Positions 1-61,451 of a DNA stretch of 61,451 nt are shown one piece after another (positions within the stretch are counted from its first letter, which is position 1; each line of letters opens with the position of its first letter). A model generated the notes under the pieces. It was not told the origin of the DNA. It did no database searches and worked only from the letters and a program-made list of their open reading frames with translations. Origin of the DNA: a virus; IMG/VR virus record IMGVR_UViG_3300032462_000005, positions 1 to 61,451 of that record. One strand, written 5' to 3'. Both the position numbers and the translations under genes were made by a program.

Positions 1-28
1 GGCACCTGCGATAAAGCCACTTAAGCTG

Positions 29-58
29 ATTATACCGGGATAGGTGTCGCAACGACAA
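29..58 (-). promoter_or_regulatory. Sigma70-type promoter firing out of the left edge
   Basis: On the minus strand a perfect TATAAT (29-34) follows TTGTCG (53-58) with an 18-base spacer. It lies just downstream of the stop of the gene at 99..752 and points out of the window, so it would drive a gene beyond the left edge. The 98 bases left of that gene hold no convincing coding start. Confidence 0.45.
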
Positions 59-98
59 GAGTAGGAAATACAGTAGAATACCGCGCTGAGCAATAATC

Positions 99-752
99 TT
101 ATCGATCAGTCTGTTCGTCCCATAGCCTTTTTAATAATTCCAGTGCATTAAGCTGCGAGTTTTCTTCTTGATTGGCTGTCATCCATTGTTCTATTTCTTT
201 TACTGTGTCTAGCATGTGGTCTAGGCGTAAAGCACCTATGCTGCGTAACTCGACAACTAAGGACAACAGTAGCACAGCCGCCGATGTGGGGACATAAGAT
301 TTTGCGACAGCCGGCTTATCCCTGAATTCATCTTGAAGCTCGGCAGCGTCACTTTCAAAAGAATCTTCAGTTGGCTGATAATTGTCATCATCAAAAACAA
401 CTTCGTCGGCTTCGTCGGACGCATCTAAACTAGCTTGAGGCGCTACGTAACCGTAACATCTAAGTTTACGGGCAAGCGAGGTAAGATCGAGTGTGCCCTC
501 CGTTTTTAACTTCTCTAGCAGTTTTTCTGGCTCCTCGGTGTAAATGTAACAGCAATTAATGGTTAATGTGTCTGAAATAGCTGTTGGCGTATGCGGCAAA
601 TAAACTAGGCATGGATATGACTCTGGAACGGGAACCTGCAGTGTAATATTCTGACCCGCATTAGCTTCCATTAACACAAGGAGCATATCCTTTTGATATT
701 GCTTCCATTGTTTTTCGCCGTACAAGATAGTTGCTCGGTCTAACTTGATCAT
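99..752 (-). CDS. Hypothetical protein, acidic middle segment
   Basis: This 217-residue protein is not recognised. Its N-terminal half is an ordinary mixed alpha/beta-type sequence. Residues about 110-150 are strongly acidic (SDEADEVVFDDD and following), and the C-terminal third looks helical. It starts with ATG behind a G-rich stretch, two bases after the stop of the upstream glycosyltransferase gene, so it is probably co-transcribed with it. No membrane segment or metal motif is visible. Confidence 0.7.
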   Translation of the reverse strand: MIKLDRATILYGEKQWKQYQKDMLLVLMEANAGQNITLQVPVPESYPCLVYLPHTPTAISDTLTINCCYIYTEEPEKLLEKLKTEGTLDLTSLARKLRCYGYVAPQASLDASDEADEVVFDDDNYQPTEDSFESDAAELQDEFRDKPAVAKSYVPTSAAVLLLSLVVELRSIGALRLDHMLDTVKEIEQWMTANQEENSQLNALELLKRLWDEQTDR

Positions 753-754
753 GC

Positions 755-1516
755 TTAATGCCCCCCATAAAGGAAATTTAATGCTTTTAAATCTTCGACA
801 TCGTGATAACTATGGCTTTCTTTGTCCCAATTATCCATTTGCTTGGGACGCCCGTCAGCCGACCCACGCTGAATCCTTTCAATCCATTCTTGTCTGGATT
901 TATGTTGGTAATGATTTATCTGAATGATATCAATTGGACCATCTGGGTTGTATGCCCCTACAAATTTTCTGTGATTAGTATCAATGGTGGGTAGGCTTGG
1001 ATAATGTGGATTAGGTATGCTGAATTTCATTTTTAAATTAAGTATCGGCTTTACAACCGCATATGGGTCTTTTTGTCTGAATGTAAATCTTTTAATAAGA
1101 CTTTCTGGGTTTGGGGTTGGTAATTGTTGGCCCCCGCTACCGAACATAACCCAATTTGCGGACACGCCAGCCGTACTGGTTACATCAAATTCAGAAATAA
1201 ATTCCGATATGGTTTTGTGTTTGTGCAACACAATAAACTCGTCACAGTCGATAATTGCTACCCAATCAAAATCGTTTCGGTATCCGGATGAAAGCCAATG
1301 ATTGTACGCCGGCATCTGCCGCTCATTTCCATCCGCGCGCAGTTTCACAAGCTGGGCACATTCAATGGGGCAAGTCCAGTCGTTTTGGTAAATAAAAATT
1401 TTATCAAAGCCTAATTTGAGGTGGTAATCCACCCATTCTTGTATGGTTCTGTCCTCGTCCTTGGCAATACAAACAATGCACACCCTTTGTTTTTCTGCTT
1501 TATTGTTCTCGGCCAC
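755..1516 (-). CDS. Glycosyltransferase, GT2/GT92-like
   Basis: This 253-residue protein opens with VCIVCIAKDED, then EWVDYHLKLGFDKIFIYQND, the pattern of glycosyltransferase family 2/92-like (DUF23-type) enzymes that move a sugar from a nucleotide-sugar donor. The acidic IIDCDEF motif (about residue 90) fits a metal-binding D-x-D site, and there is a late HYQHKS stretch. It starts with GTG after AAAGGAG. It follows the sulfotransferase gene by 11 bases, suggesting joint glycan decoration. The acceptor cannot be read from sequence. Confidence 0.82.
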   Translation of the reverse strand: MAENNKAEKQRVCIVCIAKDEDRTIQEWVDYHLKLGFDKIFIYQNDWTCPIECAQLVKLRADGNERQMPAYNHWLSSGYRNDFDWVAIIDCDEFIVLHKHKTISEFISEFDVTSTAGVSANWVMFGSGGQQLPTPNPESLIKRFTFRQKDPYAVVKPILNLKMKFSIPNPHYPSLPTIDTNHRKFVGAYNPDGPIDIIQINHYQHKSRQEWIERIQRGSADGRPKQMDNWDKESHSYHDVEDLKALNFLYGGH

Positions 1517-1527
1517 ACTTACTCCTT

Positions 1528-2301
1528 TTAAAATAAAGTCGGGCTATCCGCATATTCAAGAACATCACGAGGAACTGTATTTTTTAAATCTGTCCAATTC
1601 GTCACCCGGCTGCGTATATCCTTACACTGTGCCCGCTTTTGGTTAGGCAAACACACTGAGCTAAACTTCAATTCTAAGAATTCTAGCAACTTTTCCAACA
1701 CGCCGCGAAAATCTAAAATCAATTCGTGGTAAGGAATAATTGCGCGATCAGGACAAAGTCGATTTATTTTTGCTGCGGTGGCCGCATGCTCCCGTACAAA
1801 TTGTGTCAATTCTGCTGCGTCCACCCAAATAGCCGGCAATCGTTCTCGGCTGCCGCTTTCAACTCGGCTAAGTACGTGTTGCTGTTTCCAGGCCACATAG
1901 CAAGAAATCGGGTTACGGACAACATGCACCAGACAGAAATCACCTTGGCGGCATCGCTGATCAATGTACTCCCACAAATCGTAGCGGCGTAAATGATCGT
2001 AGCTTACCTTTACACCTACGGCTTTTTCGCCGTGAAAAATGTTATCAAAAATTTTGTTATTAAAGTATTGTTCTACACTAAGATGTGATGGATCAAAGTG
2101 ATCAGTGACCTTATCCGCCGTTCCAAAGTACATGGAATGCTCAATTTTTCTAATCTTTTCGTCGTCGTGAAGTAAATCACCGTGGCATACTATATCAGGA
2201 TGCGCGGCTAAGGAAGATTGTAATAAACCATACCCAGAGTGTTGATTTCCAAGAACCATAAAATTAATAATTTCTTTGTCTTCTCGATTGTACCAAGCCA
2301 T
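1528..2301 (-). CDS. Sulfotransferase-like protein
   Basis: This 257-residue protein has the two PAPS-binding signatures of sulfotransferases: an N-terminal P-loop-like 5'-phosphosulfate loop (FMVLGNQHSGYGLLQSSL, residues about 14-31) and a 3'-phosphate-binding region (VHVVRNPISCYVAW, about 125-138). The late NW segment (NWTDLK) is also typical. It would transfer sulfate to a carbohydrate or other hydroxyl acceptor. The ATG follows AAGGAGG. It sits upstream of a glycosyltransferase, so sulfated glycan is a reasonable product. The acceptor is inference. Confidence 0.75.
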   Translation of the reverse strand: MAWYNREDKEIINFMVLGNQHSGYGLLQSSLAAHPDIVCHGDLLHDDEKIRKIEHSMYFGTADKVTDHFDPSHLSVEQYFNNKIFDNIFHGEKAVGVKVSYDHLRRYDLWEYIDQRCRQGDFCLVHVVRNPISCYVAWKQQHVLSRVESGSRERLPAIWVDAAELTQFVREHAATAAKINRLCPDRAIIPYHELILDFRGVLEKLLEFLELKFSSVCLPNQKRAQCKDIRSRVTNWTDLKNTVPRDVLEYADSPTLF

Positions 2302-2379
2302 ATACCCTCCTTGGATTTAGTACATAGGCAGCCTAAAGCAGATAATTTGTACCTATTTAAAAGGGCATAGTCAAATAAA

Positions 2380-2730
2380 TTAATCAATTATTTTTGTGAC
2401 ATAAGAACGCCACACACGTGCGTAACATTTACCCCAGCTGCCACTGTGTGGTTCACCTGTGACTCCATTAGCCACTTGGTTTAACGCATGCGCCCATTCG
2501 TGTAAAAGCGTGTCGATCGCGGTAACCGGAGCAAGATTGTTATCAACTTCAATGACGAAACGACTTACCCCGCCATACTTGTCTAAATAGGCTATGCAGC
2601 AGCCACATAACTTTTCCTTGTTTAAATCCTTACTTACTACCTTTATAGGTCTAGCTACTTTACACTCTTTGCGTAGCATTCGCAAAACATCATGAAACTT
2701 TGTATTTCGTTTATCTATTCTATTAGCCAT
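2380..2730 (-). CDS. Zinc metallopeptidase-like protein (SprT-like)
   Basis: This 116-residue protein contains LLHEWAHALNQ, a full HExxH zinc-binding and catalytic motif at about residue 77, followed by EPHSGSWG, which can supply the third histidine ligand as in SprT/Wss1-type minigluzincins. The family includes DNA-protein crosslink proteases and phage peptidases. The length is short for SprT, so only the catalytic core is present. The start follows AAGGAGG. The substrate is unknown. Confidence 0.7.
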   Translation of the reverse strand: MANRIDKRNTKFHDVLRMLRKECKVARPIKVVSKDLNKEKLCGCCIAYLDKYGGVSRFVIEVDNNLAPVTAIDTLLHEWAHALNQVANGVTGEPHSGSWGKCYARVWRSYVTKIID

Positions 2731-2755
2731 ATCACCCTCCTTGGTAATTAACAGC

Positions 2756-3172
2756 CTATTTCCACGGATGCAAACGACGATAAACTTTAACTGCTTCCTT
2801 GCAGTTTTCGTTAGTGTCTGACCAGTTACTGGAATGCCCCAGCAAAAAATGGTGCAAGCGGCATAAAGTAATTAAGTTATCTGGATCTAACTCCAACTCT
2901 GGTTGTTCGTGAAAACTAATCAAATGATGGACATTTAAGTTAAGGGGGCTACCACACGCCGCACAACGAGAGTGCACTGCAATAAACCGCTGCCTAACCG
3001 TTGGCCACTTGCCCGAGCGAGGCCCTTCAAATATTGCGTGGTGATGTGATACCATTTCCGCAATTTGCGAAGGTGGCTCAGGGGGTATAAATACATTTGA
3101 GGATGGGTCGGGAAAAATTCCCCACACGACTAGGCCAGCGAACAAGAATAAACCAGCCCAAAAAAGTTTCAT
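2756..3172 (-). CDS. HNH endonuclease with N-terminal membrane anchor
   Basis: The C-terminal half carries a canonical HNH fold: CAAC zinc ligands, the HHLISFH core, the DNLITLC loop and the closing CRLHH. The N-terminus (MKLFWAGLFLFAGLVVWG) is a hydrophobic segment resembling a signal anchor. I chose ATG at 3172, preceded by GAGGT, rather than the longer frame reaching 3214, which has no good ribosome site. Phage HNH proteins are usually cytoplasmic homing or packaging nucleases, so a membrane-tethered or exported one is unusual. Confidence 0.8.
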   Translation of the reverse strand: MKLFWAGLFLFAGLVVWGIFPDPSSNVFIPPEPPSQIAEMVSHHHAIFEGPRSGKWPTVRQRFIAVHSRCAACGSPLNLNVHHLISFHEQPELELDPDNLITLCRLHHFLLGHSSNWSDTNENCKEAVKVYRRLHPWK

Positions 3173-3174
3173 TA

Positions 3175-3406
3175 GACACCTCAAAACGCTAGGTGTCACC
3201 CAAGCACGGAACAAGGGGGTATGACTTGGATGTGGATATTCTGCTTAAGCTTAACCGACATACGCAAATCCTCCATGACGGTGCGACGCTGGTGAAAGTT
3301 AGCAAACAGAGCTTATTTGACTTTAAACGAGCCTATAACAATCGCACAAATGAAGCAAGATGTGATTTGGTTAAGCTAAATAATTGTCAACATTTTTAAC
3401 AAAAAA
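3175..3406. other. Non-coding gap with small hairpin
   Basis: Between the HNH gene and the next gene upstream there is about 230 bases with no convincing gene. A 7-bp inverted repeat (GACACCT/AGGTGTC, 3175-3197) abuts the HNH ribosome site. Further right, the minus strand has TTGACA with no good partner -10. A minus-strand micro-ORF of about 21 codons sits behind GGAGG but cannot be supported further. Confidence 0.3.
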
Positions 3407-4069
3407 CTAATGATTACCACTATAATACCCAGGATAAGTAGGAGGCCTTCTATAAGGCACTTGCCCACGTGTTGCTGGGCTAATTTGATAATCTTCAAAT
3501 CCAGTGTTGGCACCCTCAGTATAATATCTGCGTCTCTGCTCCGGACTTAATGAGTCATCGTCTACCTGCACCCAACGGGTTTTTGGCGCTAGCTGTATCC
3601 CGGTAGGTTTAGTCACAGGCTTAAGACTTTCTTCTACTTTTTTATTTATACCTTTGCTTGACATATCACTCGTCGGATCTGACCACAGCCCTTGCCATCC
3701 TCTTCCAGCTCTGTGTAGAAGATTTTGTGTTCCTTCCACAGCAGCATCTGCAGCACCACCAATTGCACTACCAGTCGCCTTGATTGCACTTGGCCCGTAG
3801 CTATATGCCCCCAGTAGACCAGCGGCAGGAAGTAGACTAATCTTTGGTTTCATCAAAGCTTTTAAAATTGCCTTTAGAAATGCTTTCTTCTCAAAGGCTG
3901 CCTGCTTAGTTAATGCAAGGTAATAAGTACACAACTGCTTGTTATGTGTAGTTGGGTAAGTTGACGCTTGCTTCAACAAACTGGCTGGGTTGTAACGGGC
4001 TATTTCTGCGTTTAAGCTAGACAAGCGGTTAGCGTGAAAAGCTTGTTTTTCCATTGCATACTTCGACAT
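3407..4069 (-). CDS. Putative virion-associated protein, paralogous N-terminus
   Basis: Not recognised by family. Residues about 8-65 align by eye with the N-terminal region of the neighbouring gene at 4112..5242 (pattern H..RL..L..E..RYN...LLK.AS, then C..Y..L...A.FE). It has repeated EKQA, TKQA and EKKA motifs, a glycine/alanine stretch (about 80-110) that could span a membrane, and a proline/tyrosine-rich C-terminus. The 220-residue product sits in a run of repeat-rich proteins that look like internal virion components. That role is inference. Confidence 0.65.
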   Translation of the reverse strand: MSKYAMEKQAFHANRLSSLNAEIARYNPASLLKQASTYPTTHNKQLCTYYLALTKQAAFEKKAFLKAILKALMKPKISLLPAAGLLGAYSYGPSAIKATGSAIGGAADAAVEGTQNLLHRAGRGWQGLWSDPTSDMSSKGINKKVEESLKPVTKPTGIQLAPKTRWVQVDDDSLSPEQRRRYYTEGANTGFEDYQISPATRGQVPYRRPPTYPGYYSGNH

Positions 4070-4111
4070 AATTCACCTCAACATAAAAATATCAGCTAAG
4101 TTCAATTTTAA

Positions 4112-5242
4112 TTACCGGCCTCGCCTACCAAATAGCCCTTGGCCTTGCTGCACATTACCTATCATATTGCGTATTGGACCACCACGCCCACCGCGCCTAC
4201 CACGCCCCTGTTGCACTTGTGACACGGGTTGTGCTTCGGGTTGTGCTTCGGGTTGTGTTTCAGTGTCGCTGACATGCCCCGCATAACCCGATGCCCCTAG
4301 ACTCCTAGTGTAAGCCTCCTCTACGGGGTCTGCTGTTTCGGAATACCTTCCTGCGCTGCCGGACCCTGTCGGATCATAGCCTAATCCACTCGTTGCATTT
4401 GCAGTGCCCTGCTCCGGCTTAGGAATCACAGATGCAGGAACGGATGTAGCTGGGGCAGCTGCCACCGCTTGTGCCGCTTGCGCCGCTGCAAATCCTTCCG
4501 CCGGCCCGCCCCCGACATTTGTGCCCGCCACTCTACCATTTGTGCCTACAGGGAAGCCACCCCCGACATTTGTACCGGCTTGTGCCATTGCTGCCCTCCG
4601 AGCTGCTGTGCTTGTCCCTGCGACATCATCAGCAAGCTGACCTCTGGTTGGGGCGTCTGGAAGTTTGCTGTGATTCCCCAGCATATTAGCATTAAGATCT
4701 AGCATACCAGAGGGCAAGTTTTGGCGACCAGCCCGATTTGCGTCAAGTACTGCTTGTTGCCGATTGCCTGTATCCGTCTTATTTAGGCGGTCCATCTCAA
4801 AACCCCTACCACCATCGTCAATTTGCCCAGGCGTGTAACTAGGTGCGGGCTTACTTGCCTGTGCTCTTATCGCATCCGGTGTATAACTAGAGACGGGCTT
4901 ACTTGCCTGTGCTCTTATCGCATCAGGGGCTGGAGTTGCTGGCTTCGGGTAATCTTTGAATCCTCCAGGTGGTATGCTGCCATAGTTGCCAACGGCCACT
5001 TTTCGCATTTGCGAGTTATACCCGCCCACTGCTCCGAGCTTCTCCAGCTCTCGCTGCTCAAAAAGTATAGCCGTGTGTAATCCCGCATAGCGCAAACAAG
5101 CTTCTTTGCTCTGCCCCGCAGACGCAGCTTTTAACAGCCCGTTTACATTGTAAGTACCCAGCTCTTGCCGCAACGAAACGATATTAATCAAATGACGAGC
5201 CACTTTAATTCTGTAATAACTGGCTACTTTTGCTAATGACAT
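4112..5242 (-). CDS. Putative virion-associated protein, Ala/Gly/Pro-rich
   Basis: This 376-residue protein has an N-terminal 65-residue domain resembling that of the 3407..4069 product. A long low-complexity body follows, with a duplicated segment (PDAIRAQASKP twice near residues 105-135), NVGGG repeats, QPEAQPEAQP and a basic RGRRGGRGG C-terminus. The latter could bind nucleic acid. ATG follows AAGGAG, and a sigma70-like promoter lies 40-70 bases upstream. The function is unknown. Confidence 0.65.
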   Translation of the reverse strand: MSLAKVASYYRIKVARHLINIVSLRQELGTYNVNGLLKAASAGQSKEACLRYAGLHTAILFEQRELEKLGAVGGYNSQMRKVAVGNYGSIPPGGFKDYPKPATPAPDAIRAQASKPVSSYTPDAIRAQASKPAPSYTPGQIDDGGRGFEMDRLNKTDTGNRQQAVLDANRAGRQNLPSGMLDLNANMLGNHSKLPDAPTRGQLADDVAGTSTAARRAAMAQAGTNVGGGFPVGTNGRVAGTNVGGGPAEGFAAAQAAQAVAAAPATSVPASVIPKPEQGTANATSGLGYDPTGSGSAGRYSETADPVEEAYTRSLGASGYAGHVSDTETQPEAQPEAQPVSQVQQGRGRRGGRGGPIRNMIGNVQQGQGLFGRRGR

Positions 5243-5282
5243 ACCACTACTCCTTGTTATTGTCTTGTATGATCAAACATTA

Positions 5283-5312
5283 ATAATAACTAACCTTATT
5301 ACTTTATGTCAA
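5283..5312 (-). promoter_or_regulatory. Sigma70-type promoter upstream of 4112..5242
   Basis: The minus strand has a consensus TTGACA (5307-5312), an 18-base spacer and TATTAT (5283-5288). A 17-base spacer would give TTATTA instead. It lies about 40 bases upstream of the ATG at 5242 and would feed the 5.2-3.4 kb genes. A second possible -10 (TATAAT, 5473-5478) lies further upstream without a clear -35. Confidence 0.55.
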
Positions 5313-5354
5313 CAGACCCGTGCTGTTAAACAAATCGAGCCCATCCCAGAAATT

Positions 5355-5386
5355 CGTATCTCCGGGACAAGCCCGACCGAGATACG
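5355..5386 (-). promoter_or_regulatory. Hairpin in untranslated leader
   Basis: An 8-bp outer stem (CGTATCTC/GAGATACG) encloses a CGGG/CCCG inner stem on the minus strand. It lies between an eight-codon micro-ORF with a near-perfect ribosome site (AAGGAGGTCGGC, ATG near 5416) and the promoter at 5283-5312. No T-tract follows directly. The 279-base gap 5243..5521 otherwise holds no gene. It could be an attenuator or a transcript-end structure. Confidence 0.35.
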
Positions 5387-5521
5387 GATCACCTACCTTT
5401 CACAAAAGTATTCATGCCGACCTCCTTCATCCGTGAAGAGAGAATAGCTGCACCAACTTAGCAGCAAAAGGCATTATACCTTCTATAGCCAACCGCACCA
5501 TAGTAGCAAGGCGTTATTTTA

Positions 5522-6061
5522 TCAAGTCCCCCAATGCGTTATAGCCCCGCGTTTATAATTTTTAAGGTTTAGCTTTGCGTCTTCTGACACAAAATGCTTA
5601 TCACTTAAGAGTATAAAATTGTTTGGCAACAAAGCTAGTTGCCCATCGTCGGTCTGTATTAGGTTGAGGGGCTTATGCTCTTGGGGATAACGGCTGTAAC
5701 CGTCTTTCCAGTCGAAGATCATACCAGTATGTCTTCCCTCTCCGCTAAACGGCTGCATAATCTTTGTTTGCAAACCTTCCAACAGCGGGAAGAGTTCAAT
5801 CTCTAGGGATTCCCCCATAGCTGCCCAAGGCATTACTTGTTCAGGTAAAAGAGAAAAATTAGTAGTGTTGGATAGTGCATGCAGCGGTAACCCACTCCAG
5901 TGTGCCCCAGATTCTAATAAAACATGGCACATCAACATTTGCCCAAGCCTGCCGTAAGAAGCGTGCCATATACAAAGTGTCATGCCTTTTGGCATATCAG
6001 GACCAAGATAGCTATTGTCCACATTCAGATAAAGGTGGTAAGGTAAACTTGCGTGTCTCAT
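5522..6061 (-). CDS. Hypothetical protein
   Basis: This 179-residue protein is not recognised. It is rich in aromatic residues and histidine, has no obvious membrane segment, and ends in a basic NLKNYKRGA stretch. The ATG follows AAAAGGTGG and a palindromic AAATTCTGGATTTT element (see 6073..6090). Its position between suspected virion genes suggests a structural or assembly role, but nothing in the sequence proves it. Confidence 0.65.
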   Translation of the reverse strand: MRHASLPYHLYLNVDNSYLGPDMPKGMTLCIWHASYGRLGQMLMCHVLLESGAHWSGLPLHALSNTTNFSLLPEQVMPWAAMGESLEIELFPLLEGLQTKIMQPFSGEGRHTGMIFDWKDGYSRYPQEHKPLNLIQTDDGQLALLPNNFILLSDKHFVSEDAKLNLKNYKRGAITHWGT

Positions 6062-6072
6062 TCTTAACCACC

Positions 6073-6090
6073 TTTTAAAATCCAGAATTT
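6073..6090. promoter_or_regulatory. AT-rich palindrome upstream of a start codon
   Basis: Imperfect palindrome around TCCAGA flanked by AAAA/TTT runs, directly upstream of the ribosome site of 5522..6061. Near-identical elements occur at 14017..14034, 26146..26165 and 30642..30659, each just before a minus-strand start codon, so it is probably a phage regulatory or promoter element. Confidence 0.45.
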
Positions 6091-6295
6091 AAGTCGAGCT
6101 AGGCAGTCGCACCCGGTCTAGCGTTTCCGCCTTTCCTCGTAGAAACGTGACACTCTGCGCGGTGCCAGCGGTCTCAAGTTGTACGGTGGGAGGGTGAAAG
6201 GAAGCCTGGGAGCCGAGGACCCTCGAAAAACTGCCACCATTCCAACTGCCCGAAACACTGTCCGCAAGGGTTTGTCCCAGCAGCGTTCTGTACAT
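6089..6295 (-). CDS. Possible small hypothetical protein
   Basis: This 68-residue frame has protein-like composition (Gly/Ser/Thr-rich N-terminus, then VQLETAGTAQSVTFL) and ends just before the next gene, filling an otherwise empty 360-base gap. The ribosome site is weak (AAAGA). A competing frame starting at 6309 has a slightly better site but a less natural sequence. The rest of the gap (6310-6422) shows nothing clear. Confidence 0.35.
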   Translation of the reverse strand: MYRTLLGQTLADSVSGSWNGGSFSRVLGSQASFHPPTVQLETAGTAQSVTFLRGKAETLDRVRLPSST

Positions 6296-6422
6296 TTATT
6301 CTTTAGCATAAATGCACCTAGCTGTTAGGCATGAGTCGGATCTTTCCAATCCGCCTTGCGACCTACACAGCTACTTACTCAACACACAGCTTGGTATTCC
6401 CCCAGATCGTGCTCTGTAGAGG

Positions 6423-9400
6423 TCATCGTTGCCCTGCGTAACTTTCTAATCGTGACATTAAAGCTTTTGCCCCGCTCACGGACAAAGCTTTAACAAGAGC
6501 GGCTATAGCTTGCTTTTCTTCGGCTTTCTTTTCTATTCGATGCATAAGCCGTACTGCATTAGCACTGGCTGTTTTAGGTACAGCTATTCTCGGATCTCTT
6601 GTCCGAGCGACAATTTGTCTATTTGTATCTTCTTGTGCATTTTGGAACTGAAGTTGTATTAAGTCACGGCCCCCGTTTGACTCAGGTCGATAAAGATCAA
6701 CGCCTCCGCCTCCGCCGCCTCCGCCGCCTCCGCCGCCTCCGCCGCCAAACATACCACTTTGATGCATCGCATAAAGGGCTGGCAAGCCGAGGCCACCCAG
6801 TGCAGCACCACCACCACCACCCATTGCACCCCCGGCCAAAGCACCCCCACCAGCTAACAACGCAGGCATTAACCAATGCTTATTTTCATTAAAGAACTGA
6901 CCCATGCCACCCATGCCACCCATGCCAGCAACTTGCTGCCTAAGAGCACTCATCTGTGCATTCGCATCACCACGCATGCCCTCAGCTGCGTCTGCCGCTC
7001 TACCAAGTTGGTGTAACCCGTAGGTACCGCCAAGTCCCGCAGTACCTAGACCAGCTGCCATCAACGGATTAGCTTTAGCTGCTTGATAGCCTAAGCCTGC
7101 ACCTTGCCTACCTTTACCGAGTACCCAGTTCTGCCCCTTGCTTAAATAATCCACACTATTCATAAGTTTTGCAGTGTCTCCTGCCCTTCCGGGAATATTC
7201 GTGCCGACACGGCCACCTCCCATCTGTGTCGCCTTTTGCCCTAACCATTGAGGCACCTTTGCGGGCAATGCAGCTCCGCCTAAAAATCCAATTTGCCCTA
7301 ACCGACCACCTGTGTCATACCCAGCTAAATCTGCTGCCATATCACCCATAAAACCTAAGTTTCCGCCTGCTTGCATACGCCCCATCATCTTTTGCGTGCC
7401 TTTGCCCCCTAAAACACCTGCACCAGCACCAGCTAAGCCGCTAAGACCCGCACTAGTAAGATAGTCACCCCAGCTTCTATTTTCATCTTGGGAAAGTAAA
7501 CCAGTCATAGGGTTTATTGCACCAGTCACAGCCCCAGTACCTGCTCGCCCTTGCAGAACAGGATTTTTCAATACTTTTAAAGCTGCACCTCCTGCAGTCG
7601 TTCCCGCCGTGCCCATAGCATGCCTAAAAGTATTTGCTACTTCTGCCCCGGGTTTTCCCGCACCCATTCCCATATATTTTAATGCCCCTTTCCCAAGCGC
7701 AGCCCAGTTAGCCCCTCGCTTTTCACTAGACTGCTTGCCCATAAGCTTACCCATGCCAGTCGTTATATCCCCTAAAGTCTTCTGAACACCTTGAGCTTGG
7801 TTTCTACGCCTCCATACTTCCGCAGGGTTAGTAAAGACACCGGGTTGCTTAACCCAGCCTTCTACTCCTTTGGTTGCTGCTTGTTGAAGCTGTTGGCCCA
7901 TTCCAGGTAACGCTCCTTTAACACCATCAAACGCAGCACCCCCCATGCCCATGTAGTCTTTTGATCCGGGGAATGCTTCTCCAACCCGCTTACCAAAATT
8001 AGTCATCGCTGCCGGAAGTTGAGAAAAGCCAAACCCGCCAGCTGAAGGGAGTCCTTGCTGGCTTGGGCGCTGCGCAGCCGCACCGGTCGGGCTGCCGGTA
8101 GCCCGAGCAAACCAGCGGGCACCGGCTAACCCCGCAGAAGCAAGCTTTTTAAACCCACGTGCTAATTCTTTACCTATCTTAGATCCAAACTGTTCTCCTG
8201 CTTGCTTAACCACAGCTTGTAGCTGTTGTGCACTTTTACCTTCTAAAATAAAGCGTTCAAAGAATTTAGTCTGGAACTGAGTCATGCCTGCTTTCTTAGT
8301 CATCCTTCGATACTTATCAAGCGAATCAAACGCAGCTGCACCAGTTGCGTGATCTTCATCTTGTTGTTTATATTTAGACCCTTTGCTATCCCCGGCTGCC
8401 GAAACAGCAAGTGAAGCGCTGTCATACGCACCAAGCTTGGCAAGTGCTTCTCGAACTCCATTAGCGTCCGCTTTGGTTGTTGATGATTTTCTACCGGCAA
8501 CCAGCGGATTAAGTTTCTGCGGTAATGGCACATTAGCCGAAAAGCTAGGAGCTGAAGCCCATTCTGCAATTTTCTCAGGCATTGTAATCGTATCCTCAAG
8601 TTTAGGTTTTAGTTTATCCGCGTAATTGATAGCCCAGTCCTTCAGACTGCGGTAAGCACTGGCACCGCCATGTGTACCCAAAGAAGCTCCACCAAGGAAC
8701 CCAAGGATACCGGAATTATCGTCAAATTTATCAACTAATTTGTGAACCCCTTCCGCCGCACCAGTTGGCACTCTCGGTATACTTCGGAATTCGCCTGGAT
8801 TAAGCTTCGTAAGCACAGTCGGCTTTAGCGAATTTTTTGTAAGCTTACTTAAAAGCGTCTTAAGGGCCTTGCCCCCTAAACGGCCAATCATGCCACCACC
8901 TAAGCCGCCTGCCATACCCCCAATTAATCCAGCCACGCCTTCATTCACTGCCGCTATGGGTGCCGCTATGGGTTTCAGAATACCTGCAAGGGAATCTATA
9001 CCTATATCACTTTTGCGAACCATAGGATTAGCTATTCCGCTAAGGAATCCGCCAATCCCGGGAATGTAAGACATTGCTGAAGGTTTGCTGTCTTGTCCCG
9101 CCTCTGCCGACTTATAATTGTTAGCCAAGCCCTGACCTACAAGCAGACTGCGGTAAGCATCGGTGTAAGGAGTTCTTTGTGGGTCGGCGGAAGTGGCCGC
9201 ATTAAACGCCGTCCCACCTAACGCCCCAGCTCCGGCCCCCAAAGCACCAGAGTACAAAGAACCTTGTAAAGCTGCTATTAGCCTATTACGCTTTTTTTTA
9301 ACCTTCTGCCCTTCCTCGTCTGTCGTTTCATATTCGCCGGGAGATATTAAACCTTTAAGCCCTCCGTAAAGCCCTCCACCCAGTCCACCCGCGATTGCAG

Positions 9401-9494
9401 CACTAATCGGTATGCCGAGTTTCGTATCTTCTAATGCCGCTGTCTTCTCAGTCTTAGCTGCAGCATCGCCCGCTTTTTCCGTGTACTCGTACAT
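6423..9494 (-). CDS. Large Gly/Ala-rich protein, candidate internal virion protein
   Basis: This 1023-residue protein is dominated by glycine-zipper-like segments (GGLGGGLYGGLKG near the N-terminus; many later GAGAGxxGG stretches) that could insert into membranes. It also has an uninterrupted poly-glycine run before GVDLYRPE near residue 920. Scattered short basic motifs (TEKTAA, TKKAG, VKQAG, IEKKAEEKQ) recur in neighbouring proteins. The length and composition suit a tape-measure-like or ejected virion protein, but no family is recognised. The ATG follows GGGGAG. Confidence 0.75.
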   Translation of the reverse strand: MYEYTEKAGDAAAKTEKTAALEDTKLGIPISAAIAGGLGGGLYGGLKGLISPGEYETTDEEGQKVKKKRNRLIAALQGSLYSGALGAGAGALGGTAFNAATSADPQRTPYTDAYRSLLVGQGLANNYKSAEAGQDSKPSAMSYIPGIGGFLSGIANPMVRKSDIGIDSLAGILKPIAAPIAAVNEGVAGLIGGMAGGLGGGMIGRLGGKALKTLLSKLTKNSLKPTVLTKLNPGEFRSIPRVPTGAAEGVHKLVDKFDDNSGILGFLGGASLGTHGGASAYRSLKDWAINYADKLKPKLEDTITMPEKIAEWASAPSFSANVPLPQKLNPLVAGRKSSTTKADANGVREALAKLGAYDSASLAVSAAGDSKGSKYKQQDEDHATGAAAFDSLDKYRRMTKKAGMTQFQTKFFERFILEGKSAQQLQAVVKQAGEQFGSKIGKELARGFKKLASAGLAGARWFARATGSPTGAAAQRPSQQGLPSAGGFGFSQLPAAMTNFGKRVGEAFPGSKDYMGMGGAAFDGVKGALPGMGQQLQQAATKGVEGWVKQPGVFTNPAEVWRRRNQAQGVQKTLGDITTGMGKLMGKQSSEKRGANWAALGKGALKYMGMGAGKPGAEVANTFRHAMGTAGTTAGGAALKVLKNPVLQGRAGTGAVTGAINPMTGLLSQDENRSWGDYLTSAGLSGLAGAGAGVLGGKGTQKMMGRMQAGGNLGFMGDMAADLAGYDTGGRLGQIGFLGGAALPAKVPQWLGQKATQMGGGRVGTNIPGRAGDTAKLMNSVDYLSKGQNWVLGKGRQGAGLGYQAAKANPLMAAGLGTAGLGGTYGLHQLGRAADAAEGMRGDANAQMSALRQQVAGMGGMGGMGQFFNENKHWLMPALLAGGGALAGGAMGGGGGAALGGLGLPALYAMHQSGMFGGGGGGGGGGGGGGGVDLYRPESNGGRDLIQLQFQNAQEDTNRQIVARTRDPRIAVPKTASANAVRLMHRIEKKAEEKQAIAALVKALSVSGAKALMSRLESYAGQR

Positions 9495-9571
9495 AGTGCT
9501 CCCCAGAAATTATAAAGGTAACTGATACTCTAACTTTATTTACTCTGTTTGGCAATCGCAGCTGGTTATGG

Positions 9572-9592
9572 GCTTCGCCAGCTAGGCGAAGC
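9572..9592. other. 8-bp stem hairpin in 200-base gap
   Basis: GCTTCGCC/GGCGAAGC with a 5-base loop lies between the genes at 6423..9494 and 9694..10482. It has no following T-run on either strand. The surrounding gap contains a 35-codon minus frame with a poor ribosome site that I do not call. Confidence 0.4.
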
Positions 9593-9693
9593 TGGGAAAG
9601 GCTGATATGTGCTTGGTGCAATTTCATTCCACTTATTTGAATATTGTTCTAAACTGCCACTTGGTCGCCCCATCTCTGTAAGCCAAGATGAAA

Positions 9694-10482
9694 TTATGCG
9701 CCGTATCTGTCAGGCCCAAATAACTTTCTGCTTAAACTAGCAATAGCTTGTTTTTCTATGCGGGCAAACATTCTTCGTAGTTTTGCGGTTTTAACCGCTA
9801 CTGAGGACATAGCCGGAGAAGCGCCCCCTTCTAGTGGCATAAGCAATTGTTTTAAATCTACATCGCTTCTACGCCCTTGATCTACAACATCAGTCATACC
9901 CCGAAGTAGATTTAACAAGGTATCTCTACCCCCGGACTCACTACCACTTCTGTACCCTTCTTTATTGCCAGCATTATAGCCGGACTCACTACCACTTCTG
10001 TACCCTTCTTTATTGCCAGCATTATAGCCAGTAAATCGACCAAGCAGCCCTCCCAGAACGCCACCAATACCAGTACCAACTAAAGCGGAACGAATGCCTG
10101 ATTGTTTTTCTTCAGCTTTCTTTTCTATGCGGGCAAACATTCTTCGTAGTTTTGCGGTTTTAACCGCTACTGAGGACATAGCCGGAGAAGCGCCCCCTTC
10201 TAGTGGCATAAGCAATTGTTTTAAATCTACATCGCTTCTACGCCCTTGATCTACAACATCAGTCATACCCCGAAGTAGATTTAACAAGGTATCTCTACCC
10301 CCGGACTCACTACCACTTCTGTACCCTTCTTTATTGCCAGCATTATAGCCGGACTCACTACCACTTCTGTACCCTTCTTTATTGCCAGCATTATAGCCAG
10401 TAAATCGACCAAGCAGCCCTCCCAGAACGCCACCAATACCAGTACCAACTAAAGCGGAACGAATGCCTGATTGTTTGTGCAC
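9694..10482 (-). CDS. Protein with perfect-looking internal tandem duplication
   Basis: This 262-residue protein is essentially one 123-residue unit written twice. Each unit has a glycine-rich hydrophobic head (ALVGTGIGGVLGGLLGRF), two copies of a 16-residue GYNAGNKEGYRSGSES repeat, and an LLNLLRG...RRMFARIEKKAEEKQ tail. I chose GTG at 10482 (after AAGGAG, 6-base spacing) over the TTG at 10512. The heads resemble membrane-active glycine zippers. The IEKKAEEKQ tail is shared with the C-terminus of the 6423..9494 protein. Probably a virion component. Confidence 0.7.
   Translation of the reverse strand: MHKQSGIRSALVGTGIGGVLGGLLGRFTGYNAGNKEGYRSGSESGYNAGNKEGYRSGSESGGRDTLLNLLRGMTDVVDQGRRSDVDLKQLLMPLEGGASPAMSSVAVKTAKLRRMFARIEKKAEEKQSGIRSALVGTGIGGVLGGLLGRFTGYNAGNKEGYRSGSESGYNAGNKEGYRSGSESGGRDTLLNLLRGMTDVVDQGRRSDVDLKQLLMPLEGGASPAMSSVAVKTAKLRRMFARIEKQAIASLSRKLFGPDRYGA
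9752..10476. repeat. Direct tandem repeat, two 356-bp copies
   Basis: Bases 9752-10107 and 10121-10476 appear identical by eye over the stretches compared, offset by 369 bases (123 codons, frame-preserving). Each copy contains two 48-bp subrepeats. The near-identity indicates a very recent duplication or ongoing homogenisation. Confidence 0.9.
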
Positions 10483-10555
10483 GATAAACTCCTTAAGGTT
10501 AAGTTCGAACAAACTTAGTTTAAATACTACGAACAGTTAATACAACAGTAGCTCG

Positions 10556-10738
10556 TTACTTTGACAAAACTACATCGGATTTCCAACTTAGCGAGTTGTA
10601 CCTGTAATGTGATGCTCTTGACGCCGAGTGGCTGTCACTAAATACTTTTGACCACATTCTTAACTGCGTGCGACAGGAATACCTTAGACCCGTGCCCCAA
10701 GTGTTGGACATACTGTTAGATGTCGCACGTCTTATCAT
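10556..10738 (-). CDS. Small Ser/Arg/Trp-rich protein, orphan member of MIR-W family
   Basis: This 60-residue protein starts MIRRATSNSMSNTW and is rich in Ser, Arg and Trp. It begins with ATGATAAGA overlapping the TGA of the 10735..12309 gene, behind GGGAG. The same start sequence and overlap architecture define the tandem array at 55012..56794 (copy 1 there begins MIRRSVSTTHKSESW), so I regard it as a dispersed relative. It lacks the long regular repeat. The function is unknown. Confidence 0.6.
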   Translation of the reverse strand: MIRRATSNSMSNTWGTGLRYSCRTQLRMWSKVFSDSHSASRASHYRYNSLSWKSDVVLSK

Positions 10739-12309
10739 TTGTTACTCCCTTTCAACAACTTTGAAATAATAGTCTGAGCCAGTTGAAGGTTGCCTGCTTC
10801 CGCAGCAAGCGCCTTTGGAGGAATTGCGTGGATGGGCAGCTTACGAACAACTTGTCCAACTTGTCCGCCAAGGTTGCCAACCATTAGGTCAGCCTGCATA
10901 TTTATACCTTTGCCAAGAGGTCTAACAAAACGGTTAGTACCTTCGGGTAACCTTGCCGCTATGCGCCCTAAAGATTCAGGACTTAGTTTTCCAGCTCGGA
11001 ATGCTCTAACCCAAGCTGTACTTCCTTGCTTAACACCACCACCCATGAAGCTAAGTAGATACTGTTGCATACTAGCTAAAAATCCGGTAGGTGGTACTGG
11101 GTAGTCCCCTGCAGTCCCTAGCGTATTTGGGGCATGAGCAGCAATAGGTGGCGCAGCAATAGGTGGCGCAGCATTAGGTGGCTTAGGAATAGGTGGTGCG
11201 GCAATAGGTGGTGCGGCAATAGGTGGCGCAGCAATAGGTGGCTTAGGAATAGGTGATGCGAGCAGCCTCCCTGATGAATCTGTAGGTAGCTTTCTTTGCT
11301 TTTCTAAACTCATTTGAACAAACTTATTATTAAGATGGTTTGGAACGCTAGCTATCTCAGTATACTTAAGTATATCGGATGCCCTAGCTCGCGGAAAAGA
11401 CGGCATGTAGTCAAAGTTTTGTACTCCGGGATGATATTGTCGCGATTTTCTTCTAGCCAAGAATGTGCCAAAAACCTTATTAGCCGGCATAACTGGTGTT
11501 TCGTAAACAGTTTGCCCAATAGCCTTATGTGCTAATTCCTCCTTGTTAAGCATACCTGGGTGCAAGAAGTCTTCCGTGCTCATATTGGTTTTAAAATCCG
11601 GAGATATCTTGGCCCATGTACGGTTTTTTATATCTTCCTTTAAAGTTCCAGTATTCTTATCAATATAGTACTGAGCGCGAAAGTCGGGCATATACCCTTG
11701 AGCTCTGGTAGGCTTGAACATTTGAAATGCCCTACCACCCCCAAATTGTTTGGCATAGTAATCTGAAATAAAAGGGCTAGGCGAACCGTGCACGAAATTA
11801 GCTGCAAGCCCAGCGTTGTCGACCGCAAAGGGGTTATTTATGTTTTTACCTGGGGTAGTACCTCTGAATATGTATTTAGGTGTAGCCTGATCAAATATTG
11901 TCTTCAAAACGCTGTTTTGGATCTTTTCAGGTAGCGGTCTCCAATTCAACTTATCCGTAAAATCTTGATAGCCTTTTGCTATGGTCTTACCCATCCCAAA
12001 ACGGTCAGAAATTGCCTGTAAAACTTGGTTTCTGTTGAAACCTTGGGTCATATCGCCCACAACGGGTGATGACGACCCCCACGCCTGTCTGAGAATCTTC
12101 GCAAGATTCTCAGGAGTACGCCAAGTAGCCCCAGCAAGTTTTGTTTGTGGAGTTTGGCAAGCGTAGCTGTTTATTTTATTAATTTTTTGTCGAGTTATGG
12201 CATCTACGGCTAATTTGGCCAAGGAATCTATCTGCTCAAAACCAGTGGCTGCTGAAGCTGTTTTTCGCCCTAACAGCATCAAACGCAGTTTTGCAATATT
12301 ATCCAGCAT
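10735..12309 (-). CDS. Hypothetical protein with Pro-Ile-Ala repeat linker
   Basis: This 524-residue protein is not recognised. The N-terminal 340 residues look globular, with an aromatic-rich middle (about 130-260). A linker of repeated APPIAAPPI and PKPP units (about 350-400, encoded by 18-bp DNA repeats) leads to a basic, glycine-containing C-terminal domain. It begins MLDNIAKLRLMLLGRKTASA, again a short lysine/alanine motif like its neighbours. ATG at 12309 follows AAGG. Likely a structural or ejected protein by context only. Confidence 0.65.
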   Translation of the reverse strand: MLDNIAKLRLMLLGRKTASAATGFEQIDSLAKLAVDAITRQKINKINSYACQTPQTKLAGATWRTPENLAKILRQAWGSSSPVVGDMTQGFNRNQVLQAISDRFGMGKTIAKGYQDFTDKLNWRPLPEKIQNSVLKTIFDQATPKYIFRGTTPGKNINNPFAVDNAGLAANFVHGSPSPFISDYYAKQFGGGRAFQMFKPTRAQGYMPDFRAQYYIDKNTGTLKEDIKNRTWAKISPDFKTNMSTEDFLHPGMLNKEELAHKAIGQTVYETPVMPANKVFGTFLARRKSRQYHPGVQNFDYMPSFPRARASDILKYTEIASVPNHLNNKFVQMSLEKQRKLPTDSSGRLLASPIPKPPIAAPPIAAPPIAAPPIPKPPNAAPPIAAPPIAAHAPNTLGTAGDYPVPPTGFLASMQQYLLSFMGGGVKQGSTAWVRAFRAGKLSPESLGRIAARLPEGTNRFVRPLGKGINMQADLMVGNLGGQVGQVVRKLPIHAIPPKALAAEAGNLQLAQTIISKLLKGSNK

Positions 12310-12784
12310 TGGCAACCTTGGTTAAACTAGGAACTCGGTTTAAGTACTGAAAACAAATACGGTCACCATCTGCCTGCACACACACGGGGCGATACAGTAT
12401 CACTTGGGACTTGGGCAGTTGCACCGCCAAGCAATGAGTATGACCCAGCATACCAAACTTCTTTGCCCAGTAGCGTAAGAACCTGTTCTGACCTTTTGCT
12501 GGGCTTAAAAACAAAGAGTTAAATTCCGGATTTAAAACACATTCCCATTGCCCGCAGCAAAGGTCAGCCAACGGGTGTGAACTCATATCGCTCAGAATGA
12601 TCTGCTGCCTACGCCGGCTTACTTGCAAGGACACGGGCCATGCCCCTGCAAACGCCGAATCTACGGAAATCTTAGGAATAGTCTTAGCTGGCATAACGTA
12701 ACTCGCTTTCCCGCCACCTTTTTGCTGGTGCCGAAAAGGTTTTTGTTGCCTCTGATCGTAGTTGTGCGACTTATCTATGTGCAT
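12299..12784 (-). CDS. Hypothetical protein
   Basis: This 161-residue frame overlaps the next gene by 11 bases. The N-terminal 25 residues are His/Lys/Gln-rich. The remainder looks like a compact beta-rich domain with several Cys, Trp and Tyr residues. The ribosome site before ATG 12784 is weak, and an internal ATG (MPAKTIPK, near residue 30) is an alternative start. Not recognised. Confidence 0.55.
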   Translation of the reverse strand: MHIDKSHNYDQRQQKPFRHQQKGGGKASYVMPAKTIPKISVDSAFAGAWPVSLQVSRRRQQIILSDMSSHPLADLCCGQWECVLNPEFNSLFLSPAKGQNRFLRYWAKKFGMLGHTHCLAVQLPKSQVILYRPVCVQADGDRICFQYLNRVPSLTKVANAG

Positions 12785-12862
12785 AAGATAAGTTTAAGCA
12801 TGGTACCCCCTGCAAGTACACAGCATCTAAGCAAATATAACTAATTTTTTAACTGTGCCGAC

Positions 12863-12895
12863 AAAAAAAAAGGGGCGGAGAAAATCCCCCACCCC
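12863..12895 (-). terminator. Rho-independent terminator
   Basis: The minus strand reads a G/C-rich hairpin (GGGG...CCCC arms with two internal mismatches) followed by nine T residues. It lies 30 bases past the stop of the cytochrome-like gene and so ends the transcript running through 20.5-12.9 kb. Confidence 0.7.
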
Positions 12896-12923
12896 TCGCT
12901 ACATGCCACCCCAAAACCCGCTA

Positions 12924-13616
12924 TTATCTACCGGGTAGTAAACTAATAGGGGTCAGAGAAAACACTGTATCTCCGCCCCGTATACGAATGCCATAGCCAT
13001 CTTGACTTCCTACCTTACCGTGGCACGATATACAGGATTGCCCTGCACCTTTAAACTCTTTGGGAGCTTTCTGAGCATCGTGGAAGATAACACTAGAAAC
13101 CCAGTCAACTTCCCCTACCTTCTCTCGCTGTCGCACCTCAAAGGTGTGGTTTTTATGCGTCAGCATGTCTATGAAGATGGAACCCTTAGGCCAACTCCAC
13201 TTGTGCATAGGTAATAGCCGTCTAGCCCCCGCGTCTACGCTCTCACTGTAGATGTTTACTGTTGCATCCTTGGGGAACGCAACCCCCACATACGATACAA
13301 AGTCTGTTAAACCATCCGCGCCACCGGATACAACCCATGGAGACTTGCGATTTGGGTTTTGAGCCCCAAGAGAATCATCCTGCGAGGTTGGCATCCAAAT
13401 ATGGTGATCCAGCCCATTGGTGATAGTTAACCTTTGGCTGTAACCTGAGCGGGCATAGAAATGCAATTTGTCTGGTAGCACAAGTGGCGTAGGCCAGATT
13501 TTATATATCTCTTGTTGCTTTGCTAACGGCAGATACTGATACTGCCCAGCGTAAGGAAAGGAAACTGGATCAGCCCCTTGCAACGGTAACACAATTAAAA
13601 ATAAGTAACAAAACAT
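12924..13616 (-). CDS. Secreted c-type cytochrome-like protein
   Basis: This 230-residue protein has a hydrophobic signal sequence (MFCYLFLIVLPLQGA) and one covalent haem-binding CISCH motif near residues 195-199. The SWPKGSIFI and VDWVSSVIFHD segments upstream and the QDGYG after the motif recall cytochrome P460-type proteins, a family of periplasmic haem proteins; that assignment is tentative. It would depend on host cytochrome c maturation and act in the periplasm. The ATG follows GAAAGGA. A terminator follows. Haem proteins are very rare in phage genomes. Confidence 0.72.
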   Translation of the reverse strand: MFCYLFLIVLPLQGADPVSFPYAGQYQYLPLAKQQEIYKIWPTPLVLPDKLHFYARSGYSQRLTITNGLDHHIWMPTSQDDSLGAQNPNRKSPWVVSGGADGLTDFVSYVGVAFPKDATVNIYSESVDAGARRLLPMHKWSWPKGSIFIDMLTHKNHTFEVRQREKVGEVDWVSSVIFHDAQKAPKEFKGAGQSCISCHGKVGSQDGYGIRIRGGDTVFSLTPISLLPGR

Positions 13617-13648
13617 GTGAAATCCTTTCGTAAACTTTTAAAGTAACA

Positions 13649-13999
13649 CTATCCAATGTTATTACGAAAACCTTTTGTTATCGGGTCTACCTCTCTTTCT
13701 AGCCAAAGCATATGTACCGAAACATCTCGCTTACTGGGCCAATGCAGCTGCTCCACAATAAATCCTTCTTTGCACAACTTTTGGATGTCTTCCTCTACCG
13801 CCTCCATACAGCCAATCGACCAGGCTTTTAAAGTATTGCGCTGAGCAAACCGAACAGCAAGATCGTGGCTTGAAAAAATAGGAACGATTGGTTGATCGTC
13901 TTTATGATACACGAGCAGGGGACAAACACGATTGATTCTTAGTTCTTGCAAGAATTCGTTTTTGTTCAGCTCCCCTCCGTCCGACAGTGCAAACCACAT
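13649..13999 (-). CDS. Hypothetical protein
   Basis: This 116-residue protein is not recognised. Its compact alpha/beta-looking sequence (CPLLVYHKDDQPIVPIFSSH near the middle) has no metal or nucleotide motif. ATG follows AAGGA and the perfect palindrome at 14017..14034. It lies between the acyl carrier protein and the cytochrome-like gene. It ends in TAG 33 bases before the next start. Confidence 0.65.
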   Translation of the reverse strand: MWFALSDGGELNKNEFLQELRINRVCPLLVYHKDDQPIVPIFSSHDLAVRFAQRNTLKAWSIGCMEAVEEDIQKLCKEGFIVEQLHWPSKRDVSVHMLWLEREVDPITKGFRNNIG

Positions 14000-14016
14000 A
14001 CACGCATCCTTGCCGG

Positions 14017-14034
14017 TTAAAATCCGGATTTTAA
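14017..14034. promoter_or_regulatory. Perfect 18-bp AT-flanked palindrome
   Basis: TTAAAATCCGGATTTTAA lies between the acyl carrier protein gene and the start at 13999. It is the clearest copy of the element also seen at 6073, 26146 and 30642. Confidence 0.5.
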
Positions 14035-14044
14035 AATGTGTAAC

Positions 14045-14296
14045 TTACTCGATAAATGCTGGTTTTTTTACTCGCTGCTCTATCTGCTTTGCCAGCTCCC
14101 CAAAAGGTTGATGCGTACCGTTGTCTAGCAACTCCTTGTCGACCCCCCATCGAGTTTCAATTTCAAACCACAATTCCATAGTGCTAAGGCTGTCTAGCCC
14201 CAGTGTGTGGAACGAATCGCTGCTGTGAATGCGGTCAGAAGCTACACCTAAATGTTCTGCAATTATATCCGCTAAATCGCCGTATAAATTAGCCAT
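14045..14296 (-). CDS. Acyl carrier protein
   Basis: This 83-residue protein matches the acyl/peptidyl carrier fold, with LGLDSLSTMELWFEIE containing the DSL motif. Ser36 is the expected 4'-phosphopantetheine attachment site. The length is typical of AcpP. The ATG follows AAAAGG. A carrier protein would deliver acyl groups to a transferase, or act as a decoy partner for host enzymes. No ketosynthase or acyltransferase is visible nearby, only glycosyl- and methyltransferases. Activation would rely on a host phosphopantetheinyl transferase. Confidence 0.88.
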   Translation of the reverse strand: MANLYGDLADIIAEHLGVASDRIHSSDSFHTLGLDSLSTMELWFEIETRWGVDKELLDNGTHQPFGELAKQIEQRVKKPAFIE

Positions 14297-14398
14297 TGTT
14301 GTACCTTTTCTGTTGGAGATTTAAACCCATTCTGCTGTTTATCGCGTAGAATCAATGTTTTAAGCCTATTTTCTACTTAACGCAAAAAACAATTCATT

Positions 14399-14971
14399 TC
14401 AGCTAACTTTTCGCACTAACCAGCTACCGTCACGAAAAACCATATCTGGTTTTACACAGAACTCGTTTACTGCCCTAACCACTTCTCCCCAGCCACTGAC
14501 ATAATCATGCCCAGTAATAAACCCGTCTATTTTTACAATTTTGCTGTAATTTAAAATGTCTTTTTTTACTTGTTCATACCGATGCATGCCATCTATGTAC
14601 ACAACATCAAAACAATGCACTACTGGTTGGTCCATTAGCTCTTTAACTGCGTCATCCGAGGTTTTCTGTATTAATGTGTAATTGGCATACTTCTGCATTC
14701 TTTTGCAAAAAACAGCGTAAACCTGCGAGAACGGAGCAGCATGGCTAGCCGAATCCCCGGAGTCATAGCCGTTTAAAAACGGGTCTATCGTAACTACAGC
14801 TTTAAAGTTTTGACAAAAAATAGCAGTTGATTCCCCCGCATATGCACCTATCTCGATTAAACGCATATCCTTCGTTGGGGATATGCTGTTGATATGCGCT
14901 ATCATATCTTGCAGGCCACCAGCCATTCTTCCTTCCGCCCGCATCGAAACTATAGCCGATTTGTCACTCAT
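14399..14971 (-). CDS. Class I SAM-dependent methyltransferase
   Basis: This 190-residue protein shows LIEIGAYAGESTAIF (motif I, SAM binding), VVTIDPFL (acidic residue after strand 2) and FDVVYIDGMHRYEQVKKDI (motif IV), the pattern of Methyltransf_24-type and cephalosporin-hydroxylase-like enzymes that often modify sugars or antibiotics. ATG follows GGAGG. It is 12 bases after a glycosyltransferase whose TAG stop is in the same frame. A glycan O-methyltransferase role fits the context but is inference. Confidence 0.8.
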   Translation of the reverse strand: MSDKSAIVSMRAEGRMAGGLQDMIAHINSISPTKDMRLIEIGAYAGESTAIFCQNFKAVVTIDPFLNGYDSGDSASHAAPFSQVYAVFCKRMQKYANYTLIQKTSDDAVKELMDQPVVHCFDVVYIDGMHRYEQVKKDILNYSKIVKIDGFITGHDYVSGWGEVVRAVNEFCVKPDMVFRDGSWLVRKVS

Positions 14972-14983
14972 ATAACCTCCAAG

Positions 14984-15607
14984 CTAGTTATGCACAAACA
15001 AAAAACCATTAACCTTAGCAGGTACAAAGCCAGGAGCCTGCGTAAGCCCGTGAATGTATACCCAATCCCCCTCGAACGCTAAGCTGGTCCACTTGCTTAA
15101 CGAAGCAATACTCGACCGAGCCAGCCAACTCCCTGCATCTATCCGTGCTCTGACTAAGCCAGTTACAAGAGCATGCCACTGTTTGTGACTGTGTATCATA
15201 TTGCAGCATACGAAGTTGGCCTTCGCAGTTTCTGCCTCACTTAACATCCACTCAAAATAAACAGGGGCGTACAAGCCGTCCCCGTTCATCGTTCCTATCC
15301 AATCACACCCAGCTGCATAAGCCTTGTCAAATCCTATCTGCCTTAGGTTGTGCCCGTACGCATTAGCCCTCTCCTCTGTGCACGACATAGAAAATCTATC
15401 ATCCCCATCTATGGCGACTAAACAAACCCTATGTGCCTCTGGCAACCAAGGCCCATCGTGTATTATGTATACCTTGAAGTTTCTAAAGGTTTGAGCCTTA
15501 AGTGCGTAGACCAAGGCAGCCAAGCAATCCGTTTGATTGTATGTCACTAAAGATATGCCAATCTTGGCTGCACTAGGTATGTTCGTTCGAGGCTTCCAAA
15601 ATCTCAT
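14984..15607 (-). CDS. Glycosyltransferase family 2
   Basis: This 207-residue GT-A-type enzyme has IGISLVTYNQTDCLAALVYAL at the start, VYIIHDG (acidic nucleotide-sugar site) and a WIGTMNGDGLY segment providing the DxD-like metal site. ATG at 15607 follows AAGGAG. The upstream TTG is rejected. It is short for GT2, so this is essentially just the catalytic domain. Its TAG stop is in frame with the ATG of the methyltransferase downstream, so suppression would give a fusion. Confidence 0.78.
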   Translation of the reverse strand: MRFWKPRTNIPSAAKIGISLVTYNQTDCLAALVYALKAQTFRNFKVYIIHDGPWLPEAHRVCLVAIDGDDRFSMSCTEERANAYGHNLRQIGFDKAYAAGCDWIGTMNGDGLYAPVYFEWMLSEAETAKANFVCCNMIHSHKQWHALVTGLVRARIDAGSWLARSSIASLSKWTSLAFEGDWVYIHGLTQAPGFVPAKVNGFLFVHN

Positions 15608-15714
15608 AACCAAGCTCTCCTTAAACCGGTTAGTAGTTCATACCGCTTACGCAACGATATCCCTAATAAAACCAAGGGATGAATAGCTTCACCTTTACTA
15701 TTAACAAGGCAAAC

Positions 15715-16014
15715 CTACCTATTAAAGATAGCCACAGAGGAGTCTGGACTAGCCATTTGACCCGCAACTTCTTTAGCTCCAGTTTGACTAGGACTAAGTT
15801 GCACTCGCTGCCCGTTGGTCAACTGCACGCCATAGTTACTATCCACAGCAAATACCTCGCTAGGTCTATGCTGCGCAAGGTAATCTTGTGCCCAACTGAT
15901 AAAAATATCCGAAGGGTCTGAGACACCGTTGGGAATTTTGATTTTTTCCCTGTACGCTGTTTTTAAAAACTCCAAAAGGTCTGGAAGTTCGCCTGCAATA
16001 AGATTTGGTGACAT
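15715..16014 (-). CDS. Hypothetical protein
   Basis: This 99-residue protein, not recognised, sits 19 bases downstream of the tubulin-like gene with its own AAAGAAAGGG ribosome site. It begins MSPNLIAGELPDLLEFLKTA and contains QLTNGQRVQLSPSQTG, suggesting a small helical head and a beta-type tail. Small proteins encoded directly beside phage tubulins are often adaptor candidates, which is only positional reasoning here. Confidence 0.6.
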   Translation of the reverse strand: MSPNLIAGELPDLLEFLKTAYREKIKIPNGVSDPSDIFISWAQDYLAQHRPSEVFAVDSNYGVQLTNGQRVQLSPSQTGAKEVAGQMASPDSSVAIFNR

Positions 16015-16033
16015 TTTAATCCCTTTCTTTGGT

Positions 16034-17296
16034 TTAATCGTTCACACCTAGAAACTGAGCCAACCCACTCGTCAACTGACTTTTAGAAATGTTTGCCTCT
16101 TTTGCTAGCTTTGCCAATGTAGCAAAAGGCGGCTTAAGATCGCTGATCATTGCATAGGCCTGTAAACCAGGAGAAGAGCCAATGTATACACCCCTATGCA
16201 CAACGCTATTTCCCCCTTTCAAAGTGCGATTCATCTGTGTAAAACCCGCATCGAAGTACTCTAGACCAAGATTATCCAAATGATGCTGATCTCCTACAAA
16301 CAAACAAGCCCCCTTCGTGCCCTGCTTTAAATCAACTTCTGCCAGCACATTGTTAGTAAGCTGATCCCTAATAGCAGCAGAGATATCCGCAGGACTTGTA
16401 ATGTTTTGCAAGCTAGCAGCTCCCATTACACAAATACCATGATCCAACAACTGGGCCAGCTCGCTGCGGTCAAAGGTTATTAACGGGCTGTGTACTGCTG
16501 CCAACTGATTAAACAAATGGAACAACTGACTTACCGTGCTATTGGCCACACTGTACAACTGAGCCATACCCGGCCTATATAACTGATTAATGCGTGCGTT
16601 GTCAATTAAAATCAATGGGCTAACCTTTAACTCCAGTAACCGTTGAAACGATGTAACTGCATTACGACATACTTGCTGGCCTTCGGTAAAAGCCGGAATT
16701 GAAGCTATTACACCAACCCTAGGTGGTTTACCCTTGGAATCCAGATAATCCCTAGCAATCTGCACCAGCTTGCCACTAGTACCAGACCCAGTCCCACCAC
16801 CCAACCCTACACAAATCAAACCATAATCCACATCGTTACCCCACGAACGCTGTAACAAATCCCAAATCTCTTCCTCGTGCCCCGTTATTGCTTGCTCCGC
16901 AAACCTTGCATCTTTTGCAGCTCCGCCTAACTGCAAGGTGTGCCTTTGAATCTCATCCGGTAAACCTTGGAAGTCACTCTCGGCAGTGTTGAACAACGAT
17001 ACACGCCTGTAACCTAAAGACCAAAAACTAGAAGCTAACCGTGCCCCACCCTGCCCGGACCCCAAAAATGCCATATTAAATGCAACATCGTAATTGAAGG
17101 CATCATTTACTATGACTTGAGTTGCTGCCTGCTTGTGCGACGAAGGGTGCAACGCAGCAGCTATATTGCCTATGTTTACAACTCCGGTAACTGAGGCAGG
17201 CGGGGATATCGAAGGAGTAGCGATTGGGGATATACCCGCAACCTTATTCAACGAAACTTTCATTTTGCTCTCAACAGGATTGTCAGAATCGCTCAT
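16034..17296 (-). CDS. FtsZ/tubulin-like GTPase
   Basis: This 420-residue protein has the tubulin/FtsZ signature GLGGGTGSGTSG (about residues 164-175, GTP phosphate loop), an N-terminal FLGSGQGGARLA nucleotide loop (about 78-87), NTAESD (about 103-108) and a LITFDRSELAQLL segment at the position of the T7 catalytic loop. The first 65 residues are a disordered Pro/Ser-rich extension. It is probably a filament-forming protein, as PhuZ and TubZ are in large phages and plasmids, acting in positioning DNA or capsids. ATG follows AAGGA. Confidence 0.88.
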   Translation of the reverse strand: MSDSDNPVESKMKVSLNKVAGISPIATPSISPPASVTGVVNIGNIAAALHPSSHKQAATQVIVNDAFNYDVAFNMAFLGSGQGGARLASSFWSLGYRRVSLFNTAESDFQGLPDEIQRHTLQLGGAAKDARFAEQAITGHEEEIWDLLQRSWGNDVDYGLICVGLGGGTGSGTSGKLVQIARDYLDSKGKPPRVGVIASIPAFTEGQQVCRNAVTSFQRLLELKVSPLILIDNARINQLYRPGMAQLYSVANSTVSQLFHLFNQLAAVHSPLITFDRSELAQLLDHGICVMGAASLQNITSPADISAAIRDQLTNNVLAEVDLKQGTKGACLFVGDQHHLDNLGLEYFDAGFTQMNRTLKGGNSVVHRGVYIGSSPGLQAYAMISDLKPPFATLAKLAKEANISKSQLTSGLAQFLGVND

Positions 17297-17310
17297 TGGA
17301 ATTTCCTTGT

Positions 17311-17910
17311 TTAAAAATTACAGATAGAAGCAAGAAACTTATCTAGCTTGTCAAAATTCTTATCTTTGACCTCGGCGTTTGTTATTGTGCAAATTCTACC
17401 GAACAATTTCAAGTGCTTATTATACCGCATTCGCTGGCAATTGCAGACATCTTTTACATAATCCAACGGGTACAAATTCTTTGCCCAGCGTGCAAGCGTC
17501 GCCTCGTCTTCTTCTTCTGTGGCTTGTATGTCTATTACAACATCGGCTACACTGGCCCACAAGTCTAAGAAAGGAGCAAGCATAACGCAGGAAATAACCG
17601 CAGGCGTGTCAAACTGAGCAATAAACTCAGCTGGTCCTGGAAAAGGTGGATCATAATACACAGGGGGCTTACTAACTAGTTTGCTGTCGCTATTTTGTGC
17701 GTAAATTGATCGGTGTATGCGTTGTGTTTCAAAGTTTTGATAGTTGTGTTCAAAATAAAAACGAACATTAGTCGTTTCTATGTCTTGATTCGGCCAAAGA
17801 ACTGCCCACCCGAAACTGTGCAAGCGTGCCGCCACATGGTGAATAAAAGCGCCAGGAGTACCTGCGACTAGCACATGATCATTTACGCAAATTCGTTGTG
17901 GATGAACCAT
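17311..17910 (-). CDS. P-loop-like protein, possible sulfotransferase or kinase relative
   Basis: This 199-residue protein begins with HVLVAGTPGAFIHHVAARL, a loop resembling the phosphate-binding loop of sulfotransferases or kinases, then WAVLWPNQDIE. A central acidic EEEDEATLARW segment and the lysine-rich C-terminus are otherwise unplaced. Its start overlaps the 3' end of the glycosyltransferase gene by 28 bases, with only a weak ribosome site, suggesting coupled translation. The function is uncertain. Confidence 0.55.
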   Translation of the reverse strand: MVHPQRICVNDHVLVAGTPGAFIHHVAARLHSFGWAVLWPNQDIETTNVRFYFEHNYQNFETQRIHRSIYAQNSDSKLVSKPPVYYDPPFPGPAEFIAQFDTPAVISCVMLAPFLDLWASVADVVIDIQATEEEDEATLARWAKNLYPLDYVKDVCNCQRMRYNKHLKLFGRICTITNAEVKDKNFDKLDKFLASICNF

Positions 17911-18947
17911 TCAAAAGCTTTCTGTTTTTTACGCAAATAGTCAGCCGAGACCCGTTGCATGGCTTCCAGTGTTTTCGTAGATGCTTCCGCTAATCCAGAT
18001 AATACCGTTTCTACGTCCGCTAAGCCCACTAAAGCCGCAGGTGCTGGTTTATCACTTAGTCCGCATACGATTAATTTACCATTTAAATCATCTACCACAT
18101 GGGCACCCACCGGAGGAATGTCGTGGCAAACCAGGATTGAAGAACTGCTAACAATGCATGCCATAACTGCACCATAAGTAAAACGAGTACCAGCCAGATA
18201 CACCCAATCGTGCTGCCTGGCTAAGTTAGCATAATCGCAATAAGCGGGGCTAGTAACAATCGAAACTCTATCAGGATAACACTGCTGCAGCTTCTTTAGG
18301 CCAACGCGATACGCTCTGGGCATAGAATGTTCTAACAAAAAAGTAAATCGAATAACATCATAATTGTTTAAAAGTGGATAAAATATTTCAAACAATTCTG
18401 GGCCTAGATCTAATTCAATTGACTTTGCCAGTATGACTAAAAATTGTTTAATGCCAGGGCGCACCCAGCCAATCTTCGGGATTAACAGCTTGTCCGCCAC
18501 TACTAAATTAGCCCAAGTGCGGGTAGGTAAAACTCTTCTTTGTTGTTTATCCAGCCAAGTAGCTAAATCGTGGCTTAAACAAATGATACGATCTGCCGCA
18601 TTTAAGAAATTTGAATTAGTCGAATTCCATTCCCCCCAGTGCGGAAAATAATAATGCATAGTTCGGTATTTAGGGCTGAACGAATTTACTAATTTAGCTT
18701 CGGCTAACGCCCAATCATTTGCACTGAACCAGCACAAATGCGTAGCTTGAAACGCCCAAGGATGAATTGAATCTTCGTTTGCACGCTTAACTTTGTGATC
18801 CCAAATGGGATGAATGCCTTTTGAAACCTTACCATCTGAAAGAAATTCTACTTTAATCCCGCAACGAACCAGCCAATCTGCTATTTGTACGGCAGCTAGC
18901 GTAGTTTCGTTTCGAACATACGGAGCAAAAATTCCAACTTTTAACAC
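17883..18947 (-). CDS. Glycosyltransferase, GT-B (GT1/GT4-like)
   Basis: This 354-residue protein has two Rossmann-type halves. The N-terminal half begins LKVGIFAPYVRNETTLAAVQ, and the C-terminal half contains KQFLVILAKSIELDLG and a later acidic region before DLNGKLIVCG. I chose GTG at 18947, which has GGAG five bases upstream, over the ATG at 19055, which lies inside the preceding gene. It belongs to a run of glycosyltransferases around the tubulin gene. The acceptor is unknown. Confidence 0.7.
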   Translation of the reverse strand: MLKVGIFAPYVRNETTLAAVQIADWLVRCGIKVEFLSDGKVSKGIHPIWDHKVKRANEDSIHPWAFQATHLCWFSANDWALAEAKLVNSFSPKYRTMHYYFPHWGEWNSTNSNFLNAADRIICLSHDLATWLDKQQRRVLPTRTWANLVVADKLLIPKIGWVRPGIKQFLVILAKSIELDLGPELFEIFYPLLNNYDVIRFTFLLEHSMPRAYRVGLKKLQQCYPDRVSIVTSPAYCDYANLARQHDWVYLAGTRFTYGAVMACIVSSSSILVCHDIPPVGAHVVDDLNGKLIVCGLSDKPAPAALVGLADVETVLSGLAEASTKTLEAMQRVSADYLRKKQKAFEWFIHNEFA

Positions 18948-18970
18948 CAAGACTCCAGGGCTAGTGTCGT

Positions 18971-19696
18971 TTAGGCATAATGCGGAGCGTAATGAAAAAA
19001 AGAAGATTTTGTTCTGTGCCCTACGAGTAAACCATATTTTTGCTTTTGTTTCCATACCACGTAGTTAAAACTTAACTGATCTCGATAGCTATTGCGACTA
19101 ATCTCATCCCACCACTGTTTGTTAAAATCAGCTGATTCTTTTCCCTGCTTTCGCACAAGACAAGATGTCTCTACCAATCCAACATAGGCAGGATAACCCT
19201 CTTTGCGGTAATTATCGACTTGTCGCCGCATTAATGTAGAATTGTCTTTTTCCCATTGTATGCATTGCGGCAACTCCTGATAAATACAGATACGGTCAGG
19301 ATGCTTGAAAGTGGCAATAAAATTGTTTTTTAAGTAAGGGAGCAAACTTTCAACCAGCCTAACATCTTGTTTAATGATTTGATTGCCGTCTATCCATATG
19401 TCGTGGGTTGTCGAATTATCGCAAAAAATGTGAGGGTTAATTTTGCAGAAACGAGCTGTACGCCGCTTACACAGAGGATGTTCCCACACCAAAGGGCGTA
19501 TTTGCCAAGTAATATTACCTCCAGGTGCTTGGTAATGAAAACAGTCTTGACTTATTTTTATTGAATCTTTAATTGGCTGGTCTGTGTATAAGACATACGA
19601 AACATCGTGCTCTGCCGGTGCGAGCGAAGATAACAATCCCTTCGTAACATCATCGTAATTTCCAGCGACACAGCTGTAAACTAATATTTTGCTCAT
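18971..19696 (-). CDS. Glycosyltransferase-like protein (DUF616 type)
   Basis: This 241-residue protein opens ILVYSCVAGNYDDV and contains YVLYTDQP, HDIWIDGNQII and FIATFKHPDRICIYQE, the hallmark order of DUF616-type proteins (TOD1/MUCI70-like predicted glycosyltransferases). IWIDGN is the probable metal-binding acidic motif. ATG at 19696 overlaps the TGA of the upstream gene (ATGA), so translation is coupled. The longer frame from 19711 is not used. Confidence 0.75.
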   Translation of the reverse strand: MSKILVYSCVAGNYDDVTKGLLSSLAPAEHDVSYVLYTDQPIKDSIKISQDCFHYQAPGGNITWQIRPLVWEHPLCKRRTARFCKINPHIFCDNSTTHDIWIDGNQIIKQDVRLVESLLPYLKNNFIATFKHPDRICIYQELPQCIQWEKDNSTLMRRQVDNYRKEGYPAYVGLVETSCLVRKQGKESADFNKQWWDEISRNSYRDQLSFNYVVWKQKQKYGLLVGHRTKSSFFHYAPHYA

Positions 19697-20490
19697 GCTT
19701 GCCGATACCATTTTCCTAGCTTATAGCCATTACCTCGGGAGACAGATCGATAATGAAATATAAATGTGCTTAAAACGATACCTGATTTCATATCTTTTTC
19801 AGCCCATCGCCCTTGTAGCTCGTCTTCATTTGCTGTCATTAACGGTGTCGGGTTAAGCCATCCCGTGGAGTAATGCGAATTTTTAGGTCTGAAAAAATTA
19901 TGTTCGTCAAATTTTCCTTTTATCCACGACTTTAAAGTCGCCATTAAAAAAAATCCATTAACTTTGCTTTCTATTGTTTTACCAAAATAAGTTTTATGTA
20001 CGTGTTCCGCAACTTTATTCACCTCATCTAAATTATCGGTAAGGGTATAGTCGGGCGAATATAGCTCAACATTTTGTTTACCTCCGGCAGTTATACCGGG
20101 AGCATTAGAGATTGGACCCACCAGCTCGTAGCCATTAGCTAACGCCAGTAACATACCTTCATACCAGTTATTCGAAAATATTATGTCGTTGTTACCCGCA
20201 ATGGCGTAGTCCAAACCAAGTTCCTCCGCTTTAGCCAGCCCCGCATTCCAACTCCGTGTTAATCCGCCAAGTTGGGGAAAGTTTAACAAATGCAATGAAA
20301 CATCAGAGTAATTGTTTTTTAAACCGAGTAAAGATTGTTCGTAATCGCTACTCCAGCCAGTCGACCCGTCATTTACAATGATGGCTGTACCACCGGGGGT
20401 AGTGGCAAAAAAAGATTCTAAAGCTTTTTGCGTATAATTTGCAAAAACTTCTGCAGTATAGATAGGGCAGATAAAACCAATTTTAAGCAT
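19693..20490 (-). CDS. Glycosyltransferase family 2
   Basis: This 265-residue GT-A enzyme has KIGFICPIYTAEVFANYTQ at the N-terminus, TAIIVNDGSTG (nucleotide-sugar binding) and YAIAGNNDIIFSNNWYEG (ND in place of the classical DxD, as in GT2 relatives such as rhamnosyltransferases). The N-terminus lies 5 bases from the portal stop. It heads a set of three adjacent glycosyltransferases (20.5-17.9 kb), presumably cooperating on one glycan. Confidence 0.82.
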   Translation of the reverse strand: MLKIGFICPIYTAEVFANYTQKALESFFATTPGGTAIIVNDGSTGWSSDYEQSLLGLKNNYSDVSLHLLNFPQLGGLTRSWNAGLAKAEELGLDYAIAGNNDIIFSNNWYEGMLLALANGYELVGPISNAPGITAGGKQNVELYSPDYTLTDNLDEVNKVAEHVHKTYFGKTIESKVNGFFLMATLKSWIKGKFDEHNFFRPKNSHYSTGWLNPTPLMTANEDELQGRWAEKDMKSGIVLSTFIFHYRSVSRGNGYKLGKWYRQA

Positions 20491-20495
20491 TGTAA

Positions 20496-22418
20496 CTAAC
20501 CCCCTCCACCCTGCTGCATCTGTTGTTGCAACATCGCACCACCTTGCAGCCGCAGCTTACTGCGTGCTTCGTCTAACTTGGTGCGAACAACTGAATGCAG
20601 TGTCGGGTTATTTGCTTTAAGTTTACGCAGTTCAGAATCTTTAATAGCTTCAGGTATACCGAGTAATTCTTGAGATAACTGCTCCGCAGCCGCTTGTAGA
20701 TCATTTGGAGTAATAGCAGAGTTTGGCCCCATTGACTGCAAATAGTTAGTAACAGGAGTTGGGATACCACCTGCGGTAGCACCCCCGCCAGACGGAGGAG
20801 CACCACCGCCACCTGCAGGTGGGGCACCGCCACCGGCAGGAGGACCACCTGCAGGCCCACCTGCAGGAGGGGCACCACCCGCACTTGGATTAACACCTTT
20901 AGAAATTTGGGCAGCGAATCCAGACTGTTCGGCTTCTTCCGCTTGTCTCGCTTGCATTTTTTGCTGCTTACTTGCCTCAGCAGCAAGCAATTTTTGTTCC
21001 GTATCCCAGCTGTATCCCATCGCACGAAGCCCAGTTGTACCGGATAACTGCTGACCCATCATTAATTGTAATGCAGCCATTTGTTTCTGCATATCATCGG
21101 CAGTAGTAACTCGCTGTAAACTACAATCCACAAGTTCCCAGGACATAATTTGGCTAATAGAATTACACATCCACTGCAAGAAAGAGTTTGCATCTGTTAC
21201 TAATTGACGATGCGTGCTTTCAAAAAGACGAAGAGCAACAGGCGCGGCTTGTAACGACAACGAACCTTGATAAAATTCAACAGGGGTACCGCATTCGTTC
21301 AGCAATTCTTCGGTGCCCTGCTGAATCAATTCCGTAGGTGCCAGTTGTTTGGCATCTCCGCCAAGAATCTGGTAATTAACAGGGAAAGGCAGAAGCTGCC
21401 ACGCAGCTGGATCCCGCCTTCTTCTGTTAATCATTTGTCTAACTTGTGATCTAAAATCACCAGCTGAATAAATAGACATAGGGTCTTGCGTTGCGATGTT
21501 ACCCGCATTAGACCCACCACTGCGTGCTGCGGGTGTAATCAAACGGAAGGGGATCACATAATCCAACGCGATAGCTTCGTTGTATCTGCGCAAAACTTGC
21601 ACATACCATATTTGACGATAGTTTATTAAACTTCGGGGTAACCCCCACCCAAGGTTTCGTATTCCAGCTAAAGTTTGTTCTTTCATGTGAAAGATAGCAG
21701 CAGGATTAAACCTAAATAACTTATCCGTTCTTATGGTTTCAAGAACTTGCTTACTTGCCCGTTCTAAATGAAAAAGATTCCCATCTTTAACCATTTTTTT
21801 ATAGTACTCAGGTATGCGCCATAAGTATGAAACTTCATCGGTATATGGATCATGCAAAATTTCGATTTCGTGAGGGCTCCAGCGTTTTAAAATTAAATGT
21901 TTAGACTCTTCTCTCGCTTTGTCTTCTACAACCCAAGGACCTCGCCATTTTGTTTTTGGACAAGTTGCTTCAAATTCAAACTTTTCTGTAAATTTAAAAT
22001 CAAAATTTTCATACACAAATTTAAGCGGATAAATATCACCAGTTTTTGGATTTCGTAAAAATCGGCGAAACGGGACGACCACGCTTGCAAAAGAATTGCC
22101 ATAACAAAGACGATCTCGCATAACTTGGTTAAGAAAATCTAAAACATGCAATTGGTTTTTTAAAAAATCAGAATACTTAACTTTTTCTTCGTCGTTAGCT
22201 TCGCCCCCTATTTCAATTTCTGTAATAAAATAACTGACAATGCGCTCCATCGCCATGCGGTAAGTACCCTGCATCGTCCAGATGTATTCAGACCACCACA
22301 ACGCCGTTTTCATCGTAGTCGGCATATGCGAGGTGGCAATATCGTTAAAAGGGTCAGAAAAACCAGTATTGCTGGTGCCTTGATTAAAGTAAGTATTACC
22401 CGCAGACATCATTGACAT
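20496..22418 (-). CDS. Portal-like protein
   Basis: This 640-residue protein has features of phage portal subunits: a long alpha/beta N-terminal body starting with a region about recruiting and wing domains (WWSEYIWTMQGTYRMAMERIV), LINYRQIWYVQVLRRYNEAIA, and an LVTDANSFLQWMCNSISQI helix near the expected stem/crown. A Gln-rich helix (AEASKQQKMQARQAEEAEQ) and Pro/Gly-rich tail follow. Portals form the dodecameric DNA gate of the capsid. The assignment is by overall pattern. ATG follows GAGGGAG. Confidence 0.65.
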   Translation of the reverse strand: MSMMSAGNTYFNQGTSNTGFSDPFNDIATSHMPTTMKTALWWSEYIWTMQGTYRMAMERIVSYFITEIEIGGEANDEEKVKYSDFLKNQLHVLDFLNQVMRDRLCYGNSFASVVVPFRRFLRNPKTGDIYPLKFVYENFDFKFTEKFEFEATCPKTKWRGPWVVEDKAREESKHLILKRWSPHEIEILHDPYTDEVSYLWRIPEYYKKMVKDGNLFHLERASKQVLETIRTDKLFRFNPAAIFHMKEQTLAGIRNLGWGLPRSLINYRQIWYVQVLRRYNEAIALDYVIPFRLITPAARSGGSNAGNIATQDPMSIYSAGDFRSQVRQMINRRRRDPAAWQLLPFPVNYQILGGDAKQLAPTELIQQGTEELLNECGTPVEFYQGSLSLQAAPVALRLFESTHRQLVTDANSFLQWMCNSISQIMSWELVDCSLQRVTTADDMQKQMAALQLMMGQQLSGTTGLRAMGYSWDTEQKLLAAEASKQQKMQARQAEEAEQSGFAAQISKGVNPSAGGAPPAGGPAGGPPAGGGAPPAGGGGAPPSGGGATAGGIPTPVTNYLQSMGPNSAITPNDLQAAAEQLSQELLGIPEAIKDSELRKLKANNPTLHSVVRTKLDEARSKLRLQGGAMLQQQMQQGGGG

Positions 22419-22450
22419 TACTGGTTCTCCCTCAGTATAAACTACTACAC

Positions 22451-22678
22451 CTAGTGGGTAGGTTTACTTCTTTCTTGAACTACTTCAACTGCCCGTTTAA
22501 TTAGATCCTGTTCCATGGTGTCGGCAGCTTCCTTTGTTTCTGGAAATAGCAAAGGCTGCTTCGCACTACTTTGTGCATTTGCCCTTTTAACTTTGCAGCT
22601 GCAATTCCCACGACAACAGCCATTACAGCCGTTACCGCAACTAGGTGTATTTGCCGTGATAGCCCCATTCTTTTCCAT
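22451..22678 (-). CDS. Small cysteine-rich protein
   Basis: This 75-residue product has a dense CGNGCNGCCRGNCSC cluster (residues about 14-28) that could bind zinc or an iron-sulfur cluster, followed by a helical C-terminus. I start at ATG 22678, which has AGAGGA upstream and overlaps the end of the previous gene. The longer frame to 22747 lies wholly inside that gene. It lies directly before the portal gene. The function is unknown. Confidence 0.65.
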   Translation of the reverse strand: MEKNGAITANTPSCGNGCNGCCRGNCSCKVKRANAQSSAKQPLLFPETKEAADTMEQDLIKRAVEVVQERSKPTH

Positions 22679-22682
22679 CGTA

Positions 22683-23648
22683 TTAATCCTCTTTGTAACG
22701 AATAAGAATAACAACATCCAAACAACCAAGCGACCAATGCAACCCAAGTGACGAACAAGTATAAGTTTCTTTGGTTTTAGGCACAGAAACCACGATCTGC
22801 TCCTCCCTCAAATTAGGCGGTAAATATTGAAACCCGTCTTCAAATCTAGTGTCGTAAATCAATGCGACGCAGGCATCGCTAGCAATTACTGCGTGATACC
22901 GTGCAGACATTGTACCCAACTTTGCCATTTCAAAATAGACTTCATATTGCGGGCGTTCTGGTTTAATGCCAGAAAGAAACGGAATTTGTAATTTAGAAAA
23001 GGCATTTTGAACTGAATCTGGTATTTCTTTTTGTTCCGACGAGCCACCGCTAAGCCGATTTACTCTATTAACTAAAGCATTTAAAAGTTGGTCTTGCTGC
23101 GCACGATTTTGTGAATCCGCAGCAGACATGGCTGCAACTGCAGCCTCGGTTGCCAACTTATGCTTTTTAACCTGCTTTTTTGTATTTTCTAACTTGGGAA
23201 ATTGCTCATCAAGTAAACCTCTAATCGCCTCCTCCATTTTACCCATTTTAGAGTTTACTGGTTCGGTTGGTTCGGTTGGTTCGGTTGGTTCGGTTGGTTC
23301 GCTCGGTTCAGACATAAACTGCTCCTTTTCTGTGCCATTTATATTTCTTCCCACTACAGTCTGCCGGCTTAGCCCTTTGTAGAAGGAATGAACATCGTCA
23401 ACCACACCGCTACGCTTGGCTTCCGCATTAAAATTAGGATTCAACTCAATTAATGCTTTTAAATCTAAAACAAAACCACCACCTTCCACCCCAGGGTCTA
23501 CTATTACAGCCTGCGGGCGATTCGGGTCAAATCCTAACGATTGCCCGTCCGCTCCCGCCCGAGGTATCATAGTTCCAGGCATATCAGAGCGGTTGACGTG
23601 GTAACGCGTTGGGTCTGGTGTATCGGCTCTAACTGAACTATCTGCCAT
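22683..23648 (-). CDS. Hypothetical protein with Glu-Pro-Thr repeat
   Basis: This 321-residue protein is not recognised. It has an N-terminal domain (about 1-105), a five-fold EPT repeat near residue 115 (encoded by GGTTCGGTT-type 9-bp units), a helical region likely coiled coil (about 130-200), and a beta-rich C-terminal domain ending with two hydrophobic stretches. Its position two genes upstream of the portal suggests a head or scaffold-type role, which is inference. Confidence 0.65.
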   Translation of the reverse strand: MADSSVRADTPDPTRYHVNRSDMPGTMIPRAGADGQSLGFDPNRPQAVIVDPGVEGGGFVLDLKALIELNPNFNAEAKRSGVVDDVHSFYKGLSRQTVVGRNINGTEKEQFMSEPSEPTEPTEPTEPTEPVNSKMGKMEEAIRGLLDEQFPKLENTKKQVKKHKLATEAAVAAMSAADSQNRAQQDQLLNALVNRVNRLSGGSSEQKEIPDSVQNAFSKLQIPFLSGIKPERPQYEVYFEMAKLGTMSARYHAVIASDACVALIYDTRFEDGFQYLPPNLREEQIVVSVPKTKETYTCSSLGLHWSLGCLDVVILIRYKED

Positions 23649-23691
23649 AACTGCCCTCCAATAGCTAAAAAAAGAATTAGTTTATAAGTGT

Positions 23692-24294
23692 CTACTCTTC
23701 GTCTTGTTCTTCCGCAAACTGATCATCATCCACAAACCCAGGGGTATAGAATTGCTGTGATTCTAGATATAAAGGATTACCCAACCAACCAGTTTCCTCT
23801 AAAGTTATAGCCGGTAATGCCGCTTGTTCCAATAAAACACAGTCCTCCTCGCTGCCTACAGTAACAGCCATCTGGTTAGGTAACAACAAATAACGCTGTT
23901 TATTCCCGTTGGATTTAATGATCGGCTTGGTCAGCTGCAACGGTACACCGTACATAGCCCAAACAGCTGTCTCCTTCCCCTCCCTCTTCGCAATTGCTTC
24001 CGTCAACCCTTGCAAATTTGGATACATATACACCCTAGGAAAATCACCTTCTTGCATGTCACATAAACACCAATGATGTTGAATACTTTCCCCCCATTTG
24101 TGTTCCCCGCTTTCTTGTTTGATATCTCGCATCTGTGCCCGTATGTCAGAAGGCACCTTATCCACGCATAAATTGTATTCTAAATCGCCGTCAGAAGGCA
24201 CAGTAAGCTTAGGCTTTAGCCTGGCCTCCAACCCCGGGATAGCTGCTCTGTACGCTTTCCATTTTTCGTTATTTGCGGGCTTGTCCTTACTCAT
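23692..24294 (-). CDS. Hypothetical protein
   Basis: This 200-residue protein is not recognised. It has a soluble, mixed composition with several Trp and His residues in the middle (HKWGESIQHHWCLCDMQ) and an acidic C-terminus ending DDDQFAEEQDEE. Its ATG overlaps the TGA of the upstream gene by four bases. It is part of the operon leading to the portal. Confidence 0.65.
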   Translation of the reverse strand: MSKDKPANNEKWKAYRAAIPGLEARLKPKLTVPSDGDLEYNLCVDKVPSDIRAQMRDIKQESGEHKWGESIQHHWCLCDMQEGDFPRVYMYPNLQGLTEAIAKREGKETAVWAMYGVPLQLTKPIIKSNGNKQRYLLLPNQMAVTVGSEEDCVLLEQAALPAITLEETGWLGNPLYLESQQFYTPGFVDDDQFAEEQDEE

Positions 24295-24992
24295 CGTTTA
24301 TTTCCTTTTAAGTTTTTTTGTTGATAAGCTGAATCCTGCTCACTTGTTAAAATTTCTTTATACCGACTAAATGCTTTATCTTGCGTCATATTGGCAGAAG
24401 AAAATAACTGGCGAGCAGCTGACACATGTAGAGGGTTAGGTTTGAAACTAGAAATATAGGGGATTAATTGCACATCTTTTTTACGAGTATCAAACGCATA
24501 TTGTTGCTCGTTACTTAGCACGGCAAAAGCATTAATTTTCACAATAGCTGTAGCACTAGATACGATCCTTTGTACATCTACGGACAAAGGATCGTATATG
24601 GTTAATTGCTGCAAAGCATATTGATAAAGTTTTGCGTTTGGAATATCAAATTGAACCGTTTCTAGAATTCCATCTACGAACTTATCCCACTGATCCGCCC
24701 GCACTGCCCACAGTGTGTGATTCCAGCTGGGGTCGGCATTAACAATAAATCCATTGAAAATTGGTTTATCGAACTTGTACCAGAATATTTGCAAACTATG
24801 GCGCTGTACTAAATCCGCCAAATTGTTTTCACTGTATCTTCCCCACAGGTATAAAGCAGCAGGAGTGTACCAAACATAACCTGGAACATCTTCGAGCTTG
24901 ACTGCTCGTTGAAATTCTACTCGGTATTTCGGTACACGAAATGGCTTAAATTCATAAAATTTATCATTTTCTGGCCTGGGAAACTTATCCAT
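24291..24992 (-). CDS. Hypothetical protein
   Basis: This 233-residue protein is not recognised. It is rich in aromatic residues (W, Y, F), with VPGYVWYTPAALYLWGRY in the first third and a basic, polar C-terminus. It has two-base spacing to the upstream gene and ATGA overlap with the downstream one, so expression is coupled. No catalytic motif is visible. Confidence 0.65.
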   Translation of the reverse strand: MDKFPRPENDKFYEFKPFRVPKYRVEFQRAVKLEDVPGYVWYTPAALYLWGRYSENNLADLVQRHSLQIFWYKFDKPIFNGFIVNADPSWNHTLWAVRADQWDKFVDGILETVQFDIPNAKLYQYALQQLTIYDPLSVDVQRIVSSATAIVKINAFAVLSNEQQYAFDTRKKDVQLIPYISSFKPNPLHVSAARQLFSSANMTQDKAFSRYKEILTSEQDSAYQQKNLKGNKR

Positions 24993-24994
24993 AT

Positions 24995-25693
24995 TTAACC
25001 GCCAAATCCTAGTTTAAACGCGATAGCCAGTAATATTGAGCTGTCTCGTGCCGCACTAGCCCCTATTCCCACCGTTTCAAACTCTTCGACTAATTTGTAA
25101 TATTCTACGCCAGCATCTGTCAGTTTTGCATTATTAGCACAAGCGTTAATAAAACCCGCTGCCGGTAATTGGTCTATAAGCTCAATTATTTGCGAATTGT
25201 TGCGCCATAAACTTAAAGGGAGAGCTTGACCCAACACAGCACAGGCATAAGCAAATTTTTGCATAAAACCCTTTAAACCGGCTAAACCTATAAATACGAC
25301 ACGTTTGGAATTGTTTTCGTTATCCCATTCGCCGGAAAAAGTGTTTAATAAAAAGGACCTAGCTGCCAAACTTACTGATAATCTATTATCGCCCGGTACT
25401 CGCTTAGCCAACTGGTAAGTTACTACTTTTTCTAAAGCTGGGATAACAAATTGAATTGCAAGTATATCCGCATTAATTAAATCTAATTCATCAAGCGTCT
25501 TTTGTTTAATTTCTAAATATTCAGAATATTCAGGAAGATATAATTTTACCTTGGATCTATGCAAAATATGTACAGGAGCATCCGCAGCAACAGTAGTAGC
25601 ACCCTTCTTACTTGGTGGAAATGCTTGTTGAAAAAAATTATCAGAGCCAGCTTCAGCTTGTGTTACCGTCGCCCAACTAACAAATACGTTCAT
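24995..25693 (-). CDS. Hypothetical protein
   Basis: This 232-residue protein is not recognised. I take ATG at 25693, which overlaps the TGA of the upstream gene (ATGA). The longer frame from 25738 runs inside that gene. Its C-terminal part contains a hydrophobic, alanine-rich tail ending SSILLAIAFKLGFGG that could contact a membrane. Genome order suggests a virion morphogenesis operon with its neighbours. Confidence 0.6.
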   Translation of the reverse strand: MNVFVSWATVTQAEAGSDNFFQQAFPPSKKGATTVAADAPVHILHRSKVKLYLPEYSEYLEIKQKTLDELDLINADILAIQFVIPALEKVVTYQLAKRVPGDNRLSVSLAARSFLLNTFSGEWDNENNSKRVVFIGLAGLKGFMQKFAYACAVLGQALPLSLWRNNSQIIELIDQLPAAGFINACANNAKLTDAGVEYYKLVEEFETVGIGASAARDSSILLAIAFKLGFGG

Positions 25694-26133
25694 AAATTTT
25701 CCTTTTCGTTCGGTTTTTCTTTCTCTGCATTTTGCCAAGCACTATGCTTGGTGACTACAGCCCGCATCCAAGGGAAAACAGTATTGGTCATACCATCAAA
25801 CAATACCTTTTCGTCGAAAGGTTGCTGTGCCTGCATTGCTGCGGCATTAATTAGTACTTCTTTAAACATAATCTGTTGCTGCTCGGTCATAGACTCAGTT
25901 GTAATCGGGATGGTCTCACCAATTTTAGAAAAGTCAGTATGGTGGCAAAGCCACTCTAACTCAAACAGACACATACCATACAGCTGTCTAGCCGCAAGCA
26001 TACTTGCAATCACCTGCTTAAAATCAGAATTGTTTCTGGCTAAGTGATTAGCCACATCTGCTACTAGTTCTATGTCTTTGACGAACTCAGGATCAACTTC
26101 TTTAACTGGTTGATCGATATTTTCTTCTGACAT
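25690..26133 (-). CDS. Hypothetical protein
   Basis: This 147-residue predominantly helical protein (methionine- and glutamate-rich) is not recognised. It has an N-terminal acidic stretch and a central MLAARQLYGMCLFELEWLCHH segment. The ATG at 26133 follows GAAAGGA and the palindromic element at 26146..26165. It ends coupled to the next gene. Confidence 0.62.
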   Translation of the reverse strand: MSEENIDQPVKEVDPEFVKDIELVADVANHLARNNSDFKQVIASMLAARQLYGMCLFELEWLCHHTDFSKIGETIPITTESMTEQQQIMFKEVLINAAAMQAQQPFDEKVLFDGMTNTVFPWMRAVVTKHSAWQNAEKEKPNEKENL

Positions 26134-26145
26134 TGTAATCCTTTC

Positions 26146-26165
26146 TAAAATCTGGAATTTAAAAT
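26146..26165. promoter_or_regulatory. AT-rich palindrome upstream of a start codon
   Basis: TAAAATCTGGAATTTAAAAT is a one-mismatch copy of the repeated palindromic element and lies just upstream of the ribosome site for 25690..26133, in the short gap after 26169. Confidence 0.45.
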
Positions 26166-26168
26166 AAA

Positions 26169-26537
26169 CTAAGAAACCGATGCTGGTGGCAACACAATTC
26201 GCCTAGATAACACTTCTTGAAGTGCGGCAGCAAAAGCTTCTATGTCATCCAAGCGCACCGTAACTAACCAAGGTTTATGGTTTCTTCGGTGAAAAACTGC
26301 GGGTATCTTGATGGATTTTGCATCCGTAACGGCTTGCTCTACCGCGTCATAAATATTTAATTTTTCCACCCGTTTGCTTTCTATGTGTATATTACCCAGC
26401 CCAACAACGTCTTCACCCTCTAGCCCGCTATACTGCTGCCCTCTTCTAGCTGTTGTGCCAAATAAACGATTTAACTCTGCTGCCAATTCTCGTTCGCCAA
26501 CCGCCCCCTTTTGCCGTGAGTTTTTACGCTTCGCCAT
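26169..26537 (-). CDS. Holliday junction resolvase-like PD-(D/E)XK nuclease
   Basis: This 122-residue basic protein shows GAVGERELAAELNRLFG (conserved Glu), then SGLEGEDVVG (metal-binding Asp) and IHIESKRVEK (E-x-K), the spacing of archaeal Hjc-type and phage VRR-like resolvases. It would cut branched DNA during replication or packaging. I use ATG 26537 (AAGGAAG upstream) rather than 26615. It lies just after the exonuclease gene. Confidence 0.72.
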   Translation of the reverse strand: MAKRKNSRQKGAVGERELAAELNRLFGTTARRGQQYSGLEGEDVVGLGNIHIESKRVEKLNIYDAVEQAVTDAKSIKIPAVFHRRNHKPWLVTVRLDDIEAFAAALQEVLSRRIVLPPASVS

Positions 26538-26550
26538 TTTATCTTCCTTT

Positions 26551-27399
26551 CTACAGTAAGCGTTGCCGCCGTTTTTCACCGGCAGACACCGGAACAAGTT
26601 GTGTGTTTGTAGCAATTACAGATTTAGATTTTAAATCCATCTTGTTTTGTATCTGTTCTCTAAACTCTTCCATAATCCAATGCAGACATAACGAATCAAA
26701 TCCGGCACTGTGCATTTGATCTAAAGAAACATTGTGCTTAGCCATTAACCCATATTGCTCCATAATTAAAGCTAAAGACCATTTAATCCCCACTACTCTT
26801 GTACCAATTACTCGGTTAAAATAGCTTTTTAAGTTATCTGATCTATGCGGGAGCATAGCCATACGCAGATTAGTACAATTTGGATTAGACGACTCCCAGA
26901 CCTGTGTGGCTTTATAAATGCCACCAGTATCGAAGTAATTGTCAGGAGGCAATTCAAAGTTTTTGTTTAAAAAACGATTAAAGTTACCTCGAAGCAAGCG
27001 CTCGTCGGCATTTTGCCCGTTTTGTGCCACAAACGGCAAACTCCTATTTTTCCAAGTTTGAAACAACTTGTAATAAAATTGCAACACTTGCATAGGGTCT
27101 ATACCTTCTTTCTGCACCCTGTCTGGCATTAACCGCCAACCTTCCCCTATGACCGATCGCATCATATTTAGCTTGTAATCCAACCAACTTCTCGAGATAG
27201 ATGGATGCTCGTACCAATTTAAGATGAGGCTTAGTTGGTCTACAACTTTACCATCTTCGACCAGAGTGTGTCCAATCTCCACAATCAAATCAGTCTCTTC
27301 ACTGCTGCCCGTAAACTCCGTGTCGAAACACAAATAACTTCTAGGTAAAGTGTCCCCGTACTTTGCCGTAAACTCCGATCCCCATGCGTTAATAATCAT
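26551..27399 (-). CDS. DEDDh 3'-5' exonuclease (DnaQ-like)
   Basis: This 282-residue protein has LCFDTEFTG (motif Exo I, D-x-E), a central region with FVAQNGQNADERLL (Exo II candidate) and MHSAGFDSLCL, the H-x4-D of the DEDDh class (Exo III). Such enzymes trim 3' ends in proofreading or RNA/DNA turnover. The N-terminal 20 and the 60-residue C-terminal extension (ending GEKRRQRLL) are extra. The ATG has a modest ribosome site. Confidence 0.78.
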   Translation of the reverse strand: MIINAWGSEFTAKYGDTLPRSYLCFDTEFTGSSEETDLIVEIGHTLVEDGKVVDQLSLILNWYEHPSISRSWLDYKLNMMRSVIGEGWRLMPDRVQKEGIDPMQVLQFYYKLFQTWKNRSLPFVAQNGQNADERLLRGNFNRFLNKNFELPPDNYFDTGGIYKATQVWESSNPNCTNLRMAMLPHRSDNLKSYFNRVIGTRVVGIKWSLALIMEQYGLMAKHNVSLDQMHSAGFDSLCLHWIMEEFREQIQNKMDLKSKSVIATNTQLVPVSAGEKRRQRLL

Positions 27400-27413
27400 T
27401 TATAATCATTTCC

Positions 27414-27923
27414 TTACTTGGATAAAACCACAAAAATATCTTTTAATCGAATCTTCCATTTGCGCAACCAGCGTTTCCATTTGGGTACACCAATGTAACT
27501 ACGCAACTTTTCAGCACTTCTAACCAGGTCACCCACAGTTTGTAACGGGCCTTCGCCCGCAATTGTAGCTTCTCTCACCCCAGCATATTGAATTCCAGCG
27601 TAACATGTCCCAATCATAGCCAACACGGCTACCTGTGCCCCGGGTTTGCAATTAAAAAATCCGCTTTGCTCTAAACTAGCAACCATGACTAAAGTAGGAG
27701 AAGTTGCGGCACTAGCTATGTAATTGCAGTAGCAAGCACAAGCTTCTCCTAAATCATCCATGCTTACTTTCTCATGCTGCAATATTGCAGCTAGCTCCGG
27801 CCAACTCTGATCCTCAAGCCGGGCTGCTACTAGTTCCATAACTTGTTGAAAGTTATGAGCAACATCCCGACTAGGGTTATAAAGTCTGCGATCGTCTGCG
27901 TTCATCCGTGCTTGTAGCGTCAT
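27414..27923 (-). CDS. Hypothetical protein
   Basis: This 169-residue protein is not recognised. It is alpha-helical looking, with a cluster GEACACYCNYIASAA and a central hydrophobic stretch (AQVAVLAMIGTCYAGIQYAG, about residues 94-113) that could be one membrane span or a buried helix, and a very basic C-terminus (PKWKRWLRKWKIRLK). It overlaps the upstream gene by four bases. Confidence 0.62.
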   Translation of the reverse strand: MTLQARMNADDRRLYNPSRDVAHNFQQVMELVAARLEDQSWPELAAILQHEKVSMDDLGEACACYCNYIASAATSPTLVMVASLEQSGFFNCKPGAQVAVLAMIGTCYAGIQYAGVREATIAGEGPLQTVGDLVRSAEKLRSYIGVPKWKRWLRKWKIRLKDIFVVLSK

Positions 27924-28834
27924 AACATCCTTTTAGTGGTAGCACACACCGTGCAAAATCCAAGATAATCCGTTTCTTCTGTATTTAAGAAACTTAACTT
28001 TTCACAACATTTACATTTGCTTTTAATATAAGTCAAATTATGCGTGGCTAGCTCACACCTATCCACGCCATAAGGGCAACAAAAACATTCATGTGTTTCA
28101 GGAAATCCTTTCAAACAAGGTGTCTGTTGCCTATCTCTGGATGCGATCAACTTCCGATTATGTAACACTGTAGCATAGCTATGCCCAATTTCTACTATAA
28201 AAGGATCCTGCTGCGATCGTTCTGGGTCAATCAGTAAAAAACATTGCAACCCATAAAACTGCTGCACATTCGAAAATAAATTTTTATTGCGCTGTTCTCC
28301 TCTTGAGTTTATGTGTGAACGACAAAACCCAAATCCAAGACCTTTTTCGTTTCGATAAGTTGCCAGATAATGTGTTTTTTTTAAAGACCATGTTTGCATT
28401 AATTTTCTAGGAACTAAAGTTCCAGCTAAACTTTGAAAAGTAAATGTATTTACTAATTGTTTATGCTGTTTAAAAGTAAAAACAGCAGATACGCTAGCAG
28501 GTATCCATTCAAAATCACTTTGAAACAACCACCTAGTGGCAGGACGGTGTCTCATTAAAGTAGGGATATTACCAGCCATCCGCCAACAAGTTTCCAACAG
28601 TAGCGCTTGCGTTAATTCTTCAGTTAGCAAATTTTTAATGCTATTGTGTACTGTAGTTTTAAGAATATCGTCAGGCAAGGCCTCGTGAAGACTATCCACA
28701 AAAGAATGGAATAGAGCGCCTTCTAGCTTTCCGCCTACAAACGAAACTAACTTACTTACTAACTTATCTCTGTGTGCCAGAATCCGCTTAATTGACAATC
28801 CCGGCAACGGAGGATGCTTTTCCATCGTGCTCAT
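27920..28834 (-). CDS. Hypothetical protein with Cys-rich zinc-binding C-terminus
   Basis: This 304-residue protein is not recognised. The C-terminal 60 residues contain multiple CxxC-like pairs (CFCCPYGVDRC, CKCCEKL, CTVC), probably one or two zinc sites. The rest is a soluble domain with several basic aromatic motifs. It is coupled by ATGA overlap to genes on both sides. It sits between nuclease genes and a glycosyltransferase. Nucleic acid binding is possible but not shown. Confidence 0.62.
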   Translation of the reverse strand: MSTMEKHPPLPGLSIKRILAHRDKLVSKLVSFVGGKLEGALFHSFVDSLHEALPDDILKTTVHNSIKNLLTEELTQALLLETCWRMAGNIPTLMRHRPATRWLFQSDFEWIPASVSAVFTFKQHKQLVNTFTFQSLAGTLVPRKLMQTWSLKKTHYLATYRNEKGLGFGFCRSHINSRGEQRNKNLFSNVQQFYGLQCFLLIDPERSQQDPFIVEIGHSYATVLHNRKLIASRDRQQTPCLKGFPETHECFCCPYGVDRCELATHNLTYIKSKCKCCEKLSFLNTEETDYLGFCTVCATTKRML

Positions 28835-29655
28835 ATTTTTTCCTTATTACAGCTGACATATCTGGCTATTTTTAGACCAAATGTTTGATAATTAATCGGT
28901 GAATTTGCATTTCCATCTTCCCAAGGGTAGTGCTCGACAAGGGTACCCAGCCCGCGCCTACCCTTCCTACCGCCCACGTTGATTCTAACTACTGAATTTA
29001 ACTTTATTTTATTTTTAAGACAACCTTCGCAATGACACTGTACACCGGCAGAAAATTCCCCTAAACTGCCTCCTTGCTGCCTTATCAATTCGCCCAGTAT
29101 AGAATCTCCCCCATTGTGGTGTAGCACGACAAAAGGATAATCCCATTTAGTTAAAAAATCTGTATCCGCAATCCACCAGCCTCCCGTGGCGAACTTATAA
29201 CGATGGTACCCATTAACTGGTTTTCCTGTAAACCAAGATTGCTGTGCGATGCCTTCATATTGTTTCCGCTTTTGTCCGATGCTGTGCAATGCCCCAACCT
29301 GTGTATATTGTTGCCCAAGCATCAAAGCCGTATCCCACCAATCGACAGAAACTTCGTCTAAAAAACTGTCATCGTCAAACCACATGATCTTTGCTGCTAA
29401 TTTTTTATCTTTAAACATTTGGCGCATTAGCGGGTACTTACCTAAATTATTGCTGCACTCGTCTTCGTAAATATACACGGGGTATGCCGACATTTGTTGC
29501 AACGCCCAGCTATTCACATAATTTCGAACTTGCGGGCTAACTGCGTTTAAACCAAGCCTAACGTCTTGAATATGTGCCGTAATCTTTAAAGATGTTAACA
29601 ACTTCTCGGCTAATGCCAAATAATCGCCATAAAAAATTGCACAGATTGAAAACAT
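28831..29655 (-). CDS. Glycosyltransferase-like protein
   Basis: This 274-residue protein begins MFSICAIFYGDYLALAEKLL and contains KIMWFDDDSFL (a DDD metal-binding motif), WWDTALML and the late GGWWIADTDFLTKWDYPF and HHNGGDSILGELI stretches, the pattern of GT-A enzymes with a terminal acidic/histidine site. ATG 29655 follows AAAGAG. The frame to 29703 is not needed. It is separated from the main glycosyltransferase cluster and placed among nucleic-acid genes, immediately after a terminator. Confidence 0.7.
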   Translation of the reverse strand: MFSICAIFYGDYLALAEKLLTSLKITAHIQDVRLGLNAVSPQVRNYVNSWALQQMSAYPVYIYEDECSNNLGKYPLMRQMFKDKKLAAKIMWFDDDSFLDEVSVDWWDTALMLGQQYTQVGALHSIGQKRKQYEGIAQQSWFTGKPVNGYHRYKFATGGWWIADTDFLTKWDYPFVVLHHNGGDSILGELIRQQGGSLGEFSAGVQCHCEGCLKNKIKLNSVVRINVGGRKGRRGLGTLVEHYPWEDGNANSPINYQTFGLKIARYVSCNKEKI

Positions 29656-29679
29656 AGATGAACTCTTTGCGTAATAGTT

Positions 29680-29713
29680 AAAAAAAAGCCCGCAGTAATA
29701 CAACTGCGGGCTT
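29680..29713 (-). terminator. Strong rho-independent terminator
   Basis: The minus strand has a 9-bp stem GCCCGCAGT/ACTGCGGGC with a 6-base loop followed by eight T residues. It lies 16 bases past the stop of 29729..30631 and separates the DNA-metabolism operon from the genes to its left. Confidence 0.9.
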
Positions 29714-29728
29714 CTGGGTTAAACCAAG

Positions 29729-30631
29729 TTAGAGGCCAGACCGATTTTTTAACTGTCTTCTTGTCGCAGGTAAAACAACCGCAGGCGACGATACAGCCAC
29801 TTGTGGCATATCAGGCAAAGTAACTGATTTTTTAGCGGCGGACGCCGTTCCAACCGGTTTAACCTGCTGGGACAAAACCACCTTTGAACGAGTTAAAACA
29901 GTCGAAAGCGCGTCAAATGTGTTTGAAAGCTGATTTCGTGCGTTAGTAATTCTAGCCATGGTGTTTTCAATGTTACACACGAACTGTTCTGACACATCAC
30001 TAGGAGCGATTTCTAAAAACATGCCCGATAAAGGTTCGGCCATCGCCTCTAGATAATTGTCAGTTTGCTGTACAGTTGTGTAAATTTTTTGCAACATCGC
30101 CACTGGTGTCTTTGGCAATTTTGGTTTTCGTCCACCCACCCGCTTAATTTCGGCTTCCTTGTTGCCTTGCATCTCCAAGGAAAGTTCGTTAGCCGACCAG
30201 CAATGTCTTCGTACCTGCTTGAGCAGAAGTAATTGTCTCTTCTCGCTGCCAATTTTTTGCAATTCTTTAAAATGGTTCCAGCTTAGAAAATTACCATTCG
30301 TCATCTGCTCCTCAACCTGCGCCTTTATGAAGTCACGCGTGAAAGAAGTTGACACATTCACCAGGTCGTAAATGATGTTTAAATTGGATAAATTCCAATA
30401 AGTTGCTAACTTTTTTATTTCCTGCTTCCTTTGTACTTCATTTATATGCTCCACGCTAAACAGTTCATTAATAATAGTGCCAAGGTCGTATTGAACTAAC
30501 AGCGTAACTTGAAATCCAGTTTGCATTTTCTTTGCTCCCTCTAACGCAATTGCTTGCGTTACTTTATCCATAGCAAGAAAAATACCTTCTTTATTTTCTT
30601 TTTGATTTGACAGTGAAATTAGCTCATTCAT
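29729..30631 (-). CDS. YhcG N-terminal/DUF1016-like protein
   Basis: This 300-residue protein resembles the DUF1016/YhcG N-terminal domain: QYDLGTIINELFS, LATYWNLSNLNIIYDLV, FLSWNHFKELQKIGSEKRQ and RRHCWSANELSLEMQ echo the conserved SW.H...L and WS...L spacing, a helical DNA-associated domain. The PDDEXK nuclease half normally following it is not seen. Instead there is a basic linker (RVGGRKPKLPK) and helical tail. ATG follows AAGGAAA and a palindrome. Assignment by pattern only. Confidence 0.5.
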   Translation of the reverse strand: MNELISLSNQKENKEGIFLAMDKVTQAIALEGAKKMQTGFQVTLLVQYDLGTIINELFSVEHINEVQRKQEIKKLATYWNLSNLNIIYDLVNVSTSFTRDFIKAQVEEQMTNGNFLSWNHFKELQKIGSEKRQLLLLKQVRRHCWSANELSLEMQGNKEAEIKRVGGRKPKLPKTPVAMLQKIYTTVQQTDNYLEAMAEPLSGMFLEIAPSDVSEQFVCNIENTMARITNARNQLSNTFDALSTVLTRSKVVLSQQVKPVGTASAAKKSVTLPDMPQVAVSSPAVVLPATRRQLKNRSGL

Positions 30632-30641
30632 GTTATTTTCC

Positions 30642-30659
30642 TTAAAATCTAGATTTTAA
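30642..30659. promoter_or_regulatory. Perfect 18-bp AT-flanked palindrome
   Basis: TTAAAATCTAGATTTTAA lies in the 30-base gap before the gene at 29729..30631, partly abutting its ribosome site. It is one of four related elements. Confidence 0.5.
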
Positions 30660-30661
30660 AA

Positions 30662-31225
30662 CTAATCGTACCATGCAAGAACATCTCGCACGTGATCGAC
30701 AAACCCGCTGTACGGTTGCACAGTCAGCGTCGCCGCTTTTTCCCTGCTACTTCTAAACACATGAGTGCCGGCCTGAAACGGGGCAAACATTTCCCAGCTC
30801 CCGTTGTGAATTAAGAGTCCCTCTAAAAAACCTTTCCTAGGAAAAACCATACCGATTGGACGATCTGTATATTTCTCCAGCATAGCCTCGAGTTGCTCTT
30901 CGTAACGCTCCACAATGGGTAGACCGCGAAAAGCTTTAAACCAAAACGGGTGAATAGATTTAGGATCACGATGAATTGGCGGAGCACCTATTAGAGGTTC
31001 CGCAAACAGATACATCGGAAAATTAGCTATCTGATTAAAGGCTTCAAAAGAATATTTTGAACCTACCGCATTTTGTAAAATTTCCTTTCTTTTTTGTTCT
31101 AACTTTAACCTTCGTAGCGTCCACTCGACTCGACTTGATTCCCATTGTTTACCCTGCACATCGCCTTGTTCAAACTTGGCGATTTTGCTTAACAAAGGGT
31201 GCAATGGATTTACTTTCTTGGCCAT
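30662..31225 (-). CDS. Hypothetical protein
   Basis: This 187-residue protein is not recognised. It has a lysine/arginine-rich helical N-terminus (about 1-50) then a globular domain with PLIGAPPIHRDPKSIHPFWFK and YTDRPIGMVFPRKGFLEG. It follows the RecA-like gene by 3 bases with GGAG overlapping its end, so it is likely translated with it and may be a recombination accessory protein by context. Confidence 0.62.
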   Translation of the reverse strand: MAKKVNPLHPLLSKIAKFEQGDVQGKQWESSRVEWTLRRLKLEQKRKEILQNAVGSKYSFEAFNQIANFPMYLFAEPLIGAPPIHRDPKSIHPFWFKAFRGLPIVERYEEQLEAMLEKYTDRPIGMVFPRKGFLEGLLIHNGSWEMFAPFQAGTHVFRSSREKAATLTVQPYSGFVDHVRDVLAWYD

Positions 31226-31228
31226 AGG

Positions 31229-32641
31229 TTACTCCAAGGACTTTACGTGCTCTTCGACAATTGTATCGTATGGCTTATCGAGCCGATATCTCCGTTTTAT
31301 GTTTAAGGCATCTCTAATGCTGTCGCACACTTTAGGATTGTCTTGGATAAGCTGTCCGACTTCCTGAAAAGGCAGATATTCATCTTTACCCATCCCCACC
31401 GCTCTAAAGTTTGCCAGACATTCGACATCAGCTGCTGGTGATTTGCATTTAATGGTTAAGTCACGGTCGGTCAACCTATTTTTGTGCATGCCATCCATTT
31501 CATTCAGTAAAGTGCAGAGTGCCCAATTCCAATCCCACAAAAACACATCGCGAGGACTTCCTGTTATAGGGTCATCTTCAATCCACCACAGGAACCTCGT
31601 CTTAAGCGAACGCCCCGTGGGCCCAAATGAATTTTTAGCACATTGTATTTTAACTCCTAATCCTTCAAATTGTTGATTTTTAAACTTTGTTCTCCAGATC
31701 GAATTTCTCAACTCTAAACTTTCGTGAAAGTTATAACTTTGACCCCCTAATGTGTACTGATGCGCGTTACCTCTGTCGTCTAACTTTTCTTTTAGATGAT
31801 TTACGATCAATAAAGTAAAGGGCCAATTTTCAAATTCCTTTTTAATGCCGGATAAATAAATAGTATTTTTTAAAGCATTAACAGGATGAGTTCGGCCCGC
31901 ACTACCTTCTTTAATAATTTTTTCTTGAATTTCCTCCGAGGTTGCACCCGCAAGGCTGTCAATACAAAAACAAACTGGTCTAGTTTTACCCGGGCCCGGG
32001 TCAGCCGCCGTACCCAAGAGCAGCGACTGCATTTCTCCCAAATGAAATGTAAGAATTTTTTGCATGTTTTCTAGGGAATTCGCCCGATTGGATATGAATG
32101 GCACTACATTCTGGCCTACCCGCATAATATCGCATGCAAAATCGGCATCGAATTTATCTTCTGTGTCAATGTGTATTGCCATTCCTTTCTGCTCGTAAAA
32201 CCACCGAAAAAACTCATAGGACAACGCCGACTTACAGCTGCCCCAGCTGCCTGCAAGCATTACGACGCTAGCTAAAGGAAATACATCATTTGCGACTAAA
32301 TATTCAAACGCCAATGAAGGAGTTGGAATACCAATTGCAAGCTTACCCAAGTCTTCTCGCGTGACGAACACTCGATCCGCTCCAAATTTATCTCTGGCAT
32401 TTGATCGTAACTTGATCATCATAGAGTCACGGCTTTCCCCGCTATTTTCCTCTGACCAACGAGAGCGTACACTACTTTTAGTCTTGTTAGTTAGCTTAAC
32501 TCCTCCGGATAGGCTTGCGGTTTTTTTCTTAGGTTCTGTAGTTTCAACCGGTTTTTCTTTTGCCTCGTTTTTTAAATTTTTTTTAGCTTTTTCGGGTGGA
32601 TTTAGAATTGATTCAGCCAAGTCGTCCGTATCGTCTAGCAT
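31229..32641 (-). CDS. RecA/UvsX-like recombinase ATPase
   Basis: This 470-residue protein has a RecA-fold core: Walker A MLAGSWGSCKSALS (about residue 130, with Cys where Gly normally precedes the Lys), HIDTEDKFD, and a Walker B-like FCIDSLAG, then LLIVNHLKEK and YTLGGQSYNFHES (loop 2 region). This fits strand-exchange recombinases of the UvsX type, whose P-loops also deviate. The basic N-terminal 90 residues and C-terminal extension are extra. ATG 32641 follows AAGGAAGG. Confidence 0.75.
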   Translation of the reverse strand: MLDDTDDLAESILNPPEKAKKNLKNEAKEKPVETTEPKKKTASLSGGVKLTNKTKSSVRSRWSEENSGESRDSMMIKLRSNARDKFGADRVFVTREDLGKLAIGIPTPSLAFEYLVANDVFPLASVVMLAGSWGSCKSALSYEFFRWFYEQKGMAIHIDTEDKFDADFACDIMRVGQNVVPFISNRANSLENMQKILTFHLGEMQSLLLGTAADPGPGKTRPVCFCIDSLAGATSEEIQEKIIKEGSAGRTHPVNALKNTIYLSGIKKEFENWPFTLLIVNHLKEKLDDRGNAHQYTLGGQSYNFHESLELRNSIWRTKFKNQQFEGLGVKIQCAKNSFGPTGRSLKTRFLWWIEDDPITGSPRDVFLWDWNWALCTLLNEMDGMHKNRLTDRDLTIKCKSPAADVECLANFRAVGMGKDEYLPFQEVGQLIQDNPKVCDSIRDALNIKRRYRLDKPYDTIVEEHVKSLE

Positions 32642-32713
32642 AATTATTCCTTCCTTTAAAACATAAGAGTGGAATATTACCTCCACTCTTAATTAAATTA
32701 ACATTGTTGCCAA

Positions 32714-34519
32714 TTAACGAGAACGCTTTTTCTTAGCCGGCGAAGGGATATGAATTTCATTCATTTCTTCTTCAGGCGAACTTCGTTTACGGCTTCGTGC
32801 CACCGCTTTTGCACGTGCCAAACTGTTATTCAGCTGGCTCGTTAGCGCTTCGTCGGCTTTGAAATCTTTGGACTCGTCTTCTTCGGACTCGTCTTCTTCG
32901 GACTCGTCTTCGGACTCGTCTTCTTCGGACTCGTCTTCTTTGGTGTCTTCAAGCTCGTCTTCGTCGATTTCTTCGTCATCGAAGTCGTCTTTGCTTTTGA
33001 GCTTGCTTTTGCCGACTTTGACATTCTCGGCAGGGGTTTCATCAAATTCATCGTCCGTCTCCTTGTTTTCCAACTTTTCCTCGTCGAATTCAGCGTCGAA
33101 TTCATCTGCGAGTTCAGCCGAAGTCTTTTTGTCACTAAGTGATTTACTTCGGTTGGGGCTGTTGGAAACACCCGCCTTAGCTGCAATCACTTTTGTCTTA
33201 GCCACAGGAGCCTGTGGTTTTGACGACATTTCATCCTCGCTGTCTTCCTCTTCCACAGGGGTAACCACCGAGGTTACTTTGCGGTTAAGTATGGTAGCTA
33301 CTGCTTCGTAATTTAGATACTCCGGGTGGCTCATCCAGCCAAACTCAAGAAGTTTTGGTACTTGGCGAAATGCCCTTGCAATCAACACGCACCTTTCCTC
33401 CATCGTTGGCTCATGCAGCAAATAGGAGTCAGAAGGATCACTTGCGTTCTCTTTCCACAAGAACACATTCTTACTTAAAACATTGTCAACTTGTTGACTG
33501 TTTAGATCAGTAAGAATTGTTCCATTCGGCCCTACGTATTTAGTGCTGACAGCTACTTCGTACTCAACCGCAGCCTTGCTGCCCCCGCCGGAATAGGAGG
33601 TGTGTTTATCTATTGTTTCCTTAGTTGGGTTATAAATAGTGAAAAACAATCCACCTTTAACGGTGTTAGTTTTTGCATCATAGATTCCAGTAGGATCACC
33701 ATACTTGTACATAATGGAGGGGTTTGCATTTTCATCCCCAGTCCAATCCGCTTTTTCAATGCAGCATAACTTTAGCATATTCCTACCGGCGGACACGGAC
33801 AATGGCACGACTACCAAAGAATCTTTCTCGTCCTCCCCCAACGGCACACCGTTTCTAGGTATGTCTTTCGTGATATCTTTCCCTTGCTGCTTATACGCAA
33901 TATGCTCGCGGACAAGATCAAGGTTTTGGCCGTTCTCGTAAACACTAGCAACAACAAAATATTGTTGTCTAAATGCCCCAAGCGCTGGCATTTTTGTGCT
34001 CATCAGACTATTCCAGCGCGGGTCATAAATACCACCATATCCAAAATCTTTTCCCTCGAACGCTTTTTTAACTGTCATGTACAGTTTTACATACGGCTCA
34101 TCCCAAAATGTAACACCCTCACATACTGAGTTTTTATTTCTAGCTATGATGTAGCTACATGGAACAAAATCCCCAGAACCTCCAAAGTGAAGAGTGTCCT
34201 TCTTTATACCTGCGTATGACGCACAATACGCCGGTTCCGAAATTGACATACCGCCAAGACCCGACATATCATATGGAGATATTCTCCCGTTTAGCAGCTT
34301 GTTACTTGGGTCTTCAGGATCCAACATCGGCCATACCCGCAACACTGTTCTGCCCCCAGTATAGGACCGTAAACCTTCAAGTCTGACATTAGTTAGATTT
34401 GAGTTAATACAGATGTTCCCGGCTGGGATACCCCGCCTACCGACGTCGTCTTTTGTCGGATCCATCTGACGAGTGATCGATGCCATAGTCCGAGGAACTA
34501 AACTTCTTTGCTTACGCAT
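32714..34519 (-). CDS. Candidate single-strand DNA-binding protein, acidic tail
   Basis: This 601-residue protein is not matched to a named family. The first 390 residues look beta-rich (PAGNICINSNLTNVRLEG, YVKLYMTVKKAF). Residues about 400-575 are a long acidic low-complexity tail with DESEEDESEE repeats, and the last 25 residues are basic (KRSSPEEEM...KKKRSR). It lies between the recombinase and polymerase genes, where phages often encode an SSB with an acidic C-terminus. That role is inference. ATG follows GAAAGG. Confidence 0.55.
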   Translation of the reverse strand: MRKQRSLVPRTMASITRQMDPTKDDVGRRGIPAGNICINSNLTNVRLEGLRSYTGGRTVLRVWPMLDPEDPSNKLLNGRISPYDMSGLGGMSISEPAYCASYAGIKKDTLHFGGSGDFVPCSYIIARNKNSVCEGVTFWDEPYVKLYMTVKKAFEGKDFGYGGIYDPRWNSLMSTKMPALGAFRQQYFVVASVYENGQNLDLVREHIAYKQQGKDITKDIPRNGVPLGEDEKDSLVVVPLSVSAGRNMLKLCCIEKADWTGDENANPSIMYKYGDPTGIYDAKTNTVKGGLFFTIYNPTKETIDKHTSYSGGGSKAAVEYEVAVSTKYVGPNGTILTDLNSQQVDNVLSKNVFLWKENASDPSDSYLLHEPTMEERCVLIARAFRQVPKLLEFGWMSHPEYLNYEAVATILNRKVTSVVTPVEEEDSEDEMSSKPQAPVAKTKVIAAKAGVSNSPNRSKSLSDKKTSAELADEFDAEFDEEKLENKETDDEFDETPAENVKVGKSKLKSKDDFDDEEIDEDELEDTKEDESEEDESEDESEEDESEEDESKDFKADEALTSQLNNSLARAKAVARSRKRSSPEEEMNEIHIPSPAKKKRSR

Positions 34520-34801
34520 TGATAATTACCTTTCAAAAAAACAACATGTGTTTGTATTTCATTGTCGATTACCGCAATCGACAAAAGTTGAAAACAAACC
34601 ACACAATCAAGCAGCTCAAAACCAGTTATCGGATGATAATCCATTAAATCCGCTAAGTAGAAAGATCTGACTTTTTCAAGATAAACTTCATCTTCTTCAT
34701 GAAGATCTTTAGGTTTAGTAGTGTACCCATGAATATTTTTTTGTGCAATATTTTTAATTGCAAAAAATATCGGAATGTTAAAAAAATATTATGTTAGGCA
34801 C
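34498..34801 (-). pseudogene. Small gene broken or frameshifted at a T7 run
   Basis: GTG at 34801, seven bases after GGAG, opens MPNIIFF and then meets TAA. Skipping one base in the run of seven T (34780-34786) restores a frame of about 100 codons with a very protein-like sequence (KDLHEEDEVYLEKVRSFY and a hydrophobic ELLDCVVCFQLLSIAVI) that ends in TAG at 34498, overlapping the next gene by 22 bases. It could be programmed slippage, a homopolymer sequencing error, or a decaying gene. Without the shift, only a 48-codon internal ATG frame is possible. Confidence 0.5.
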
Positions 34802-34854
34802 TGGCATTCTCCATAAGGCATACCCTAGTCTAACAAAATGTTTTGAGGTCTCAC
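34789..34854 (-). other. Leader micro-ORF with strong ribosome site
   Basis: AGAAAGGAG precedes GTG at 34854, which opens a nine-codon frame (MRPQNILLD) ending in TAG at 34825. Reading past TAG continues to TAA at 34789. The TAG lies just before the GGAG used by the 34801 start, so translation of this leader may control the downstream gene. It is in the same frame as the downstream gene's C-terminal part. Confidence 0.4.
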
Positions 34855-34911
34855 TGCGTTCTCCTTTCTCTGCCTTTGCGACAGAATAGCACAGTACTGA
34901 TAGGGTATAAC

Positions 34912-34965
34912 GAGCGGCTATGCCCGCCTCATCGCTTTTAATACCGTGGCTAAGCTGGGTTAGCC
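34912..34965 (-). promoter_or_regulatory. Two-hairpin leader RNA
   Basis: Between the polymerase stop and the leader micro-ORF, the minus strand can form GGCTAA/TTAGCC (34948-34965) and a bulged GAGGCGG/CCGCTC hairpin (34912-34930). An extended -10-like TGCTATTCT follows. This 170-base gap has no gene and probably acts as a structured 5' leader or processing region. Confidence 0.4.
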
Positions 34966-35020
34966 GCGTAAACCTAATTGCAACCCACCCCGGTGCTACC
35001 TACAAACATTACCTTGCTCT

Positions 35021-38000
35021 TTATATTTTATTAGCCTTGCTGTAATTTACAACACAGCTTTCCACTCCGCCTATCCCGGTGGGAAGATCTAACTCAAGCG
35101 CTTCACTTTCTTTTAGCCCTTCCCCCCAGTGTTTCATCACCTCCACTTCGATGCCTAGATAATACGGACCAGCACCAGTTGGCACGCCATCTAAACTAGA
35201 AGGATAGATAGGAACCGCATCACGCATAAACTTCGGTAGCACCCATTCACATACATGCTTAACATACCGGTAAGGAACTTCAAGAAGTACAGCATCGTGA
35301 ATCTGCAGCAGAATTTTAAACATGTCCACACCAGCACACAGCTGCTTCGCTTTATAGGTGTGAATATGGGCCAACGCACGGCTAACTGCAGAGGCAATCA
35401 TTGATTGAATTGGATAATTCATAGCCTGCCTTCCAAATTCCGCAGCTAATGCTGTATCGTTATTTGAAGCCGGGAAGCGCCGAAATCTACCATAACAATT
35501 ACACAAATAGCGGGCTGCAACTTTGCTGCCAGTTACTGGGTCAATGTATTCCCCAGTAGCACGCGCAACACATTCATAAAAAAATGGATGAAGCCTTGGA
35601 TACATGGTAAAAATTGCATCAATAAGTTTGCGGGCTTCCTCTAAGCTAATATCAATGCCCTGCTCTTTTGCCGCTATCGCAATCGCATTAGCTCCCCTAC
35701 CGTACGCGATCCCAAAAATCACAGATTTGGCCACCATTCTAAGATTTTTTTTACCTATAGCAGCTAACCCACTTTTTGTTGGAGGACAAGCTAGTTTAAA
35801 CGCATAGCATGCCACATTGCTGTGTATATCGTAGTATTCCGGGTGGGACTCAGGTAGCTGGTTTCTTAACGCATGCTTAATCATATTCTCGTCACCAGCC
35901 ATCACCGCCATGCCAAATAGTTCCGCCCCAACATAATCCGCTTCCACAAGCACATGACCAGGTGAAGCTTTTAAAATACTGCGCAAACTGTATTTATAGT
36001 TTTCCTCCCCAAGCAATCTCTTGTAGTCCGGGTCTCGCTGTTTGCTGATATTTTGCAAGTTGGGGCGAGCACTGGACCACCTTCCGGTTTCCTTGGTTTG
36101 GTAAACATGAGTACGCACTTTGCCATCGTCACAGCAAAGAGAAGCAAGCCCGTCAGAATATTCTAAATTACCCTCCTCGTTGTAGATTGATTCACCGGTG
36201 GGACCATCCTCGTCAGGCGGATGAAGTACCGTTTTAAGCACTTGGTCTAAAAAACGATAGTCTCTTAATTGATTTATTAATTTAGCTTTAGTCTCTGTAG
36301 CCGCCGACTGGGCCAGCAAAGATAAAATTAATTTGTTAGTAGAGGGGGAATGTTCATTCATTCTTCCTCCCCTTTTAATCTCACCCCATGCTTTAGGTGG
36401 TTTGCCTGTGTCAAATAATGGTTCAAGATTTAAACTGACGGCATCGGGCGGGCGTAGCCTAAGCATTTCTCCGGTTTTTTTATCTTTATGCCCATTGAGT
36501 GCGTGCCCGTAAAGTAATTCTCGAACATGCTGCGTAGACCTGAGATTGAAGGTAGGCCAGCGAATTTTTTCACGCAAGTTAATTTCTAGCGCAGCTTTAG
36601 CCTGCATAAAACTTTTAGTTAAAAAATCAATTCGTTCTTTGTCTACGGTAATACCATTACGATGTATTTCCAGCACAGCAGGAGTTGCAATTTGAGACTC
36701 CCAAAAAGCTTCCCGACAGTTATTGCCCTCGTAATCCTCGTCCAATAATACTGACAATCTGTAAAAAAGGCGCAAGGTAACATCGGCATCGTACATACCA
36801 TAAGGCAACAAGATATCGTCAGGGCATTCGCCATACCCCTCTAAATCGGAATTCGTTATCCCTTGAATCTTACAGTAAGATACTTTCCACCGCTGCAGCT
36901 CCCGATCGTATCTTGGAGCTGCCGTGTAGCGCATCGCCAAAGTTTCCAGTTTATAACTGGCTGTTTCTTCAATAGCGTGGGCCATTAACCCTGTGTCTGC
37001 CCCTCCTTCAAACTTAGTACGATACCACGCCGGCACAATTTCTTCCGCTTTAAACCCTTCGCTTTGGTACGCCTTGAACAACTTCTTATCGACATTTTCT
37101 GGTTTCATCTCGTAGTCATACAACCGGCAAGAAAAACAATCTTGGATGTTAATACCGTAATCTAACAACCACTCCAAATCTGCGTTAAAGAAATGACCAA
37201 TAACCCGTTTGCGCCTAAACTTAATTTCTTTAACTTCTTCTGCATCTTTGTATTTAAAGACACCACCAAGAAAGAAAACATTTAAAAGTTTTAGCGTTTT
37301 TTGGAGTAGCTGCCTAGGCATACCTGAAGCGAAGCCAACTGCCATTTCCCCGCCCGCCTCGTGAAACTTAATGCCAAGTGCTTTCTTTTCACACCAAGAT
37401 AGCTGCATCGTTCGCATATAAGCATTTTTATTAATTGGGTGCTTACCGTGCCATTCTGCATCAACTGCAATTACATTATCTCTTTTGTCTGTGTCGTACT
37501 CGACGCTGATAAGCTGCTGCAACAGATCCCAGTGGTTATCGACTACCCTGTGATCTATTGTTTCAGAAGAACCGGTTACAACTCCTTTTGTTAAAGCCAC
37601 GAATCGGGCTATTCCATTCTCCAGCTGCCTTCCTGCCGACTGGTCTCGAATAACTTGGCGTGGATGTACTACAGTCATAACTTGTGCTTCTTTCCAACAC
37701 TGTTCTTGGTCTCTACCTATGAACGCAGTATTGTACTTTATCTTTTCTATCCTACCTTCCATTTCGGTTACACCCGCTTTACCCCCAAGCAAAGCTTTAC
37801 TGACGTCTGCCCCTAAACAAAGAATGTATTTAGGCTGTACGATCTTTATTTCTTGATACAGCAAATGCATACAATCTTTTATCCACACCGCTTTTAAATT
37901 AACCTTCCAATCTGGAGGTCTAAATTTAACTAAATTTGTTAAATAGAATTTAGCTAAATCGAGTGCTTTTAATTTACGAAATGTTTCGATTAGCAGTTGG

Positions 38001-38500
38001 CCGTCTGCCCCCTCCATACACCTTGCCGCTTTGACTTCTTCTACCCAAGGATTACGCCCGATAATCATTACGTCGGCGGGCACTGGTCCAGTTGCAGTGG
38101 CTGCCCCCTGCAAATGACCAAGGACAAACTCTGCTTCTTTGTAATAGTGAGGTCCGATCTCGACACCTAGAGTGAAAGGCGTAATTCGTAGCGCCGACTG
38201 AACCAGTTGCATTAACTCATCGCCGTAGATTAACCGGCGTTCTTTGATTTTTTTACCCTCTGCGTTTTCTTTTGTTTCTTCTACCAGTTTAGACTCTATG
38301 TCGCCTAATGCTAAAGCATGACGAAGAAATGCAGAATTAGGCGGTAACGCAGGTAACCCAGGGGCGTCTAAAGGGTATATTGCTCCATTTTTTTGCACCG
38401 CGTATAACCGCTGTTTGTGTACTTTCTCGACAGCCACGGAGGAAATTGAAGTAACGGAAGCAATTGTATTTCCTTTTATCTTTATCTTGCGATGTACCAT
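35021..38500 (-). CDS. polA: Family A DNA polymerase fused to uracil-DNA-glycosylase-like and 3'-5' exonuclease domains
   Basis: This 1159-residue replicase has three domains. Residues about 145-290 look like a UDG-superfamily domain: VMIIGRNPWVEE (motif A position), LTNLVKFRPP, YILCLGADVSKAL and TVVHPRQV (motif B His). Residues about 330-560 are a proofreading exonuclease: VDAEW, FFNADLEWL, YDADVT. Residues about 600-1140 are the polymerase: motif A EADYVGAELFG, motif B RMVAKSVIFGIAYG, motif C QIHDAVLLEV (the usual HDE is HDA). No 5' nuclease domain. ATG at 38500 follows AAAAGG. Confidence 0.9.
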   Translation of the reverse strand: MVHRKIKIKGNTIASVTSISSVAVEKVHKQRLYAVQKNGAIYPLDAPGLPALPPNSAFLRHALALGDIESKLVEETKENAEGKKIKERRLIYGDELMQLVQSALRITPFTLGVEIGPHYYKEAEFVLGHLQGAATATGPVPADVMIIGRNPWVEEVKAARCMEGADGQLLIETFRKLKALDLAKFYLTNLVKFRPPDWKVNLKAVWIKDCMHLLYQEIKIVQPKYILCLGADVSKALLGGKAGVTEMEGRIEKIKYNTAFIGRDQEQCWKEAQVMTVVHPRQVIRDQSAGRQLENGIARFVALTKGVVTGSSETIDHRVVDNHWDLLQQLISVEYDTDKRDNVIAVDAEWHGKHPINKNAYMRTMQLSWCEKKALGIKFHEAGGEMAVGFASGMPRQLLQKTLKLLNVFFLGGVFKYKDAEEVKEIKFRRKRVIGHFFNADLEWLLDYGINIQDCFSCRLYDYEMKPENVDKKLFKAYQSEGFKAEEIVPAWYRTKFEGGADTGLMAHAIEETASYKLETLAMRYTAAPRYDRELQRWKVSYCKIQGITNSDLEGYGECPDDILLPYGMYDADVTLRLFYRLSVLLDEDYEGNNCREAFWESQIATPAVLEIHRNGITVDKERIDFLTKSFMQAKAALEINLREKIRWPTFNLRSTQHVRELLYGHALNGHKDKKTGEMLRLRPPDAVSLNLEPLFDTGKPPKAWGEIKRGGRMNEHSPSTNKLILSLLAQSAATETKAKLINQLRDYRFLDQVLKTVLHPPDEDGPTGESIYNEEGNLEYSDGLASLCCDDGKVRTHVYQTKETGRWSSARPNLQNISKQRDPDYKRLLGEENYKYSLRSILKASPGHVLVEADYVGAELFGMAVMAGDENMIKHALRNQLPESHPEYYDIHSNVACYAFKLACPPTKSGLAAIGKKNLRMVAKSVIFGIAYGRGANAIAIAAKEQGIDISLEEARKLIDAIFTMYPRLHPFFYECVARATGEYIDPVTGSKVAARYLCNCYGRFRRFPASNNDTALAAEFGRQAMNYPIQSMIASAVSRALAHIHTYKAKQLCAGVDMFKILLQIHDAVLLEVPYRYVKHVCEWVLPKFMRDAVPIYPSSLDGVPTGAGPYYLGIEVEVMKHWGEGLKESEALELDLPTGIGGVESCVVNYSKANKI

Positions 38501-38502
38501 TT

Positions 38503-39585
38503 CTACCTTTTCCTCCAAGAAATAATTACGCCCTTATCCTTTGCCTGCTTTGTAATATACTCACGAAGCATTGCTCGGTCTAAGGAACCAGGGTCAGTAC
38601 CGGTAGGAAGTTGCACGCTGCAAAATCCGGATTTTAAATGTTCGTTCAAATCTGTTTCTATCTCTTTTACTTTTAATGCGAGTTTGTCTTTAACATCCGG
38701 GTCAAAAACCAATACTCCCGCATAATCTTTAAAACGTTGCCTAAACAAAGTTTGTTGCCCTGCCGTTAAGCTAGCACCGAGAGTACATACAGCTTGCGGC
38801 CCTACACGCCAAACATCCGTTACACCTTCCACAATAATACCTACTTCGTACTGCTCTGCATTTCCCAAGTTGTAAAGAATATTTCGTTTTGGAGTTCCCG
38901 GCGCTGTGTAATACTTAGGCAAACTAGATTTTTTCCAATCTGTTTCAAAAGCAGCCCTAGCTTGCCAACCAACCATCTGCATGTCGTGATAAATGGGAAT
39001 AATTAATCGATTTCTACAAATGTACTTATCGCTTTCGTAACACCAATGCACATTGTAAAACCTACCAATCTTCTCGGGGTCAAAACCTCGACTTTCTAGA
39101 TACAGGTTGGCTTCGTGACTGGAAGGCAGTTTATCAATTCGAGTAACTTTACCCGGCCAACTTGTTCTTATTTTAGTTAAATCAACTGGTTTTCCTTCCT
39201 TTATTTGAACCTTGCGTAAATCTAGTAAGTGATGACCTACCAGCATTTGTTCTAACTTTTGATAAGTCTCCGCCTCCTTAAGCGAGAGGGGACAACCTCC
39301 GTTAAAACAGATAGCAAGATTTAATTGAGGGCGACCCCAACTATTATCTGTGCCGTATCTGTGATTTATGTAACAACGAAAGCGAGTATCGTTACAAAAA
39401 GGGCAGCATACGGCATAGTATTCACCAGAATGTGTAATCACTTCTATCGGTTTTCCCGTGATCAAATCAACACTTGATTTTCGTAATTGTTTTTCTCCGG
39501 AATGTGCAATACGCACATTACCAAAAACGGCTTTACACCTACGAAACAAAGCACGATTTAATGCGTTCTTTTCAGCATTGTCCAT
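38503..39585 (-). CDS. DNA primase (zinc finger plus TOPRIM)
   Basis: This 360-residue protein has a zinc-binding start: CCPFCNDTRFRCYINH then ICFNGGCPLS supply four cysteines of a CHC2-like finger. NRLIIPIYHDMQMVGWQAR follows, then a TOPRIM core, GIIVEGVTDVWRV (catalytic Glu) and GVLVFDPDVKDK (D-x-D). It synthesises RNA primers for lagging-strand replication with the adjacent helicase. ATG follows GAGGAG. It is placed between the helicase and polymerase genes, 23 and 2 bases away. Confidence 0.87.
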   Translation of the reverse strand: MDNAEKNALNRALFRRCKAVFGNVRIAHSGEKQLRKSSVDLITGKPIEVITHSGEYYAVCCPFCNDTRFRCYINHRYGTDNSWGRPQLNLAICFNGGCPLSLKEAETYQKLEQMLVGHHLLDLRKVQIKEGKPVDLTKIRTSWPGKVTRIDKLPSSHEANLYLESRGFDPEKIGRFYNVHWCYESDKYICRNRLIIPIYHDMQMVGWQARAAFETDWKKSSLPKYYTAPGTPKRNILYNLGNAEQYEVGIIVEGVTDVWRVGPQAVCTLGASLTAGQQTLFRQRFKDYAGVLVFDPDVKDKLALKVKEIETDLNEHLKSGFCSVQLPTGTDPGSLDRAMLREYITKQAKDKGVIISWRKR

Positions 39586-39608
39586 TGGCTCCTCGTTAAT
39601 GTTGTAAA

Positions 39609-41273
39609 TTAGTATTCATCCATGTCTATGTTTTCAGAGCCGGCTGCAACTGGCAAACTCAGTTGAGCTGGAATGTCACCATGCGAACTGACATTTCCGC
39701 CGCCACCTGCGTCTGATAAAGTAGATTTTTCTACGATTTCTCCCCGACTATCTATGTGATAATTGTCAGGTGCCGTCACCAAATTAAATTCACCGTCTAC
39801 CCGTATAATGCTGGGAATCATTCTACGGTTACGCCTGTGCTTTGTGCAGGCGATCTGTCCCATTGAATCTGCGTTCAGATTACCTATTACAAAAGAAAAA
39901 TCTAGATTGGCACCAAAGCTTTTGCTGCCTTGTGCATCAGTATGGTGCAAAACTTTCGTAGGACTAAGCATTGAATTAGCCAGACCGCTAAGCTGGTGAA
40001 AAACCCAACTGTGGCATTTAAATGGTTTGCAAAGTTCATTCCCAAGTCTGGAAACAGCAGTTGAATATGTCTTATGATCTTCGTCTTTCGAACCTGCTTT
40101 TGTTGCTAATGTTATATCCCGGTCTACCATCAACCCAAGATAATCCACGATTACACTATGCAAATAACAAGAAGAATCACGAGCCCTAAGCTCCAGTTTA
40201 ATGCGATGAACAATCTCAGCAATGCCGCCTGTGCCAGCTGTGGGAAATTCGACGTCGCTGCCAGAAAAATCTAAACACAAAGTATGCTTGTTTAACCAAG
40301 CTATAGACTTTTCTACCCTAACTTGTTCCGGCTCAAATACGCCATCGGCAATCTCTTTTGCAAATCGCTTTCGTTCGTAATCCAAAGGAGCTGTCGGATC
40401 GTTAAGCAGTGCACTCAGCCCATCCGCCCCCATTTTATCTAAACTTTGACGACTAACTCTTGCTGCGTACATTAAAGCACGGTGCAAAAGCTCAGGAGAC
40501 TTAGGTGCTTCGTAAGTAACTAAAACGGAAATACCATGCTTGCCCGTAGCCCCATTTAGCGTTTCTTCGTAGCAATGGCGTGCCGCCGTGCACCATAACA
40601 TAACAGCCAAAGTCGTTTTGCAAGTACCGTACGGAGCCATAAGCCCGTACACTTCACCCGCGGAAGTACCGCCATTAAGATACTTGTCTAAAAAACCGAT
40701 ACCTGTGGTACGAATAATTTTAGGATCGCGTTTATCCCAATTATGATCAAAAGTTAAAGCACTCTTGTTCTTAACACCCATCGTCTTCAGAATCTCCAGT
40801 TCCAACTGGGATTGCTGCAAAACAAAAGGCAAATCTTCCAACTTTACGCCTTGTTGTAAAGCTAATTGTAAATCACGAGAATGTGCCTGTAAAAGCACAC
40901 GCTTCCCTGCCTTAAAAGCAAAGTTTTCTAACTTCTTATCTTGAGCAGGCGCCCCACTAAAGACGTCTGGGTCTGCCGCATAATATAAAAAATCTTCAAG
41001 TTCTTCACGATTCTCGTCAGAAATAATTTCAGAGTCTTGCTCAAACATTGATTCTAGATCTGCCCATATTTCGGCAAAACTAGGCAAATTATTATTTTCA
41101 GTATAAAAATTTAATAACACCCGATAAAGCAGTTGATAGCTTTCTTCGGAAAAATGAGCGACAGTCAGCTTGTTTTTAAAATGCGCAAATATTGTTTCAT
41201 TCTGTATTAGAATTGCAACAAATAAACGCAGATGAGCAGCTGACAGCCGACTGTCTTGTCGGTTGGTTGGCAT
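39609..41273 (-). CDS. DnaB-like replicative helicase
   Basis: This 554-residue protein has a DnaB-type N-terminal helical domain (about 1-140, starting QDSRLSAAHLRLFVAIL) and a RecA-like motor: Walker A LMAPYGTCKTTLAV (Cys before Lys, Ala as first residue), Walker B SVIVDYLGLM, and downstream motifs DEDHKTYSTAVSRLGNELCK, HQLSG and DAQGSKSFGANLDF. It would unwind the fork for the adjacent primase and polymerase. ATG 41273 follows GAAAGG. Confidence 0.85.
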   Translation of the reverse strand: MPTNRQDSRLSAAHLRLFVAILIQNETIFAHFKNKLTVAHFSEESYQLLYRVLLNFYTENNNLPSFAEIWADLESMFEQDSEIISDENREELEDFLYYAADPDVFSGAPAQDKKLENFAFKAGKRVLLQAHSRDLQLALQQGVKLEDLPFVLQQSQLELEILKTMGVKNKSALTFDHNWDKRDPKIIRTTGIGFLDKYLNGGTSAGEVYGLMAPYGTCKTTLAVMLWCTAARHCYEETLNGATGKHGISVLVTYEAPKSPELLHRALMYAARVSRQSLDKMGADGLSALLNDPTAPLDYERKRFAKEIADGVFEPEQVRVEKSIAWLNKHTLCLDFSGSDVEFPTAGTGGIAEIVHRIKLELRARDSSCYLHSVIVDYLGLMVDRDITLATKAGSKDEDHKTYSTAVSRLGNELCKPFKCHSWVFHQLSGLANSMLSPTKVLHHTDAQGSKSFGANLDFSFVIGNLNADSMGQIACTKHRRNRRMIPSIIRVDGEFNLVTAPDNYHIDSRGEIVEKSTLSDAGGGGNVSSHGDIPAQLSLPVAAGSENIDMDEY

Positions 41274-41306
41274 GTGCATCCTTTCTAGCACAAAATTACT
41301 TTATCG

Positions 41307-42080
41307 TCACCGAGCAGCCGATACTATACCAGCCGCCGCTACACAAAAATCCGCTGGAATTATCTTCCCCAGCACCGCAGTATAAAGTTGGGGAAAAAGA
41401 GTGTAATCCATCGCCGCCAAAAATTCAAATTGTTTCGCTATTTTATTTAACTTTTTAATGTGTGGGTCTTTTTTATCGCTTTGCAGAAGACGCTCGCAGG
41501 TAGAAGTAGCAATACAATATTTAAATAACGGAGACAATTCTAGCCTATTGTCCGCCAGTGCATAGTAAACAGCCAAGCTCAACGAGTAACCATCGCCTTT
41601 TTGGTAAATTACGATAGCCGTTTTGATTCGCTGGCTCTCTGCAATGAACTGCCAGCGTAAATCATCTTCTATTTTTTGAAAACTATCAAGAACCATTTCA
41701 ATTGTTTTAGGGGCAGCTAACTGATTCAAAGTAGGTACGGTCAGTGCGCTGCCTCTCAAGATATAAAAAAGAATGCGTACATAATTTGTTGGCTTTAAAT
41801 GCTGAAGCAGCCCTAGCTTTTTATGCACAGCTTGCCATTGATTTGTAGTTTTTCTTTCTTCCAACGAATCAAATTTAGATTTCCCATCTAAACTTGAAGC
41901 AGGTTGGTAAACACTCACACTGCTACCCTGTCTAAAACGTTCCAAAACTCGTCTTTCCTGTATGTAGGTATCTTTAAAAAGCCGTACCTCTGCCGGAAGC
42001 TCGTTAAAACTATCAGCAGAAGGCCGCGAGTTTAAATTTGGGATAGGAGGGCGACTAAACTTAAAATTCTTGTTTTCCAT
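41307..42080 (-). CDS. Hypothetical replication-region protein
   Basis: This 257-residue protein is not recognised. A polar N-terminus (about 1-75, proline-rich) is followed by a helical domain with KLGLLQHLKPTNYVRILFY, RLLQSDKKDPHIKKLNKIA and a C-terminal hydrophobic stretch. It sits between the UvsW-like and DnaB-like helicase genes, so a helicase loader or accessory factor is possible but unproven. ATG follows AGAGGGGG. Confidence 0.6.
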   Translation of the reverse strand: MENKNFKFSRPPIPNLNSRPSADSFNELPAEVRLFKDTYIQERRVLERFRQGSSVSVYQPASSLDGKSKFDSLEERKTTNQWQAVHKKLGLLQHLKPTNYVRILFYILRGSALTVPTLNQLAAPKTIEMVLDSFQKIEDDLRWQFIAESQRIKTAIVIYQKGDGYSLSLAVYYALADNRLELSPLFKYCIATSTCERLLQSDKKDPHIKKLNKIAKQFEFLAAMDYTLFPQLYTAVLGKIIPADFCVAAAGIVSAAR

Positions 42081-42119
42081 GTTTTCCCCCTCTTTCTGTT
42101 AATGCGTTTGCCCGATTTT

Positions 42120-43628
42120 CTAAAATGCTGGAGTTATTCTGTGGTATTCCTTTTGCAAGCCAGCAGAAGGAAAATCTTGTTGCCAGTTATTAAGCGCATA
42201 CGAAGTACTACGATTTTTTGCTCGAGTTTTAAATGTATAGTTAAACTGGTCCAGATAATCGTGGATTTGCCCGTAAGGCTTGTCTGCAGAAATTCTAGAC
42301 ACACGGCCTGGGATTTGAATGTCGTTAATAGGGCTACCACCGCCGTCAGCTCGGATTAAAACGGCCAAGCTATTAAACGATACACCAACATTCCATACTG
42401 TGGTACAAATTACTTTTTTTAATACGCCTTTTTCAAAATCTTGAGTTAATTTTTGTCTGCGGTCTAAATCCATTAAAGGTTCATCTTCTTTGCAAAACCC
42501 ACGGCGGGCGTAATATTCTATATCTTTTTTGCTTAACCCGTTTTCCATGTACACTAAAGTAAAATTAGGTAATTGTTTTTTTAGGTTTAATGCGTGCTCT
42601 ATAGTCTCTACCGTAATTAAAACTTGAGTGTTATCATCGTAACGCTGGGCATCTTCGGCTATTCGTCGATTCCGATAATCATTACACCAGATACCTTGTC
42701 GTTTCTTCTGTATATCTGCGGCATCCATGCAAGGGTCTTGGTCCATTACTACAGATGTCCATTTCACATGGATGGGGACTACCATATTTGCAGATTGTGC
42801 TTGCGCGTAATTTACTTTAAAGATGACGGGACCGAACAAACCGAGATTTCTAAAATCTTTGCCATCCCAACGAAGATCATGGCTAGCGGATAACCCGAAA
42901 TTTCGACTGTTTTGCCACCGAACTAATTCTCCAGCCGCTTTGTCCGCAGAGAGTTCGTGACACTCGTCCCCGATCAGAAAGTCCGAAGTAGCAGGACTAT
43001 GCCCAAGGGAACCGACAGTGTAACACATCACCCGTTTGTTTCTTACATTTTTGCTGCCCCCGACAATTCCTACATCGCCTACCATCTGACACAGCTCTGG
43101 ATAAATTCTGTCGCGCAGCACGGATACTCGTCTCGTGACCACATCAATTGTTGCCTTGGGCAGCAATGCAGCGATTAAACCAATCATAAAAGATTTACCG
43201 AAGCCCGGGGGACAATCAAATCTACCACAACGATTAGCTAAAATCTTTTGCAAAAATTCATTTTGGTTTGCCCGTAATTTGTACGAACTAATGTTTTTCC
43301 ATTGCGGTTCTAGTTTTTCAGCCGCCATGGGGGAAAGATCTTTAAACTTCACGGTGTAACCCGCTTTAGTAAGCGTCTGTCTAATTAAAGCAAAAAAGCC
43401 ATAAAAAGTTACAATACGCTGCTTGTGATCGACATCCAAAAGAGAATGATTCTGTAATTCAAAAACTGCTAAATTTTGCTGCTTGCGTTGTGTTGCCTCG
43501 TAACCGAAATAACATTTGCGTTCGGTAAAGCTTAAAACTGGTTTAAGCAATTCAAACATGTAATCGCTAGTTGGGTCTATGTAAATAGTATTCCCATTTT
43601 TGTACAACGTAACAATTTTTTCTTGCAC
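42120..43628 (-). CDS. UvsW-like superfamily 2 helicase
   Basis: This 502-residue protein has the SF2 motifs in order: Q/ANQNEFL region, Walker A CPPGFGKSFMIG (motif I, about 136-147), FLIGDECHEL (DECH, motif II), SASHDLR (motif III), a VLITVETIEHAL region (motif IV), and QIPGRVSRI (motif VI) near residue 455. The layout fits T4 UvsW-type branch-migration and origin-transition helicases. The GTG at 43628 follows AAGGAG. It is next to the Rad50/Mre11 genes and replication helicase. Confidence 0.85.
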   Translation of the reverse strand: MQEKIVTLYKNGNTIYIDPTSDYMFELLKPVLSFTERKCYFGYEATQRKQQNLAVFELQNHSLLDVDHKQRIVTFYGFFALIRQTLTKAGYTVKFKDLSPMAAEKLEPQWKNISSYKLRANQNEFLQKILANRCGRFDCPPGFGKSFMIGLIAALLPKATIDVVTRRVSVLRDRIYPELCQMVGDVGIVGGSKNVRNKRVMCYTVGSLGHSPATSDFLIGDECHELSADKAAGELVRWQNSRNFGLSASHDLRWDGKDFRNLGLFGPVIFKVNYAQAQSANMVVPIHVKWTSVVMDQDPCMDAADIQKKRQGIWCNDYRNRRIAEDAQRYDDNTQVLITVETIEHALNLKKQLPNFTLVYMENGLSKKDIEYYARRGFCKEDEPLMDLDRRQKLTQDFEKGVLKKVICTTVWNVGVSFNSLAVLIRADGGGSPINDIQIPGRVSRISADKPYGQIHDYLDQFNYTFKTRAKNRSTSYALNNWQQDFPSAGLQKEYHRITPAF

Positions 43629-43715
43629 ATTAACTCCTTATTGTGTTGCATTTATGTATTGATTAAGTAGAATGCGACTGTGGGTTGGCGAAGCAATCGC
43701 ACCCGCTACACGTCG

Positions 43716-43747
43716 CCACCGGCTGGAATTCCGCACCTAGCCGGTGG
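43716..43747. other. Stable hairpin in intergenic gap
   Basis: A 9-bp stem CCACCGGCT/AGCCGGTGG with a 14-base loop lies in the 124-base gap between 43753..44250 and the helicase gene. There is no T-run on the minus side, so it is not a classical terminator. It may stabilise or process the transcript. Confidence 0.5.
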
Positions 43748-43752
43748 TTTTA

Positions 43753-44250
43753 TTAATCGTCTAAAATGTTTGTTTGAGTATGCCTTCGTTGCTGTATGCT
43801 TACAACCTCATAGTGCCCGTATTTGCCCGGCTGCCACGGAGACAAACCTTTATACTTACCCGCAATTTGCATCAACGTCCAAAAATCTTGTTCGTCAATT
43901 GCAGAGGGCACTACACAGTTAATCACAACCGTCTGGTTGGCCATAATTGATTCATGCAACGACCAGCGCTCCCGCCCATTTACAGATTTCTGGTAAAAAC
44001 AACGAGTTAAACATTTATCTCGAATCTCAGCATCAAGCCCTATGTCCCAACAAATCTGTTTAACTAATTCTTGATGCCTCCCTAGCATTTCTGCGGCCAA
44101 CTTCATATTAGAATGATGCCAGGTAGCTAAAAATAAAATTTTACCGTCTTTTCCGTGGCTTCTTTGAAACTGAAAACGACCTGTTTCTTTTTCTTTTTCA
44201 TTACCTAAACTCGGGGTTGTAAACCTGATACGAACAGACAATTCGCGCAT
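43753..44250 (-). CDS. Hypothetical protein
   Basis: This 165-residue protein is not recognised. It begins with a beta-type segment (MRELSVRIRFTTPSLG), contains FLATWHHSNMKLAAEMLGRHQ and ends in a glycine/tyrosine/histidine-rich stretch. It starts 2 bases after the upstream TAG, with GGAG spanning the gap, so it is translated with the 44253..45140 gene. Confidence 0.62.
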   Translation of the reverse strand: MRELSVRIRFTTPSLGNEKEKETGRFQFQRSHGKDGKILFLATWHHSNMKLAAEMLGRHQELVKQICWDIGLDAEIRDKCLTRCFYQKSVNGRERWSLHESIMANQTVVINCVVPSAIDEQDFWTLMQIAGKYKGLSPWQPGKYGHYEVVSIQQRRHTQTNILDD

Positions 44251-44252
44251 AA

Positions 44253-45140
44253 CTATTCTCCAAATTGCTTTAAAAAACTATCTTTAACTGCCTTGTTTTG
44301 AAAAAACATATGCGGGTCAAACTCAGCGTGCTGCCTACTGCCCGCCAACCAGTTGCGAACAATAAAGTGTAGTAGCATTCGACAAGCACGCCGCATGTCT
44401 TGCATATTGGCTCTATCACAAGTTAAATCCAACAAAATTGGGCTATCGGAAGGTAGTGCTTTTATTGCTTCCGCTAATAAATATGTTCGACTTTCTTCCT
44501 TGCTGAATTTTTTTATTTCTTTTCTTTCGTACAAATTCCAAAACTTTGCAAAAACCAATAAACCGAAATAATCGTCTAGCCGTGTTAATCTGTTCGGATG
44601 ATCTACATTAAAGTACCAACGAGGGTCAGCTATTGCAGAAATTATTCCTAATACTAAATCAACACAAGTGTCTATTTTTAAAAACCGCCAAAATGGGTAA
44701 GTAATATGAAGAAAATAACAGTGTTGTAACCTATCCCGCAATTTTGCAGATGAGTCGCAAAGCGGATCTTGCTTAAGCTGCAGTAACAAAAAATTACGAT
44801 AACTTGTACTGTCTACGCTGTGCCAAGTATGGGGTAAATTGTCGTGCGGATTAATTACAGAAATGCAATTTAACAATTGTAAACTTGAGTCTTGATACCG
44901 ATGGCATATTCGAGGATGCCCTACCAGCAAACTACCTTTTATTTCTTTGTTAACTAAAGACAAATATAAAGAAATAATAAGTTTGTAATTACGAGGTATA
45001 CCTACAACACGATAAATAGTAGCCACTAAGTTACTAGGCCGATATGTATCAAGCACTTGCGTAGGTATACCTTCTGGAGTAGTAACCCAAGTAGTTCCAT
45101 CACAATCCACATGAAAACAAGTATTAAATTGCTGTAACAA
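44253..45140 (-). CDS. Hypothetical protein
   Basis: This 295-residue protein is not recognised. It is mostly helical with several Cys and Trp residues, with no nucleotide motif visible. Its TTG start at 45140 follows AAAAGGA and lies 3 bases after the Rad50-like gene, so it belongs to the recombination operon. Possible roles such as a recombination mediator are positional only. Confidence 0.6.
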   Translation of the reverse strand: MLQQFNTCFHVDCDGTTWVTTPEGIPTQVLDTYRPSNLVATIYRVVGIPRNYKLIISLYLSLVNKEIKGSLLVGHPRICHRYQDSSLQLLNCISVINPHDNLPHTWHSVDSTSYRNFLLLQLKQDPLCDSSAKLRDRLQHCYFLHITYPFWRFLKIDTCVDLVLGIISAIADPRWYFNVDHPNRLTRLDDYFGLLVFAKFWNLYERKEIKKFSKEESRTYLLAEAIKALPSDSPILLDLTCDRANMQDMRRACRMLLHFIVRNWLAGSRQHAEFDPHMFFQNKAVKDSFLKQFGE

Positions 45141-45143
45141 AAC

Positions 45144-47273
45144 TTATCCTTTTTTTATCTCGATCAACTGGTCAAAAACTTTTCCTAGTTCTTGAACGTG
45201 CGTAATTACAATCAGCTGATGTTCTTTTCCGACTTTCTGTGTTAAGCGCTGTAATGCTTCTTTAAAGAAACTCACGTTGTCCGAATCTAGGCCCGAAGTC
45301 GGTTCATCTAAGAACATCATACCAATATTATGCCCAAAAACTCGGTCTAAAGCAGCACGAAAAGCTATAGAAAGAATAACTTTTTGCCCGCCACTAAGCT
45401 GCTTCGCTTTAACTGCTTCTTGCCCTGCGAAGAAAACTTTAAAGGTTAAATCTTCATCCGCTTCCACAAAAAACGGGTTGCTAAACAACTGCAGATTAGA
45501 ATTAATGTCTCCAACTAAAAGTTGAAGGTTAGCCTGAGAAACCATTTTAGGTAAGTTGTTCCAATGAAACACATCACCGGCTGTACTAACAATGTCTAAC
45601 AATTTACGAGTTTTTTCGTGCGCTGCTAGCCTAGCTGTAAGCTGCTCTAAATTCGCTAAAATGCGGAACTTAGACCGTTTGGCTTCTTGATGACCACCTA
45701 ATGCTTGCTGCCATACAAGCAAAGATTCTTCGTGTTTACCTAATTCTGCAGTCATACCTGCTACTTTCGTAACACTCGGCATCCTATTTACTTGTTGTTG
45801 TAACACAACTTGCTGCTCTAAGTTGCTTTTAAGCTCACCCTGTAGGCCTAGAATGCGTTGTTCTTCTTTATTGACCTCTGCACCGTAATGAACTAATTGC
45901 TGTTCTACAATAGAATTCTTAGCTCTTAATCTTGTTGCCTCGTCTTTGTGTTCTGCATTAAATCCTTTTAAATCTGCAACAATCAAATCCATCGTTTCTT
46001 TTGCAACAGTTAATTCATTTTGCACCCTAGCACAAATATTCTCGCATGCTTTCATCCCGACTAAATACTCAGACATGCGGGTATCGTGCGATTCACAAAT
46101 GTCTAAAATGTGCACAACGTGAGCAAGATCGCTTTTTCTTTTTTCATTACTAGCTTTAATGTTTGCGATGTGTTCTTCCGGTATCGCTTGGTGACACTGC
46201 GTGCAATAGCGTTCATGCGAATCCAAACTTACAATTTGTTTTAATTGAAACTCAAGTCCATGCCGCTGTTTAGTAAGAAGTTTTTGTTCTTCTAAACCAA
46301 CATAATGCGGGGGAGCTAACGGTTTACGCCTTTGTAGGATTTCAACTCCATGCGCATAGACTTTGTACTCTTTAGCTTTTTCTAAAAATTCTATGTGTGC
46401 AAGTCTATGATCTTCAAATCTAGTTAACAATTGCTGGGCAGCAATTACCCTGCCTTTAAATTTGGCTTGCCAGTCTTTGCGCCGGACAAATTTAACTTTA
46501 GATTGACTTTTTTGAAACCGAGCTAAACAGTTTTCCAATGCCTCAATTTTTATAATAGTCTTAACCAATTGGGTTTGAGCTTCTTTGCCTAACCCGTAAC
46601 TCGCTAACAACTTTTTTCCCGCTTCTAACTTTTCTTCTGCCATTATATGCACTTTAGCTGCTTGCCCTGTTGCGCGATGCCGTGCTATGGCCACTTGGGC
46701 TTCGTTTAATGACTCTTCCAGTTCGTTGCGGTTGTCTATTACCTCAATTCCTTGCTGCTTCGTCACATAGTCTAAACAGGTTTTGTGCAGGCTAGAAGCT
46801 GACTCCGTACCACACAAGTACTGAAAGGTCTTTGCCCGCTCGCTCGCCGTTTGGTCTAGAAAATTAAACATTTCCCATTGTGCTACGAATACATACTTAT
46901 CAATTACAGTTTTGCTAATATTCAGGTAAGTCATTACCGCTTCATTAACATCTGTTGTTTTTTCAAATACGGCTTTCCCGATTTTAAACTCATTCTTATT
47001 GGGATGAAGCCACCTAGTTATAACAAAAGATTGATTTTGATGTTTTCCCTCTACGCGTATGTAGCTTTCTCCTTTAACCCCGTTCGTAATAATGTCAGTC
47101 TTAACACTTCCAAGCCGGCTAAAGTCGTTAGTTAGTGCAGCGTAAATTGCATTAACTAATGTAGATTTACCAGCCCCGTTGGCTCCAACGATACCCACTA
47201 AGCCACAATCAAACTTAACCGTTAAACTGAGGTGAGGCCCAATGTTTTTTAACTCCACTTGTTCTATGTACAC
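45144..47273 (-). CDS. sbcC: Rad50/SbcC-like ATPase (T4 gp46 type)
   Basis: This 709-residue SMC-like ATPase has N-terminal Walker A GIVGANGAGKSTLVNAIY, a long coiled coil carrying the zinc hook CTQC (ERYCTQCHQ), then the ABC signature LSGGQKVILSIAFR, Walker B MMFLDEPTSGLD and IVITHV near the C-terminus. With the Mre11 nuclease encoded just upstream it makes the double-strand-end resection complex. GTG start follows AAGGAG, 10 bases after the sbcD stop. Confidence 0.93.
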   Translation of the reverse strand: MYIEQVELKNIGPHLSLTVKFDCGLVGIVGANGAGKSTLVNAIYAALTNDFSRLGSVKTDIITNGVKGESYIRVEGKHQNQSFVITRWLHPNKNEFKIGKAVFEKTTDVNEAVMTYLNISKTVIDKYVFVAQWEMFNFLDQTASERAKTFQYLCGTESASSLHKTCLDYVTKQQGIEVIDNRNELEESLNEAQVAIARHRATGQAAKVHIMAEEKLEAGKKLLASYGLGKEAQTQLVKTIIKIEALENCLARFQKSQSKVKFVRRKDWQAKFKGRVIAAQQLLTRFEDHRLAHIEFLEKAKEYKVYAHGVEILQRRKPLAPPHYVGLEEQKLLTKQRHGLEFQLKQIVSLDSHERYCTQCHQAIPEEHIANIKASNEKRKSDLAHVVHILDICESHDTRMSEYLVGMKACENICARVQNELTVAKETMDLIVADLKGFNAEHKDEATRLRAKNSIVEQQLVHYGAEVNKEEQRILGLQGELKSNLEQQVVLQQQVNRMPSVTKVAGMTAELGKHEESLLVWQQALGGHQEAKRSKFRILANLEQLTARLAAHEKTRKLLDIVSTAGDVFHWNNLPKMVSQANLQLLVGDINSNLQLFSNPFFVEADEDLTFKVFFAGQEAVKAKQLSGGQKVILSIAFRAALDRVFGHNIGMMFLDEPTSGLDSDNVSFFKEALQRLTQKVGKEHQLIVITHVQELGKVFDQLIEIKKG

Positions 47274-47283
47274 GTGTAACTCC

Positions 47284-48396
47284 TTAAATGTTAGAATTAA
47301 CCCATAACTTCAATGCTTGGTTAGAATCTGGACTTTGCAACAAAGTTACAATCAAGTCGTAAACTAACGGTTGTTCCGCTTTGTTTACATAGTTGTCTAC
47401 GCACTGCAGCATACTTATGCGGTCCGTAGCAAGAATTTGTTCTTGTGCTTGATCTTCTGCTTGTTTCGATTCTATTTGCTTAAAAAACAAATGCCCTTTT
47501 TGTTCAAAAGTTTGTTTAAACCTATCCACTAGCTCCGTGTCAGCCGGTGTGTATACTAGATAAATTAAAGGCATAATTAATTCAGCAGGTAAGTTAGCTG
47601 CTGTCGCATATTCAGCAGCTTTCCTCATCAAAGCAGCTGTTGCACTTTTTACGACATCCCATTTGTGAAAACAATCAATTGTGGATACAACTATTTTTCT
47701 TCTGGTTAACAAGGGCAAAGTTTTTATTGTTAATTGGTGTTCAAAAGCAAGGGGATCGTCTTCAATTAAAAAAATTGCTTTATCCTCCGGTTCTGTAATG
47801 TTGCGCATATGTGTGCTGCCGGGGCTTAATACGGTTAGATTACCGTGCTTGTGTATAAGATTTTTGTGGTAATCACCAGTGATAAGATACTTCACATTAA
47901 ATGGAATATCCCCAAAACACCCTTGTGGTTTAGCCAGCTCCCCCATGAAGTCTTCCCACACTTGATGACACACGAGTATTTGAGAAGTAAATGCTTTTTC
48001 GCTTTTTAAAAATTGCAACAATTTTTCTGCGTTGTTCTGGTAGTCACAACCCGCAATTTGCCAATTACGAAACTGCACCGTTTGCTCGTGTAACCAAACG
48101 GCTCCAGCGGCAGCCTTTAACCAAGGAGTTTCTTGAAACTCGTGCTGCCCTTGCGTATAATACACAGGTATATTGTTTTTGGCTAATTCGCTTACTCCTG
48201 CTAAAAGGTGCTGTATTGGCTCAGACGAATTTACTTGTTTGTCTAGTATATCTCCAGCCAATATTACGGCTTCTACCTTATGTTTAATGGCCTGAGACAC
48301 AATCTGTTTCCAAGACCAGTAACTGTCACCTTCGATGGTACGATGATTCCAAATACGATTACTCAGATGTAAATCACTTGACACTAATATTTTCAC
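47284..48396 (-). CDS. sbcD: Mre11/SbcD-like nuclease (T4 gp47 type)
   Basis: This 370-residue metallophosphoesterase has motifs SSDLHLSNRIWN, VILAGDILDKQ, YTQGQHEFQ (GNHD-like), ILVCHQVWEDF and LITGDYHKN (GxH-like). It acts as a 3'-5' exo/endonuclease with the Rad50-like partner encoded next. The start is GTG at 48396 behind AAAGGAG. This start region sits 14 bases from the divergently oriented ATG of the only plus-strand gene, so the two 5' ends face each other with no room for separate promoters. Confidence 0.9.
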   Translation of the reverse strand: MKILVSSDLHLSNRIWNHRTIEGDSYWSWKQIVSQAIKHKVEAVILAGDILDKQVNSSEPIQHLLAGVSELAKNNIPVYYTQGQHEFQETPWLKAAAGAVWLHEQTVQFRNWQIAGCDYQNNAEKLLQFLKSEKAFTSQILVCHQVWEDFMGELAKPQGCFGDIPFNVKYLITGDYHKNLIHKHGNLTVLSPGSTHMRNITEPEDKAIFLIEDDPLAFEHQLTIKTLPLLTRRKIVVSTIDCFHKWDVVKSATAALMRKAAEYATAANLPAELIMPLIYLVYTPADTELVDRFKQTFEQKGHLFFKQIESKQAEDQAQEQILATDRISMLQCVDNYVNKAEQPLVYDLIVTLLQSPDSNQALKLWVNSNI

Positions 48397-48410
48397 AGGA
48401 TACTCCTTTT

Positions 48411-48848
48411 ATGTTTAAAAATAATACACAACTAGTTTCTATGCCAGTCTGCGAAGTGTGCGATCGACTTACCATTGCAAAATTAAAAATGCAACGACTG
48501 CCCCTTGGCGAATTAAACAAAGATTTGTTGCAAAAACAAATCACACATTACGAGAGCGGAGTTGACTACACCTTACCCAATCTTTGCAAATTGGTATCGG
48601 ATTTACTGGACATCAACGGACAAATATGGGACGCAGAACACGACATACGCAAAGGCCTAGACAACGAACTCGGGTTAGCCGAGATTGGAAAACGAGCTGT
48701 TCAAATACGGAATTTAAACTGCGTCAGAGTTTCCATTAAAAATGAAATTACTTTGCTAGCCGGGCAGCCCGAGTTTAGCGATTGCAAGATGAACCACATT
48801 AGTCAGCTTTCCAGCACTTCTGACCTTACTGTTTCGCCCTCATTATAA
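48411..48848 (+). CDS. DUF6165-like protein, the only plus-strand gene
   Basis: This 145-residue protein resembles the DUF6165 family: MPVCEVCDRLTIAKLKMQRL near the N-terminus (pattern of P.GE..DK..ILEIK) and GQIWDAEHDIRKGLD (the IWD.E..IR pattern). The family is of unknown function and often near glycan genes. ATG 48411 follows AGGA. A longer frame from 48378 would run into the divergent gene. Its promoter would have to lie inside sbcD. The 3' end overlaps the convergent gene at 48803 by 46 bases. Confidence 0.7.
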   Translation: MFKNNTQLVSMPVCEVCDRLTIAKLKMQRLPLGELNKDLLQKQITHYESGVDYTLPNLCKLVSDLLDINGQIWDAEHDIRKGLDNELGLAEIGKRAVQIRNLNCVRVSIKNEITLLAGQPEFSDCKMNHISQLSSTSDLTVSPSL

Positions 48849-49060
48849 GCTATCATTACAGTTCCATATGTTTCAATCCACACACGAGCTCCGCATTTCA
48901 AAGGCTTGTGCATGCTTTGCACAATCCTAGCTACTTCGTTTCCGAGCTTGTCGTAAATAATTACCGAGTTGCCTCGCAAGTTGCGTCCCCGCCTATGCAC
49001 CCCAATTACAGGATTGTCCGTATTGTTCTTTATGTTATCCCGCAAATCTGCTCTAGCCAC
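48803..49060 (-). CDS. Hypothetical beta-rich protein
   Basis: This 85-residue product is not recognised. I choose GTG at 49060 behind AGGA. The frame extends to 49126 inside the upstream gene. It is probably a small beta-barrel (VIGVHRRGRNLRGNSVIIYDKLGNEVARI). It shares 46 bases at its 3' end with the plus-strand gene, the only convergent pair in the window. Confidence 0.5.
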   Translation of the reverse strand: MARADLRDNIKNNTDNPVIGVHRRGRNLRGNSVIIYDKLGNEVARIVQSMHKPLKCGARVWIETYGTVMIAYNEGETVRSEVLES

Positions 49061-49082
49061 GTGTATCCTACAGATGCTTGGC

Positions 49083-49619
49083 CTAAGCTTCCTCGGCGGG
49101 GAAAGCGTCGAAATCAACTTCTTCATCTTCTTCTCCTCCGTTCAACTCGTAGAATGCTCCTTTAGTATACTTAAAAAATTCTTTACGCGTTTTCCTAGCC
49201 GCGTCCATCCCCTTTGCTTCTCGCCTTTCGAAGTCCAGAAACGATATCGAGAGTAGCGTTATAGCCGATCTAACAAGTGAAATCCGGTGAAAAATGCACC
49301 CATCCGAATTCCAATCTTCTGCATTCTCGTAGTTACGAATAATCGAATCATGCTTTTCACGGATACGCCTTAAAGCTTGCCAAGACATAAACATATCCGG
49401 AACGGCTAACCGAGTAAACCGATTAATCGAATTTTTGTTAGGTAACGGCTCAACCCCCAAGCTTTTAATGAAAGGGGCAGAAGGAGCCCCCAGTCGGGCT
49501 GCCTCCGTGTTTACCCACTCAAACTGTGTTGCTACCCATTGATATAACTCTACTAGACTGTTAAACAAGTCGCTAGGAGAGCTATTATTTTTCGGGTACG
49601 GCGGTGAATCGATTTCCAT
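49083..49619 (-). CDS. Hypothetical protein
   Basis: This 178-residue protein is not recognised. Its polar, helical sequence includes LFNSLVELYQWVATQFEWVN and an acidic C-terminus (GGEEDEEVDFDAF). The ATG at 49619 overlaps the TGA of the upstream gene, with GGAGATAT before it. The frame start at 49622 (TTG) is three bases further out. Confidence 0.62.
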   Translation of the reverse strand: MEIDSPPYPKNNSSPSDLFNSLVELYQWVATQFEWVNTEAARLGAPSAPFIKSLGVEPLPNKNSINRFTRLAVPDMFMSWQALRRIREKHDSIIRNYENAEDWNSDGCIFHRISLVRSAITLLSISFLDFERREAKGMDAARKTRKEFFKYTKGAFYELNGGEEDEEVDFDAFPAEEA

Positions 49620-50422
49620 CAATATCTCCTTGTTGTCTGTTGTTGTTTGTAGTTAGTAATCCGCAATAAACGAGTTTTTTGAACCCCGTTTAACAGCAAT
49701 TGAAAATTTTGCAAATTGTTAAGCGCGAATAAATTTGCCCACGGAAGTCGCAAAACCGTAGCCATCGCCCGCATAATGTTTGTGTTGGTACCTCGGTCAA
49801 AGCTTGCAAAACTTAAGCCAGGAAAAACAGCACGGCGCGAAAGTTGTTTAACAAAGTCACAGTCGGCAGGTACAAGCTGAAGCCCGATATGTTTTAGCTG
49901 TAAGTCATTGTTCTCCGCCGACACAAACGGCACACACAGCTGAACAGTAGCCAAAGCAGAACACCACTGATGCGGACCTTTATTTGCACGAAAAAAAGGT
50001 AATTCTTGTAAATTGAAATTTACTACTCGTTGCCAAACGATAACTTTGAAAGTTTGGCGAACGGCCTTTGGAACGACAGATAAAGCCGAATAGGTAGGAT
50101 ACAGCCAGCAGCGCACAAAGCACCAAGGACACACTTTTGGATTGTTACAAAATCGTGTCTTTGGCTTCACAGAAAACCCAACAGGGCAACAGTTTAAGCT
50201 GTAAGTATGGGCATACCGCTTAGCCTCGTCTTTGCTTATTGCACGATAATACTGATATCTAAGCTTTTGTTGCAATATCTGTACGCGGAATACATCAGAA
50301 CCTTGCGACATACCCAATGCTTGCAAAACACAATGTCGCAAAAGTAACAACGAGGTGTTTTCGTCTTTAAATCGAAGCTTGTGCTGCACCGTGCCTTTTA
50401 ACTTATTTATTTGCTTGACCAC
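49619..50422 (-). CDS. Hypothetical protein with Cys-rich motif
   Basis: This 267-residue basic protein has CCPVGFSVKPKTRFC followed by NPKVCPWCFVRCWLY, a probable zinc-binding cluster around residue 90-110 that could bind nucleic acid. The remainder is not recognised. The GTG at 50422 follows AAAGG. The sequence is rich in Arg, Leu and aromatic residues. Confidence 0.6.
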   Translation of the reverse strand: MVKQINKLKGTVQHKLRFKDENTSLLLLRHCVLQALGMSQGSDVFRVQILQQKLRYQYYRAISKDEAKRYAHTYSLNCCPVGFSVKPKTRFCNNPKVCPWCFVRCWLYPTYSALSVVPKAVRQTFKVIVWQRVVNFNLQELPFFRANKGPHQWCSALATVQLCVPFVSAENNDLQLKHIGLQLVPADCDFVKQLSRRAVFPGLSFASFDRGTNTNIMRAMATVLRLPWANLFALNNLQNFQLLLNGVQKTRLLRITNYKQQQTTRRY

Positions 50423-50439
50423 AATAAGCCTTTCTCTTG

Positions 50440-50844
50440 TTACCAGATAAACAGTGTACCAGGGTAAGGTTTATAAATTAAAATAGATCTTACTTGGTTT
50501 TGTTGTGCTTGAAACGCTAAAACTTTACGAACAGCAAGCACGCTTCGGTAAAGAAAATCTATCTCCTTTTGCTGTCTTATTTGATTTTTACCGAAGTTTA
50601 TGCCGAAAAAATCAGGAACAAAAATTGCATAACCAACTGGAAATTTATTTGCAGCTACGTGTTTGCAGAATTGTTTTAATTCTTCATTCCAAATTTTTAA
50701 GAGGCCGGCCAGCTCCGTGTGGTAACCCAGCCGATTGTTTATTAATTTATCGTTGTACAACAAAGATATGTAATTAAGATTAAAAAAATTTTCATCTAAT
50801 TGTTTGTTCATTTTAACTTTCATTTTAACTTTCATCTTTGACAT
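50440..50844 (-). CDS. Hypothetical protein
   Basis: This 134-residue protein is not recognised. The first 12 residues are a KMKVKM-type repeat from a tandem AAAGTTAAAATG unit, so an internal ATG (MNKQL) may be the true start. The upstream ribosome site is poor either way. The rest is aromatic-rich (FFNLNYISLLYN, FVPDFFGINF), perhaps associated with membrane or protein surfaces. Confidence 0.5.
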   Translation of the reverse strand: MSKMKVKMKVKMNKQLDENFFNLNYISLLYNDKLINNRLGYHTELAGLLKIWNEELKQFCKHVAANKFPVGYAIFVPDFFGINFGKNQIRQQKEIDFLYRSVLAVRKVLAFQAQQNQVRSILIYKPYPGTLFIW

Positions 50845-50863
50845 AAATTATCGTTGCTGTAAT

Positions 50864-51118
50864 TTACAAAACAACTAGATACTTTTTTAAGATATCAAAA
50901 TCTTCTTTTGGTATTTCCTGCCTTCCCTTGTCAAAGATTAATGTTCCATCACACCAATACCCTCCAGCGGCTTTGTCTTTGTCTTCATCGTCGCCCCTCC
51001 AACCCCTTGCCACCGTGTCGGAGTAGATAATTGGGTCACCCTCCGTTTGAAACAAATAATCTGTGTCATACTCCAGTTCTCCGTTTCGTTCTTTGATCTC
51101 CGCGATAAAATACTTCAT
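50864..51118 (-). CDS. Small acidic hypothetical protein
   Basis: This 84-residue protein is not recognised. It has an acidic mid-region (RGWRGDDEDKDKAAGGYW) and an IPKEDFDILKKYL tail. Its ATG overlaps the preceding gene's TGA (ATGA), which ties it to the broken frame upstream and supports that frame being the real C-terminus of 51115..51382. Confidence 0.62.
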   Translation of the reverse strand: MKYFIAEIKERNGELEYDTDYLFQTEGDPIIYSDTVARGWRGDDEDKDKAAGGYWCDGTLIFDKGRQEIPKEDFDILKKYLVVL

Positions 51119-51382
51119 TTTAATCTTCCTTTGATTTTAGTAATAAGATTTGTTACTTCTTCATCCGTAGGCATCTTTACTGCCTGGCACCGACAACGCC
51201 CAGGCGAGCCCACGCAAACACGATCCACTAGAATCTCTTCGAACTGCGCCGGCGTAAGGAACCTTCGCCTCCCACCCTCCAGGCGATGAGACCAAAAACC
51301 GACCCTCCCTAGTCTCAACCACCACTGCTGGAACCGCTGGGTCACTGGGCTGCGGTTCAAAAAGTTGAATATTTATAGCCAT
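51115..51382 (-). pseudogene. Small gene split by a +1 frame change
   Basis: AAGGAG precedes ATG at 51382, opening MAINIQLFEPQPSDPAVPAV. Near base 51260 this frame turns into noise, while the +1 frame continues FLTPAQFEEILVDRVCVGSP and ends at 51115 in an ATGA overlap with the next gene. Joined by skipping one base, the product is about 88 residues, a natural length. Options are programmed +1 frameshifting, a sequencing indel or a true mutation. Neither half alone looks functional. Confidence 0.55.
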
Positions 51383-51415
51383 TTTCTTATCTCCTTAACT
51401 TATTTCTACTGAACG

Positions 51416-51436
51416 CCCGCAGGAACACCCTGCGGG
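51416..51436. other. GC-rich hairpin between genes
   Basis: CCCGCAGG/CCTGCGGG with a short loop lies after the stop of 51450..52133. A run of five T precedes it, rather than following it, on the minus strand, so a classical minus-strand terminator is not supported. It may act as an mRNA stabiliser or a plus-strand-facing terminator. Confidence 0.45.
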
Positions 51437-51449
51437 AAAAACTAAACCA

Positions 51450-52133
51450 TTACTTATTTTCCTCAACAAATTTCAACGAATCTTCGTCAGCGTCCTCATA
51501 CTCGACCGTGTCGCACTCCCCGGGGTTGCATTGCGACCCAGTATGGTGTTCAATTTTGTAAATCCCGCAATGTTTGCAAACTGACTTAAATTTCATACCG
51601 GTTCCCCCGGTAGACCAACATCCAGGATTTGAGTCTAGGCCGCCTACCACCGCATGAGGTGTCTCCCACTCGTGGTCGTCCTCGTCACAGTCTGGTGATG
51701 CAGGGTCCTCTCCGCACTCGACCGCAATCCACTCTGGGTCACCAACGTCGTTATCGTCCCAATCTATCTCCTGTATCCGCACCGATATGCGGCATTTTTC
51801 ATCCCAATCGCCACCCTTCCACAGTTCTTCGGCCTCTTCTTTTGCCGAGTCCATATCGTCGGACTCAATTTCCTCAGAGCTGCCATCGTCACTCAGGTGA
51901 AATCTGGTGACATACTCCTCCCAATCTCCAATTATGGGTAGCGAATTGTTCTGTGGCTCAAAATTCCCATTAGACTCCAAATCTAAAGTTGCACGGCTGT
52001 AGCTAGCGGTATTGTCGCTCTGATCGCATGATCGACGATACAAATATGTGGCATCGATTGCATACGCCACCACCACGATCTGACCCGCATCGACCGGCAT
52101 TGTCAAATAATTCAGACTTTTAAAATCACGCAT
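51450..52133 (-). CDS. Hypothetical acidic protein with zinc-finger-like motif
   Basis: This 227-residue very acidic protein has a Cys-rich C-terminal part containing CKHCGIYKIEHHTG and CNPGEC, probably a zinc site. The centre has DDGSSEEIESDDMDSAKEEAEELW. I use ATG at 52133 (AAGGAG upstream). The longer frame to 52208 begins inside the preceding gene. Similar acidic CxxC proteins occur among accessory genes of mobile elements, but I cannot name a family. Confidence 0.65.
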   Translation of the reverse strand: MRDFKSLNYLTMPVDAGQIVVVAYAIDATYLYRRSCDQSDNTASYSRATLDLESNGNFEPQNNSLPIIGDWEEYVTRFHLSDDGSSEEIESDDMDSAKEEAEELWKGGDWDEKCRISVRIQEIDWDDNDVGDPEWIAVECGEDPASPDCDEDDHEWETPHAVVGGLDSNPGCWSTGGTGMKFKSVCKHCGIYKIEHHTGSQCNPGECDTVEYEDADEDSLKFVEENK

Positions 52134-52134
52134 A

Positions 52135-52437
52135 TCAAACTCCTTGCTTTTTACAAAAATGCCAAGACCAGTGAAAACCTTGTTCCACATAATAGTCATA
52201 TTTTTCAAGTATCTTATTCAATTTTTTCCGCATTTTATTGCGGACAGCCGTGCGGGAGTTAGTTACATTAAGCAAATGATACAGCTCTCCTTCAGCGACT
52301 AACACCACCTCGCCAAATAAATTTTCTTCTTCTTTAATAGCCCACTGAGCGGCAGTGAACACATGCGTATCTTCGTACGCTGAAGCAAATCGTTTAACGC
52401 GATTAAACAACTTTTCTTCTTCTTTAAGTTTAGCCAT
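52135..52437 (-). CDS. Hypothetical protein
   Basis: This 100-residue protein is not recognised. It has a charged helical N-terminus (AKLKEEEKLFNRVKRF), a beta-type middle (GEVVLVAEGELYHLLN) and a basic helix with aromatic tail (HWSWHF). Two bases separate it from the next gene, whose ribosome site overlaps its end. Confidence 0.6.
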   Translation of the reverse strand: MAKLKEEEKLFNRVKRFASAYEDTHVFTAAQWAIKEEENLFGEVVLVAEGELYHLLNVTNSRTAVRNKMRKKLNKILEKYDYYVEQGFHWSWHFCKKQGV

Positions 52438-52466
52438 TTTTATTCCTTTGCTAAGATGGGTAAGAG

Positions 52467-52994
52467 TTACACTTTGATCCCGTAAAAATACAAATCACAG
52501 CTACTAATCTCCAGTTTAAATTCATATTCCTTAAACATTTTTTTTATGTCCAGATCGCCAGTAAAGTCTTCTTCCGTTAAATTTTTGTAATAATCCCAGA
52601 TAAGTAACGGGGCAGCGTCCGGAAAGTTATTTTTTGTTCCGTGTTCCGGTCTTCCTGTTGTTGCACAAGTAAAAAACAGAAGCCCGTCTTTTTTAGTCAT
52701 CCTGTACATATTCTCAAAGGTCTCTTTCCAGTATGGATTATGCTCAAAGCATTCGCAAGATGCCGTTGTGTCGAACGAGTTATCAGCATAATTCAACTTT
52801 TGACCTTCACCTATAACATCAACCATTGCCCCAGCACCTAGATCAACTCCGGTATAATCGCAATTTTCAAAAAATTGTCTTATTGTCCCGTTTACATCTA
52901 AGCTGCCAATTTCTAAAACTTTTGAGCTTAAAAAATATTTCGGGTAAATAGCTTTAATTGATTCTACGTAGGCTAGCTGCTGTAAATGAGACAT
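52467..52994 (-). CDS. SAM-dependent methyltransferase
   Basis: This 175-residue class I methyltransferase has KVLEIGSLDVNGTIRQFF (motif I), YTGVDLGAGAMVDV (acidic residue after strand 2), LNYADNSFDTTASCECFEH (motif IV region) and MYRMTKKDGLLFFTC (motif V/VI). The fold is Methyltransf_11-like. The substrate is unknown. Since six glycosyltransferases are also encoded, sugar or small-molecule methylation is plausible. ATG follows AAAGGA. It is flanked on its 5' side by an inverted-repeat arm. Confidence 0.82.
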   Translation of the reverse strand: MSHLQQLAYVESIKAIYPKYFLSSKVLEIGSLDVNGTIRQFFENCDYTGVDLGAGAMVDVIGEGQKLNYADNSFDTTASCECFEHNPYWKETFENMYRMTKKDGLLFFTCATTGRPEHGTKNNFPDAAPLLIWDYYKNLTEEDFTGDLDIKKMFKEYEFKLEISSCDLYFYGIKV

Positions 52995-53006
52995 TTTTGT
53001 GTCCTT

Positions 53007-53082
53007 TGTTAATATAGGTAAGAGTTACATGGTAACTTGCCCCTAGGGGCAAGTTACCATATTCTACTATCTTCGATAGTAT
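53007..53082. repeat. Left arm of 76-bp inverted repeat
   Basis: It matches the reverse complement of 54283..54358 with one mismatch. It contains a perfect 28-bp palindrome (53031-53058, centred on CCTAGG, arms beginning GGTAACTTG) and a second hairpin TACTATC/GATAGTA with a three-base loop (53065-53081). It also carries GGTAAGAGTTACA, seen again at 52458-52470. Confidence 0.9.
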
Positions 53083-53112
53083 ACGAAATGACCAGAATGT
53101 GTCATTTTTGTG

Positions 53113-53610
53113 TTAAACAATTTTGTGGTTTAAAACATCTTTTCTAAACTCTGCTAAATGATATTCGTCATTAGTTATTGAAACTAGCATCGCAACCGCT
53201 TCATCTACACCCAATATTTCGTCCATACCCGTTAAGGGGAAGTCTGATTCGTAAAGACCGTGGATCAGAAAATTCTCTAACTGTTCATGCGATACATTCT
53301 CTGGATTTAAAAGTTTTCTCTTTTGTTCCGCCACTATCCAACCAAGTTCTTCCTCAGCTTTAGCAAGTTCTAAAGTCTGATTTTCGTGCCTGCCTAAATA
53401 GAACCTAGCATTGTGGTCTTGGGCATAGTATCTGCCCTTTGCGTTAAGCATTTTACTGTAACTTTTTTGACTTTCACTAGTTTTTGTTAATCTGCTTTTT
53501 AACACAGCAACATAATTTGTGTAATGTTGCTGCCACTCTTCCAGTGTCTAGGTTTCTTCACCAAGTTCGCCACTTATGAACGAGATAAAAGGTCCATTTT
53601 CGTTTGTCAT
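53113..53610 (-). pseudogene. Hypothetical gene with in-frame TAG at codon 21
   Basis: GGAGG lies eight bases before ATG 53610, opening MTNENGPFISFISGELGEET. A TAG at 53548-53550 interrupts it, and the same frame then runs uninterrupted (TLEEWQQHYTNY, then LKSRLTKTSESQKSYSK) to TAA at 53113, 165 codons in total. Downstream of the stop there is only a GTG at 53505 without a ribosome site. The simplest readings are a nonsense mutation, host amber suppression or readthrough. The product is not recognised. It lies inside the inverted-repeat module. Confidence 0.55.
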
Positions 53611-53702
53611 CTGCTATACCTCCGGTTTAAAAACTATAAATACACGACAGACAAAAGTTGGCTGCCGCTGACAAGAGTCAAACAAAGTACTACTTACCTA
53701 TT

Positions 53703-54239
53703 TTAACTTCCTCCTTTTATGTGTTTGTCTAGCTCTACTTGAAGATTCTTTTTGTCAGTCGTAGCTGTGTGTTCTGCGTCGAAATTAGCCCCATCCTTGC
53801 GTTTAGTTGGTTCAGCTTGAAGGTTGGTTGGGTTTTTCATTATTGCCCCTACGTACTCATCGTTAATCTCAGAAAATAAATCACGATTAAAAGATTTGCC
53901 TTTTCTAACTTCTACGGCTTTAGGGTGTCGTTTATAAAAATCTGAAAACTCTTCTTCGTTTGTTAGTAAAAACCGTTTTATTTCTGGAACATCGGCACCA
54001 ATGATGATGGCACTATAGGTTGAACCTTCTTGATCTACCGCCGTTACTCGATCTACAGTGTAGATGCCATCGCTGCGTAAATCGCATTCTACGCCCTTCC
54101 ATCGTTTGATGAATTCTTGCAGTTTAGTGATGTCGTAACCACATTCTTCTGCTAATCCGATAACGCTATCCATGCTGAAACAAACGACATCGCCGCAATC
54201 TACGACCAGTTTCCCTAGTTTGAGAAATTTAACAGCCAT
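53703..54239 (-). CDS. Hypothetical protein inside inverted-repeat module
   Basis: This 178-residue protein is not recognised. The N-terminal 100 residues look like an alpha/beta domain (VVDCGDVVCFSMDSVIGLAEECG, YSAIIIGADVPEIKRFLL). The rest is basic and polar (HPKAVEVRKGKSFNRD, then a Lys/Thr/Asp-rich tail). ATG follows AAGGGGG. Together with the amber-bearing gene it is enclosed by the 76-bp inverted repeats. Confidence 0.62.
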   Translation of the reverse strand: MAVKFLKLGKLVVDCGDVVCFSMDSVIGLAEECGYDITKLQEFIKRWKGVECDLRSDGIYTVDRVTAVDQEGSTYSAIIIGADVPEIKRFLLTNEEEFSDFYKRHPKAVEVRKGKSFNRDLFSEINDEYVGAIMKNPTNLQAEPTKRKDGANFDAEHTATTDKKNLQVELDKHIKGGS

Positions 54240-54282
54240 TTTTTTTGCCCCCTTTAAAAGTGTGGTTTGTGTGCGCGACTCG

Positions 54283-54358
54283 ATACTATCGAAGATAGTA
54301 GAATATGGTAACTTGCCCCTAGGGGCAAGTTACCTTGTAACTCTTACCTATATTAACA
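54283..54358. repeat. Right arm of 76-bp inverted repeat
   Basis: It is inverted relative to 53007..53082 with 75 of 76 bases matching. It contains the same 28-bp perfect palindrome (54307-54334) and the second hairpin (54284-54300). The arms enclose exactly 1200 bases. The arms do not extend further into either flank. Confidence 0.9.
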
Positions 54359-54363
54359 TATGC

Positions 54364-54678
54364 TTATTTTTTGCGTAATTTATGGGGTAGGCACATTTCA
54401 TCCAGCAGTCTAACACAGCGAGCTATGGTTATCTCGCCAAGGTTTTGAATGCTTTCTAGATCCTCTATCGTTATTTTAGCCAAGTCCCCTATGGTCAATA
54501 AACCATAATTTTCTAACGTGTTAGCTACGCGTACCGGCAGTCCGACATCCGACAAAGATACGGTCTGACATTGTTCTATTTTCATTTTCTCTTTTTCGTC
54601 GTCAGACATAAATTGCATCCAGATTTGATCTGGAGGTTTTCTTCGTCTACGTTTGAACGGACCGCCGTGTAGTTCCAT
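54364..54678 (-). CDS. RNA polymerase alpha-CTD-like helix-hairpin-helix protein
   Basis: This 104-residue protein has a C-terminal domain similar to the RNA polymerase alpha subunit CTD: LPVRVANTLENYGLLTIGDL, ITIEDLESIQNLGEITIARC and RLLDEM match the helix-hairpin-helix pattern (LS.R..N.L...gI.TvgDL). The basic N-terminus (GGPFKRRRRKPPDQI) could contact DNA. It may alter promoter recognition or mimic the host subunit. ATG follows AAAGGTG. The function is inferred from fold only. Confidence 0.75.
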   Translation of the reverse strand: MELHGGPFKRRRRKPPDQIWMQFMSDDEKEKMKIEQCQTVSLSDVGLPVRVANTLENYGLLTIGDLAKITIEDLESIQNLGEITIARCVRLLDEMCLPHKLRKK

Positions 54679-54737
54679 TTGTCACCTTTAAAATAAAAAG
54701 ATTCAAGCATAAGTGTAACAACGAGTTGACTTTGTTA

Positions 54738-55025
54738 TTACTCACATACGATTAGATTATCATCATTTATTTCAATGCAACTAGGATTCCACTTCTTTTC
54801 TTTCCAAATTCGACCATTGTAGGACATATACCCTACAATTTTGTCGTTTATATGCACAGAGCATACTCCCCAGTTACCTCCACCACAATTAGTTTGTAAT
54901 TGCCATTCTCGCACCTTTGCACGTAGTTCTGCAATCGTGGTTGCAGTAAGCTCTTCCTTTTCTGTTTTGTTGGGGTTTTGCCCGTAGTCCGGGTTCCCGT
55001 GTTTTTTTATCTTAATCTTCATCAT
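54738..55025 (-). CDS. Small hypothetical protein
   Basis: This 95-residue protein is not recognised by name. It has a basic N-terminus (MMKIKIKKHGNPDYGQ), a TATTIAELRAKVREWQLQ helix and a core WGVCSVHINDKIVGYMSYNGRIW. The start region overlaps the last array gene by 14 bases and uses a GGAG within it. Confidence 0.6.
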   Translation of the reverse strand: MMKIKIKKHGNPDYGQNPNKTEKEELTATTIAELRAKVREWQLQTNCGGGNWGVCSVHINDKIVGYMSYNGRIWKEKKWNPSCIEINDDNLIVCE

Positions 55026-55263
55026 AAGTTACTCCTGTCGGTAGATATATGTCAGACCAAGACTGAGACCCCAACCTAGACCCAGACCAAGACCCAGACC
55101 TAAACCGAGACCGAGACCCAGGCCGAGACACAGGCCAAGACCCAGACCAAGACATAGATATAGACCAAGACCAAAACCCAGACCCAGACCTAGACACAGG
55201 CCAAGACCCAGGCCAAGACCCAGACATAGTATCTTGGTTACATAAGGTTACTTTTCTTATCAT
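55012..55263 (-). CDS. MIR-W array copy 8 (last transcribed)
   Basis: This 83-residue protein begins MIRKVTLCNQDTMSGSW and is built of alternating Ser with Trp, Gly, Arg and Phe. It lacks the NKTRSAK ending of the other copies and runs into a different C-terminus (DIYLPTGVTYDED), overlapping the following gene by 14 bases. Its start overlaps copy 7's stop (ATGA). No signal peptide, membrane span or catalytic motif is visible. The function is unknown. Confidence 0.6.
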   Translation of the reverse strand: MIRKVTLCNQDTMSGSWPGSWPVSRSGSGFWSWSISMSWSGSWPVSRPGSRSRFRSGSWSGSRLGSQSWSDIYLPTGVTYDED

Positions 55264-55478
55264 TTAGCACTCCTGGTTTCGTTTTTAGACCCAAACCGAG
55301 ACTCAGACCAAGACCCAGACCTAAACCGAGACCGAGACCCAGGCCGAGACACAGGCCAAGACCCAGACCAAGACCCAGACCAAGACCCAAACCGAGACGC
55401 AGACCCAGACCCAGGCCAAGACTTAGACCAAGACCAAGACATAGTATCTGGGTGGCATATGGTTACTTTTCTTATCAT
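55260..55478 (-). CDS. MIR-W array copy 7
   Basis: This 72-residue protein begins MIRKVTICHPDTMSWSW and ends KNETRSAK. The N-terminal six residues plus CHPDT match copy 4 exactly, so these two are duplicates or have been converted. Ser-x repeats with x mostly Trp, Gly, Arg or Phe fill the middle. It overlaps copies on both sides by four bases. Confidence 0.65.
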   Translation of the reverse strand: MIRKVTICHPDTMSWSWSKSWPGSGSASRFGSWSGSWSGSWPVSRPGSRSRFRSGSWSESRFGSKNETRSAK

Positions 55479-55687
55479 TTAGCACTCCTGGTTTTGCTTT
55501 TAGCCCAAGACATAGACCCAAACCGAGACCTAGTCCAAGACCAAGACCAAAACCAAGACCCAGACCAAGACCCAGACCCAGGCCCAGACCCAGGCCAAGA
55601 CCCAGACCAAGACCCAGACCCAGACCTAGACCGAGACCCAGACCAAGACAGAGCATCCTGGTTACATAAGGTTACTTTTCTTATCAT
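55475..55687 (-). CDS. MIR-W array copy 6
   Basis: This 70-residue protein begins MIRKVTLCNQDALSWSG, sharing the LCNQD head with copy 8. It is made of SGSWSGSW-type repeats and ends SKTRSAK. The ribosome site AGAAGTGCTAA is inside the 3' end of copy 5. It is coupled on both ends. Confidence 0.65.
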   Translation of the reverse strand: MIRKVTLCNQDALSWSGSRSRSGSGSWSGSWPGSGPGSGSWSGSWFWSWSWTRSRFGSMSWAKSKTRSAK

Positions 55688-55857
55688 TTAGCACTTCTGG
55701 TTTTGTTTTCAGCCCAAGACCAAGACCCAAACCGAGACTCAGACCAAGACCCAAACCCAGGCCAAGACCCAGGCCAAGACGCAGACCGAGACCGAGACCA
55801 AGACCCAGACCAAGACACAGACATAGCTGGGTGACATACGGTTACTTTTCTTATCAT
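55684..55857 (-). CDS. MIR-W array copy 5 (short)
   Basis: This 57-residue copy begins MIRKVTVCHPAMSVSW and ends NKTRSAK, sharing the head and tail of its neighbours. The repeat body is shorter (about 35 residues), indicating copy-number change of the hexamer/dodecamer units. Its start overlaps the TGA of copy 4, and its stop overlaps the ATG of copy 6. Confidence 0.65.
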   Translation of the reverse strand: MIRKVTVCHPAMSVSWSGSWSRSRSASWPGSWPGFGSWSESRFGSWSWAENKTRSAK

Positions 55858-56096
55858 TTAGCACTCCTAGTTTTGTTTTTAGACCAAGACACAGGCCCAA
55901 ACCGAGACCGAGACCAAGACCAAGACCAAAACCAAGACCCAGACCAAGACCCAGACCAAGGCCCAGACCCAGGCCAAGACCCAGACCAAGACCCAGACCA
56001 AGACCCAAACCGAGACGCAGACCCAGACCCAGGCCAAGACTTAGACCAAGACACAGACATAGTATCTGGGTGACATATGGTTACTTTTCTTATCAT
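55854..56096 (-). CDS. MIR-W array copy 4
   Basis: This 80-residue copy begins MIRKVTICHPDTMSVSW and ends NKTRSAK. The body has about 30 Ser-x pairs with Trp, Gly, Arg, Pro and Phe. It is the longest of the regular copies. It sits between copies 3 and 5 with ATGA overlaps, and its ribosome site lies in the 3' end of copy 3. Confidence 0.65.
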   Translation of the reverse strand: MIRKVTICHPDTMSVSWSKSWPGSGSASRFGSWSGSWSGSWPGSGPWSGSWSGSWFWSWSWSRSRFGPVSWSKNKTRSAK

Positions 56097-56324
56097 TTAG
56101 CACTCCTAGTTTTGTTTTTAGTCCAAGACACAGACCTAGACCTAGACCAAGACTCAATACTACTGTCGTTGGCTTATAAACTTAGAGGTAGAAAACAGCA
56201 TAGATAAAGACGCGCTCGGGCCTCTAGACCGGTCCCAATATGCAGTCCAAGATCGAGACTTATAAAGTCGCCTAGACCACCCATGGGATCTGGCTGTATT
56301 AAAATCAATTGTTTTCATTATCAT
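56093..56324 (-). pseudogene. MIR-W array copy 3 (frameshifted)
   Basis: ATG 56324 follows AGGAG and opens MIMKTIDFNTARSHGWSRRL, but the frame ends at TAG (56160). The conserved tail (SWSRSRSVSW, then NKTRSAK) is present one frame away, ending in the TGA that overlaps copy 4. The length (232 bases, one more than a multiple of three) shows a single-base indel or needs a frameshift. It is strongly diverged from copies 4-8. Confidence 0.5.
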
Positions 56325-56345
56325 TGATAACTCCTAAAGTGAATT

Positions 56346-56531
56346 TTACCTTATTGGTTTGTGCCAACTTTGGCTGTAAGGATAACAAGTACGCCAATAA
56401 TGTAAAGATATAGAACGACCCCAACTCCAAGATACAGATCTAAACTTGGCCCAATTACTAGACCAAGGGGTAGGCACAGACCAACATCTTGATTTGGCGA
56501 CAAGGCGTGGTCTGAATGCTAGTCTTATCAT
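56346..56531 (-). CDS. MIR-W array copy 2 (diverged)
   Basis: This 61-residue frame begins MIRLAFRPRLVAKSRCW and has scattered Ser-Trp pairs (WSVPTPWSSNW, SVSWSWGR) but no regular repeat, and ends without the conserved SAK tail. The start follows GGAGAC, nine bases upstream. It is a diverged, perhaps decaying member between copies 1 and 3. Confidence 0.5.
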   Translation of the reverse strand: MIRLAFRPRLVAKSRCWSVPTPWSSNWAKFRSVSWSWGRSISLHYWRTCYPYSQSWHKPIR

Positions 56532-56545
56532 TTTTTATGTCTCCA

Positions 56546-56794
56546 TTATTTAGCGTTTTTAGAAAAACCATGAAGTCTATGGATGAGTGCCCAAGACTTA
56601 TAGCAAGTCTTGGGGTTAGGCCAAAGTTCATTATCATTATTGATCTACCGCCGTGCGACTCTTGTTACATTGTACGATTCTTGTTGGGCAGTAGACCAAG
56701 ACGCAGACCAAGTCTGCCGTAAAAGTTTAGACCAAGATACACACCTAAACCAAGATTCAGATTTATGCGTTGTGCTAACAGACCTTCTTATCAT
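56546..56794 (-). pseudogene. MIR-W array copy 1 with in-frame TAG at codon 50
   Basis: ATG 56794 follows AAAGGAG and opens MIRRSVSTTHKSESWF with several SW pairs. TAG at 56645-56647 stops it after 49 codons. The same frame then continues (ELWPNPKTCYKSWAL) to TAA at 56546 after a KNAK ending that echoes the conserved tail, giving 82 codons, the normal array length. A nonsense mutation or readthrough is likely. The first transcribed member and the most diverged from 4-8. Confidence 0.5.
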
Positions 56795-56846
56795 TGCATC
56801 ACTCCTTTTATGTGTGAAGGTTTCATTGTGCTAAAACACGCCCACG

Positions 56847-56869
56847 GGGCTAGAGCGATGCTCTAGCCC
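56847..56869. other. 10-bp stem hairpin before the array
   Basis: GGGCTAGAGC/GCTCTAGCCC with a three-base loop lies between the stop of 56894..57211 and array copy 1. On the minus strand it is followed by a C/G-rich stretch and only later by TTTT, so it resembles a weak terminator or processing site that may separate the array from the upstream operon. Confidence 0.55.
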
Positions 56870-56893
56870 TTATATCTACGATTTTACGCATTA

Positions 56894-57211
56894 TTATTTA
56901 TCCAACGGTGCAAAGCACCAGCGTGGCTGATAAATGATTTCTATCGCACCTAGGCTGATTACTATGCTCGAAGTGATGATATCTTCTGTTTGCGGTTCTT
57001 CCAGTGAGGATGCCCCTGAAGTTTCCACGGCACGAGCTTGTGCCAATATTATGAAATCTGAACCTACGGCGCTCATAATTCCACGGTAGTTGTACCGTGC
57101 ACAGAGTACAGCACATTGCTGCCCTATGTATTGTTGTGCCACTTCGCTCAGGCTTAGAGCGGGGCTGCCAGTAGGGTTTACTAAAGACGACTGACTTTTT
57201 ACTTTTTCCAT
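56894..57211 (-). CDS. Hypothetical small beta-rich protein
   Basis: This 105-residue protein has a core YIGQQCAVLCARYNYRGIMSAVGSDFIIL and a hydrophobic end VISLGAIEIIYQPRWCFAPL, resembling small Sm-like beta-barrel proteins seen in clusters with GEVTGHAH-type and DUF6745-like genes. It begins with ATG after a poor ribosome site (GGAATTAATG). The function is unknown. It ends just before a hairpin. Confidence 0.62.
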   Translation of the reverse strand: MEKVKSQSSLVNPTGSPALSLSEVAQQYIGQQCAVLCARYNYRGIMSAVGSDFIILAQARAVETSGASSLEEPQTEDIITSSIVISLGAIEIIYQPRWCFAPLDK

Positions 57212-57249
57212 AACATTAATTCCTTAAAATAAAAACTATCAATTCAAAT

Positions 57250-57277
57250 AAAAAAGGGAGCAAACACTTGCTCCCTT
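57250..57277 (-). terminator. Rho-independent terminator
   Basis: The minus strand has AAGGGAGCAA/TTGCTCCCTT with a short loop, merging into a T-run of six. It follows the stop of 57305..57631 and so separates that gene from 56894..57211, which needs its own promoter or readthrough. Confidence 0.85.
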
Positions 57278-57304
57278 GGTTCGACGGGTAAACTAGACTA
57301 AAAC

Positions 57305-57631
57305 TTAATCTGCAACTGTACGCTGTCGGTTAGCAGCCAGTGGATCAAATTCCCGTTGTCGTGTAACCTTGATCCATTTGTTGGCTGGAAGTTTTATATC
57401 GGAATGCTCGTCGTGCCCAACGCTGGTTTCTTCCTCGGAGAATAAATAAATATCTCCTCCCGCATTAACATAACGCTGCACTGCTGACCCTTCTTTGAGG
57501 GCGTGACTGTGACCAGTCACCTCACCGAACGCTAGAATTCGGGAGTCGTGTATTTTCATACCGTGTAAATTCTTTGGTTTAGCTACTACCGTAAAAAAGA
57601 TATCACCTTGCCGCGCTTGAAACTTCTTCAT
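57305..57631 (-). CDS. GEVTGHAH-type small protein
   Basis: This 108-residue protein has the pattern QARQGDIFF...ILAFGEVTGHSHALKEG...EEETSVGHDEHSDIKLP...VTRQREFDP...RTVAD of a small conserved family of unknown function common on mobile elements. The histidines (GHSHAL, GHDEH) suggest metal binding or cupin-like structure. I use ATG 57631 (AGGAG upstream). The longer frame to 57670 overlaps the next gene. A terminator follows. Confidence 0.72.
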   Translation of the reverse strand: MKKFQARQGDIFFTVVAKPKNLHGMKIHDSRILAFGEVTGHSHALKEGSAVQRYVNAGGDIYLFSEEETSVGHDEHSDIKLPANKWIKVTRQREFDPLAANRQRTVAD

Positions 57632-57641
57632 GATATAACTC

Positions 57642-58238
57642 CTAAGATTCTTGCGAAGGACAGTATTCATCTGCCTTCATGTAGTTGGTCCACGCCACCG
57701 CCTCTAAACAGGTCTTCATCGTTGGTGGTACGCACAAGAAATAATTCTTATAAGTACCATCGGGTTCTGCCGTTGAATTAACTACCTTTACATACAAGGT
57801 AGGTTCGTCAAACACTTTTGGGATTTCAAATAAAATTCTTTCTCTTCCAAACTGATCCACATCTTTGTGGATCACCAGTGTGGTCGGCAAAGCCATAATA
57901 TTATCCAGCCCAATGATCTTTATCCCCACATATCTTACTTCCGCATTCGGATTTTGCAATACCTCCTTTAGTGTAACGGATTTAGGCTTTGTGAAAAAGT
58001 GGGGAGGAATCCTCACTCCTTCGTAATAGTATAAAATACTACCAAATTTATCCGCATCCATGCCGTGTAGTTGGCCGTTTTTGTACCAGATTACTCTGGT
58101 AAGACTAATGTAAGCTGGACCGTTGTCACAGTGCAGCCTACCGTCTTCGTTTTTGATTAGTTTAAGGGGGCCAAAACCAAATTCTCCATTAAAGAATTGC
58201 AGCCGAGACGCCCACGCTTCGTAACCTTTGTTTTTCAT
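57642..58238 (-). CDS. DUF6745-like protein
   Basis: This 198-residue protein resembles DUF6745: GRLHCDNGPAYISL, VIWYKNGQLHGMDADKFG, YYEGVRIPPHFFTKP, then SVTLKEVLQNPNAEVRYVG and the glycine-loop IIGLDNIM. The family is of unknown function and is usually larger. This is a shortened form. It lies beside the GEVTGHAH-type gene, its common neighbour. The start lacks a strong ribosome site, only GGGAAC nearby. Confidence 0.65.
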   Translation of the reverse strand: MKNKGYEAWASRLQFFNGEFGFGPLKLIKNEDGRLHCDNGPAYISLTRVIWYKNGQLHGMDADKFGSILYYYEGVRIPPHFFTKPKSVTLKEVLQNPNAEVRYVGIKIIGLDNIMALPTTLVIHKDVDQFGRERILFEIPKVFDEPTLYVKVVNSTAEPDGTYKNYFLCVPPTMKTCLEAVAWTNYMKADEYCPSQES

Positions 58239-58253
58239 AAGTTCCCTTCCTAA

Positions 58254-58955
58254 TTAAGTGTGAATGCTCCACAAAACATTTTTTTGCACGCACACCGAAA
58301 ATGTTTCTCCCGCATCTGGCCCATGATAAATAAGCCCGCCGTTGTAACCGTAGGTGTAATACTGCGTATATTTATACCCATTTTTGTACGCATGTTCATT
58401 GATTAATTGTTCGTATCCTTCGTGGTTACGAATCCCTGTTTCTATCTTCAACTCCTCCACTACGCTTTGATGCGGATTTTGCTTTTCCTCTGCGTGCTTT
58501 TTAAAACATTCCCAGTATAGTTTATAGTCTAACGGAAAATACACAACAAAATTGAAACTATGGAGGCAACCATCATCGTGTAAGATAACTTTTTGCCTTG
58601 GCACTCTTATGTTAACCGGAGAAGTATCTTCGGCTGAAAATAAAAGTTGGGTCTCTATCATGGATTCTTGATGATTTATTACGATAGAGTTTGAGTTGTA
58701 GTTAACTCGAGTTAACCACGCCATTTTAGTTATAAAATCTTCTGCCATTTGTTCCGCAAGTTCTTGCTTGCCAAGATGCTTTAATGCGGTGATGTACCCC
58801 GCAATGGATCCTAGGCGGGCTCCACCTTGGGGGGTGAAATATGCGTAGTTCTTCCAGTGTTCTGCCAGAGAAAACAAATGTCGGTACATTTTGGTTTCTA
58901 ACAAATCTAAGCAGGTTGCTCCGTAATTTTCTATTTCTAAATCATTAGCATTCAT
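58254..58955 (-). CDS. DUF4120-like protein
   Basis: This 233-residue protein has a helical N-terminal half (RHLFSLAEHWKNYAYFTPQGG...) and a C-terminal beta-type domain ending YNGGLIYHGPDAG and LWSIHT, the ending I associate with DUF4120-type proteins on mobile elements. The family function is unknown. ATG follows AAGGAG. Confidence 0.6.
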   Translation of the reverse strand: MNANDLEIENYGATCLDLLETKMYRHLFSLAEHWKNYAYFTPQGGARLGSIAGYITALKHLGKQELAEQMAEDFITKMAWLTRVNYNSNSIVINHQESMIETQLLFSAEDTSPVNIRVPRQKVILHDDGCLHSFNFVVYFPLDYKLYWECFKKHAEEKQNPHQSVVEELKIETGIRNHEGYEQLINEHAYKNGYKYTQYYTYGYNGGLIYHGPDAGETFSVCVQKNVLWSIHT

Positions 58956-58982
58956 TAATTTTTCTCCTTAGTTTTTTTTTAT

Positions 58983-59321
58983 TTATTCTATTTCTAATGC
59001 AACAGAGGCACCGTCGCCCTCGACTCTTTGGCAATACCATTCTGCTGTGTCCACTTCCATATTCATGAGATCATAAGTGATATCGTCTCCATAAGCCGAG
59101 CCGTCGCCGGCTCCGCTGTACACATAGGCAGACCATGCCCAGTCTTCTATCTCGGATTCAAATGTATCGAAGTTTTTGTGAGGCTGGTTGCCCTTTCTTT
59201 TTAAGTTTATCAGTAAATTTCCTTCGTCACTTCCTCCTTCGAAATTAAGTACAATAGCTTCTATCCCAAACTTGCGAGCTCGGTCAAAAATTTCCCTTGG
59301 TAACGCTATTGGGTCTAACAT
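58983..59321 (-). CDS. DUF6878-like protein
   Basis: This 112-residue acidic protein contains VLNFEGGSDEGNLL, DWAWSAYVYSGAGDGSAYGD and EWYCQRVEGD, an arrangement matching DUF6878. The function is unknown. It is usually found with the next gene's family on plasmids and phages. ATG follows GGAGGAAG and overlaps the upstream gene by 7 bases. Confidence 0.7.
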   Translation of the reverse strand: MLDPIALPREIFDRARKFGIEAIVLNFEGGSDEGNLLINLKRKGNQPHKNFDTFESEIEDWAWSAYVYSGAGDGSAYGDDITYDLMNMEVDTAEWYCQRVEGDGASVALEIE

Positions 59322-59707
59322 TGTTTTTCTTCCTCCTCTGTGGGCGTTTGTTCGATTTTTAAAACGCTTTTAGTGCTTTTTTTAGCTACTCTCAACATCC
59401 AAGATTCTGGCTGTTCTGTGAGAGGTTTTAACCAAGTTTGAATCGTTGGGATAAATCCACAGTCTTCCTCTATGTGCTGTTCGGCAATGAATTTGACTGG
59501 GACTTTAATTTTATCACTGTTTACTATGGTGTGTCCAAATTTGTGTGTCGCCCATTCTACCCCTGCGGAATGGTGGCGCATAGCCCGATGAGTCCAATTA
59601 CCTGTGAAGCCTTTGGTCTCATCGAACCAGTTGTGGATTTCCATATAATCCTCGGCATTACCACCAAATCTGCTGGCGGAGGATACCGCATGATGATACG
59701 GTGTCAT
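59315..59707 (-). CDS. DUF6915-like protein
   Basis: This 130-residue protein begins with HHAVSSASRFGGNAEDYMEIHNWFDETKG and continues HRAMRHHSAGVEWATHKFG and VKFIAEQHIEEDCGFIP, matching DUF6915. The histidine-rich N-terminus suggests a metal site. The function is unknown. ATG follows AAGGAG. Conserved on mobile elements together with DUF6878-like genes. Confidence 0.75.
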   Translation of the reverse strand: MTPYHHAVSSASRFGGNAEDYMEIHNWFDETKGFTGNWTHRAMRHHSAGVEWATHKFGHTIVNSDKIKVPVKFIAEQHIEEDCGFIPTIQTWLKPLTEQPESWMLRVAKKSTKSVLKIEQTPTEEEEKQC

Positions 59708-59737
59708 TTCTAATCTCCTTTTTATAAATTTAACTCT

Positions 59738-59899
59738 TTACCATTGAGTTTTAATTGTTGTGCTTATGTTTATTTTTTGTATCACGTTGGGATTGGTTGG
59801 ATACACTTCGGTGCTGGTGGTGTATTCCAGCGTGCGTGTACAGCCTATGTTGCCTAACAACACTAATGTTAACAACACAACACTTAGCTTTATCCTCAT
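59738..59899 (-). CDS. Small lipoprotein (53 aa)
   Basis: ATG at 59899 follows AAGGAGG, opening MRIKLSVVLLTLVLLGNIGC, a short signal sequence with a lipobox-like end (NIGC, an imperfect lipobox lacking the usual Leu at -3). The remaining 33 residues (TRTLEYTTSTEVYPTNPNVI...) are Thr/Pro/Asn-rich and end in TQW. It would be lipid-anchored in the cell envelope. Rz1-type spanin is a possibility, but there is no neighbour spanin and few prolines. Superinfection exclusion is another possibility. Confidence 0.6.
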   Translation of the reverse strand: MRIKLSVVLLTLVLLGNIGCTRTLEYTTSTEVYPTNPNVIQKINISTTIKTQW

Positions 59900-59949
59900 T
59901 CAAACCTCCTTTTGGGTGTGCAAATACGCACACAATATAATTGATAAAA

Positions 59950-61209
59950 TTACTTCAACTTGTCGATTCTTTCGCCAATCCACCGCATTACAGGCACAGC
60001 CATTGAGTTGCCTAATGCTTTGTAACGCAGACCATCAGGACATTCGCTTGCTGATTTTTTACCCCAAGGAATCGCGGTGTAATCGTCTGGAAATCCTTGA
60101 AGTCGCTCGCATTCACGAGGGGTCAGACGGCGAACTGCCAAAGGGAATGTGTTAATAACAACCCCCTCAACTGGAGAACCGTCTGACTGAAAACCACTGT
60201 CTGGGTTGGCACGCAATGTTCCAGCCTTTTTTGCTGTTGAAAAACAAAGAATTGAAGGTTCATGCCCTTTTGTTTCTCTACGCAAAGTTCCAATTGTGCC
60301 ATCTGTCATTACATTCATTACGCTGCCACCCTGATCCATTAAAACAATTGGATGTACCACGATGTCGCTTGCACCTTTGTGATCGCGGGCAGCCATGGTC
60401 GAAGCTACTGGTGCAGTCCCATACTCTCCACTACTTTGTCGATCAAAGCACATGGCTTGCATAACTGTAGGACCTGACGCATTAGAACTACTACCCGGTG
60501 TGCCTAGCGTTGCCGCTACCTCACCAGTGATCGAACCGTTGTAACAATCCGTACCAATTGCATAGTTACCATTGGCTATTTGATCGGCATCGACGCCACG
60601 CTCTCCAGAGCCATCTGTAAGAGTGGCGGCAATTTTTTGCCCCTTTTCGCGGCTCGGCGTAGGATTCCGGCGCACGCTTTCGGACTCAAATAAAACTTGG
60701 GCGGCACGGCCTGCGTCTCCAAGACATCCGACAACGAACACACGACGACGTCTTTGCGCCACTCCGAACCATTGAGCGTCCAGCACCCTAAAGGCGAACC
60801 CATACCCCAAGTTCCCCAGCGCTCCGAGGAAGGTTCCAAAATCCCTTCCTTGGTTACTTGACAGAACGCCAGGGACATTTTCCCAAACGAGCCACCGAGG
60901 TTGGTAACTTTCAGCGATTGCAAGATAGGTAAGCATAAGATTACCTCTGGGGTCTTCAAGACCTTTGCGTAATCCTGCGATGCTAAAACTTTGGCAAGGA
61001 GTTCCTCCGACGAGTAGGTCGATTTCTGCATGTGGTTTCCAATCTTTATACTTAGTCATGTCGCCAAGGTTAGGCACGGTTGGGTAGTGGTGCCTGAGTA
61101 CTGCGGAAGGAAACTTATCAATTTCAGAAAAAGCCACTGGCACCCATTTAAGTGGATGCCATGCGACAGTGGCTGCTTCTATGCCGGAGCACACAGATAA
61201 GTATTTCAT
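59950..61209 (-). CDS. DNA (cytosine-5) methyltransferase
   Basis: This 419-residue C5 methyltransferase is complete. Motif I is SVCSGIEAATVAWH, motif IV is GGTPCQSFS (catalytic Cys), motif VI is ENVPGVL, motif VIII is QRRRRVFVVG, motif IX/X are RLTPRECERLQGFPDDY and ALGNSMAVPV. A long variable region (about 200-330, target recognition) lies between VIII and IX. It would protect phage DNA from restriction. No partner restriction enzyme is seen. ATG overlaps the upstream stop by four bases. Confidence 0.93.
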   Translation of the reverse strand: MKYLSVCSGIEAATVAWHPLKWVPVAFSEIDKFPSAVLRHHYPTVPNLGDMTKYKDWKPHAEIDLLVGGTPCQSFSIAGLRKGLEDPRGNLMLTYLAIAESYQPRWLVWENVPGVLSSNQGRDFGTFLGALGNLGYGFAFRVLDAQWFGVAQRRRRVFVVGCLGDAGRAAQVLFESESVRRNPTPSREKGQKIAATLTDGSGERGVDADQIANGNYAIGTDCYNGSITGEVAATLGTPGSSSNASGPTVMQAMCFDRQSSGEYGTAPVASTMAARDHKGASDIVVHPIVLMDQGGSVMNVMTDGTIGTLRRETKGHEPSILCFSTAKKAGTLRANPDSGFQSDGSPVEGVVINTFPLAVRRLTPRECERLQGFPDDYTAIPWGKKSASECPDGLRYKALGNSMAVPVMRWIGERIDKLK

Positions 61210-61436
61210 TTTTCAACGCCACAGGTTAGACTTAACAATCCCAAATAGACAGCTTTCGCCATGTCCTCTTTAGTTGCGTAATAAATTGGAGTATTTCCCG
61301 TCTTTACTAAATACCCATTTCCTATGCAACTGATTCTTAACTGCGTACTCGTGTCATTGCCGTCTTTTCTAACCACAAGCACTGGAACGATCAAAGCTTG
61401 CGTTTCAGCTGCTGCGATATCGGGGCTAGGCACCAT
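61206..61436 (-). CDS. Small hypothetical protein
   Basis: This 76-residue protein is not recognised. It starts MVPSPDIAAAETQALIVPVLV and contains a compact beta-type core (RISCIGNGYLVKTGNTPIYYATKEDM). ATG at 61436 follows AAAGGAAA. It is coupled to the methyltransferase by an ATGA overlap, so it is co-transcribed. It lies at the right edge of the window. Confidence 0.58.
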   Translation of the reverse strand: MVPSPDIAAAETQALIVPVLVVRKDGNDTSTQLRISCIGNGYLVKTGNTPIYYATKEDMAKAVYLGLLSLTCGVEK

Positions 61437-61451
61437 ATAATTTTCCTTTTT

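Follow-up and report, generated by a model that had tools for sequence, protein, structure and literature searches.

A two-gene phage module pairs a predicted Sm/LSm-fold protein with fast-evolving arrays of Trp/Ser/Arg microproteins

Eukaryotic SR and RG-rich splicing proteins carry Ser-Arg dipeptides or Arg/Gly-rich disorder beside Sm cores, and the Argonaute hooks (GW/WG repeats) are disordered proteins in which Trp is flanked by small residues. In Hfq, the disordered C-terminal domain is thought to tune the binding of RNA by the Sm core (PMC5606850). The locus described here lies in IMG/VR virus record IMGVR_UViG_3300032462_000005, of which positions 1 to 61,451 constitute the window, i.e. 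the whole stretch of 61,451 nt that was analysed. A sequence-only reading had drawn attention to a tandem array of translationally coupled Trp/Ser/Arg microproteins on the minus strand; it missed that the array forms a two-gene module together with an upstream Sm-fold gene, the array being the part that evolves fast, and that this module is found well beyond this phage. The features of the locus are given below, from high to low coordinates.

56894-57211, minus strand: gene for a predicted Sm/LSm-fold protein, 105 aa (family HMM E = 1.5e-5; AlphaFold pLDDT 83.8, pTM 0.73; Foldseek)
56847-56869, minus strand: hairpin GGGCTAGAGC-ATC-GCTCTAGCCC (fold z = -3.3)
56645-56794, minus strand: microprotein copy 1, 49 aa, diversified type
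56458-56637, minus strand: extra MIM-start ORF, 59 aa, overlapping copy 2; function not supported
56346-56531, minus strand: microprotein copy 2, 61 aa, diversified type
56160-56324, minus strand: microprotein copy 3, 54 aa, diversified type
56097-56159, minus strand: frame-shifted copy relic between copies 3 and 4 (repeat end, KNKTRSAK tail and copy 4 ribosome site)
55854-56096, minus strand: microprotein copy 4, 80 aa, periodic (S-x)n type
55684-55857, minus strand: microprotein copy 5, 57 aa, periodic; start overlaps the copy 4 stop
55475-55687, minus strand: microprotein copy 6, 70 aa, periodic; start overlaps the copy 5 stop
55260-55478, minus strand: microprotein copy 7, 72 aa, periodic; start overlaps the copy 6 stop
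55012-55263, minus strand: microprotein copy 8, 83 aa, periodic, with a different tail; start overlaps the copy 7 stop, end overlaps the next gene
54738-55025, minus strand: next gene downstream, 95 aa, overlapping copy 8 by 14 nt

The eight W/S/R-rich short ORFs (minus strand, 55012-56794) were confirmed to be present. All start with ATGAT, which gives MIR in seven and MIM in copy 3, as the sequence-only reading had it. Regular NGG-TCT hexamers, which place Ser at every second residue with Trp, Gly or Arg in between, were found in copies 4-8 only, copies 1-3 being rich in Trp, Ser and Arg, diversified and without strict periodicity; the description of all eight genes as hexamer-built is thus right for the last five. 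The lengths follow the same division, the 57-83 residues proposed earlier being those of copies 4-8 and the overall range being 49-83 aa. Membership in the (S-x)n family is likewise by the full pattern for copies 4-8 and by composition only for copies 1-3, as in the relatives described below. That the first base of each hexamer decides between W, R and G was verified in copies 4-8 and also across the wider family (NGG); this regular form is one of several states of the genes, the closest relatives having diversified copies that are mostly non-periodic. Copies 4 and 7 have a common head, as do copies 6 and 8, and the AGGAG-type ribosome sites of copies 4-8 are located within the RSAK codons of the preceding gene, both as first reported. 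ATGA stop-start overlaps exist at four junctions (4/5, 5/6, 6/7 and 7/8); the one also claimed at 3/4 is instead a gap of 63 nt between the end of copy 3 and copy 4, occupied by the relic, which reads ...ESWSRSRSVSWTKNKTRSAK followed by a stop (repeat family D2 places the junction unit at 56063-56153). The extra MIM-start ORF is possibly a decayed copy. The 95-aa downstream gene was considered as a part of the module and rejected, its other homologues (L003-L010) having neither an Sm gene nor a W/S-rich ORF.

Other features of the window were noted. A 76-nt inverted repeat (53007-53082 and 54283-54358) is 99% complementary, its arms being 1200 nt apart. Near the module, the minus strand at 59950-61209 encodes a C-5 cytosine DNA methyltransferase (PF00145, E = 2.5e-56). 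Positions 9745-10476 consist of a 99% tandem duplication with a 369-bp unit, which is either a real duplication or an assembly effect.

To characterize the repeat outside the window, viral contigs, which are fragments, were scanned for five GGTCTN units; this gave at least 120 matches, and the frequencies derived from them are lower bounds. At most of the scanned loci a start codon is present near the 5' end in the W/S frame only. In 185 tracts from the viral contigs listed, the in-phase codons that correspond to a G-to-A change at the second base were GAG (103), CAG (52) and AAG (40), against no TAG at all; since TGG is as common as GGG in these tracts, the W/S frame is kept free of stops. 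Other phages spell the same protein pattern with TCG or TCA; in a few more, reached without any repeat query, it is spelt with TCC, AGC or AGT. One Ser codon is nearly always used per locus, all six being represented across loci, and x is nearly always NGG, the first two scans having selected on NGG plus TCN. Because different loci use all six Ser codons for one protein pattern, a purely DNA-level reason for it is excluded; the Ser-codon pattern fits selection on the protein combined with concerted repeat expansion. The alternative frames, Gly-Leu and antisense Arg-Pro, in both of which x is synonymous, were rejected: starts, coupling, TAG avoidance, the other Ser codons and the conservation of Trp fit the W/S frame only.

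GGTCTN repeats also occur in bacterial genomes, which could be taken to mean that the array is an ordinary hexanucleotide microsatellite, or an assembly artefact, with frames left open by chance. The bacterial tracts, used as a control, are homogeneous, with a median x entropy of 0.0 bits, 91% identical neighbours and no heads, against 1.46 bits and 36% for the viral tracts, which are mixed. The homogeneity and the lack of frame constraint expected of a microsatellite were therefore not observed, and the starts, the coupling and the linkage to the Sm-fold gene also contradict this explanation. As for an artefact, an identical 8 kb stretch that includes the array was found in a second IMG/VR contig, of 157 kb, and related contigs have the same architecture, so that a one-off misassembly, which the sequence-only reading had named as a way to be wrong, does not account for it. 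We reject this explanation: the eight-gene array is real and coding, and the six Ser codons, the lack of in-frame TAG and the homogeneity of the bacterial repeats show that protein composition is selected. One bacterial assembly, JAGPCY01 (Kofleriaceae bacterium Gw_SlAct_bin_340; e.g. L268, L300, L327), contains very many simple repeats of the GGTCTN type in coding-like sequence.

Clustering of the neighbouring ORFs of 150 repeat loci among the matches listed revealed one immediately upstream, same-strand family in 106 of them, the second commonest cluster being present in 11. With an HMM of this family, 114 of the 150 listed loci were found to carry it, usually directly 5' of the repeat gene; of the 36 others, about a dozen are truncated on the upstream side, and false positives account for some. 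A reverse search from the partner side, which is independent of the repeat, yielded 30 loci, and in 24 of the 25 distinct partners with downstream sequence an (S-x)n gene followed. The exception (L401/L402) is a homologue of the Sm-fold gene without repeat microprotein, the downstream gene reading MKMKKPQENCERILELAIMNLLAQ... instead. Partner and microprotein genes overlap by 4 nt (ATGA) at 63 loci; in the window they are separated by 99 nt. The product of the second gene has a short head and is mostly 40-130 aa long (about 30-130 aa in the family as a whole), and no fused Sm-tail protein was encountered among the loci searched. In total, more than 150 environmental contigs were seen to carry the module, whereas the annotated phage collection has it in two metagenome-assembled records only, MW202573.1, where the products of both genes are labelled hypothetical, and MW202825.1. 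Patescibacteria were considered as a host group, as two MAG contigs (L282, L313) carry the module, but 287 genomes of the phylum gave only the known one, and misbinned phage contigs are as likely an explanation. In unrelated phage contigs (L026, L012, L093, L123, L074, L119 and others), tandem arrays range from about 3 copies to over 9, some of which keep tails (YSETG, RSWFRSTK) as well as heads. In four loci reached only via the Sm-side search (L381, L389, L395, L404), the W/R/G set is partly given up for Met, Gln or Leu (SMSMS, SQSRSQS, SLSRS).

The product of the upstream gene is predicted to have an Sm/LSm fold. AlphaFold models were obtained for the window protein (pLDDT 83.8) and for a member of a second partner type, type II (pLDDT 89.1); both consist of an N-terminal helix followed by a barrel of five to six strongly bent strands. 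With Foldseek, both models matched mainly Sm, LSm and archaeal SmAP chains (best E 5.5e-4 for the window model and 8.6e-4 for the type II member, probability 1.00), and the best 50 PDB matches of the window model were Sm/LSm proteins or LSm-fold chains in larger complexes. The family displays the hydrophobic pattern of the Sm1 region (YxGxLxxVxxxxxxLxxA), with the strand 2 glycine (G44 in the window protein) invariant across 73 members. An Sm2-like I/V-GRG-x-I is present in many type II members, and absent from the other type II members, from type I and from the window protein. At the sequence level, Pfam and PHROG profiles gave no assignment for the family, the Pfam LSM profile (PF01423) had no match above cutoff (best E = 0.021, for one of the 73 members), and a search of PDB sequences with the partner returned nothing. 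Structural neighbours in BFVD include DUF6948 phage proteins, with a distant similarity to some partner members. The partner types go with head types: type I partners are accompanied by basic heads such as MIRGKKQKW and type II partners by heads such as MNAAVLRTGFDRS (48:28 versus 2:61 by a simple rule; Fisher p = 5e-15, uncorrected for shared ancestry). Linked inheritance alone could produce this association.

In many phages the genes next to the module encode DNA polymerases, helicases, primases and ssDNA-annealing proteins (Sak4, Erf, RecT, Bet), which places it in an early or replication region. This environment bears on two alternatives. According to the first, the tails are toxic cationic Trp/Arg peptides, acting in lysis or as membrane or nucleic-acid poisons, and the Sm-fold protein is their partner or antitoxin. 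Two small coupled genes with the partner first, and tails that are Trp/Arg-rich and strongly basic, would be in keeping with this; the module adjoins genes for replication and recombination, not for lysis, and up to 15 coupled copies are unlike toxin-antitoxin loci, so that we hold this alternative to be improbable. According to the second, what matters is the translation process or the DNA/RNA repeat itself, with rare NGG codons slowing ribosomes or hexamers serving as recombination sites near ssDNA-annealing proteins, and the protein is incidental. Annealing proteins are indeed among the neighbours, x is encoded by NGG although synonymous codons are available for some residues, and the repeats do turn over. 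However, six different Ser codons preserve nothing but the protein, nonsense codons are avoided, and diversified copies in which the DNA repeat is gone are under purifying selection and conserve their Trp residues (see below); we strongly disfavour this second alternative.

The diversified copies are best documented in the window's own clade. Nine further contigs, of up to 181 kb, have partners 68-71% identical to that of the window (four of them are identical to one another over the locus), and all nine have downstream arrays, of 6-15 genes. The genes of these arrays nearly all start with ATGAT, often overlap by 4 nt, are Ser/Arg-rich with 10.5-13% Trp, and are largely without periodic repeats. 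Over 26 orthologous pairs dN/dS was about 0.44; of 169 Trp sites, 167 were identical, compared with 83% of the Ser sites and 80% of those of other residues. A register of two can still be recognized: relative to Trp, Ser is over-represented at odd distances and under-represented at even ones, W/R/G occupy the even distances, and 84% of the Trp-Trp spacings are even, versus 46% after shuffling. Because this register persists in diversified copies and Trp is near-invariant there, the periodic type appears to be the young stage of these genes and the diversified type the old one, Trp being the residue kept by selection.

In the periodic tails, pooled over 168 arrays, W:R:G is 0.32:0.34:0.34, and their order is near random (neighbour ratios 0.92-1.06), identical neighbours being slightly rarer than expected (1245 versus 1336 ± 26). 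Composition is not tightly fixed from one array to another, as indicated by a moderate over-dispersion (chi2/df 1.5). The median net charge is +10 on 64 aa. Comparison of close relatives showed how the tails change. Two contigs (L033 and L045) differ at 4 of 3395 flanking positions (99.9% identity), yet at 40 of 135 x-codon bases, and at none of the 138 Ser-codon bases. In another pair (L383 and L384), 99.4% of the partner gene and the head are shared, while the tails are unrelated and of different lengths; in a third (L070 and L123), the difference amounts to whole-gene turnover. Constant hypermutation of x is not supported, the close pairs among L044, L066 and L122 showing no change in the array. 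Since some close pairs are unchanged while others have had their tails replaced, the change is saltatory, as expected of in-frame recombination or slippage, which is how the sequence-only reading had supposed variants to be generated.

Such saltatory replacement between near-identical phages is also what would be seen if the module were directed against host defence. The tails would then be hypervariable decoys or inhibitors, for instance Trp-motif ligands of a host defence protein comparable to the GW/WG Argonaute hooks, the Sm-fold protein their carrier or chaperone, and the tandem copies a supply of variants for an arms race. The expansion to 6-15 genes, the strong conservation of Trp with small residues around it and the early-gene location are all consistent with this. 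The near-random order of W/R/G and the similar composition in unrelated phages suggest instead a physical rather than an epitope-like role, and no defence target is known. An anti-defence or host-interaction module is, on these grounds, the main rival of the explanation preferred below, although we consider it less likely than not.

The most far-reaching reading is that of an undescribed phage RNP system, in which an Sm-type protein would receive Trp/Arg tails in trans from a birth-and-decay array that springs from hexanucleotide expansion and keeps composition over sequence, and would assemble phage RNA, or trap host RNA; we give it a probability of about 0.3. The explanation that we prefer is its mechanistic kernel, RNP assembly by an Sm-type RNA-binding core and disordered cationic Trp/Arg microprotein tails acting in trans; it is tentative as well, if slightly easier to accept than the whole. 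The Sm-fold partner, the charge of +10, the conserved Trp and the nearly free order fit it. The first part of the module is the small protein with the predicted Sm/LSm fold, which may bind RNA and possibly forms a ring, as its relatives do. The second consists of one to about 15 coupled microproteins, each with a short conserved head, which would dock on the Sm-fold protein, and a presumably disordered cationic tail. The Trp and Arg residues of the tails would bind RNA and each other as stickers, with Ser and Gly as spacers, and the resulting RNP assembly or condensate could protect, concentrate or regulate transcripts early in infection. New tails would arise by hexanucleotide expansion and age into diversified Trp-rich proteins, the locus being a birth-and-decay nursery of which the window would hold both stages. 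Three observations go against the RNP reading: the canonical Sm2 Arg-Gly is missing from type I and from the window protein, composition is over-dispersed between arrays, and the hypervariability fits an arms race as well. The Sm partner, the early/replication neighbourhood and the positive charge narrow, without deciding, the choice among the roles listed in the sequence-only reading (adhesion, decoy, condensate, nucleic-acid binding); its view of the genes as translated and translationally coupled microproteins is supported.

A candidate regulatory or Sm-binding RNA lies between the two parts of the module. The hairpin of the window is perfect and lies 24 nt past the Sm-fold gene. Among six relatives tested, three (L532, L533 and L537) have an 11-bp stem at a similar position, about 39-43 nt past the stop of the partner gene, and an equivalent stem was absent by the same test from the other three (L530, L531 and L538). 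The stem core AGAGC-NNN-GCTCT is common to the window and these relatives, and the outer pairs differ yet stay paired.

As far as searched, the module is undescribed in the literature and in profile libraries. The sequence-only reading knew of no named family of this type, and none was found in Pfam, PHROGs or papers; for the microproteins, the lack of a Pfam or PHROG match is weakened as a test by their low complexity. Rfam gave nothing usable, no paper was found to report the module, and absence from these sources and from PDB sequences is no proof of novelty. A blast match to Synechococcus phage S-SCSM1 proved to lie antisense within a gene for a virion protein, and is unrelated. The module is of interest in three respects. 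A predicted fold that is familiar chiefly through splicing and RNA chaperones is tied, in phages, to low-complexity partners. The tails obey a readable rule (period two, W, R and G about equal, order nearly free, Trp retained), which makes a disordered-sticker grammar testable with natural libraries. Finally, the arrays show clearly how genes can be born again and again, under selection, out of a hexanucleotide repeat.

Compared with known systems, the DUF6948 proteins show a distant structural likeness to some partner members, and none of the 73 members matches the Pfam DUF6948 profile. The tails resemble the Argonaute hooks with a denser Trp content, a likeness that we take as a lead only, homology not being expected. 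From the SR and RG-rich splicing proteins they differ by their strict period of two and by having Trp at one third of the x positions, and here too likeness is without expected homology. With Sm, LSm and archaeal SmAP proteins, the partner shares the predicted fold, an N-terminal helix and a five-stranded barrel; it differs from them by an identity of about 20% or less, by its near-obligate low-complexity partner gene and by being phage-borne. The closest known mechanism is that of Hfq, which likewise combines an Sm core with a disordered tail; there the tail is fused and acidic, whereas in the phage module it is a separate, multiplied and hypervariable gene, whose product is cationic and Trp-rich.
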